From positions 48,963,402 to 49,027,401 of the forward strand of contig NC_091930.1 in the NCBI RefSeq assembly GCF_041260155.1: a DNA stretch of 64,000 nucleotides. Reading direction: 5' to 3'. The translations under genes and the position numbers were made by a program. The notes below the pieces were generated by a model. The model was not told the DNA's origin. It saw only the letters and a list, made by a program, of their open reading frames with translations, and did no database searches. Position 1 is the first letter of the stretch; every line of letters starts with the position of its first letter. This stretch comes from Ptychodera flava (taxonomy: Eukaryota > Hemichordata > Enteropneusta > Ptychoderidae). Below are positions 1 to 64,000 of this stretch, in pieces.

Positions 1-153
1 TGTGCATTTGTAATTAAAGTGTTGAAATCTTGATTATATCCTAATGGTGTTTGTAAAGAGCCACATATTCTTGGCTGTGATAGTCCCCCTTCAAAGTGTA
101 GTATGTGATTTCGTTTCTGAGAATGGTAAAATGTTTTTGATCTTTATTGACAG

Positions 154-199
154 AAGCCTGTACTCTTGGAGGTAATAACCACACAAACTCAGCTGACAG
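154..199 (+). CDS. Probable upstream exon of the FAM111-like gene
   Basis: A 46-base stretch sits between an AG acceptor (151-153, CAG) and a GT donor (200, GTATG). It starts in phase 1 and leaves two bases (AG) at its end. The next acceptor, at 1345-1346, begins with one base that completes an Arg codon and opens the FAM111-like frame. The translation (ACTLGGNNHTNSAD) has no recognisable motif, so the call rests on splice sites and phase alone. The gene would extend beyond the left edge of the window. Confidence 0.4.
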
Positions 200-329
200 G
201 TATGTATGTGTGTCTGTTTGTGTATGGTGGTGGTTTGTGTGTGTGTGTGTGTGTGTGTTTATTTGTGTGTATCTATCCATCTACCTATATAATCTATCGT
301 TCTATCTATCTGCCTATGTATCTTCATAT

Positions 330-440
330 GTATGTATGTATTTATGTATGTATGTATGTATGTATGTATGTATGTATGTATGTATGTATGTATGTATATG
401 TTTGTATGTATGTATGTATGTATGTATGTATGTTTGTATG

Positions 441-471
<31 letters not shown>

Positions 472-540
472 GTATGCATGTATGTCTCTTTCTATCTATC
501 TATGTATAGATGAATCTATGTATGTATGTATGTATGCATA
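330..540. repeat. (TATG)n microsatellite with GT and CTAT tracts before it
   Basis: Almost pure TATG tetranucleotides with a few variants, preceded by (GT)n at 234-262 and TATC-like repeats at 265-320. All three forward frames stay open by chance and give Met-Tyr-Val-Cys strings; these are not genes. It lies in an intron of the FAM111-like gene. Confidence 0.95.
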
Positions 541-545
541 TATAT

Positions 546-1252
546 GGGCTAGAAATTAACTTAGTAGTCCATTTGGGCTACCATTTTCTGAAGTTGGTAG
601 CCCAGGGACAATGGCTGGTAAGCCATGCATAATTCAGTTCAGGGATATCTTATTTCCGTTACCCAGACAAGAAAAGGCTATTTTTCTAGATTCTGCCCAT
701 AAAGTGAATTTTTTCGTCATTTGATGTAAATATTGCTCACCTTTACAATCATGTAATAACCAAGAAAACAGTTTTAATGAACGACAGTAATACTCAAAAT
801 TTGGTGACCTATTGACAACCTGTTATACTCCCAGAGTTTTATGCAAATTTTGATAGTCATCATGACAACGATCTTCTCAGCACTGAGACATGCTAAAAAT
901 AGACGATGGGCATTCTGTAGTGAGGAAGCATAATTTCTGGGTAATTATGATTGATACGTCAGTTCAGATATTGAAACTTTGTTGTGAACTTCCACCGCAG
1001 GACCAGTCGACTTTAGTAATTTGCATAACAAAGTTATAGTTCGGCCTTTCTGTGTCTGGCTTGGTTTGACTGCATTTCGATAGCTTGTCCAAAAGTGATG
1101 GACCTGGCATGGCATGCCAAGTACTGAATGAATTTCAGGTCTCAGCCTCTCAGGCTTTGGTAGTCCGCGTGGGCTACCATTTCATGGATTTTGGTAGCCT
1201 CAGAGAAAAGTTGGTAGTCTGTAGTCGTGGGACTACTGCTAATTTCTAGCCC
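546..1252. mobile_element. Non-autonomous hAT-like DNA transposon
   Basis: The ends are inverted: GGGCTAGAAATTA at the left and its complement, AATTTCTAGCCC, at 1241-1252. Inside each end lies a related block with TAGTCC...GGGCTACCATTT...TTGGTAGCC (571-603 and 1160-1200). No transposase frame is visible in the 0.7 kb. The GGGCTAGAAATT end type is seen in hAT elements; a clean 8-base target duplication is not visible because the flank is TATA-rich. Confidence 0.6.
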
Positions 1253-1346
1253 TGAATATATGTATGTTCTTGAACTATCCATGATCGACAAACATACATG
1301 TTCTGTTTTAGTGAAGGTATCAATATGTGTGTAATATTATTTTCAG

Positions 1347-3129
1347 GTTACTGGAAAAACAAGCAAGGGTGTCCGAACAGGAAAAGCCAAAGGAGAACCA
1401 TCTTGTGAAATTTACACTTTTAACAAGCAAAGGCTCCGTTGACATTCAGTGTTCGGCAAATACATCTCTTTATGAAGGTATTAAAGACAATGATGTTGTT
1501 CGAGACCCGGAGAATTTTACCACTGAAATCAAAGAGGAAGACCAGCTGCATGTTCCCAATTTGGGTGCCCGAGCAGGGTGGTTTGCAGGGAAGAAGTCAA
1601 TTTAAAATATTTTAAGGGTGAGAATAACAAGGTGTCAAAGAACAGACGATATTATGAGCTAGGTTGTTTTCCTCAAAAGGAAAATTACTTCCTTTTAAAA
1701 TTGATTCAAGATACTTTGAAATTGATATAAAACAATTGACCATTTTATCTCGAAGTAACTACAAAAATCAATACTTATGTGTTGACTTTGGATGGAGAAT
1801 CATTCCTAACAGCTTTACATGAAGACGGGAGATTCAAGACAGATGAGCTAGATCATTGTTTCCTTACCACTTTAGCAGAGACAAAAGTTCGACTAGATCT
1901 TAAACCAAGTACATATAAGGGCAATACTTTTTACTTGAGATGGAGTAAAAAGCGTCAAGTCAAAGATCAATCTGTCAGATCAAAAGTTGGCTCTACTTCA
2001 AAACCAAAAGAAAGTAAGCACGAAAACGACAGAGGTAAAACCATCAAAGCCAATTCCATCAGAGATCCTCAAATCCCAGCCGTTGAAAATGCACCTAGAG
2101 GCAAGGAAAGCAGAAGTGTCTTTCCCGTTTTAAGAGCCGGTACTTGTGAAACACCTGTACCGATGGGAAGACAGTAAAGTTCAGGTTTTGGATCTAGTGG
2201 TAAATTCAAATTGAAATATTTTCCAACTGATAGACTGAAATCCTTAATACACAATAAGTATCCAGAGTTAGATCTCGAAAGTAAAGAAGATAAACGACGT
2301 GACAGTGCGAGAAAGAACAAAATTGATTCGTACATTATGGAAAACTTTAGTCACAATGGCAGAGAAAAATCTTACATTGAAATGAAAAAAGATTTTGAAG
2401 TTATAACCATGTACAGCAAAGCAATTGCGGTGATATATTGGCCAAATGGAAACAAGACTGGAAATGCCACCGCATTCAGATTAGGCCAAAGTTACATCAT
2501 CACAAATTACCATGTATGGCAAAACATAGTGAATTGTAAGGTTGAAAGTAAAAATGTTGAACTTGTATTTGGTTGGCAAGAAGAGCTTCCACTTGAGAAT
2601 CTGGAGCTCCGCTTTTCTGTTCGTCTCAAACCTTACTTTATGAGTCAAACTGACGAACTTGATTACGTAGTTTTGGCGGTTAATCCAGACCCTAGAATAA
2701 AACTACCGAGTCCGGTTGGGCATCTCGTACCACCCTTGCCAGTCAGCAATGGGCACACCCCTTAACAATCGCCGGCCACCCCGGTTTCAAACCACTGCGC
2801 GTTGACCCAGATTGTTATTCTCTCGATATTGAATCATTAGAAGACGCTCCAATCTATATTAGTTCCGGTGAATGGGTAGAAGATGATGTAAAACAGAAAG
2901 CTACTGATTCTGATAGACATGTCTATCATACAAATCTGTTTCATGGGGCATCGGGCTCCCCTGTGTTACGCGTGACGGAAAGTTGGTTGCAATGCATACA
3001 AAGGGGTTTTTCCGCCATTGTAACAAAGTCGTTAGTGGTTTTGAACAGGGTGTTTCCATGGTTAGCATACGTGACCATATTCACAAGAGTTGTATGTTAA
3101 AACAGCAGAACGGCGAGCACAATGGTTGA
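1347..3129 (+). pseudogene. FAM111-like trypsin-fold protease, last exon, broken frame
   Basis: This matches the FAM111 family: an N-terminal ubiquitin-like part (FTLLTSKG...NTSLYEGIKDND, about 1400-1500), a second part with LTALHEDGRF (about 1800-1830), then a trypsin-fold protease. The catalytic triad is visible: His in ITNYHVW (near 2510), Asp in DELDYVVLAV (near 2660) and Ser in GASGSP (near 2950), followed by GKLVAMHTKGF as in other FAM111 proteins. The reading frame is interrupted: a frame change near 1602, stops near 1711 and 1737, an in-frame TAA at 2175-2177, a frame change near 2762 (between GHTP and LTIAGHP, fitting loss of one T) and another near 2966. The frame then runs to TGA at 3127-3129. 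In vertebrates FAM111A acts in the nucleus, at replication forks and in restriction of some DNA viruses. It is either a recent pseudogene or a copy with sequence errors. Confidence 0.8.
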
Positions 3130-3720
3130 AGCTATTCTTTGACCTACTTCCAAGACTGACGATTTGTACATGGAATGCCAATAGTTTGATGATAGTTCAA
3201 GTTGACCTCAAAATAACAAAATATAGAGAAAGTGACCCCTGTATTAAGTATGACCTGCAGAGTGTGCGCATGTCCGAGTCAAATATGAGAAAAAGGAGAA
3301 TTATCGGTGATTCTATATCCATGTCAGTGTAACAAAATATATGTAACAAAACCTTATGTTGTACCATCTTCCAACCAACACAAGACAGTTTAGTTTTAGT
3401 CTGTCGAAAGTAATGTGATTTTATTACATAGAACATTGTGTGACTTATATTACCATCTCGTAAATGGAAAGAGCGCTAGCTTTGAACACGCTTGGAAATA
3501 ATTTTGGATAATTGGATCTTTATATTTTGCAAATTTCTCAAAAGTGTCAGGCGCCGCATAGCTGAATGTTTCGATATTACAATGACTCATTAAAATAAGT
3601 GTGAAACTTAAAAAGGATAGCAGATGAGGTTACATTTGCAGATTATATCGACATTACTTCACCATCCAATTATCCCAAATTAGTTCCAGTCGTGTTTTTG
3701 TTAATCTATACATTTTAAAG
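3130..3720. other. Non-coding; contains one copy of a dispersed repeat
   Basis: No gene is seen downstream of the FAM111-like stop. The stretch 3505-3700 resembles 40318-40384 plus 41423-41550. Shared blocks are CAAATTTCTCAAAAGTGTCAGG, the TAGCTGAATGTT block, TTACATTTGCAGATT and CCAATTATCCCAAATTAGTTCC. It is the uninterrupted relative of the copy split by the 318-base array. Confidence 0.55.
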
Positions 3721-3724
3721 TATA

Positions 3725-4085
3725 ATAATATTTAATAATAATATTTGGTTCTTATATAGCGCACATATCCACAAGTAGATGTGATCAAGGCGCTTTATTA
3801 TTACCCCTGGTCACTGGACCTAATATGATACCACTCAACTCCCTGGGGAGCAGACAACAGCTCACATGTGCAGCCAATAAGCACAGCAGAGCTAAACGCA
3901 CACATAACAACCTCTGTCCTACCAGGTACCCAACACTCCTGGGTGGGGAGAAGCAATGAGGAATAAAGTGCCTTGCCCAAGGACACAACACCACACAACA
4001 CCACAGCCATGCCGGGGCTCGAACTCACCATCCTTTGATCGTGAGTCCACTGCTCTAGCCACTGGCCCATGATGCTTCCAGAGTA
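3725..4085 (-). mobile_element. tRNA-derived SINE
   Basis: Read on the minus strand, the head has a Pol III A-box-like block (GGCTAGAGCAGTGGACTC) and a B box (GGTGAGTTCGAGCCCC, 4014-4029), with a tRNA-like spacing. The body includes CCTTGGGCAAGGCACTTTAT and AAGCGCCTTGATCACAT, and the far end has GCGCTATATAAGAACC. This layout is common to tRNA-derived SINEs in marine invertebrates. Minus-strand open frames here are by-products. Confidence 0.75.
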
Positions 4086-4139
4086 GATGACAAAATTTAC
4101 CATTGTTAGAAGTGAAAGCATTAAGTTGTTAGTACACAT

Positions 4140-5012
4140 ACATATCCGAATATGTCAATTATCAATCTCTGTTTTTGTCTTGAATCTTTCCCGTCTTCAA
4201 TTTATGATTCACTTTTGAAATTTAATGTATTTTACAAGACACTGACTATTTACTCGGCTGAAGAATTAGCTATGTTGCTGATATTGTATAAATAATCGGT
4301 AGATGACGTGTCCCGTGTACCTTGCTAGAATAACAGAGAAAAAGGGGTAGCACTTTAAACGTATCACCTCTAATATGTTTTCCTGCGACTGTAGAACACT
4401 GTTTTGTGACTTTACTTATAATTAAACATCATTTTACTATATAGCACTGATTACAATTTCACTTTTTCAGTAATTATCCATCTATGTATTTGAAGTCAAT
4501 TACGATTTTTATAGCAGCTTTTTTAGAGTCAAATTGAAAAGTTGAAGTGAGGCATCTGTAAATTTCCGAGAAACTGTACCCTTAATAACATCGAAATAAA
4601 CAGTCTTTTGCCTTTGTTCAATCTTGGTCTCACCGTCATTCACCCAGTTTCCACGTGATAGGCACGACATGTTGTGGCAATATTTTCGTGACCCATGCCC
4701 TTGATACTGAGTAGAAGCTACTGAGTTTGTCTACTAAAGAGTATAAAGTTTCATATATAGATCTGTTATTTTTGGCTTGGAGCAGGCATGCTAGGACCTG
4801 ACAATTTCCATCAAGGTCGAATAAAACGTGAGGCCAGAGGCGTTCCCACAATGCACGGTATGTCATTTGACTATTTACCGCCAAATGTAAAGTGCCGTTC
4901 CTAAGAACGAAAGGAAACGTATATTACATAAGGCTGATCTACTGAACGACAAACGGTCTGAATGAAGATATGTAGCATGTCATTGAAATCGTCGTTTTCG
5001 TTTTACTTCTCA
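4140..5012. other. No gene seen
   Basis: AT-rich sequence. A minus-strand open frame of 82 codons at 4636-4884 has no recognisable domain and no splice or promoter support. Confidence 0.5.
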
Positions 5013-5013
5013 G

Positions 5014-5118
5014 TCTCGACAGAGTCACCTGTGGTCTATTCCGCTCTGCGTCTATGCGCCCCATAGACGTGTGTACATATCTTCTCAGGCATATGACCAC
5101 AGGTGACATTGGTCTCGA
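5014..5118. repeat. Small fold-back element
   Basis: Inverted arms GTCACCTGTGGTC (5024 on) and GACCACAGGTGAC (about 5094-5107), with TCGA at both outer edges. The loop is about 55 bases. It could form a hairpin; no coding content. Confidence 0.55.
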
Positions 5119-5483
5119 TTTGTAAAAACGGGACGAGTAACAATGGGAATGTTGGTCACAAGTCTCTCTGAGTTGTAATGGGTATACCTGCCATCGCCAT
5201 CTTGTGCGATGGGGTCTTTCCTTTAAAGACAGGCAAGAAATGTGTCTGATATATGTTTGTCACAGCAGCCTAAAGTAACTATACTAAGCGATGATGTCAA
5301 ACCTTTGTAGTCGCAATCCAATGTTCATGAAGTACGCAAACAACCAGCAATAACTACGCTAGGAAAGCTACTGTGTCGCCCCAACAAGAGCCACATCAAA
5401 CGTACTTGGACCGAACTATGGAGCTCACGTCAACAGCTACAGTAAGCGTTGGAGACTTAGAGCAATCAGGCCGAACAAAAAAA

Positions 5484-5690
5484 GGTGCTGTTCCGATAAC
5501 CCGACCTACCCTATTTTTTACCTGCCAACCCTAAGAGATCGTTGTTGCCGTCCTCCGAAAGTGAGGACATCACTCTGGACCTACCAGGACTTGAACCGGG
5601 CCAGGTCTCGAACTTACCATCCTCCGACAGTGAGTCTGTTACCCTAACCACTGGTCCACGGTGCCTCACTTATCACTCGTCACTTATTGC
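5484..5690. mobile_element. MITE fragment joined to a tRNA-related SINE fragment
   Basis: The first part, GGTGCTGTTCCGATAA followed by CCGACCTACCCTA, matches one end of the complete MITE at 15023-15350. The part from about 5540 to 5675 has TTGAACC and GGTCTCGAACTTACCATC blocks, then CCTAACCACTGGTCCACGG, which on the minus strand resemble B-box and A-box regions of a tRNA-derived SINE. Confidence 0.5.
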
Positions 5691-6201
5691 AAACCACATG
5701 GCCAATGTCGATCTGATAATTTAATTAACGTCCAAGGAAATCCGCTTGCAGCAATTACAGTATGGGATTATAATTTGTCGATGACAGGTATACGCCAATG
5801 ACTCACCGAGTCATGCAAACGTGTGAAACACTGGGTGTAGAATTCGATCTACAGGTTGCAACAGATATTCAATCACAATGACGGTATTTTTGTGCAAAGA
5901 TTATCTTAGGGGAAGCCAACTGGTCGGAGTGGACCGTAATCGAGGAGCCATTTGACGCTCGACTAAATGGATTTCATGTAGTACTAGTAGGCCGGTCAAT
6001 AGCTACCGAGGGCTCTCGGTGTGTTGATATTTGAATGTTCTCCCTTCGAACTGTGAGCTGGGCTCTAAACCAACAGAGCTTAATTAGTTTTAAATCTCCT
6101 ACCATGATAGGCGCCAATATAGATAGTGGAAGTTAGTAACAACACACATATGTTGTTGTGCACCGTTAGGGGCAACATCAAAAGTTCAATATTATAAATC
6201 T

Positions 6202-6507
6202 AACTTAATTGCTTAAGTTTGGCCTCAGACCCCCCCCCCCACCCCCCTTCTAACTTAACTGACCTAAAATTGAAAAAACATTGCGGACTCATACCCTGTA
6301 CTAATTCTTTCAAACGACGTACCAATGTACTATTGAATGAAATAAAAATTGAAAACCTTTATAAAGTACAAAAATACGGGTGACTGGATCGGTTTTAACG
6401 TACAAAAACAGCCTTGAATTTGCCAAAAGACTTTTTAAATTGTTTTTGACTGCACAGAAATTAATTTGGCCAAAAACCCCCCACCCCCAAACTTAAGCAA
6501 TTAAGTT
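6202..6507. mobile_element. MITE with perfect 21-base terminal inverted repeats
   Basis: The left end begins AACTTAATTGCTTAAGTTTG and the right end (6487-6507) is its exact complement. The interior holds a C run near 6229-6246 and no coding capacity. The terminal repeat contains an internal near-palindrome, TTGCTTAAG. I cannot assign a superfamily. Confidence 0.7.
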
Positions 6508-6509
6508 TT

Positions 6510-7570
6510 TTTTCAAACATCGATCTTTTGACGTCGCCCCTTAATGAACCGCACTAAGTCTTGCATTGGATAGCATTTGAAACGTAAACTTACCGATTGA
6601 CTTGTCATTGATAGTGACTTTTAGTTGTCTGCCCAGCAGCGGAGTTGGTTATATTTACTAAAAATGCAGTTCAACGGCGGTTATTTGTTACAGCCGGTGA
6701 TTGGCCGGGAAACCTACTGGCAGGGGGATATCCAAAACTTACAAGATACAGGGGGGATTCTTCCACAGAAAAGGCTTTTGATTTCAACATTATCCATCCA
6801 TCTGTCCTGCCATGGACTTCGTCTAATTTGAGTTACATTAACGTTTTACATATCCTTGTCACGTGTCAAGAGTATACGTAGTGTTTCAATTAAAACACAT
6901 GATTTTCAAGAGGTGAAGTTGTTTGCCCTATTGTATTCGATAGGTACACTCTGCGTGAATGATTTTGTAGTTCCGTCGGAACTGCCTTTGTGTGACCTTC
7001 TTATTTAATCACAAGCAATGCATTTCGTGCACGGTATCTACATGCCTAACGTCATTGAAAAGAAATGTTTTCACAAATAATGTTTGCATAAATCTGGGAA
7101 TCTTTGCAGACATGTATTTCGTCACAACATTCTATGACAAGTATAAACTAACGAAAAAGCCAACTACAAAACATAACTACAAAATCAATTGCCAAGGGAT
7201 CACTAACTGCAGCAATAACCACTAGTGAACTACGTACACCCGGAAAGGTGAGAAAATACAGGAATTTTTTATGCAAATATATTGATACATGAACGACTCG
7301 GACTAAGATAAACCAACTTGAAGTTTGTCGAAAATGATAAAATCGTCAAAGTATGAACCTCCGTATTTATACGAATCAGCAAGAAATACAAAGCAACATG
7401 GCGGGTCCTTTGGTGCAACATATAGTTACTTTTATGAATTTTACAAGCATAAAATCAAACCTAGGACGTATTAATCAAAGCATCTTCAAAAGTTAGATAC
7501 AAAATCGCGTCATCATGTGTATTTGTGTACTAGCTTTATACGTGTACGGTGAATATTAGTTTGTCATTTC
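6510..7570. other. No gene seen
   Basis: Several short open frames (60-80 codons) lack recognisable motifs, start context or splice support. Confidence 0.5.
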
Positions 7571-7576
7571 TTTTAT

Positions 7577-8007
7577 TACATGCCTCGAGGTGAATGCAAA
7601 TCAGTGCATTGATTTAAATAGGAACATCCAGGATGTTAGCGGGCCGGTGAACGATGTACTGACCGGTTTCCATGGTTACCCGGGCTAGTGAAGCCTTTCG
7701 ATGTTTTCGACGTCAAAGTATGTAGACGCTTAACACTACATGAAAATATCCATGCGCGCACAGCTATGTTGACTTTCGTTAAAATCTGTTTGATGCTGGT
7801 CGATAATGGTAAAATTGTTTGAAAATGGCCTGCTCGTAACTAAATGTCATATAGCATTAACTTAATTGAAGAGGCATGTAATAAATATTATTGCCTGAAA
7901 ACATGGCTTCATGTGCCCTCGCAGCAGGAGACAATTTGTCCTCCTGGCGTCGGACAAATTGTCACCTGCTCTCGGGCACATAAACCCATGTTTTTAGGCA
8001 ATAATAT
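7577..8007. mobile_element. Fold-back element, family of ATTACATGCCTC ends, copy 1
   Basis: The body is bounded by ATTACATGCCTC (7577) and its complement GAGGCATGTAAT (7871-7882). Immediately after it comes a hairpin at about 7885-8007 whose arms read ATTATTGCCTGAAAACATGG and CCATGTTTTTAGGCAATAAT around GACAATTTGTCC...GGACAAATTGTC. The same plan, in the reverse orientation, occurs at 10853-11345. Confidence 0.55.
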
Positions 8008-8263
8008 ATATTATTAATCGTTCGCATCTATAGCAGATGCCTTAGGATCTTGTCACAATATTATATATCAATTATTCATTATGGCTTTAACAGACATATG
8101 TTCATGTATTCACGTTGTTATTGTGATCAAATGAGGGCTATTTATGGAATATATTTTGAATACATTTTATGGTGAACATATAGCAACAAGAATTTATCGT
8201 CGTTTAGGCAACCTAAAACTTAGGATCCGTCAGACTGTTGAAACAATGATTATCAACAGCATA

Positions 8264-8267
<4 letters not shown>

Positions 8268-8344
<77 letters not shown>
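8268..8344. repeat. (GA)n microsatellite
   Basis: Almost pure GA dinucleotides with one interruption (GGAGAG). The minus-strand frame of Ser-Leu repeats here is not a gene. Confidence 0.95.
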
Positions 8345-8346
<2 letters not shown>

Positions 8347-9960
8347 CTCATTTAAAAACGTGAATAAAAAACAATCAAATTGCAAACATGAAAATCTACG
8401 TGGATTGTACAATCGTGTCATGTATTATTAGACTGGCACTCAGTCGCTTTGCTTTTAAGCCGCCCGAAGTGCGGATTGGCTGGCTCATAGGCTATTGAAC
8501 CAACAATCCACGCAACAGCCTAACACTAACCGAACAGTCTTTGAAGTTTATAACTTTCAATTTGTTCTGTTCCAATATTGAAATATCCACAGACTTGGAG
8601 CAAGTCAACGCGTTGTGTAAAATCCACGTCATGAATAATAGATACACGAACTTTCCGTTCATTTTGCAAAGTACCAATACGTAGTTTGACCATAGGTGCC
8701 ATTTTCTTCATGCAGGGTACAACGCAACAACCGTGCGAATATAGTTCAGAAAGTGTCGATTTATCAATATTTTTCCTGGTACAAATTGGCAGATGAGTTT
8801 CATATATTTGCCAAATGCAGGTGATTACTCGGGGGTCATGACATGTAGCGAATTCATATGGTGTTCTTTGCACTTTTCTATACAACTGGTTGACTATTTA
8901 TTTTGCTCACACCACAATATCCTTTTATGTTTTTCGCGCACGTAAAGAGAATTTGGGTCCTTCCTCTCCCCACCCCCTCAATCCCCATCACCGACACCAT
9001 TTAGGAATTACGTTACTGGTGCATGCATTATCGCTTCATGATGATCTGCCGGACAATCCCTTACGACAAATAAGCATTCATAAACTGACAAAATATTTGT
9101 TGAGAAATAAGAAAATCTTATGACAGTTTGTCAGAAAAATGATAAATTTTAGAGGGATGTTAAATGATAAATAGTGGTTAGTAACAACATATGAACAAGT
9201 AGGCCTTACTATGACAAATGAAACCATGTCATTACATAATTTAATCAAATCCTATTTGTAGAGTATATGAGACTAACTTTCATCACTCCAAATAACTCGC
9301 AAAAAACCCCGAGTGGAATTAATGTGCTTCAACAGCGTATTAGATTAGTTAATTAGGTCTCTTCACCTTGAAACCAGTCAGATGACCTAGTTTCAGCTTA
9401 TGCCATGTGATGACTAGACTGATGTCTGTATCTTGCTTTTTTGCTGGTATATCAACTGATCCGACTAAGTCTTCTAATAAGTTAAGTATGATTGCTACTA
9501 TCATATGTCCTTCCCAGTGGCAGAACATTTTCAATTCAACCTGTTTCTCCCCAAATTCAAATACAAACAGGTCTACACTCAATATTTGGTTTTGGCCAAA
9601 CCAAGGTGTACAGCGGTTAGGACGGTACAGATTTGAAGTTTTCGTCGCTAGAGGGCGGGCGCCGGAGGGGGGTGTATATACCGTAAAAGGGTAAGAGATG
9701 GTACGTAACCTGTGTGCGGTTGATGTTGCAATGTGCCACTAATTTTCTATAATATTCCCATGTTAGTCAAAGCGAACATGACATGATCCGTCTTTTATGT
9801 ATCGACCACTTTCAGCGAAAACTAGTGTTCTCGTGCAAGTCGTAAACATATCACTCACCCATTTGAGACTCGCTGGGTCTCCGCGGGAGATTCAGGAGAT
9901 TGGATTGCAGTTAGGGCGCGATCACTGGAAGAAGTGAGAGGAGTCAACAACATCCAGCAA
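8345..9960. other. No gene seen
   Basis: Intergenic sequence upstream of the BEN-like gene. Open frames of 60-119 codons on both strands show no domain. Around 9655-9690 is a short GC-rich patch (GGGCGGGCGCCGGAGGGG). Confidence 0.45.
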
Positions 9961-9970
9961 CGCGCAGATC

Positions 9971-26794
<16,824 letters not shown>

Positions 26795-28937
26795 AAATAA
26801 TTTTTTAACATTTTATAGACTTACATGGTAGCAAAAATCCTTTGCATTGTAATGACAGTATAATCGTCTTTATTGCAATATTTACATATATAAATTGAAG
26901 TATAAATTCTGAGTGAAGATTTGTTAAAAATAGTAAGAAAAAAAGATTAACATCATTTAAAAGAAATGTTTTCAGAACTGAAAGTCAGGCAAACTGCCAA
27001 AATAACCCATAAAAAGACAAAACACCCATATACAACTGAAAAATCATCAAAAGTAATTGTAGTTACCTCAGTTCCCCCTGCCAATCATTCATGATCATCA
27101 AGTTAGCATCAAACTTGATCATGATCTCACAATTTGTAGTGGAACAGATAAATGTAAATAAGCTCTCTAACTTTTGATGTTGTGTAAAACAAGGGCATTA
27201 CTCATCCGTGTTTATCTACAGAGTCTTAGTATCATCAACATGGCATTCTGTGGAAAAATGTCACGTCATATTCGGCAATTTTAATTCAAAATTGCGACGT
27301 AAATTGTTCAACAATATCATTGATTGGTACTCACACCTACATGCTGTGTCAACTAGTTGAACTCTGGGCTTTTCAACAAGCCCTTAAAAATTAAAACAAG
27401 AACGTGTATTTGACACAGAGCAAAATTATGCTGTGAAGTATATCATTGGTTAAAGGCTAATGGAGGGATGTCAACTCCTATAGGGTGACATTGAGGTTGA
27501 AGTTTGCCACAGAGGGCGCTCTACCAATGCCACAGAAAGAAGGTGCCAGGCAAAGCACAAGGAAAATTATCAGCATGTGAGGTACATATTTCTTGTTTAA
27601 ACTTAAAAATTCTACCAAGTCCAACTCTACCATCTTCTTTGTTGGCCGGATTTTTCGTTTCCTTTCCATATGATAGACTTATGATGTTGATATAATTATA
27701 TCTATGTAGTTTTTTTAATGTCAAAAATATATGTGTACATGCATTGAGTAGCAGTGTATCAATCTACCTCATATGAAATCATAGCTTGAAGATTATTCAT
27801 AACTTTTAAATTTTGAGTATTTTTTATCACTTTTTTGTCAGTTGCAAAATTTCATTTTGACAATCATGTTCACCATTTTCACTAAAATGTGAGACATGAT
27901 AAACTTTATTCGTATTTTGCAGAGCACAATGACTGTCTTACAAAATCATGTAAGCTGTAGTCCCTGCAAATTGCATTTTAGTCTTACCGGTATATTTCTT
28001 GTATGAAATCATAGCTTGAGTATAAACAGCAAAAGTATAGTTTTTAGGATATTGAAGGCAGTGCCAGGGTTTTGTGATTATCACTGAAACTTTGAATGTG
28101 TCGTATTTTAATTTTGATTTATTTTAGTCCTATAATTCCACCAAATTTAATTGTCACTTTAAAAACAGTGGTAAAGCAGATTTTTATGTTTTCCATCTCT
28201 TTTCAACACATCCTATCTCTGATTTTGAATGCCCCTAACAATTTGAAAAGTCCACAGTCATGAATACAAAGATTCATTCAATTTTCATTCAATCTGTGAT
28301 CCCCAGATTAAAAGATTGGTTGGGTTCACCTTTTAGCCTGATAATCAGTCATATGCATCGTGAGAAAGATGATTACATTTTTGTAAGCATTTACAAATCA
28401 CCCAATGTCCTGGCTTTTTTTCTCCCGTTCCAACTTTACCAAAAAGCAATTAACTCCACTTTGGCAAAATCAAATTTTATTAAATTTTCACATTACATTC
28501 TTTAAATACTACATAACAAATTGAAATTGAAAATTTATTTTGCAATAAATGTTTCAGAATTCGAACAAGGGTCTTCAATTTTGCTTATGTTGATTTTAAT
28601 CATATTTTTGGAATGTTAGTCTTTCAACCCCTGCAATTTAAGGATGAGAATAGATAATACAAAACTAAAATTTGATTTTTATCTCCATATTCTTAAGTTT
28701 CATGAGATATTTACCCCTTTTATCCTTCATTCCTCTCTACCATACTAAACAATAGATTGTCTGCATTTTGAATATATAAGTATGAGGGGGGTTTCATGGG
28801 ATGTTTGATAAGAAATATTGCTTGATAAAAAATGTGTGTTGAGTAAAACGCCACCTTTAATTGATCATACTGCTGACATGTGACATAATCTTCATCATCT
28901 TTTAATGCCAGAATCTGTAAACATTTGCATCACATCG
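26795..28937. other. 3' flank of the BEN-like gene; no other gene seen
   Basis: AT-rich. Short open frames (62-81 codons) near 27.5 and 28.3 kb have no motif. No AATAAA lies close behind the stop. Confidence 0.5.
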
Positions 28938-29430
28938 ATGGCCCAGTGCAAGAGGGGAGTAACTCATTTTTTGGTCAAAATTTGAGTTTTTGATATTTTT
29001 TTGTTCAGGAATGTGCAATGCATCTTTTTGTGAAAATTTTGAGTAAAAAAGTAATATCAGTCATGGTGCCATAGGGAGGTAACTTAATTTACACCCCTTT
29101 TGCAGGAGAAAGTCAGTGCTATCCTCACCTGTTTTGCATGGGCAAAATGTTACAACATCAAAATGTAAAACCTAAAAAAGTTCCTAACTCATGATGAGGT
29201 ACTTCCCCTTTTTTGCTAAAAATGCTGGTGCAAGATAGGCGTAACTCCAATTTTTTTCAATTCATATAAAAATTATTTCATAATTATAATCATTTATGAC
29301 ATTTTATATATCTATTACATTACCTTTTACAAATCAATTGAAATTTAGAGTTAGAGGCTTTTAAACCTTTAACTCCACTCTAACTCAGTCTGTTGAAAAA
29401 TTGAGTCACACCCGTATTGCACTGGGCCAT
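28938..29430. mobile_element. MITE with ATGGCCCAGTGCAA ends
   Basis: The left end ATGGCCCAGTGCAA (28938-28951) and right end TTGCACTGGGCCAT (29417-29430) are perfect complements. Inside, GTAACTCA, GTAACTTA, GTAACTCC and TTAACTCC are spaced through the element. No coding capacity. Confidence 0.7.
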
Positions 29431-31046
29431 GGACAAAATGACTGATTGGAAAGTGACTGATTCAAGAAGCGATTTTTCAGATTCATACTTAAAACGGGAT
29501 AAGGTCTATATTAGGTAATGATGTTTGTGCATTCATGATTTTTTCAGTAATTATTTTTCCTTTTTTTATCAATAAATAATGTCAGAAATCATTGATCCAA
29601 TATCTTTCAATTAATTCTTGGAATATTTACAGTGCAATGACACATCGACATTCATTTTAATTGCTGATGACAAATTAATTGTTATCATTCAAGATAATAT
29701 CTCAGAAAATAAAATTTACATAATTTAGGCTTCATTCAAAAATACTTGGTTTGAATGGAGGAATCAAATTGAAATCTTCATTCATTTAAATTCCCTTCAA
29801 TACCTGGTAAAATCATTTCAAATCCTACTCTCTATATCACCAACAATGTTCAAATTTAGCCCCCTCCCCCATCGGCCAAAAGTGTTCAGACCCGCCCCCA
29901 ATTATGACCGACCATTTATTAAGTAAAAAATATTGAACTATAATTTTTGAGATAATTTTTACCAATGTTTTTGTTCTTTGAATCAACTCTAGTTTCTTGT
30001 TTCACTCACTGTCGTATTGAATATCCAGTGTCAGCGTATCAATACGGCCTGCATGCATTTGTGTTCTGTACACTTACACTGGCAATCATTTCGCAATAGC
30101 ATTCGATATTGCTACTTGACAGCAATTTGGTAGTTTTTGCGTAACCGCTACTCTTTTGTACGGAAATATATTTGTCGGAAAGTACTGGTTAATTTGTTTG
30201 GCGATTGCTGAAGTCTGCCCGGGTATTTATCAAAAAGCTGAAATTTGTTGAAGATGGCATACTGTAATTGTTAATGATCAAAATGAGGTTGTGATTTGGA
30301 TTTCATGACCATCGCACAAATTGCATAAAGCCTCTTTGTTTTAACCCACTCGAACGGCTTTTTTGAAACTTTTTTAATGTGATTACTGAAAGCAAGCGTA
30401 TGTGCCAGAGAAAATAATGTGTAGTGACATTTGGTCAAAACTGCTATTCTGCCTAAAGTCGGCTTTCACCGCATTTCTAGTTATGCAAATACACCAAGCC
30501 AAATCAATCCTAGCGTGAAAATAAAATGAAAGAGCAGATAGATTCTCCGCTTTCCCTGATATTTTGTTACAATGAAGTGTTTGTATTTTGCGGTTACCTA
30601 GTGTTATGTCTATTTTCTAAACCCGATCCCATGCATTCCAGTCACACCATCCCTTGCAAAGTCTAACAGGGCTAAATTTATCCCTGTGTAAGCTGCAAAT
30701 AACTTGGTCGTGGTCATGATGTCTGATTCTCGCTAGTATAAAATTTGAAATTGGGCTTCATTTCACTTATCTGTATCACTTTTTAGCCAAGATGGAATTT
30801 GCCAAAATGCAATTAGTGTCTGTGCCAGTGGCCAAAAGGGCGTCGAGAAGTTAAGACCCGGAAAGAAATTCTACAATTACATAGGCACCTTAATTCCGGA
30901 AACCTTACCCGTAGTTTTCTTTTAAGTGCAAAGTTCTTTTAAAGTGGCGTCTAAGTTTCCATGTGTAATCAAAGGGACATTTTACTATAACAGCAAAATC
31001 CAAAGTTCAGGATATTATTAATCACTTTTTCAACTTGTTATATGAG
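29431..31046. other. No gene seen
   Basis: AT-rich intergenic sequence with no recognisable coding or repeat unit beyond short homopolymers. Confidence 0.5.
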
Positions 31047-31299
31047 TTAGGGAGCATTCGTTATTTACGGGGAGGGGGGGGGGCGGTGGAATTTGAGCGA
31101 CAAATGAAACGTAAAAAGCGACCCCCCCCCCCCTCCAAAGCAAATTTCTAAAATTTGACCCCCCCTCAATTCATCAATTGTAAAATGTGACCCCCCCCCC
31201 ATGAAAAAAAAAAATCATCAGATTTATTCATCAGATTTGATTCATTAACCCTTTGCACCCTGTGGCCCCGGGCTGAAAAAATTTCCTCACATACTAGAG

Positions 31300-31815
31300 A
31301 ATCAACATTTTTGGTGAAATGCCAAAATCAAATTTTGCACACACATGAACTTGTAATCGCTGTAGTCTAATCAAGTACACTAATATCAATGATCAAGAGT
31401 ACATAAATACACAGATTTACCTAGTTTTATATTGGAAAAAAATTATTCATAGTTTCCATATATACAAGATAGTGAATCAACATTTCGGTGACATTCCAAA
31501 ATCAAATTTCTTGCACAAACATCCACTTGTTACCACCCTAGTCTAATCAAGTAAATTAATATCAATAATCAAGCGTACATAAATACACAGATTTAACTAG
31601 TTATGTTATGGAAAAAATTATTCATAGTTTCCTCTGACAAGATAGTGAATTAACAATTCGGTGAAATTCCAAAATCATATTTCTTGCTCACACATGCACT
31701 GGTAACTACCCTAGTCTTATCAAGTACATTAATATCAATAATCAAGAATCTATAAATACACAGATATAGCTAGTTTTGTATTTAAAAGAAATTATTCATA
31801 GCTTCTCATAGATTA
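31300..31815. repeat. About 174-base tandem repeat, three copies
   Basis: Copies start with AATCAACATTT(C/T)GGTGA near 31300, 31475 and 31648. They share CTAGTCTAATCAAGTA, ATATCAATAATCAAG and AAATTATTCATAG. A partial copy (CAACATTTCGGTGAAATTCC) resumes at 33611, so the 1.8 kb between looks like an insertion into the array. Confidence 0.8.
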
Positions 31816-33074
31816 TGTATGGAGGACCTGTGTATTTTCTATTTTGCCTGGGAGTTCTTGTGTGTTATCACTGTATACCTAGGGAGTCCAAGACGGGAAC
31901 TTTCCAGAGAGTGTTTTACGTTGCATGCTGCACTGGCACTGGAAGGTTTGAGTGTCAGCGTGTGCTTTTTAAGTCAGATATTTCTCTATTTTGAGTCTTA
32001 CTCAAGTCAGCAGATATGTAAAGAAACCGGTGAGTGGCAGAGATCGAATTTTGTGCGGATCGGACAGTTTATTTAAACCCTACGCCATGCTCTACTTTAG
32101 TCGATGGAACGAACATTGCTCACACAAGTGAAAGCCGTGCCGTATATTTGCAATATACGCACTGCTAAGATGATAATATCACCACAAGTTGAAAGCTGAT
32201 CTTTCTGCAGCAAATTGTGTGTTAACTGTGAACTTTATTCCGTTTATGAGTTCAGTCAGATGTCTGAGATTGTCATGAGAACATTATTTATGATTGTTCC
32301 ACTGAACTTTTGTCGATGCGCGGAGTTAGCAGAGTAAGACTTCAGATTAGTTCGGCATGTCCCGACTGGAAGTAAACAAAAGATCTAAGAATATTAGTAA
32401 GATGGCTGCTCCCGTGGTAGCTGAACTGGACGCTGCTTAGCAGTGAATTGCGTGTGTTGTCGCCGACTTTCATGTGCAGACATTACACGGGACTTACAAT
32501 TGTGCTCATCATCGAACATTAGTTAAAGTCGCGTGTGAACTATTGTGTGTTTCCCAGCCGCGTCGTCAAGTCTGAGGTTCCTCTGCGGTACCATTAAGTT
32601 TTCCATAGAAATTGTTAAGCATTAGAAAGGGTTTGAACAGAGTTTTGTTCTGAAAGTGTGTTCGACTCCTGCCGTCGGGAGGTCGATCAGTACGGTTACT
32701 GTTACCATGGAGTAATATTTATAGTTTTGGGTACGGTTTACTATTTTATATGTACACCCGATATTTGACACAATATATACAGAAGTTGTTTGTTACATTA
32801 TATGACTGTGTGTTGGTTCCTCATTTCGGCAGATCGTCCATGTAGCCGACACGAACACGAAGTGTGTGTTACCGGCTATCAAAAACTATGAAAAATAGTA
32901 AAGAATGAGCTACAAAATCACTATCAGTTTAAGTTGCAGGTAGAATAAGTCTGTGCCTTTGTAAAAAATACTAAAAAAAATAGTAGAAAGTGAAGAACCA
33001 GCTGAAAGTTAGTTGAGGAGACCTTGACCGCATATCATTTGGACTGTGCCCTCATTTTGGCAATTTTCATGCCC

Positions 33075-33510
33075 CATGCTGTGTAGCCCTGCGTACAGGT
33101 GTGTGCACGTGTGTTCCCAGCATTATATGGCCTCTACCACAGCCCTGCAATGGTCTTTGAACAGACTTGAGGTCTCTGCGGCCTGGATCTGGACCGCAAT
33201 GAAGACTAAACGGTCTTTTTGGCCGAAATTCTGCTCTATTGGGGCAAAATCCTTTCCCTGCCTACCTTTACCTCCTAACCAATCCCAGAAAAGATGCGAT
33301 TGACTTCTCCTAACGTCCAAAACCGCTCATTTTCTGAAACATAACATACTCGACAAGTTGTTTACCCATGGCGATCCCATTTTGAATCTCGCTGCAGAGA
33401 CCCCAGTTATCTCCACAGACCGTTGCAGGGCAGCGTGGTGGAGGCCGTATACGCCAGGAACACACAGACCTGTACTCAGGGCTACATGCTCTGTTGCTGC
33501 TCTAGAGAGG
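33075..33510. repeat. Nested inverted repeat inside the Harbinger-like element
   Basis: TGTAGCCCTG, GTACAGG, GTGTGTTCC, GGCCTC(T/C)ACCAC, GCCCTGCAA(T/C)GGTCT and GAGGTCTCTGC run along 33075-33190. They recur in the same order on the complement of 33375-33500. The arms are about 130 bases with a loop near 33300. Confidence 0.65.
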
Positions 33511-33989
33511 TTAATGCCAGTCTCGGACTTGTTGGCCCTGCTAGAGAAATAAATTTGGCTGAGCTTCGGTCGGTTATTATTCTGCCGTCTCGAAACATCG
33601 GTTACACAAGCAACATTTCGGTGAAATTCCAAAGTCAATTTGTTTTCCATAACTCAACACAAACCTTTGTAAAATTTGACCCCCCTTCAATCATTGATTG
33701 TAAAATTTGACCCCCCCCCCTGAAAAGCGGTTTTGTAAAAGTCAACCCCCACCTGATTTCCACCGACCCCCCCCCCTCCCCGTAAATAACGAATGCTCCC
33801 TTAGTTTGTGACATGACATCCACTCATGGGAAACTAGTCGCTGTGTTCGATTAAAATAGTTTTAGAATCAAATATGATTTCTCTCTGTTATACACTAAAA
33901 TACACTGCAACGTCCTGAACGTCCTGGTGTTTTATATGCCAGCGCTAGCTCTGTGATAGGTGACTCCTAGCGATAGCGACGTAAGTCGT

Positions 33990-33997
33990 TGACGTCA
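33990..33997. promoter_or_regulatory. CRE-like site TGACGTCA
   Basis: A perfect CREB/ATF palindrome 37 bases before the ATG at 34034, in a locally CG-richer patch. The position suits a promoter of the RHIM-SAMD9-like locus; binding is inferred only. Confidence 0.35.
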
Positions 33998-34033
33998 TAA
34001 CATCGTCGAACGTTGACCCAGGCTCCAGCTGTG

Positions 34034-34150
34034 ATGAATGGAGAGGTAATCAGGCGAAGCTTGTTCGATAGCAACGGTAATAATTCGAGTCGTTTTGCAG
34101 GGAGTGATGCGTGTTACAGCATGAACCGGACAGCGGAGGCTACAAGTGAG
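34034..34150 (+). CDS. Candidate first coding exon
   Basis: ATG at 34034 opens 39 codons (MNGEVIRRSLFDSNGNNSSR... to ATSE) ending at GAG|GTAGGT in phase 0. No domain. It is assigned to this locus by order and phase only. Confidence 0.35.
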
Positions 34151-35282
34151 GTAGGTTTGCAAACGTCGAACACTTATTTTACAGGGTTATCAAAAAAGAT
34201 GTTTAGCTTTAACAAATCGCAGCGAAATACCTGGAGGCCTGCCAAATGAAACCAAAGCCAGCGCCATATTGGAAAAAAAAGTCTTGTTGCCACTTCCGTC
34301 ACTTATTCATATCGATATCTACCATGTTACAACTGTATTAATTAAACCAATCGTCACCGATCCATAAAATCTGTGATATGATTAGGCACGTTTGGGAATA
34401 TGGAAATGATTGCAAGTGGACATTCTCTATACAACGAAAACATAACATAGCTGTTTGTTAGGCATGCGCATACGCTATAGTTGTGAAGCTCTTTTCTGCG
34501 AAAACAAAGTGAAAGTTCGTAAAGCACAGTGTAATAACATAACACAAGTATGTATGTATTATGAATGTATGTATTATGTATGTACATGCATTGATACATG
34601 TATTATAGTCAAAAAGGTCATAAGACCCTGCAGTTGGTGCAAATCAATCTTAACCTATGCGAATATTAAGCGTATATTATATCAGATTCATTTTTTTTGT
34701 AACTCCAAAATTGCATTATCAAAAACTGATACATTTTTACTCTTCCTGATACACAAACTTTGAAACTTTGATGGTAAAAATAATTATGTGATTTCAAATT
34801 GGTGATACTTAGAACACCTGTCACACGTGAACTTTGCATAAGTACTATTTTATGTTTTATGATACACCCCTTTTGTTAAAGCTAGTTCATGAGAAATATT
34901 GTGTCATATATTTATATATTTAAAAGTAAACTTAAAGGAGCCAATCATATGCCTAACATCTACCTAATATCGAACTCATAATATATAAAGGAACCATTTG
35001 GAAAGTGCAGCTAAGCGAGCAGTCGAAGACAGCCATTTGCAGGATAGAATGTTTTGATTATTTAATTATTCTGCCATTTTCGACCAAAACGAAATGCAAA
35101 TATGCACAGCGAATTGCCACCATTTTGTCACTAGAAAACTCTTTCTTTTTCAAGCTGCTAACTTGTGTGAAAGGCACTGAAGGGAGGTACCTGTATTAGC
35201 TTTCTAAAGGGGACGGTCAGAGTCACCGAATATATCCCGTGTCAAATTTGATTAATAAATATTGTGACCCATAAGCTTATTA

Positions 35283-35503
35283 ACACTGCATAAAAACCCT
35301 ATAATACTTACTGTATTAACATGGATTATTGCCTGTATTTTAGCTGAAGAGTGCATATACAGATGAATACAGTCAAGAATCCATTTTTTGTATTCAGCAA
35401 GCCTGTATTCATGTGGATTCATGTGAATTCACGTGTATTATACTATAATACAGGCAACTCATTAATGTGAATTTATCTGAATAATTGGGTTTTCATGCAG
35501 TGT
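35283..35503. mobile_element. MITE with ACACTGCATRAAAACCC ends
   Basis: Left ACACTGCATAAAAACCC and right GGGTTTTCATGCAGTGT are inverted with one mismatch. The interior carries repeated TGTATT(C) and CAGGC motifs and an inner inverted pair, GCCTGTATT/AATACAGGC. Non-coding. Confidence 0.7.
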
Positions 35504-36119
35504 AATTGATAAGCATAAGGGGTCAGTCGAATGTCAAACATCAAGCTAAGATGAAACGTTATGGATACATTGTCCGCGTATTGGTATGCAGCCAGAATGT
35601 GTCGTCAGTTGAGAAGGTCAGTCCAAGGCAGCCACATTCAGTGTATCTGTGTGTTATTAATTCAGCCTAGCCGTCTCAAGTGACAGCCTCCTGGTTTGAA
35701 CTCTGGCAACAACACTTTTTCATATAGTACGTATACACCAGTGTGTTTTCTTCACACCTCGCCTTAATTCGGCTACGTTTCGCCAAAGCAAATCGAAAGT
35801 CATTTCATGAATTACATTTTTCAGTTCATTTAGATGAACGATAACAGAAATGACATCAAGCACTAAAGTTTTCCCTAGTGTCAGTGCATTATTTTGTTTC
35901 ACACTCAATAAGCGTACCGACTTCTATCGCAGAATGTGATCCATAGTTGATAAGCCCTTCTTTTACCGTTTTGAACATGATTTACGACAAGTGCAATCAG
36001 CAAGTCACATTTATTACTGTTATACCACTCTCCGCCTCGTGCCATTGTTCTAACCATGCTTTCTAATTTCCATAACCGAATATTTTATTATTACCACCTG
36101 GTTTCTTTTGTTGAAAAAG

Positions 36120-36262
36120 TGTCCGATTTACAAGTTCTTTTGTTTAAAAGTGTCCGATTTACTAGTAAATCGGACAGTTCTTTTGTTAAAAACTGTCCGA
36201 TTTACTAGTAGTAAATCGGACACCATTAAACAAGAGAAATTGTAAAATGGACACTTTTTAAA
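36120..36262. repeat. Cluster of palindromic GTCCGATTTAC motifs
   Basis: GTCCGATTTAC and its complement occur five times in 110 bases. One pair forms a perfect 24-base palindrome centred on CTAG (36154-36177) and another forms a 27-base near-palindrome. TTCTTTTGTTTAAAA separates the units, and TTTTTAAACAAAAG closes the block in the opposite orientation. Confidence 0.75.
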
Positions 36263-36914
36263 CAAAAGAAAATCACGTGGCAACGAGTAAAAAAAAATGC
36301 GAGACATTAACCAGAAGGAATTTATTTCACCATCAAGTACAGAGTAAAGACACGTTAAAAGAATCACCGGAATGAATTAATTTTGCACGACTGTACATCT
36401 CAAAATCAATTACAGGTCACCGTGAAATAACGGTATTGATTGCAAATATCGCTTCTGTGTTAAGGTTATTATTATCACGATCATTCGAAGCTGAAATTTA
36501 AGACTTCAAACTCAGTTTTCAAACACTGAATGTGGAGATTTCAGTCGCCTTTGGTAAAGTTAAATCTACTCAGTCTAGCTATAGGAAACACACACGCAGT
36601 ACCACAGTCATTGTGGATCTAGACATATTGTTTTTTTTTGTACTTGCAGTTTCTGTTGCGCCTTTCTCTGGCGTGTCTGTGTAGCTTGGTCTTCCGATTG
36701 TGGCCGTTAGCAATGGCGTGACAGGGGACTTTTCTTTTCCATCTTTGGCATGGGTAGTTGAAGTGCACCGGATACAGCTTTCATTTGTACTTCGTCCGCC
36801 ATATCGAACTACGTAGAGCGACTCGGCAATTGCATGTGTGCTGCTCAAAGTTTTCGACCCAAATGAGCAAAGCGTGACTTTAACATCGATCTGCAAACAC
36901 CTTTTCACTTCATT

Positions 36915-36949
36915 CAACCAACCAACCAACCAACCAACCAATCAATCAA
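36915..36949. repeat. (AACC)n / (AATC)n microsatellite
   Basis: Short pure tetranucleotide run. Confidence 0.85.
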
Positions 36950-37194
36950 GCAAATTCGTACAATTCATATAAAAACCAGGTGCTAAACCACGTAATCGCA
37001 CTACAATAGCAACACATGTCAACTTTGTTTTATCCAATCATGGGTTGTTTTTTTTATACTTTCGTTCAACAAGGTGTCAAAACGCGTCAATGTTTTCCTG
37101 CCAAAGTTTCAACGTGCACTGCACTAAAATTACAAATAAAAACTTTCGGCGTGCAAACAAGGCTCTAAAACTCTGCAAATTCGTGGTATAACAC

Positions 37195-37398
37195 GGTAAG
37201 CGAATTCGTAGTCGGCGGTTTACGGAATTTAACGGTACAGTTTGCCAGTAAAACTCCGAGGCCCGCAGGGCCGAGGAGTTTGCCATACAGTTTGCCGTAC
37301 AGTTTGCCATAAAACTCCTCGGCCCTGCGGGCCTCAGAGTTTTACTGGCAAACTGTACCGTTAAATTCCGTAAACAGCCTCCTACTCGTCCGCTTACC
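37195..37398. repeat. Near-perfect 204-base fold-back element
   Basis: Arms of about 95 bases: GGTAAGCG at both outer edges (on opposite strands), then GTTTACGGAATTTAACGGTA, CAGTTTGCCAGTAAAACTC and GAGGCCCGCAGGGCCGAGGA. The loop is short and holds CAGTTTGCC repeats. The arms differ at few places, so it is young or under conversion. Confidence 0.85.
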
Positions 37399-38675
37399 TA
37401 TAGTTAACATCAATCATTGTGGATGTCGTTCCCTTCTATCACTTATTGGCGTAGCTCGTGGGATTCTGTAAAATAGGCGAAGCATTTCTGAAAATTCCCA
37501 CGTTGCTAATGACAGACTACACTTTGACTAATTTATGTTCATTCTGAAGGGAAAACTCAAGGCTTGAATTGATAGCGAGTTTTGCAGCAATACAGGCAAT
37601 TCTATCCGAAAAACAATGACGACAGAATAGTAATCAAATGCCTTCCTGTGCATTGATATCTTGCTCGATTATACCAATGAACTTCTGTAACCACCAGTTT
37701 TCGGTGCTACAATTTGACACTCTTGCTGCTTTCCGGATAGGTTAATGCAGACCTGCCCGCTATTTTGTCCTCCAGTCAAACTTTTGTGATTCTTTGAATA
37801 GAGTACGAGGGCTACATAGTTTATGCGCAGTTCTTATTATAGCTCGTCTCGCGTCGGCAGCGCTTGCTTGTGAACACATGCGGGTCAAAGGTGTCACGAT
37901 ACCTTTTGAAAAGGTCCAGGCCTCTACAATAGCCCAACGGCTTGAATGACAACTTAAAACATGTGCTGTAGTATAAGCGGCGAAAAGGTCAATGAACTAA
38001 CCTGTAAACACGGTCGCTCCTCCTGCGTGGAGGGACCGTGCTGTTTGAAGGTTAATTCAAAGTTGAGAGATATTAAAGATAGCCACCGGGTAGGTATTTA
38101 CAGAGAGAGCTGCACTTTTCAGGAGTGCTTCTCATTTGTTCATGACAGAAGTGGCAGGTTCGGGTAATGCATTCTACCAGCTCTGATAATGATATTTGGC
38201 TGTAGGAGCTTTCGTGAGACGACGTAGGTGGGATAGCCGACGTTAAAGCTGGACTTTGGCTTGACTTACAAACATAGAAACGACTCCAACTATGAAATAT
38301 ATCGAGCTGAACAAAGCTAATGTGGCCCATAAATTTTGCACCTCATAAAAATATAACTCCTTTGTAATATTATGAATCTCACTTTGAAAATAGAAACTCA
38401 TATTTTTGCTAAGATTAAGGATATGCATGTGTTAGAATACAATAAAAAACAGCAACATTATCATTAATTCGTAAGTTCCCATGTTTAAATATAACAATGA
38501 GTTCTCTCTGCTTTCAGCTGTAGAGTCTACTTTAGTTAATAAGGCCGAACAAGCAACATGCGTATTACTACGCATGCGTACAACTCAGTGTACTTTGACA
38601 CGTATAAGGTCTCGTATTGCTAAAGTTCACCATATTGGGTATGGGCTACCTTGCATGTAACGTCATATTTTACAG

Positions 38676-38769
38676 ATTGACCTAGTTTCTACAGGAAATA
38701 CTGAAAGCTCGGATGACGTCAGTACCAAAAATGAAACCGTCGACAGCGGCACAAGTCTGGCTAAAAAGG
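38676..38769 (+). CDS. Possible exon of the RHIM-SAMD9-like locus
   Basis: Acceptor TATTTTACAG, donor AAGG|GTGAGC. Phase 0 in, phase 1 out. Encodes IDLVSTGNTESSDDVSTKNE, low-complexity Ser/Thr/Asp. The out-phase does not match the RHIM exon acceptor. Confidence 0.4.
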
Positions 38770-39819
38770 GTGAGCTTCAGTATATAGTAACTCACTGCCG
38801 AATATTTTAATACAACATATCATGATTTTAGTGTCATTGGAAGGGTGTCATTATTTTGTCATACTGTATAACTTTGTACTACTTTTCACAGCACATACTT
38901 TTAAGACAAAGATTTGATATCTTGGGTTGAGGTAGAGTGCGCCTTGGGCTTAAATCTTTACAATACTTTCTAGTTTACTGCGTGTAGAAGCAAAATTTGG
39001 CATGTGACCCACGATTTCAATAGTAGCTTTGTGGAAAGAATAGTTACAAAGTTTGGAAGTTTCGCCGGGAAAGTTTCTAAATTCGCAAAAAGTGTTACAT
39101 CTGTCGATTTCGAGGTTATTACGGCCTCAGAGGACGAGGAGAGTAGTCCATATCTCGATTGGAAACATCTATATATGTAGAAATATTTTACGAACTCTTC
39201 AAGGAAAATTGCAGTCAGCAACTGCATTCGGTGCCATATTATTTTTCAATTATCTAAGAAGAGAAATTGTTTATAATTTGTATGTGGCCCGAAAAGACTA
39301 GTTGTTATAAAAAGCAAAACAATCAAAACAAAAAAGTCGCACTTTTTGTTTTTCTTAACACGTTGACAACTTCTTTTGAAGACTTCTTGACCATCACACA
39401 CATAAAATGAGAAAAAAGTATCCCCAAAAGATGACAATGATTATCCTTCAAAACAATAATTCACAATTTACACATTTCTATGGACATGCTCAGAGAATCT
39501 TCAAGCGATTTTCCAATCTTTTATGAAAATATTATTCAATTAATATAAATTAGTTAAGGTGTACATTTCCTGTTAATGTTGTAAAAGGTGCAACCATCAT
39601 TTGCTTTGTTGATACACCGAAATGCTAAAAAAACACCCAAAAGGAAAATTTTGCAATCTTGGTACCTTGAAAGCCTGCTCCACGCCCATTTTCTTTAAGT
39701 TGCCAATGTACGAAATCATTTACTCGTTATTCTGGCGATAACGATTGCCAAAACAACACTTTGGTGCCTGACATTCCCATTCTTGCACTTGTCAAATTTG
39801 CATCTATGCAACAAATCAG

Positions 39820-40105
39820 CCAATATCTGATTCTGATCGGTCTATCATGGTAGAGAGCACACAATCGCATGGAACCAGTGTAGAGAGTGACAACACATCA
39901 CCATCTCCACCACAGATGTCTGTAGAATCCAGTACTCTTCCACCGGAAAAGCAGCATAGTCTACCAGAGCCAACAACACAGGACAGTGGAGCGAGTGTGC
40001 CTATCGCTGGACCACAACTACCAACGACTGGTACAACAAACATATACCAAATCCATAAATCAAATGTCCAAATTGGCGATAAATGCCAGCAGATCAATAA
40101 CTATG
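39820..40105 (+). CDS. RHIM-motif exon
   Basis: Open frame from the CAG acceptor at 39817-39819 (weak pyrimidine tract) or the ATG at 39847 to a TATG|GTAAG donor. About 65 Ser/Thr/Pro-rich residues are followed by NIYQIHKSNVQIGDK and CQQINNYG. This matches the RHIM core: NIY, four to six residues, Ser, one residue, then V-Q-I-G-D (VQIG at 40066-40077), as in human RIPK3 (NIYNCSGVQVGD) and RIPK1 (YIYNSTGIQIG). RHIMs stack into amyloids that trigger necroptosis or NF-kB signalling. The usual Asn three residues after Gly is replaced (DKC). It joins the next exon in phase 1. Confidence 0.6.
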
Positions 40106-40317
40106 GTAAGTCGCTTCATTTATAATGATAGGTAGGCCTTGCTAGATTGCACAATGCAATGTAACATAGTTTTGAACCACAAAATTGTACGATTACCTGT
40201 ATCCATAGTCCAAAAGTTAACGAGTCAGTGACTGGAATACTAAACTAAGAATACTTGTGATTTTTTAGTGACTCATACCCTGTTCTTTGTTTAACATGAT
40301 TGGAGCTAATGTGGGAT

Positions 40318-41550
40318 AATTCGATCTTCACATTTTTCAAATTTTTTAAAAAAGTCAGGTGCCCTATAGCTAAATGTTGCAATACCGCTAGTTTTCACTA
40401 GCACTCACGCTCACTATCGTACATGGCACATACACACTTTATCGAAGCGAAGAAACGAATTTCATCGCTTTAACTGGGCGAACGATAACCTCGGGGACAA
40501 TTCTGTCCACCAGCAGTGTTACCAACCCAGGGTAGAAAATACGGCTAGTTTTCAATCGGATTCGAACCCACAACATACAGCATCAGTCGCCTAGCTGAGA
40601 GGCCATAGACGGAACCGCTCGGCTAAATCTCCACTCCCAAAAAAGAGTGGTTCAATAGCCGGCTAAGTTGTTACATTTTTCTGACTGAGACCGCTCAACA
40701 CGTTGTAGAGTTCGTGAAGCACTCACGCTCACTATCATACATCGCACATACACACTTTATCGAAGCGAAGAAACAAATTTCATCGCTTTAACTGGGCTAA
40801 CGATAACCTCGGGGACAATTCTGTCCACCAGCAGTGTTACCAACCCAGGGTAGAAAATACGGCTAGTTTTCAATCGGATTCGAACCCACAACATACGGCA
40901 TCAGTCGCCTAGCTGAGAGGCCACAGACGGAACCGCTCGGCTAAATCTCCACTCCCAAAAAAGAGTGGTTCAATAGCCGGCTAAGTTGTTACATTTTTCT
41001 GACTGAGACCGCTCAACACGTTGTAGAGTTTGTGAAGCACTCACGCTCACTATCATACATCGCACATACACACTTTATCGAAGCGAAGAAACGAATTTCA
41101 TCGCTTTAACTGGGCGAACGATAACCTCGGGGACAATTCTGTCCACCAGCAGTGTTACCAACCCAGGGTAGAAAATACGGCTAGTTTTCAATCGGATTCG
41201 AACCAACAACATACGGCATCAGTCGCCTAGCTGAGAGGCCACAGACAGAACCGCTCGGCTAAATCTCCACTCCCAAAAAAGAGTGGTTCAATAGCCGGCT
41301 AAGTTGTTACATTTTTCTGACTGAGACCGCTCAACACGTTGTAGAGTTTGTGAAGCACTCACGCTCACTATCATACATCGCACATACACACTTTATCGAA
41401 GCGAAGAAACGAATTTTATCGTTTGCAATATTACAAAGTACTCAAAAACAAGTGTATAACTTAAAAGAAAAAAAAAGCAGTTGAGCTTACATTTGCAGAT
41501 TCCAAAAGCATACTTCACTAACCAATTATCCCAGATTAGTTCCGATCGTG
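40318..41550. repeat. Dispersed repeat split by a nested insertion
   Basis: The flanks 40318-40384 and 41423-41550 together match 3505-3700. The insertion 40385-41422 is bordered by TTGCAATA on both sides (40377-40384 and 41423-41430), an 8-base target duplication. Confidence 0.7.
40385..41422 (-). mobile_element. Tandem array of a tRNA-derived SINE-like 318-base unit
   Basis: ACTCACGCTCACTATC starts at 40403, 40721, 41039 and 41357, an exact 318-base period. There are three full units and a partial fourth, nearly identical. On the minus strand each unit has a Pol III A-box-like TAGCCGAGCGG (40615-40625 in unit 1) and a B box GGGTTCGAATCC (40558-40569), as in a Leu/Ser-type tRNA. A 14-base inverted pair (CCACTC, TTTTTTGGGAGTGG) lies beside it. 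The array lies in the intron after the RHIM exon. Confidence 0.75.
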
Positions 41551-43679
41551 TTGCTTTATCATTGATTTTAATACTGATTTTTGCTTTGATGAGAGAGCGC
41601 CATTATTGAGTCGTCACTGGTAGATCTTCACATTATTATGAAGGCTCATCTCTACCTTCATGGACTGTGTAGACATGTACCAGCAAAATTTATTGTTTTA
41701 TGTTTCATGTCTATATTTAAAATATGTTCACATTGGTGCTCTTTGAAAAAAATGTTATCAATGTTTTGAAATTCAATTCATATCAAGATATGATAACAAT
41801 ACCCTCTGTGAGCTATGTAAAGTCCAAAATTGTCAAAGTGAGCGTGAAAGTGCTCGATCGAGCACTTTACGGGAATTGGCAAAGTTAGCTTTCAGAGATC
41901 TCCTGCGTGTATTATTAAGTCCTTCGCATTAATGAAATATTCAGAATTTCACTCCTGTAAGTTGACAACTTTAAAGTCTGCTTCGGAACATCCTCATTCC
42001 AGAATGATTTTATCACGCAAGTGAATTTCACCGGAATGGTGAATACCGAAAAAAATATTCGAGAACTTTTGTTGACGTACAAGTTGATTATTTCTTATAC
42101 GTAGAGTATGCACCTAGGAGCGCTTGACGTTTCCTTCATGATTTAGAGTCAAAACTCGGATATTATTTCTTACTTCTCCTCCGACCTTATAATGAGGCAT
42201 GATGGATACGATACTGATACAGTCGATTTGCGATAAGATATGCAGGTCGACCAGGTATGCAGGCCAAGCAATATGAACTGTGATCTGTTATGTGACAAGT
42301 GTTCAGTATAAAGTACGTAATAGGCTACGCATTCCACTGTATCTATAGCTGGTTTGCCTTTTTGTTTTTCACCCGACTATCACTTGGAGGAGGGCAATAT
42401 ACCTTCCTTGGACACTTCGCCAGTAAACGGTCACTTTATGACCTATGATCTTGGTCAAAGTCGAATGTCGGTCGCGTTTGTTAATATGTTGCCCTCCTCG
42501 TTCGTAACAGCATAATGAACATGCGCTTTTCTAAGACTAAATATAGGCGAGTTCGTAGTGATTCAGAAGTTGTCAAAAGTTTCTGAAAAACATGCCTCGC
42601 AAAGCGTGTACGTAATGGTACTTGCAGCATCATATTAAGCACCAGCCCAATAGGTACTTGGAATTGCCGATGTGGTTCACCATGGTCTTTCTCTTCCATT
42701 ATTTTACGGTGAACACTTGACGCACCTGTACTCATTTAGTGTTCACTTTGTCATTTTCTTATCAACGCTCACGTTATCATTTTCAATGCTCAGTTGACGC
42801 TCAGTTTATCGATTTTGGGCCCTTACATACTTGCCTCGATTGCGAATTCATTCCCAGGCTGTCTTTCAGAGGACTGGAAACTGTGGTTGTGATAAACTAC
42901 GCCCTCTACGTCCTTAAAAGCTAATTACCATTCGTTTTAGTTACTGAAGTGGCAAGGAAACCCAATGTTTACGTTATCATTATATAACTAACTTGTACCA
43001 AAAGATGTTGCTCTTATCTTCTTAAGAAGTTACACTTCGAAATCTGTCGTAGTTATAATTAAAACTATCGGACTGGTGATCTCCTGTGAAATAGCCCCCT
43101 CGATCATCTTCGTGAAAAGTAAGATTTCACCGACTTGTTATCCAACTTCATCAAAACCCTTTTCAAATCGGTTATAATTAGTCCCCTTGAGTATAAAACA
43201 AAGTCACAACATTGTGAAAACTATGAAACTAAACATGTATCCGTTTATGACAACGGGGATTAGCTCATATCTGCACACGTGTTTAATATCATATGAATTA
43301 TTGCACAATCCAAAGTGCTGAAAAACAGAATTTCTTTATGAAGAATATTTTCATAGACATTAGATAACACTACTGTACTTCACAAAATATCTCTCCTGGT
43401 ATTTCACTCAGCTAATGATTAATGCAGGGGAAATACATTTGTTGATGCGGTTCACTTACACTGGCAGCTCTTTTGGTTGTTTTCTGTTGTCTTTTTATTT
43501 AACTTTGTGTTACTGACGTCTACAAATTTTCCGTGAGTCTGAATGTGAATTCCACAAACATAATAGGAACACCTTTTAGCCCGTGGTTCTCCTTTTATAG
43601 ATTCTGACTATTTATGCGCTGCTTCCCAATTGCATCACTGATGTCAACGCATTTAGCTTTTACACCCTTCATTTTGCAG
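41551..43679. other. Intron; no gene seen
   Basis: Contains CTCGATCGAGCACTT-like short palindromes and short open frames without motifs. Confidence 0.5.
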
Positions 43680-44064
43680 AAATGCCCCTGAAAGCTGAGC
43701 TGAAGTACAAGCATGACAAACAAGCTTCGGACATAATGTTAAGCCGCGCCCAAAAATGGTTTGATGATGCCGCAGACATCAAAAAGAACCCGAGAAATAT
43801 GAGAAAATCTTTAAAATATTTGAGGGCATAGGAGCCGTTCTCAAAGAGATTGCCCTGGGTGCCTCGAATTTAAACTTAGCCTTCCAACAGCTACATCGCT
43901 TGTATTACTCTGGGATCGGCACCAGGAATTCCTTCCAAGACAACTCGAAACAGTGATGATTACAGAGGAAGTCATTAAATCTGTGAATGGTCGACCACTG
44001 CAAATATGTATTATCATGGATCAGATGATGTATAATAGGGGCTTACAATTTTTTGCAACTCAAG
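43680..44064 (+). pseudogene. Helical exon of the RHIM-SAMD9-like locus, frame-shifted
   Basis: Acceptor ATTTTGCAG, donor CAAG|GTAAGA; both phases match the neighbours. The first frame gives MPLKAELKYKHDKQASDIML and a predicted amphipathic helix. A frame change near 43805 leads into FKIFEGIGAVLKEIALGASN, and another near 43910 into EFLPRQLETVMITEEVIKSV. The exon is 385 bases, one more than a multiple of three, while its phases require a multiple of three. All-helical; the fold is not recognised. Confidence 0.5.
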
Positions 44065-44588
44065 GTAAGATGTATCGGGAGAATTCATCAAATGATAGGC
44101 GAGCGGATTGCCTTATTTTATGAATCACTTTGATAACTGCCATAATCGAACACCTATGTAAGTGTCCTTTACTGGAAATGTTTATTTCTCTAGGATCTGT
44201 CAGGATATAATACCCTACTTAATTGCATTTTCGGAATTCCTTTTTTAGCTGAGCTTGTATCATTCTAGAAAAAAGCAATAATCCTGAATGAATTTTGATA
44301 CTAAACTATTCAATGAGTAAAGCTCTTTCCATCGTGTCCTTGGAAGTGCAACATCCAAAAGCGGAGCAATAAATGCGACACAACAATCAGGCATACAGTT
44401 CACATATAAAACCTGAAAAATAGGGATGAGAGGAAATTTTGATTGAGTTTCCATTTTGGGGCGCTTTGCATTGTCACTCATTTTTTTATTTGAATTGACA
44501 TCATTTTTCAAGCAATGTTGCAGTTTTCAATATTTTCCGGTTACTTCATGTATATTCATGCCTTTTGTGCTTCTCTTTCAATAATAAG

Positions 44589-47500
44589 ACAATTTGGCAA
44601 AACTGTCTTCAAGAAGGCCAAAGAAGATGAAAGATTGGAATGCTATAGATGTACGCGATTGGTTGAACGAAATTGGTATTGACACAAAATATGTCAAACG
44701 AATATATGAAGAGGAGATCACTGGCCCAGTACTCATGATGTATAGAGAGAAAGACCTTGAAGCAGATTTCGACCTTAAGAAGGGAGCCCTGCGAAACATC
44801 ATGTATTCAAGGGAAAATCAAATTGAAAACGAGGCCAGGCAAAGTCTTCAGGAAACGTCGATAGATAAGTCCTATGAGCAGAGTGTTGTTTCTTCGTCCA
44901 CCCATGACAAAAAGCATTCCGAAGGCATATGGTCGATTCCATCTGCTGGCGATAGGGAGTTATCATCTACAGAAGGTGGAGGTGCATTGAAACCTTCAAA
45001 ATCATTGCCATATAAGGAACATCGTTACCTTTTGCAAGAGGTCACACCCCATTCTTCGACAATTGAAGGGGAAGATCAAAACAAGGCCAGAGATGTCGTA
45101 AAGAGAGAGAAAATGACGGCCATATTTGGGAGAGATGAGCAAAGGACTGAACAGTCCGAAAAGCATGACATGGATGTTCAAGAGAAGCATTATGATAAAG
45201 GAATTTAGCCAGTTCTACGAAGACAAAGGAAATGAGAAGCAGCTCCCTTGAAAGCGAAACGGAGGTTCTTGATCTCACTGAGGGAGTAACAGAGATGAGG
45301 TCGCCGACGCAATATTCAACAGAGGATAGAAAACTAAAAGAATATGGAGCACAGGAAAAGAGACAAGATAACAAATTTCATAGACAAGGAACAAGCGAGC
45401 AAGATCCGACACATGTGCAACCCTTAGATCAAGAAACGAGCTGTGTTGATGCCCAAAAAGCCCGTATGTCTGAAAAGATGGTGGATGTCAATATCATGCA
45501 GTCTAAAGATAATGATGATGACGTGAACAAACAGTGCAAATCTTCAACTTCTGTGTCACCAAATAGTGACAAACAAACTCGGAAAACATTTAGCTATAGT
45601 CAGTCCTTTTGTAGGAGAGCAAGATAAAGGAAATGAAAGTGGACATGCTAGGTCTAGAGACACTGCGGTAGAAGAAAGTGATGATGAGTTTTATCAGAAA
45701 ATGTTAAGACGAATGGGGATAAAATCAAGTTCACGTGAAGTGTCTTCCAGCCAAACACATGCAAAGAAGACAAGTCTGAAAACAGATCAGGGATTTTCCA
45801 AATTGAAAGACTCTAGCAATAAGCAGCATAAGCCGAATATCACACAATCGGATCGTTGCCTGAAGGAGCTTTTGTGTGGGGGATCAAAACAAATAGATGC
45901 TTCATTGTACCCTCTGCTTGTCATTAATAAGCCAGCTGAAGAGATTTTTAAAGCTGGCGTAGATACGCCTCTGTCAAGGGACCTTCAGTTTATAAGTAGT
46001 GTTAAGTGGGTTGGAGTGTTTGACCTTGATGCTGAATCCTATGAAGGTGGTTTGTGTAAGCTATTCAGAAGCAAGAATGACATCATAGCCCAGTTGCCGG
46101 AGACCTTCTGCAACATTTCAGAAGTAGGTTGTTTTCGAGATGATATGAGGTTTCCTGAAGTGACAACATGGATTTTTGCGAATGGACGTACTGAGATGGC
46201 AGAAGAAGCCCTTGATAGAAAGCAGTGGAATGCTGTGCGAAGCAATGGTGTTGAAGATGCAATTAGCTTTTTGCCAAACCAGAAGTTATTCCTGACTTAA
46301 AGAGAGCAACAATACTGTTTCTTCTCCTATCAGACAACCTTGGCATTATGTGTGACACATTCCGTAAGTTTTATTCAACGTTTGGCATAGAACACATAAC
46401 ATGTATTGCTGAAAAAGAAGACTACTTTGTAAAATGGGTCGATGAAATAGAAAAGTGGTGTTGCCGTGAAATGCTTGAAGAAAGAAGTGTTGTAGGCATG
46501 TCCTGGCAAGCTGTTAAAGAGAGTGTCATGAGTATTCAGGGAGTCATTCACAAGACAGATGATTATCTCCCTTCTTCGTCTGGCTCAAGTTGTCCTTTAT
46601 CGGAACGAGACAGAAATAGGTGGTCAGATTTGTCAATCCTGTGCCAAAATGAGTGTGAAAATACAACAATGGCTGACAGTAGTAGCGGTTTTGAAGAATT
46701 TGCACAAAGTATGGAGCTTGACTTTTACCGAGGTCATAAAGTCTCATGGTGGAATTTTCACTTAACTGGCAAGAAGTACAACCAGGTTCTGAAAAGAGAC
46801 ATTCATGAGCAGTTACACGATATGGTTGATGTTTCACTCAGAGAGAATCAAGACTCTCTTCCACGTGTGGTGCTACTAAGATTATTTCATCAACCTGGGG
46901 CTGGTGGAAGCACTTTAGCAAGACATATCCTTGGGATTTCCATAAGAAGTTCCGCTGTCTTGTGGTGAACCATATTAGAGTGAAGACATGGGAACAAATT
47001 CTTGAGGTGCGCAAATACGGAGAGGTCGATCCCTCTGACTGCAAACCCGTTCTTGTTTTGGTTGAAGATGCCGAAGACACAGAGATCAACGAGCTGATAT
47101 ATCATCTCGAATCAGGTTCAAGGACAACTTCACATCAAGCTGGCTGTCCATTGTTTGTTGTACTGCATTGTAAAAGAGTCCATTCCCCGTATAAACACAT
47201 GGTGAAGTGCCAGAACACGAGTATAAAGCTAGAACAAGAACTGAGCAGTAGAGAAATAAGATGGTTTGCTGAGAAACATCGAGAGCTAGACACCAAAAAG
47301 GCAAAAGGTCTTAAAAGGTCTTCAAATATACAGTCCCGATAGGCTCGTTTCCTTTATGGTTATGAAGGACAATTTCAAGAGAGATTATGTCGAGAATCTT
47401 GTAAGTAGAATACTCCAGGACATACCAAGTGACAAAGGAGAGTCTCATCTTTTGAAGTTCTGTGCCCTGTTGAATAAATATGAGCCAGATGCGTCGATAC

Positions 47501-49664
47501 CAGTTTCTTGCTTGGATGCTATAATGGGAGGTACTTACCTTAAGAGGAAAAGCAAAAAACATAAGCAAGACACACAGGAACTTTGGGAGAACCATGTATC
47601 TGACTCTGCCCAAATGTTGCTGTTGAAAGTTCATATCATTCATGTAGGAGGAGTGTTTGGTATGAAGATAGTTCACCCAATTGTAGCAGATGAAGTACTG
47701 AAACAAACTAAAGAGATACACAATAAAACAACGGCAGATATCGCAGTCGAGTACATACAGTCAGAACTTTTCAAAGGATCACAACACAGCAAGGAGTACC
47801 TTGTGCACAAAACTCATGACATGCTTATCCGAAGAAAGAAGGTTGAATTTGGCGATGAGCAAGATTCAGAATTTTCAGAGCTGATTGAAAGTTTGTGTGA
47901 GGATGCTCGCACGGAAGAAGCTTGCAGGGTTCTTGAATGCAGTTTCAATGTGCTCAAGGAAGCTATGATAGGCCAGCAACTGGCACGGCTATATTACATT
48001 CGAATGAAGACATTTGATAAGGCGCACAAATATGCAGACGAAGCCATCAACCTATTACCAACAAATTCATATCTACTTGACACCAAAGGACAAATATACA
48101 AACACGAAATCAAATACAAGTATGAGGAAAAGTACTGTGGTGGTCTAAACGTACTCGGAATGGAAGAAACACATGCTGTCATACAACTCGCCTTTCAAGG
48201 TATCAGTTATTTTCGAAAGGCTCAAGAGGCAAACTTGACTGAGAAGAATTCCGAGAACATTGCAGGCTTTGTTGGAGAAGCAGATATCACATTTCTCCTT
48301 CTCCGAATATTGCAATCAGTAGAGTTATTCCGCGGCTTGGGAGGATCAGAGCTTCTACGTTCCTATCTCGCTACAGATATAGAACCTGAGCAACTTGGTC
48401 AGTGGGCACAATACCACCGCCAATTCAAAGAACTCCAAGGTCGTATTGAACGTGCCATAGACTGGATCAGTGATTATGTCACTTATTGTAAAGTTGGACT
48501 CTACGAATATGTACCACAGGGGTTTTCTAAAGTCGACAGAGTGAAGAGTAGACTGGAACACCTTGACAAGCAGTTTGCAAGATACTTTGGTGAACCCAAG
48601 GAATTACCATGCGATGAAAAGGACAGAGTTGTCGAAAATGCTAATGATTGGAGAAGACGACAAGTCCTTCATCTTGGTGGAAACACCTTCCATAAAGTCT
48701 TTGACATCGCAAAAGTTGTGAGCCAACCAAATATGCAACAACTGCTCAAAATAAGGCGACTTCTCTCTCTAAACTACCACAAAGTGCTTCTGATCTTCAA
48801 ACATTGATATGTGTAAATTTGGCATTATCACCCTTTCGCAAATGGGCTGTTCAATTGCCATCCCTAAAGGACGTTATTGATATGGCAAAGACCCTACATA
48901 ATTTCAGAGAATATGACAAGCTTTACGCCCCGTACTTTTTGTCTATGTTTCTCTGGCCTCGTGAATCATCTCAAGAAAATGATGTCAAAGGATTCCTGGA
49001 GTACGCACACGCACTGAGAACACGGTGGGATGCAATGCAGAAGCAGAATGGTGACTATCCGTTACAGAGTTATTCTTACTGGAGGGCACTGGGAATTAAA
49101 CCGAGGAAGAGGAAACCCCTGACATATTTCTTTCTTGGCAATGGAAAAGGGTTAGCTGCTTTTGTTCATAACAACGAACTGCATACTAGTGCTGGCAAGG
49201 TCGAAAATGAAAGGCAGCAATTCAGGGAGTCTGATATTGTTACAAAAAGACTTGTTCGGATCGAGGGGATGTTGAAAAATAGCGTAACAGCCATAGTTAA
49301 AGTAAGCGACGCTGGAAAACCTGTCATGATAAGTGTGCGATTAGCTGTACCACAGTTGCATATCGTTAGCCAAGAGCCAGTGAGTTTTTACTTAGGGTTC
49401 AGCTGGTCAGGACCTACAGCATTTTATGTAATGTCAAGAGATCAGCAATCAATGGCTATGGGTGGATACACCGTAAAGGGAGAAAGTATGATGCAAAAAC
49501 GACTGTCACCGAGAGAGATAGGAGATAAGCATGGAGATCACTCAACGATGCAGTTCGATTATGAGAGCTACAGGAAAAACCATCTAAAACTCGAGCGAAA
49601 ATTGAGAGAAATAGAAGAACTTGAAAATAGACAGCGACAAGGAAAGCCATTGGAATCACAACAG
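44589..49664 (+). pseudogene. SAMD9-like main exon
   Basis: Order: SAM domain (44620-44800, DWNAIDVRDWLNEIGIDTKY); a disordered Lys/Glu/Ser-rich segment to about 45850; the SAMD9 middle (KWVGVFDLDAES near 46010, ATILFLLLSDNLG near 46310); the family signature YRGHKVSWWNF (near 46725); a P-loop (QPGAGGSTLA, 46891-46920) and Walker B (PVLVLVEDAED, 47046 on); TPR-like helices (FDKAHKYADEAINLLPTN near 48015); and the OB-like C-terminus (YFFLGNGKGLAAFVH, VSFYLGFSWSGP, near 49120-49420). Frame changes lie near 45200, 45600, 46283, 46931, 47313 and 48750. The one at 47313 is a tandem copy of AAAAGGTCTT (47303-47322). Segments between are free of stops. Confidence 0.8.
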
Positions 49665-49851
49665 GTATGTTTGATGTGTTATCTAACAATTTACAACATA
49701 TAAATAATAACTGTATCTGTTACTTTCTCATTTTCTTTTCACACCAAGAATTAATGGTAAATAATAGCATATACAACGTGTCACGAATTAGCCAGACTAC
49801 TAATTTAGGCAGATAAGGTGTTTACACTTGTTGAACCTTGATTCTGTACAG

Positions 49852-49953
49852 GTCGCGAAACTGAAGAAGAAAGTGGACATCGCAAAGGAACTGATAAAGT
49901 TAGAAGACAGCCACAAAAGGCAGATGTATGTAGATGATGATGTATACCAGTAG
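49852..49953 (+). CDS. Last exon of the SAMD9-like locus
   Basis: Acceptor TTCTGTACAG; VAKLKKKVDIAKELIKLEDS and HKRQMYVDDDVYQ, then TAG at 49951-49953. It extends the coiled coil (RKLREIEELENRQRQG) at the end of the main exon, in phase. Confidence 0.65.
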   Translation, partial: VAKLKKKVDIAKELIKLEDSHKRQMYVDDDVYQ

Positions 49954-50355
49954 GCTCTATGGCAATGGTGATGGTATGTAAGATTTGAACTCTAACCAAA
50001 ATTATTCATGTCTTTCATGACCTTGATTTACCTTAGTGATAACAGGAAATTCACACCATTTTTCTGCAATACGTAAACAATAATCAGAAAATATTGAACA
50101 GTCATGCTGATAGGTTGATACTCTTTTTCAGGATTACATAATGCAATACTTATTCTGTGAACATACAATGAATGACCAAGCCGAGTTAAAATTCGTCAGT
50201 TTGACAATGCTGTGTTGTATTAAATGCAATCCACTCTATTTCATCGATTTGAATATTAATCGAGTATTATCACCTCTATTCAACAACACATTTCCAGCAA
50301 TTTATGATGGTTAATACACTTTTTCCCCTCAGCTTGACACAGATACCAGGTACAC

Positions 50356-50361
50356 AATAAA
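50356..50361 (+). terminator. Possible poly(A) signal of the SAMD9-like locus
   Basis: AATAAA about 400 bases after the stop codon. Confidence 0.3.
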
Positions 50362-52138
50362 TTACGAATTTGTGGACTGGAGTATAACCTAAACTTTGAA
50401 TAGATGTCTACTACGACCCTTCAATGAGGATGATGTTAGCAGAATGATTGGATATAGGACTCCGTAGACAGTTTACAATATTAATAGTTAAATACAGTTA
50501 ATGTCAATTTAGTAAAGTATTTATATCAACATAAGACGAGAGTAGATACAGTCATCCGAAGGTCAGACACTATCAGCTTTTAAATTGTACTGGCTCCTAG
50601 GCCATTGTTCTTGTTATTTTGATTTTAGCCTAGTGAACTTGAATTATCAGCAGTGCACACAGGATTTCCAAATAATGCTGCATTATGAGTAAAGATGACC
50701 TTGCACTGGTCGAAGAATTATCGTACATTGGATTAACTTGACCAACACAGAATATGAAGAAGCTAAGGGGCATTCATGCCTTTCAAACCGTTAGCAATCC
50801 CCCCAACACTTAAATATGTGCTGACGTGATCATTAGGTCAATTTATGTATTTGCTTGCTTCAACGAAAAAAATACTAGAAAATTAAATACACTTTCTACA
50901 TAAACAAGCAGTTTTTAACGATGTCAATAGAATTGCAATGAAAATTTCCGCGTTCCTTTTTTTAAAAAAATAGACGTTTATAGCGATATCAATGTACAAT
51001 GATCAAGTTAAATCCTTTTGCGGAGTCCGACGCGACAGCGGAAGACAGCGCTGAATTATGACGGTAGGAAAACAGGCCAAATGTCTGTGAATCAATCGCT
51101 ATTCACATTTCCTCTGCGAAGTTATCCTCAAATTTAAATAAATTAAGAGCCTAGACGTTCATAAAAAGGTACACAGTCCTCATAAGAACAAAATAAACTG
51201 ACAAAATTTCCACAGAAAGAGCGCAGGAGCTATCACGTCAGACGAGTCGGTCGTTCCCGAAAACCGTTGCTTAAGGATTCCACTTTATGACACAACGTGA
51301 CCAACAGCAATAGCAAGACGCTTCGGAAAATTATTATAATGATACTTGAAGGACTCTATGTTTCAAATTCTGATTCGCTTTATAGAGGTCCATGAAAAGT
51401 ATTCATGTAATGACTGTCACGGGGGACCAATGTGCGGCCGTGACGCAGTACTGCACATTCACCCCTGTTACTGTAGTTAAAAACGGTACGTCCATCCAAA
51501 GTTTTCGTGGTCAGATTGAGTCGTACGAAATTTGGAACTCCATACAGACGAGAAATTAAATTAATACCGTACTAAACCTCTGCCAAATAAATATACTTTG
51601 ATAGGTTATAAGAATTAAGACCTACCTTCACAAAATGTTCATGTCAGACATAAATTTCGATCACGATAGAAATAGCGACCGCCGTACTTTTTTGTTGCAT
51701 TGACGATCACAAGCACATCACATTAGGCGCGAGCTGTCAAGTCGTGAAACGACAAGATATGTTTAAATCTATAGTGTAGAAACTTTGCCTGTGGTTTTTA
51801 TAATGAAAAGTAAACTATTATTCGGAAGAAGCGCTTTCTATATTACTCAAACATGTCTGTTACAAGATTCTAGAGCTTGATACTTCCCGGATTTTCATAA
51901 CTCAGTATCTAACACTACAGAGTGTTGAGAGTCAGGACTTGTTATAGCTTTTATGATATTCTAACTATGTTGGGTATTTAAGATAGCTTGACAAATATAC
52001 CCTTTGTATGAATAACACACCTATCATTTTTGTGTGGGAGAAGGATGAATAAACTTTCAATGCTGATGTAAAATGGTTTAATTAATGTACCTTCAACAAT
52101 GCCTGACGAGTTGAGAGTATGCTGTGTATTAACCCTTT
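50362..52138. other. No gene seen
   Basis: AT-rich intergenic sequence without recognisable coding exons. Confidence 0.5.
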
Positions 52139-52353
52139 GAGTGCTGTAATTTTTCCCTTATAATTTTACTGCAACATTTTACGAATGTTACTAATTTTTT
52201 TTCTGTAAGTAGTTTTATAATTTTGGACCTACTGGACATCACATTTCATTGGCTACAGTTTTTTTGTCAAAATTTTGGGTAAAATCTGAAAAGAATACAC
52301 TGGCCTATATTTTATAAATCTGACAAAAATTGACTTTGGCGCTCAAGGGTTAA
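52139..52353. mobile_element. piggyBac-like MITE, copy B
   Basis: Begins TTAACCCTTTGAGTGCTGTA and ends GGCGCTCAAGGGTTAA. The TTAA edges plus CCCTTTGAG inverted ends fit TTAA-targeting piggyBac derivatives. About 215 bases, non-coding. Confidence 0.75.
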
Positions 52354-53207
52354 AGATACAGGCACATTCACCGAAAGAACAATATTACCCTTATAGTCCC
52401 TTATTTCAAATCTTGCATTTAATTACTGAAGAAAACTAATTAAGCGAAATCAACAATACACGAGTGGGTGATTTGATTAATCTTGAGGTACTTCAATATA
52501 GCTATCTTTATTAATGTAGGTTTGTGAAACACATTTAATGCGTACTGAAAGTACGCATGAAAGCGGACTTGTCGTTCGTTTTAAACAGTGGAAAGTGGGG
52601 GAAAGTAATGTTGACTGTTAGTAATGCTGTCGATCGCTGGTGCAAAATGCACTTCTCTTCAAGCGTGTATTGAATACCAACGTTGTAAATTAATATCAAT
52701 TCATGAAATCGCTAATCCCAATGCGACGCATGAAATCATGCAAAAATCGGAAAAAACTTAATCTTGATACGAATTACTTTCTTCGCCAGAAATTTATGTA
52801 TGCATATCTATGCTGACAAAGACGACGCCGGTGATTCTTTCCTCATGATTGAACTTCCCAAGGTCGATTGTCATTCTCCATAAACGAATAGCCGGGAATG
52901 ATGGAACCACCGCCACCCTTTTTAAAGTGTACCATACATCAAATGAATTTCGATTTGTTTGCCATGTTGACACCCTGGGAATGTTTAAGTTATCGTGCTC
53001 AAAAAGTAAAATGCTGAGTACAGTGTTGCTTATCCAGATTATTTTGTTTTTACATGCAATTTCAGAGAGCTCCTCTAAACTTCGGTATCATTGATAAACT
53101 ATTAAAAGTTGTTTGTAAATTGAGTATACAATCTTAATCGATCTCCATCCTTTGGTTACGATCATTATCTGACCTGCATTTTTTGCTGAAGACCCGGACG
53201 GATGACG

Positions 53208-54000
53208 TCATCGATACATTGTGCTTTTTTGTATCAATCTATGTAGCAAATTTGTATAGCACCAAATTTCCAAAGATAAGCAATGCTCAGTGGCGCTTAG
53301 CGTTGTACAATGAAAATGCTTTATGGAATATGTAAGTTTTTGAGCGTCTTTTGAAATGTTGACATTAGGAGAGGTTTTTATGGCCAGGGGTAAAGAGTTC
53401 CAAAGGACAGAAGCTGCTGCAGAGGAGCGGTGACCATGGGTAGTAAGGTTCCATCTAGGTGTGTGCAGAAGGCATTTATCAGATGAACGAAGAACACGTG
53501 ATGAAGCAAAAGGTGTCGTCAAATTTCTGAGATATTTTGGAGCTTGTCAATTCAGGGCTTTGTGGGTAATCAGGAGAAGTTTGTAAACAATGCGATGATG
53601 CACTGGAAGCCAGTGAAGCTGCATAAGTATGGGGGTAATGTGGTCCCATTACTTGGTCTTTGTTACAATTCCAGCTGCTGTGTTTTGAGCACGTTGTAAC
53701 CGCTATAACTGTGTATCAGGCAAGCCATACAACAGTAGTGAAGCTGTGAAGATATAACTGCGTGGACGAGGTTGGCACAGGAATCTCTGGACAAGTACTT
53801 TCTATTTCTAATACGACCAATTGTGCGGAGGAGAAAGTTAATAGCACTGCAGGTGGAACCGATATGTTGTTGAAATGTATGGTTTTCATCAAATATTACA
53901 CCGATGTTCCTCGCAAATGAAGTGGTCTCAAAAACACTTGAACAGATGTTGATGTCAGTGAAAGGCGCTGGCAAATGGTCAAACTTAGAGCGAATCAAAA
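53208..54000 (-). mobile_element. LINE fragment (CR1/L2/Jockey-like), reverse transcriptase C-terminus
   Basis: The minus strand encodes SFARNIGVIFDENHTFQQHI, then IRNRKYLSRDSCANLVHAVI and SSQLHYC. In a second frame nearer 53208 it encodes VLRSSDKCLLHTPRWNL, HGHRSSAAASVLWNSLPLAI and K. These are the standard C-terminal blocks of non-LTR retrotransposon ORF2 (LGVIFD, LVHAFVTSRLDYC, WNSLPL). It is 5'-truncated and interrupted by at least one frame change. Confidence 0.85.
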
Positions 54001-54028
54001 TGACCTTTTTCTGTTTGTTTCATAATAA

Positions 54029-54225
54029 TATCGGTCACATCTGGGACACACGGATCGCCAAGTTTTATTTCAGGTTTGTTAAAGATTCAAACATCGCAAA
54101 ATCACGTAGACGCCGGAAACCAAGACCAATTGTAGACAAAGTCATGATAAGGCTTGCAACTATCAGCGTCTTTTATGCCGTAAATTATTATTTATACAAT
54201 CAGTCAATAATTCGATTTACTATAC
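54029..54225 (+). pseudogene. Degraded partial copy of the seven-span gene
   Basis: GHIWDTRIAKFYFRFVKDSN, IAKSRRRRKP and VMIRLATISVFYAVN align with GHTWDALIVKIDSEFDWDSY, IAKSVRRLKP and LMIGLAVISVFFAVN at 58306-58470, also at DNA level (ATCGCAAAATCA, TAGACGCC). Only this 3' part is seen, directly beside the LINE fragment, which may have moved or truncated it. Confidence 0.7.
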
Positions 54226-54893
54226 ATAGGATTAGGTCTCACTGCAGAGCTAGATTAGTCTCAAGTTTGTTCGGTCTATATCTTGCCATTGACACAGAAC
54301 CTTTAGACACTAATGATAAATCCAAATGCTTGATAAATCTGCGCAAGCGCAGTTTCAAAACTATTTGACCCCCGCCTTTGACATGAATGAGTCATCGGTT
54401 TTCCCCCTTGTTCTATTTTTACGTAAAAATGTATTACTGGCTGCAAATTAAGCAACGGCTAAGAATACATGTCTTTCTATCTGAAAAAAATCGTTAGTGA
54501 AATATTTTAAATGAGCTACTATTTGTCAGTGCTCTGTGATAATGAATTATGCACTTACCAGAGCACGAGACAAACGGTTAACAATGGCGATACGACATTG
54601 AAAAGTCGACATAAAGAAACAATAAAAACCTGGTACAGATTTTGACTTCCCTTTCCACACCCATTGTTTTACATTTATTATAATAAACAACTATAATTGT
54701 CACACAAGTCATCGAAAGAAACATTATCGTCTTGCGCTTAACATTTATTTTACATTTTACCGGACAATAGAAAGGCTTCACAGAGTATAGGAAAGTCAAT
54801 CTTTTGCAACGCAAATGCATTCAGTGACACAGATACATCAATTATGTTATAACATCCTGTGATCTCCGATCACGTTGACGTTGCGTTGAGGCT

Positions 54894-54900
54894 TATAAAT
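54894..54900 (+). promoter_or_regulatory. TATA box of the seven-span gene
   Basis: TATAAAT lies about 90 bases before the ATG at 54987. A start site about 30 bases downstream would give a short 5' leader. Confidence 0.5.
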
Positions 54901-56676
54901 AGACCAACGGCTCTGATCGACCTCATCAAGACGAGTCGCTGCCGTTTCAGTTTGAGCTGCCAACTTTCATCAAAAGGTTTTCCGTGATGGGGGACCAAAA
55001 CGGTGAGTGACCATTAAATATCGAAATTTTCGTAAACGTTAGAATCATGGGCTTTGCCGTTCGTCTCGAGATGATTGTACTCAAATCAGCAATATTTGCT
55101 AGTCACTATTTTATGGAATACTGAGCCACTTCCTTGTCTACGGTGACCTCTCTTTCATAGACGTTGTCAATTTTATCCTTGCATATTTATCGAAATCAAG
55201 AAATTCAATGATGGAATTCCTAACTTAACATCTTCACACCGGACACTTTAGCCTTTATCGTGGGGTATGCACAGATACCACTGCGTTCGGCTTAAATTGC
55301 GATAGTGAAAGTGAAAGCAATACTTAGAGTTGAATAATATTGCCTTCGATGGAATACTTGATTTGGCATGTAGCGTTTTCGACTCTTAATTTACTATACT
55401 TCAGACCAAGGTGCAAAAACAGAAAGAGACAGCAAAAGCTAGTAAAGCAATCGGAAAATCATCGCCCAAAGCAAGGACTGTTGACGCGAAGAATTGATGA
55501 CAGACTTAGTGGCTATATATGACAGTTGAAGCGGCCGGCAAAAGGTTAGAGCGCTGAGAGGGCCGAGAGCAAATCATATCTTTTAATATATATTGTCTTA
55601 TTAACTCCATCTATCTATTTCATTAAATAATGAGTTCTAACTCATATGGAAATGCTGTATATATGTACGCATTAATGTACGCATCCTATTTGAGGGGGGC
55701 ACTAGCAAAAGTCACAACATTTTTTATTGTTTTACCATGGCCAGACCTATCTCTCTTCTAATCGAAATGACATAGACACGCACGCTGATAGAATACTATA
55801 TCAGGGTGTCGGTAAAGCCAATTCGTCTTTCCGAATGAACGAGAGATAACGCTGTCGTTGGTAGAAACTGTTAGACCTTAATAGAGAATGGGCCCCTAAA
55901 CTAGCACAGTCGCTTTACCTGAAGAGAAAGTGTAATTATGGTATTCATAATCATTGTTAAAACAAGATAAATGAATAAATACAGGTATCACTTGTCAGGC
56001 CGGGTTTACGAAAATTTGAGGGAGAGAGGTCGGAAGATTTGCGATTGAAATCTTAGTTTAAGACCCCCCCCCCTTAGTACCCTAAAAATTTCAAGCCCCT
56101 CCTCCCGTCTCTATATCAACATTTTGTAATTTTTCAAGTCCCACATCATCTTATAGCCCCATATTTACTAAGAGTGCATGAAGAGTAAAAAATAAACATG
56201 TATTGCGTAGTTCTTATCAGAAGGTTGTAGAGTCATATTCCTGAAGCAAATTCTTGAATTAGTTTACTTTTAAATGCACGAGTTGACTTTTGGATGTATC
56301 AGCCTAAGCCAACTTGAGTTTAACCAACTCTGGCCAGACCAGCCGAAAAGCACACAAAATGACAATCATGAGAGCGTATGCACATTGTGAATTCCAGGCT
56401 ACATTTTGTAAAAATGTGAAAAAAACTAAGGATAGTGACTTACCGAATTTGTTTTTTCAAAAGTACAAGATACAAAAGACTTAGATAGTACTTATAAATG
56501 TTTTACAAAATTAACAATATTAGTTTGTACAACAATGGCCAGTGGCTCGTACAATACGTCGCACATTTCAGTTGTACCGAAATCAAGAATATACCCGTCT
56601 TCGTCAAGGTTTAACACTTAATCATTAACTTGAGATATTAATTTATTATGTTCGTCGTCATCTGTTTTATTATCAG

Positions 56677-56879
56677 GACTAGCGATTCAGTTGATTCCGG
56701 AAGCAAATAACCAACCAAGCCGCTCCGCTAAACTTGGGGCTAAAGCAATATTCTCCATTCTTGGATATTCGGGATGGAAGAACAAACGGCGCTGTGTGAG
56801 GCACTACGAAGTAGCTGACGGATATGAAGACTGCGACATTTGTCGCGACCTGTCGCAAAGTGTGATCCAACAAGTTTAG
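56677..56879 (+). CDS. Alternative terminal exon
   Basis: Acceptor TTTTATTATCAG. After MGDQN-G it reads LAIQLIPEANNQPSRSAKLG, then AKAIFSILGYSGWKNKRR and a Cys-containing tail (CDICRDLSQS), ending in TAG. It would give a complete protein of about 73 residues, or be an exon with an unseen donor. Confidence 0.4.
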
Positions 56880-57090
56880 TCTCTTCGCCGTATTTTGTCG
56901 CTGAACCTCTATCATTAGTATTCCAATTGTTTTAGCGATAAACCACACCCAGCGATGGTATACCACGAGATTTTGACCAATTCAAGACATATATGCACGA
57001 GCGATACACTAAAGGTAACAATAGTATGATATTATGGCGTGGGACGTCAAAAAGATTAGATTTAGCTCTTGCCGAGAACTTTCGCGCTTG

Positions 57091-57185
57091 AAAGCCGTGC
57101 TATATCGGAAATATATTACGGTCATTTTCCCGTGTCGACCAATCAGATCGCTGTATTTGCGCCAGCAATATACTGGTATGATATA
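57091..57185 (-). repeat. Dispersed repeat shared with 12830-12925
   Basis: ACCAATCAGATCGCTGTATT and flanks; see 12788-12960. The first part, TGAAAGCCGTGC, also occurs at 32128. Confidence 0.55.
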
Positions 57186-57516
57186 GTTTGTGATTTAAGC
57201 CTGACAACGCTCATGTTTCTCATCATTTGCTTCGAAAAGGCACCTGTCAAAAATTGACGAGGACAGAATCAACGGAGTCACATCACTGAAATTTATGCAT
57301 ACATATAATCCTTCGGAATGTGATAGGATGTGACCAATAACACTGTAGCAGTTTTCAAGACTTACATTGCAGTGCTAGCAAATGCGCGTATGCGAGACAA
57401 ATGGCAATAGGCGAAATTAGGCTGATTCATTCGAGTAAACATTATATTGAAACACACTTCAGCTAAAAGGCCATGTCATGTAACTATAAGTGCGTCACTT
57501 CATATTTATTTTATAG

Positions 57517-58569
57517 GTGACGGATACGTATCGAGGAGCCCTCGAAGATATAGGTCATTGGCCTGGCTGTTCTTGTTAGTCACTCTACATTTAGTGATCT
57601 GTATTCAAAAGCTCGTATACCGATGGCTGCGAGAAAGAAGAAATCTTGTACCTATTGTCATTTCTCTCATTCTTTGTTCCACGCTTGTGTATTCTTTGTG
57701 TTCTCCTTTTACCCAGACTGTCAAAGAGCGTACCCATGGCAACGGGCACACTCCATGGACTATCGGACGACTTCATATTCTACTCACTTAAGCAAAGAGT
57801 TTTTAATGTGTTTGATTATTTGTTTTTTTGCACACCACTAGCAGCTCTAGTGTTAATGATTTTTGCGTTTGAAGTCAGTATTCCAATAACAAGTGGATGT
57901 ATTATAGATTACTAGGGTTTGGTGGCATTTGTGGTACAAACCTTGGGTGTCATTGTCTTTTCAACATTCTGGTTTTTAATACTAGGGTTGCGAAGGTCAG
58001 AGGAGGTAGATTGTGACAGAATGCTAAATTTTCTGCGCGATCACCGGCAAGACAAATCTCTCTGTTCTGGAAGAATTTTAGAAAGTTACTTATACTTTAC
58101 AAGGCTGAACAATGTCGTATCTGTGTGTATGGTTGTTACGATTGCATTGAATATTTTTCAGATATTCTGTCACATGTATTGGAACTACAATATTTTTGTG
58201 CGTCAGACGGACAATCCACAGGCTATTGTGATTAATGTGATCATGTGGTTAGAGATATTTATATATTTTGCTTTACCATTTTATTCTGTTGGTTTGCACA
58301 CCTGCATCGGTCACACCTGGGACGCCCTCATCGTCAAGATCGATAGTGAATTCGATTGGGATTCATACATCGCAAAATCAGTTAGACGCCTTAAACCTAC
58401 ATCAAGTTTGGACAACCTCATGATAGGGCTTGCAGTTATCAGTGTCTTCTTTGCTGTGAATTTTCCATTTCAGTGTGACCAGTACTGGAGAGAAGACTCG
58501 ATATGTTCAATACGAAATGCAACACATTTTAGAGCAATATGTTTAGAAACTAAAAACGGCAACTTGTAG
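57517..58569 (+). CDS. Main exon of the seven-span protein
   Basis: Acceptor TTATTTTATAG; GT completes Gly with the left-over base of exon 1, then DGYVSRSPRRYRSLAWLFLL. The stop is TAG at 58567-58569. Positions of the interruptions are given under the locus entry. Confidence 0.5.
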
Positions 58570-59030
58570 ATGAGTTTAGAATGCTGTGGCCAGACCCATG
58601 TTTATTGGAGACTGAAATTTAGTCCCTATTAGGATAGTTTTGACGACAGTAACATTGAATATGCACACTGTGCGTTGTTTGTGTTTCAAGAAAAGCTAAG
58701 TCGTTGAGTAGATTTTAAAAACATAAGCTCATAGAAAAATATGAAAGTTCAAAAATTCAATGATGAAAAACGAAATTTAATCTCCAGAGACACTTTGTTT
58801 TTTTAAATGTCTGTGTATTATTTGGATTGTTTGATTTCTGATCCTTGAAATGCAAATTTATACCCAAAAGAGGAACACTTAAAAATTATATTTGATGAAA
58901 TCAGACCGTGTTGAATAATGTGATGCAGAGATAACTACTTCTTAATTCCTTGATCGAATGGTTACATGCTATACATATAGCTCACCCATGTAGAGCAACC
59001 CTTTGTAATATCGGACTACTTTTAATTAAC

Positions 59031-59036
59031 AATAAA
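59031..59036 (+). terminator. Possible poly(A) signal of the seven-span gene
   Basis: AATAAA about 460 bases after the stop. Confidence 0.3.
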
Positions 59037-59100
59037 CGGAGAATCGCCGTCAAGAAAGAATGAAGCTTGAAATGTGCTTTTCAGGCATAGTGGTCAGATA

Positions 59101-59324
59101 TTAACCCTTTCAGTGCTATGATTTTTCCCACCAAAATTTTAGTGCAACATTTTTACCAATTTTTGTGGATTTTTCTGTTATTGTTTTATAATTTTGGACC
59201 AAATGGACATCACGTTTTATTTGCTCTAGTTTGTTATCAAATTTCTGACAAAAATCTGAAAAAAATTGACAGGAGTATATTTTCTAACTGTGACAAAAGT
59301 TGACTTTGGCGCTCAAAGGGTTGA
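59101..59324. mobile_element. piggyBac-like MITE, copy C
   Basis: Begins TTAACCCTTTCAGTGCTATG and ends TTGGCGCTCAAAGGGTTGA. Interior matches copies A and B. Confidence 0.75.
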
Positions 59325-60414
59325 TAAACCTTATGCATAGCATGTTTTTCTGCTGCAAGTCAAAATGTAGTAGTGTTGGTATCAGTTTCCTGAAGAGAAA
59401 CCAAGTTATTAAGTAAAACACCATGAATTCTTTGTAACAGTTGTAGATGTCACAATGGATAAAGACAGGGAAGCTCTATCTCTACATTTGATTCTTTAAT
59501 CTTGCAGGTGAAAACACTATACTGTTACATGAGTGTTTTGAAATTAAATGTTACAATACGTCATTATAAATCTATTGAATAAAACAATCGACATAAATAT
59601 AATCCAAAGAAAAATAAACAATAAAATGTGGAAACATAATACAATTTTACAAACTCTTACGTTTTAGAAAATCACTGACAATACATTGTCTATTTAGTAC
59701 TTTGTAGTTATTGAATTGTTTTCTCAAAATTATTCAGTTATTAAATCTTCAGTTATGTTGCAATAATAGTCGGATATTTTGTATCAGTATTTCATTGTTA
59801 TGATTTTGTAAGTATTTTCTATGTTACCATTTCACTGACATGGCAATTGTAGTCATCGACGATGATTTTTTCACTTTGTTGGCATATACCTAAGTATCAT
59901 AATTTTGTAATAAACTTGCCATGAATATACTATTTAATATGATATTAAGGTCAGTGTGCAGCATCTTGAAAAGCCGTAGATGATATGTTGTGTTGTAATG
60001 ATTCATCGACATTTATCATGCTTAGTTCTTCTGTCACTGTCTTGTCAAGCCGGCTGTAACCAGCGAGGCACAACATGTTCCTACTTTGCATGTTATGAAA
60101 GACTTGGTCATGTGAAGGCCATTGGAAGACGTTTTACTCTAAGCATGACTTTTGTTGACTCAACCTGCTGCAGCTTACCCTGTAGAGCTGGTAAATATAA
60201 ATGCGTAGGTTTTTGAATCCTTGTCTTTTTTTGACTGGCGTGCCATATAGGAAAGTGCTAGGCGTGATAAGATCAATGCTAATAAAATTTAGCCAGCCAG
60301 TGAGCCTCACGATTCAGATATGCAACTTTTACCATTGGTTTTTATTATGAAATGCAAACTGTTGGAATAATCCATTGTAAACATGTTCTCAGTATCTTTT
60401 AAAACCGCTCTTTC

Positions 60415-60530
60415 ATTGTCATCGGCGTCTTCTTCGCTGTGAATTTTCCGACACGTTGTGACCAGTAATGGAGAGAAGACTCGACATGTTCGATACCAAA
60501 TGCAACATATTTCAATGCAACAATTTGTCA
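60415..60530 (+). pseudogene. Second degraded fragment of the seven-span gene
   Basis: GTCTTCTTCGCTGTGAATTT, then GTGACCAGTA(A/C)TGGAGAGAAG and ACTCGA(C/T)ATGTTC, matches 58440-58545 at about 85 percent by eye. No upstream part is seen. Confidence 0.7.
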
Positions 60531-60806
60531 ATAACCTGATAAGGATATCGCCATATTGGCTGGAAAGTACTAAGGCGGTATTTTTACAAGCTCAATAAGC
60601 GTTCAACGTGTACAAAGTCTATTTAACATTTTCGAGTTATATGTTCCTTTATTTTAAAAAGTATAGGCCTGTGATCTCTTAAAAGCCTTACATCAAATGA
60701 CCAACCAACCAATCAATAAGTCAGTCTATTTATTCGTCGATGTATCCATTAACCCCCAAAATAATCAAGCAACCAGTAAGTCAATCATTTAATCGCTCAA
60801 TCAGTC

Positions 60807-60945
60807 CATCCATCCATCCATCCATCTATCGATTCATCTATCCATTAATCGGTCATTCAATCAGGCAGTCACCAGTCAGTCAATCAGTCAGTTGGTCAGT
60901 CAGTCGGTTAATCAATCAATCAATCAGTCAATCGATCATTTACAT
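60807..60945. repeat. (ATCC)n / (AGTC)n / (ATCA)n tetranucleotide block
   Basis: Degenerate tetranucleotides; Ser-Gln and Ser-Ile open frames here are by-products. Confidence 0.85.
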
Positions 60946-61487
60946 TTTTTAAAGTTTTATCACATAGTCAGTATATATTATGTCGATACCATAAACAACC
61001 CACAAAGTTGTACTGGGAAGTTGACTAAACAATCAAGAGTTGTACATGTAGAAACGCATATAAGAGCCAAGTTATTGCATTTGTAAATCACAAGGAAACG
61101 CCATTTTCCTTATTAAATCTGCCATCATAAATATTTACCTGCTTGAGCCTTTAGGAATGGAAGGTTATGTAAATTCTCGTAGGACCACAGACCAACACAT
61201 AAAATAAATATATATGAAAGGCGATATATACAATTACTATTGAGTTCTAAAAATTTGATAGTCAAGTTTTGATGTCATGTTTCCGAGGAATATCGCGAAA
61301 AGTTGAAACTGATTTTGCGAAGTTCAGTTGTTGTAATGTTTATGTTTTCCTTGTCACTTGTTTTGTTTAGAAAATACATCGTTTTGTTCTTAACCAAAAA
61401 GGCAATTTATGTTGAAATTGTTAGGTCTCAACTTTCCAATCTTATGTATGTCCGCCAAAAGTTTATCTCGTCATACAATCATATTTA

Positions 61488-61886
61488 TTAGAGGTCGGTT
61501 AATAAGCGTCTAAAATATTCCAGGGCGCCCCTAGTACATCTCAATTGATCAAGACCTGGTATAACTATGAACAAGCTGGCAGTGCTATGAGGAATCCATT
61601 GCGCTGAGATAAGGGGATATGTGACCTTGGGCCCTGACCCAAGCGCGACCGAACGCACCTGCACCGCCAGCCTATTCACAGCTAGACCTGGTGAAGATTT
61701 GTTCTGTGCCATGCCTGTAGGGATACAAACAAGTGCCACTACAAACAAAACGTACTGAAAAAAAACGATTTTCAAGCTATTGGAGAAAAAGTCACTTTTA
61801 CAGCTCGGCCACCCCACAGGTAAACTGGCGTGGATATGTGTGAATGCCTCACTGTAAATATCTGGCACATCCATTTTTGACGACAT
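61488..61886 (-). other. Unexplained 132-codon open frame
   Basis: The minus strand is open for 132 codons starting MSSKMDVPDIYSEAFTH, with one hydrophobic stretch (FFQYVLFVVALVCIPTGMA) that could be a signal or membrane segment. I recognise no family and see no promoter or paralogue. Chance is the simplest explanation. Confidence 0.2.
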
Positions 61887-61899
61887 TTAGAGAGCAGTT

Positions 61900-63330
61900 A
61901 TCATATCTTCTAATCAGTACGCAGAACGTGTCAGCTGATAGCCAGACTGAACCCTGTGTAATTTCTATGAAGCAGAGAGACTTTCTTTAGAGAACAAGAA
62001 CATCGATTGTTCCTACCTATTATGCAGATGTAATTTGGTTTATCAAGATTATCATTGTGAATGTGAGCTTTGTTGCATTTCCAGTAGAGGTGTCTCGCAT
62101 TTTGTAGAATAAAATACATAAAAAGGTATATTTTGAATAAGTAATGGCGCTGTTATTTGGCCTTTGTCTATAGAAATTCAGAATTCACTAAATAAATAAT
62201 CCATATGACACCCTCTTTGCATATCAATTTTGTAATGCCTTTGTAATCACATAATTGTTAATTTCTATTTGTTATTAACTCGTACATAAACTACGACTAT
62301 ATAAGTTGATTTCAAGCACTATGTTTACAAATGATAATTGATCGCTGTCAATTTTTCAACCGCTATTCATAGATGGGGATTCCCCTTTTAACAGGTGTTT
62401 CCGGTTATTGATCTCAGACGTTATATCATCGCTATTTTTAGATTGGGAATCCCCGTCAAACAGGCTATGAACGGCCATACAATCATAAACTGTTACATAG
62501 AATATAGAACTGTGAAAGTCGTTGCATTTGTCATTTATTGTGACACCGGACTATGAAAATTGCCTAGTAGTACATTCAACAAACCTAATCTAGAGTTTTA
62601 CATGATATGATACTCTGAAGAAGATTAACTTACACTTACACTGAGAAAACATGGCGCAGACACTGTTGTGTAATCCAAAGTGCAGAATATATGGTGTCAA
62701 TCGGATTTTAACTCACAACATTCGGCAGCCAGAAATATGTCAACAAGAATGTCGACCAAAGCAACAAAATTGAAGTGAGCCACAGTTGCATTTAACATAG
62801 GAAGTCATTAGAAAATCAGTAATAAGAGGGTAATCGCCCCCCAAAAAACCGTAACGACCATCAAGCTATCTGTAATTGCCGTGATAAGTCTTTATGTGAT
62901 CGGGGACTTTTTAAGGCTGTTTTGTCATTTACAAGGGCAAAGTCTCACTATGACTCAACGAAGAGAAGAGGATCTTTCATCATTCATAACACCTTGAAGA
63001 AAAACTTTGCTCATCACATTCAATCGTTCCGAATCGTCAGAATAAATCACACACGGTCTACGGCGTAATACTTATTATATTTGGAGAGATACATACACGG
63101 CGACCTCTCGCTTCTTGTTTTTGTAGTAGCCCACAAAAGCAGCTACTTCATCCTCATATTTTTTCACGTGAACTTGGAATATGGCAATACATATGTAATA
63201 ATTAATCTTACTGTATGATAAAAGTAAAATGAGATATAACAAACAGACATATGGAACCGATGCAAAAACTACTGGAAAGCATGACCGTATGATGTACACA
63301 GTGAACATTGTGTAAAGTAAATTGTGATCA
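61900..63330. other. No gene seen
   Basis: Contains a diverged direct duplication at 62360-62398 and 62430-62465 (GCTATT...TAGAT(G/T)GGGAATCCCC...AACAGG). Otherwise featureless. Confidence 0.5.
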
Positions 63331-63443
<113 letters not shown>

Positions 63444-63499
63444 CTGCAGATGTCCTTGATGATATTACAGTGCTTGATGCCAAAAGCGGAGCGGTATAA

Positions 63500-64000
63500 A
63501 TAATAACAATGTACTTCAAGTACAAATAGTTGTCGGTTACTTAAGATTCATGCTTCTAGCAACTTGATGCTATTTTATTTATTGACAATGATACAACAAA
63601 GTTTTGGCTCTTGTTACTGAGAGACCAAAGTTCAGTGCTTTTCTCCCCGAATTTCAAAGTTTTGCCGCTTCTATTGAAAGCAAAATATAATATGTTGTGT
63701 TCTCTGCTTGTTTGACTTTCAAGTTTTCTCCGGTTTGTTTTTTTTAAGTAAATGTTACGATTTGTGATCTACGTGTACTGCTTCAGCGTTTTGTTTTCCG
63801 TGGGCGAGTGAATGAGCTCGAGCGAAGATGATGACCTCATACAATTTACATATGAATAGACGTGTGTTAGCCAAGCCAATCCGAGACCTCATACAGAAAC
63901 GTAATGGCGGCGAATCACTGGGATTTTCTTATGTAATATTAGTGCACTTCGCGATGCATTTTGCTAAATTAGAAGAATATATGTATTAATAACCGAACCC
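63500..64000. other. No gene seen
   Basis: AT-rich sequence to the window edge, without supported features. Confidence 0.5.

Follow-up and report, generated by a model that had tools for sequence, protein, structure and literature searches.

A Ptychodera flava SAMD9-like STAND gene with a predicted TRADD-N-type domain and a RHIM-like candidate amyloid segment

Are a SAMD9-type sensor and a RHIM signalling motif joined in a single protein of the hemichordate Ptychodera flava? In mammals, the antiviral STAND-like protein SAMD9 has the depletion of tRNA-Phe as its output (PMC12331169). An earlier note on the locus had proposed such a protein and knew of no described RHIM-SAMD9 fusion; our literature search, made by title and abstract start, returned none either, and for SAMD9 and TRADD-N together it found TRADD-N only within a reference title. 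Here, we analyse the 64-kb stretch of DNA around the locus (the window), starting from its exons.

Exons and splice junctions of the locus

At least six coding exons make up the SAMD9-like gene, which spans positions 34034-49950 of the window (Table 1). In the splice form that fits the P. flava gene model P0003, the frame is continuous through E1, E2 and E3; E1 ends in a donor (GAG/GTAGGT) that carries the frame into the next exon, and E2 is flanked by an AG acceptor and a GTGAGC donor. A second model, P0004, uses an alternative start, an ATG at 39847. The RHIM-like exon had been placed at 39820-40105 in the earlier note: the segment at its end and its donor (40105/40106, G/GTAAGT) hold, while the fit to P0003 moves its start to 39854. 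The phase 1 donor, followed by a helical exon and a SAM exon with matching phases, is confirmed by the splice sites and by both models: the E3-E4 and E4-E5 junctions are phase 1, E4 has its donor at 44064/44065, and the two joins (...INNY-E-MPLK... and ...FFATQ-D-NLAKL...) lie within one polypeptide in P0003 and P0004. The present analysis adds exons E1, E2 and E6. It also assigns the helical exon to the TRADD-N type and notes that no tRNase domain is detectable.

Table 1. Features of the SAMD9-like gene, in positions of the window
Feature	Position	Strand	Basis
E1, coding exon, MNGEVIRRSLFDSN...ATSE	34034..34150	+	tblastn of P0003 aa 1-48, 87.5%
E2, coding exon, IDLVSTGNTESS...SLAKK	38676..38769	+	tblastn of P0003 aa 39-70, 87.5%
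E3, coding exon with RHIM-like segment	39854..40105	+	spliced form fitting P0003
RHIM-like segment, NIYQIHKSNVQIGDKCQQINNY	40039..40104	+	tetrad VQIG at 40066-40077
E4, coding exon, predicted TRADD-N-type domain ("helical" exon), two single-base deletions	43680..44064	+	alignment to P0003
E5, coding exon, six frame breaks	44589..49664	+	translation, Pfam, alignment to P0003
SAM domain	44633..44806	+	Pfam SAM_1, 7.4e-5
SAMD9-type Walker A, HQPGAGGSTLA, GGS replacing GKS/T	46888..46920	+	window translation
E6, last coding exon, VAKLKKKVDIAKEL...DDDVYQ stop	49852..49950	+	tblastn of P0019; acceptor and stop present

Both models hold the VQIG segment, E4, the SAM domain and the SAMD9 core sequence in a single polypeptide, and on these predictions it is well supported that the VQIG segment and a SAM-SAMD9-like STAND protein belong to one gene. 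The E3-E4 intron is about 3.6 kb long and contains repeat copies, which could suggest that the RHIM-like exon is part of a separate gene and that its join to SAMD9 is only a product of gene prediction. We find this hardly credible, given that the identical join is present in two P. flava models with different starts and that the splice sites are consensus, with phase 1 on both sides.

Eight frame breaks interrupt the window copy, all in E4 and E5 and none in the RHIM-like exon. The in-phase splicing of the earlier note holds at the junctions, while in the window the frames of E4 and E5 do not run through; E4, for instance, has 385 bases with two single-base deletions relative to P0003, and its frame is therefore interrupted. 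In the alignment, seven of the breaks are single-base indels, and the remaining one looks by eye like a 10-base duplication. The breaks, including this apparent duplication, would fit a decayed pseudogene from which no such protein is made, and even the P. flava models are truncated or split (P0003, 1256 aa; P0004, 961 aa; P0019, 803 aa). Nevertheless, a pseudogene is improbable: there is no in-frame stop between the breaks, every break is read through in at least one P. flava model, and E1-E3 are intact. Of two stops initially counted, that at 44585 lies on the intron side of the acceptor, and that at 47036 reflects a frame change in P0003, not in the window. Moreover, residue identity to P0003 is near-perfect, with 210 of 211 residues in 46873-47532 and all 126 aligned residues in E4 (query 128), the two deletions aside. 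Because of this identity in E4, old decay is less likely than indels that are private or due to assembly, and an old pseudogene in particular was judged unlikely from the residue identity and the absence of in-frame stops.

The SAMD9 core and its N-terminal domains

The predicted domain order is a low-complexity leader, the RHIM-like segment, a TRADD-N-type domain, the SAM domain, a low-complexity linker, a Sir2-like region, the STAND P-loop NTPase, a TPR region and a C-terminal region, with everything from the SAM domain onwards encoded in this order in E5; the names Sir2-like, TPR and OB are taken by colinearity from the description in PMC5445408. The SAM domain is homologous to that of vertebrate SAMD9 (residues 6-96 of fish SAMD9, P0013, against 291-381 of P0003; blastp 3e-7), and residues 697-1254 of P0003, the Sir2-like/P-loop core, are homologous to the solved SAMD9 structure 37id_A (E 3e-70). 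The Walker A of the window has the GGT/S P-loop signature described for the SAMD9 family (PMC5445408). On the window ORF, TPR_2 is matched at E 0.19 only and no Pfam match to an OB fold was found; over its C-terminal half the protein runs colinearly with P0005 and P0019. The search made with alignment A1 added two further starfish proteins and one weak match. In this search and another one, scores were given to those candidates that had the most words in common with the query, so that the relatives found are a lower bound.

In human SAMD9, the AlbA_2/tRNase domain occupies residues 156-385 (PMC12331169); it belongs to the SAMD9 core and is described as lost in some family members (PMC5445408). 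Among the 23 fetched proteins, a fish query for this domain matches the molluscan P0015 and P0016, and also P0018, at 4e-18 to 1e-19, and among the Ptychodera and starfish proteins it gives nothing below E 0.9 (phmmer --max). The fetched Ptychodera and starfish SAMD9-like proteins are thus, as a new observation, without a detectable tRNase domain, and their output therefore probably runs via adaptors.

A candidate for such an adaptor function is E4, which by sequence comparison is a TRADD-N-type domain. The starfish protein P0011 matches TRADD-N (PF20694) at 3e-8, and seven of the nine rows of alignment A3 match it at E up to 10; no match to PF20694 was found in the P. flava sequence itself (E4, P0003 or the first A3 row). 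The P. flava and starfish rows are connected by hhalign over 116 columns at the same place in the protein (P=4.5e-5, with a probability of only 68.8). In their beta2-beta3 turn, TRADD-N domains are described as carrying a small residue together with Ser (or Cys) (PMC8195603), and here the GC of PGCLEF aligns to GS in six of the seven starfish rows and to GP in the seventh. E4 modelled alone has a pLDDT of 48, and the SAM domain fills both lists when the 248-residue model is compared by fold, with no TRADD entry among the best 50 rows listed in either. A profile made of the TRADD-N rows and searched against the PDB has one match, at chance level.

The RHIM-like segment

The VQIG of E3 has the form of the RHIM tetrad, (I/V)-Q-(I/V/L)-G, and is retained in P0003 and P0004; such tetrads occur three times over all six frames of the window. 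E3 is also the top match of the window to the RHIM of RIPK3 (score 42), in an alignment where the IY-to-VQIG stretch is two residues longer and a five-residue gap follows the tetrad. Since 5 of 60 shuffled windows contain a RIPK3-RHIM match of the same score, which counts against a RHIM identity, the motif is only marginal at the 64-kb scale. When E3 alone is shuffled, a single shuffle in 20,000 aligns to RIPK3 as well as the real exon; the RIPK1 alignment is weak and is equalled by 492 of 20,000. Against RIPK3, P0004 and P0003 score 42 and 36, compared with 29 or less for the other 21 of the 23 fetched proteins. The motif gains weight from its position in a real coding exon adjoining the TRADD-N and SAM domains.

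Two comparisons, the first of them a check named in the earlier note, went against a RHIM. The Pfam profile PF12721 has no match in the window exon (E up to 1) or in the joined E3-E4 and P0003 peptides (E up to 10), although it finds a RIPK3 peptide at 3.8e-11 as a positive control; HMMER filters, which discard most matches above E 0.1, bear on this negative result. As for relatives, none of the nine starfish proteins fetched has a VQIG-type tetrad. The idea of the same RHIM in starfish was dropped: in P0010, P0011, P0012 and P0023, what precedes TRADD-N is without the tetrad and at chance level against RIPK3 and RIPK1 (the lowest, P0023b, at 1794 and 1244 of 20,000 shuffles), and P0008 and P0009 start at TRADD-N. 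Neither the RHIM-like exon nor the joined 25-residue peptide retrieved anything meaningful from the PDB, and 17 of the 21 residues of the segment have a pLDDT below 50 in the structure model.

There is a weak sign of constraint on the segment among the three P. flava copies. From IYQ to the end, none of 21 columns is variable, compared with 13 of the 63 columns upstream (p=0.03, the first two columns excluded); if the preceding N, absent in P0003, is counted, the values are 1 of 22 and 12 of 62 (p=0.17), so that the outcome hinges on one residue.

A serious possibility, to which we give considerable weight, is that the VQIG segment does not form amyloid and is a short polar/beta leader before TRADD-N, as in starfish, with its RHIM likeness due to chance. 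The negative profile search, the equal matches in shuffled windows, the tetrad-free starfish stretches at the same place and the loss of the constraint signal once the N is counted all favour it. Set against it are the E3 shuffles, the RIPK3 scores of P0003 and P0004 above those of the other fetched proteins, and the position of the segment next to the TRADD-N and SAM domains of an immune-type protein. RHIM identity is, on these comparisons, only partly supported, and amyloid formation is unproven. The proposed single protein coupling a SAMD9 sensor to RHIM signalling therefore survives as one gene, and not as an established RHIM.

Proposed signalling and likeness to known systems

The established part of our reading comprises the exons and their order in the P. 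flava models, a SAM domain and a core that are homologous to SAMD9, and the failure to detect an AlbA_2/tRNase domain. Beyond it, we propose a hemichordate SAMD9-like STAND receptor that would signal by SAM/TRADD-N clustering, with the RHIM-like segment as a candidate amyloid nucleator, and we put the probability of this reading at slightly below one half (about 0.48). The C-terminal half of the receptor would sense a ligand and the NTPase would oligomerise the protein; together with polymerisation of the SAM domains, this could gather many RHIM-like segments and TRADD-N domains. A small amyloid, nucleated by the RHIM-like segment, might then template a partner, with TRADD-N perhaps recruiting a second effector. 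Through this templating and recruitment, the receptor would signal via partners rather than by its own tRNA cleavage. One survey of the hemichordate Saccoglossus lists two MLKL genes and no RIPK1/3 (PMC11507063), and the latter absence counts against signalling through RHIM partners.

The P. flava protein shares the SAM domain, the SAMD9 core and the GGS/T P-loop with vertebrate SAMD9/SAMD9L, and differs in having no detectable tRNase domain and, in front, an additional TRADD-N-type domain and RHIM-like segment. Exchangeable N-terminal adaptor domains on a shared core are also found in the invertebrate SAMD9 family, whose proteins carry CARD, Death, Pyrin or FIIND domains (Mekhedov et al. 2017, PMC5445408). 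In that account SAM is restricted to vertebrates, and the words TRADD and RHIM are absent from its main text; the P. flava protein, in comparison, combines SAM with TRADD-N and a RHIM-like segment. STAND proteins with TRADD-N are described in animals and bacteria, likewise with TRADD-N at the junction of the N-terminal parts and the STAND module (Kaur et al. 2021, PMC8195603, a main text without the words RHIM and SAMD9). A SAMD9 branch with no detectable tRNase that combines SAM and TRADD-N with a candidate amyloid segment would show that one sensor core is able to feed into signalling by adaptors or by amyloid.

With the RHIMs of RIPK3 and RIPK1 the segment has the V/I-Q-V/I-G tetrad in common, and NIY...VQ(I/V)GD...NY aligns to RIPK3; it differs in the spacing around the tetrad, in having no Pfam RHIM match and in the absence of a kinase. 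In the way they would work, a comparison can be made with fungal NLRs carrying an N-terminal PP motif, such as PNT1 (PMC7889193), where a RHIM-related segment also sits in the N-terminal part of a STAND receptor. The fungal receptors have an NB-ARC-type NTPase, an adjacent partner gene and experimental cross-seeding with RHIMs, whereas the P. flava segment is a candidate by its sequence. It is tempting to see here an animal counterpart, in which the receptor's own N-terminal RHIM-like segment seeds amyloid on a death effector without RIPK1/RIPK3 after loss of the tRNase, yet we consider this extension rather unlikely. Should the segment prove amyloidogenic, SAMD9 and RHIM biology would meet in a single protein that, beside the fungal receptors, would let NLR-type amyloid signalling be tested in an animal.

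Exon structure and intactness

Exon and domain order in the SAMD9-like protein is established: the VQIG segment, the helical exon, the SAM domain and the SAMD9 core lie in a single chain in two Ptychodera flava gene models, P0003 and P0004, as the earlier note had proposed, and its matching phases for the E4 and E5 joins also stand. tblastn with P0003 and the C-terminal model P0019 added two exons upstream and one downstream, with splice sites taken directly from the sequence.

Exons of the SAMD9-like gene in the window
Exon	Position	Basis
E1	34034-34150	tblastn and splice sites
E2	38676-38769	tblastn and splice sites
E3	39854-40105	tblastn and splice sites
E4	43680-44064	phase 1 junction
E5	44589-49664	phase 1 junction
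E6	49852-49950	last, after E5

Joined, E1, E2 and E3 form one uninterrupted frame ending in NIYQIHKSNVQIGDKCQQINNY. The start at 39820 once given for the third exon is backed by neither model, P0003 being consistent with an acceptor before 39854 and P0004 starting at an ATG at 39847. The E3-E4 intron holds 3-4 tandem copies of a repeat unit of ~320 bases (40430-41400), by eye resembling a tRNA-like SINE.

Over its first 474 residues P0019 shows 99.6% identity to the window, and P. flava is accordingly its most likely source. Judged by its N-terminal linker, which differs, the window copy is not the exact one from which P0003 or P0004 derives. Frame-aware alignment shows E4 lacking single bases at two places and E5 broken at six, which could suggest an old pseudogene. 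This reading is quite improbable, however. One of the two stops counted sits at 44585, intronic with respect to the E5 acceptor, and the other at 47036; no in-frame stop thus falls between breaks. In this alignment exon 4 is identical to P0003 at 126/126 positions and to P0004 at 120/126; 46873-47532 agrees with P0003 at 210/211, 44585-46994 has 745/795 identities, and the part aligned to P0019 has 752/765. Additional breaks at 46998-47048 belong to P0003, because the window agrees there with the paralog P0005 (EQILEVRKYGE against EQILEFRKYSE). Since indels outnumber amino-acid changes in exon 4 and 46873-47532, and the window indels are not common to the gene models, the breaks point to assembly or allelic indels. 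Elsewhere, the frames of trypsin-like gene pieces at 1740-3100 (Trypsin E 0.04 on 2178-2762), which we take to be FAM111-like, overlap near 2696-2765, possibly a further frame break in the assembly.

The RHIM-like segment and the helical exon

The segment closing E3 fits the (I/V)Q(I/V/L)G tetrad and aligns to RIPK3 with a score of 42, equalled by 1/20,000 exon shuffles and 10/20,000 segment shuffles; among the 23 proteins P0003-P0025, P0004 scores 42, P0003 36 and the remaining 21 at most 29. These results speak for the "RHIM amyloid motif" claimed earlier, but the Pfam RHIM search misses the segment while matching the RIPK3 positive control at 3.8e-11, RIPK1 likeness is weak (492/20,000 shuffles), an equal RIPK3 match arises anywhere in 5/60 shuffled windows, and the tetrad occurs in 0/9 starfish relatives. 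For these reasons we call the segment RHIM-like, its RHIM identity being only a candidate. Across three P. flava copies it seems less variable than the leader if cut at IYQ (0/21 against 13/63 variable columns, p=0.03), but not clearly so when the preceding N, absent in P0003, is counted (1/22 against 12/62, p=0.17).

A QPT.QVSVGSG..DL-type repeat occurs three times (VSVG, VHVG, ISLG) in an open frame at 16040-17080, for which a Pfam search gave no convincing family. In two starfish SAMD9-like proteins, P0023 and P0024, stretches such as TTINIEGNKNIVKVEGD and GNKEFNIKGDKNRVRVEGD recur, in some cases ahead of the SAM or TRADD-N; they may be a shuffled beta or amyloid-like motif.

The helical exon's own sequence gave no TRADD-N match, and it aligns to starfish SAMD9-like proteins at the same protein position. 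There, P0011 matches TRADD-like_N at 3e-8, over the curated cut-off, and P0008, P0009 and P0010 at 0.005-0.03; P0012 has no match at E up to 1. At E up to 10, TRADD-N is matched by seven of nine cut-out rows. When the two P. flava rows are aligned by hhalign with seven starfish rows, P is 4.5e-5 (probability 68.8, 116 columns), and G, L, L, W, L, T, E, Y, G, F and F are invariant across all nine. From this likeness, the exon probably encodes a TRADD-N-type domain. An N-terminal ubiquitin-like domain (Pfam) is present in the starfish SAMD9-like proteins P0006, P0012 and P0024, slightly below cut-off for P0012 in one search.

STAND oligomerisation and SAM polymerisation would bring TRADD-N and RHIM-like segments together, and the cluster could then recruit or seed a partner. 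In the accessible parts of two surveys, the hemichordate Saccoglossus has RIPK5, RIPK6 and two MLKL genes and no RIPK1/3 (PMC11507063), and no RHIM-bearing RIPK1 was found in echinoderms (PMC12119088). Within the mostly open-access literature on RHIM with SAMD9, SAMD9 with TRADD-N and RHIM with hemichordates, no such protein came to light.

Comparison with vertebrate SAMD9

The window's SAM matches Pfam at 7.4e-5, that of P0003 is homologous to the fish SAMD9 SAM (3e-7), the core matches a solved SAMD9 structure at 3e-70, and the family's GGS P-loop lies at 46888-46920. A SAM homologous to the fish one occurs in P0003 and P0004 and in starfish P0009, P0010 and P0011, in disagreement with the statement, in the portion of PMC5445408 available, that SAM is confined to vertebrates.

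The effector of SAMD9 is described, in the text available, as an N-terminal tRNase (human residues 156-385; PMC12331169). The corresponding fish region (P0013 265-484) matches P0015 (Mytilus), P0016 (Lymnaea) and P0018 at 4e-18 to 1e-19, and nothing below E 0.9 in the Ptychodera and starfish proteins, whose homology to fish SAMD9, SAM excepted, starts at fish residue 476 at the earliest; nor was the region found in P0014 and P0017. AlbA_2 loss in some family members was already recorded by Mekhedov et al. (PMC5445408, in part). Thus, whereas vertebrate SAMD9 carries an N-terminal tRNase, none is detectable in the Ptychodera and starfish proteins, a difference that favours an adaptor-type output of the receptor.
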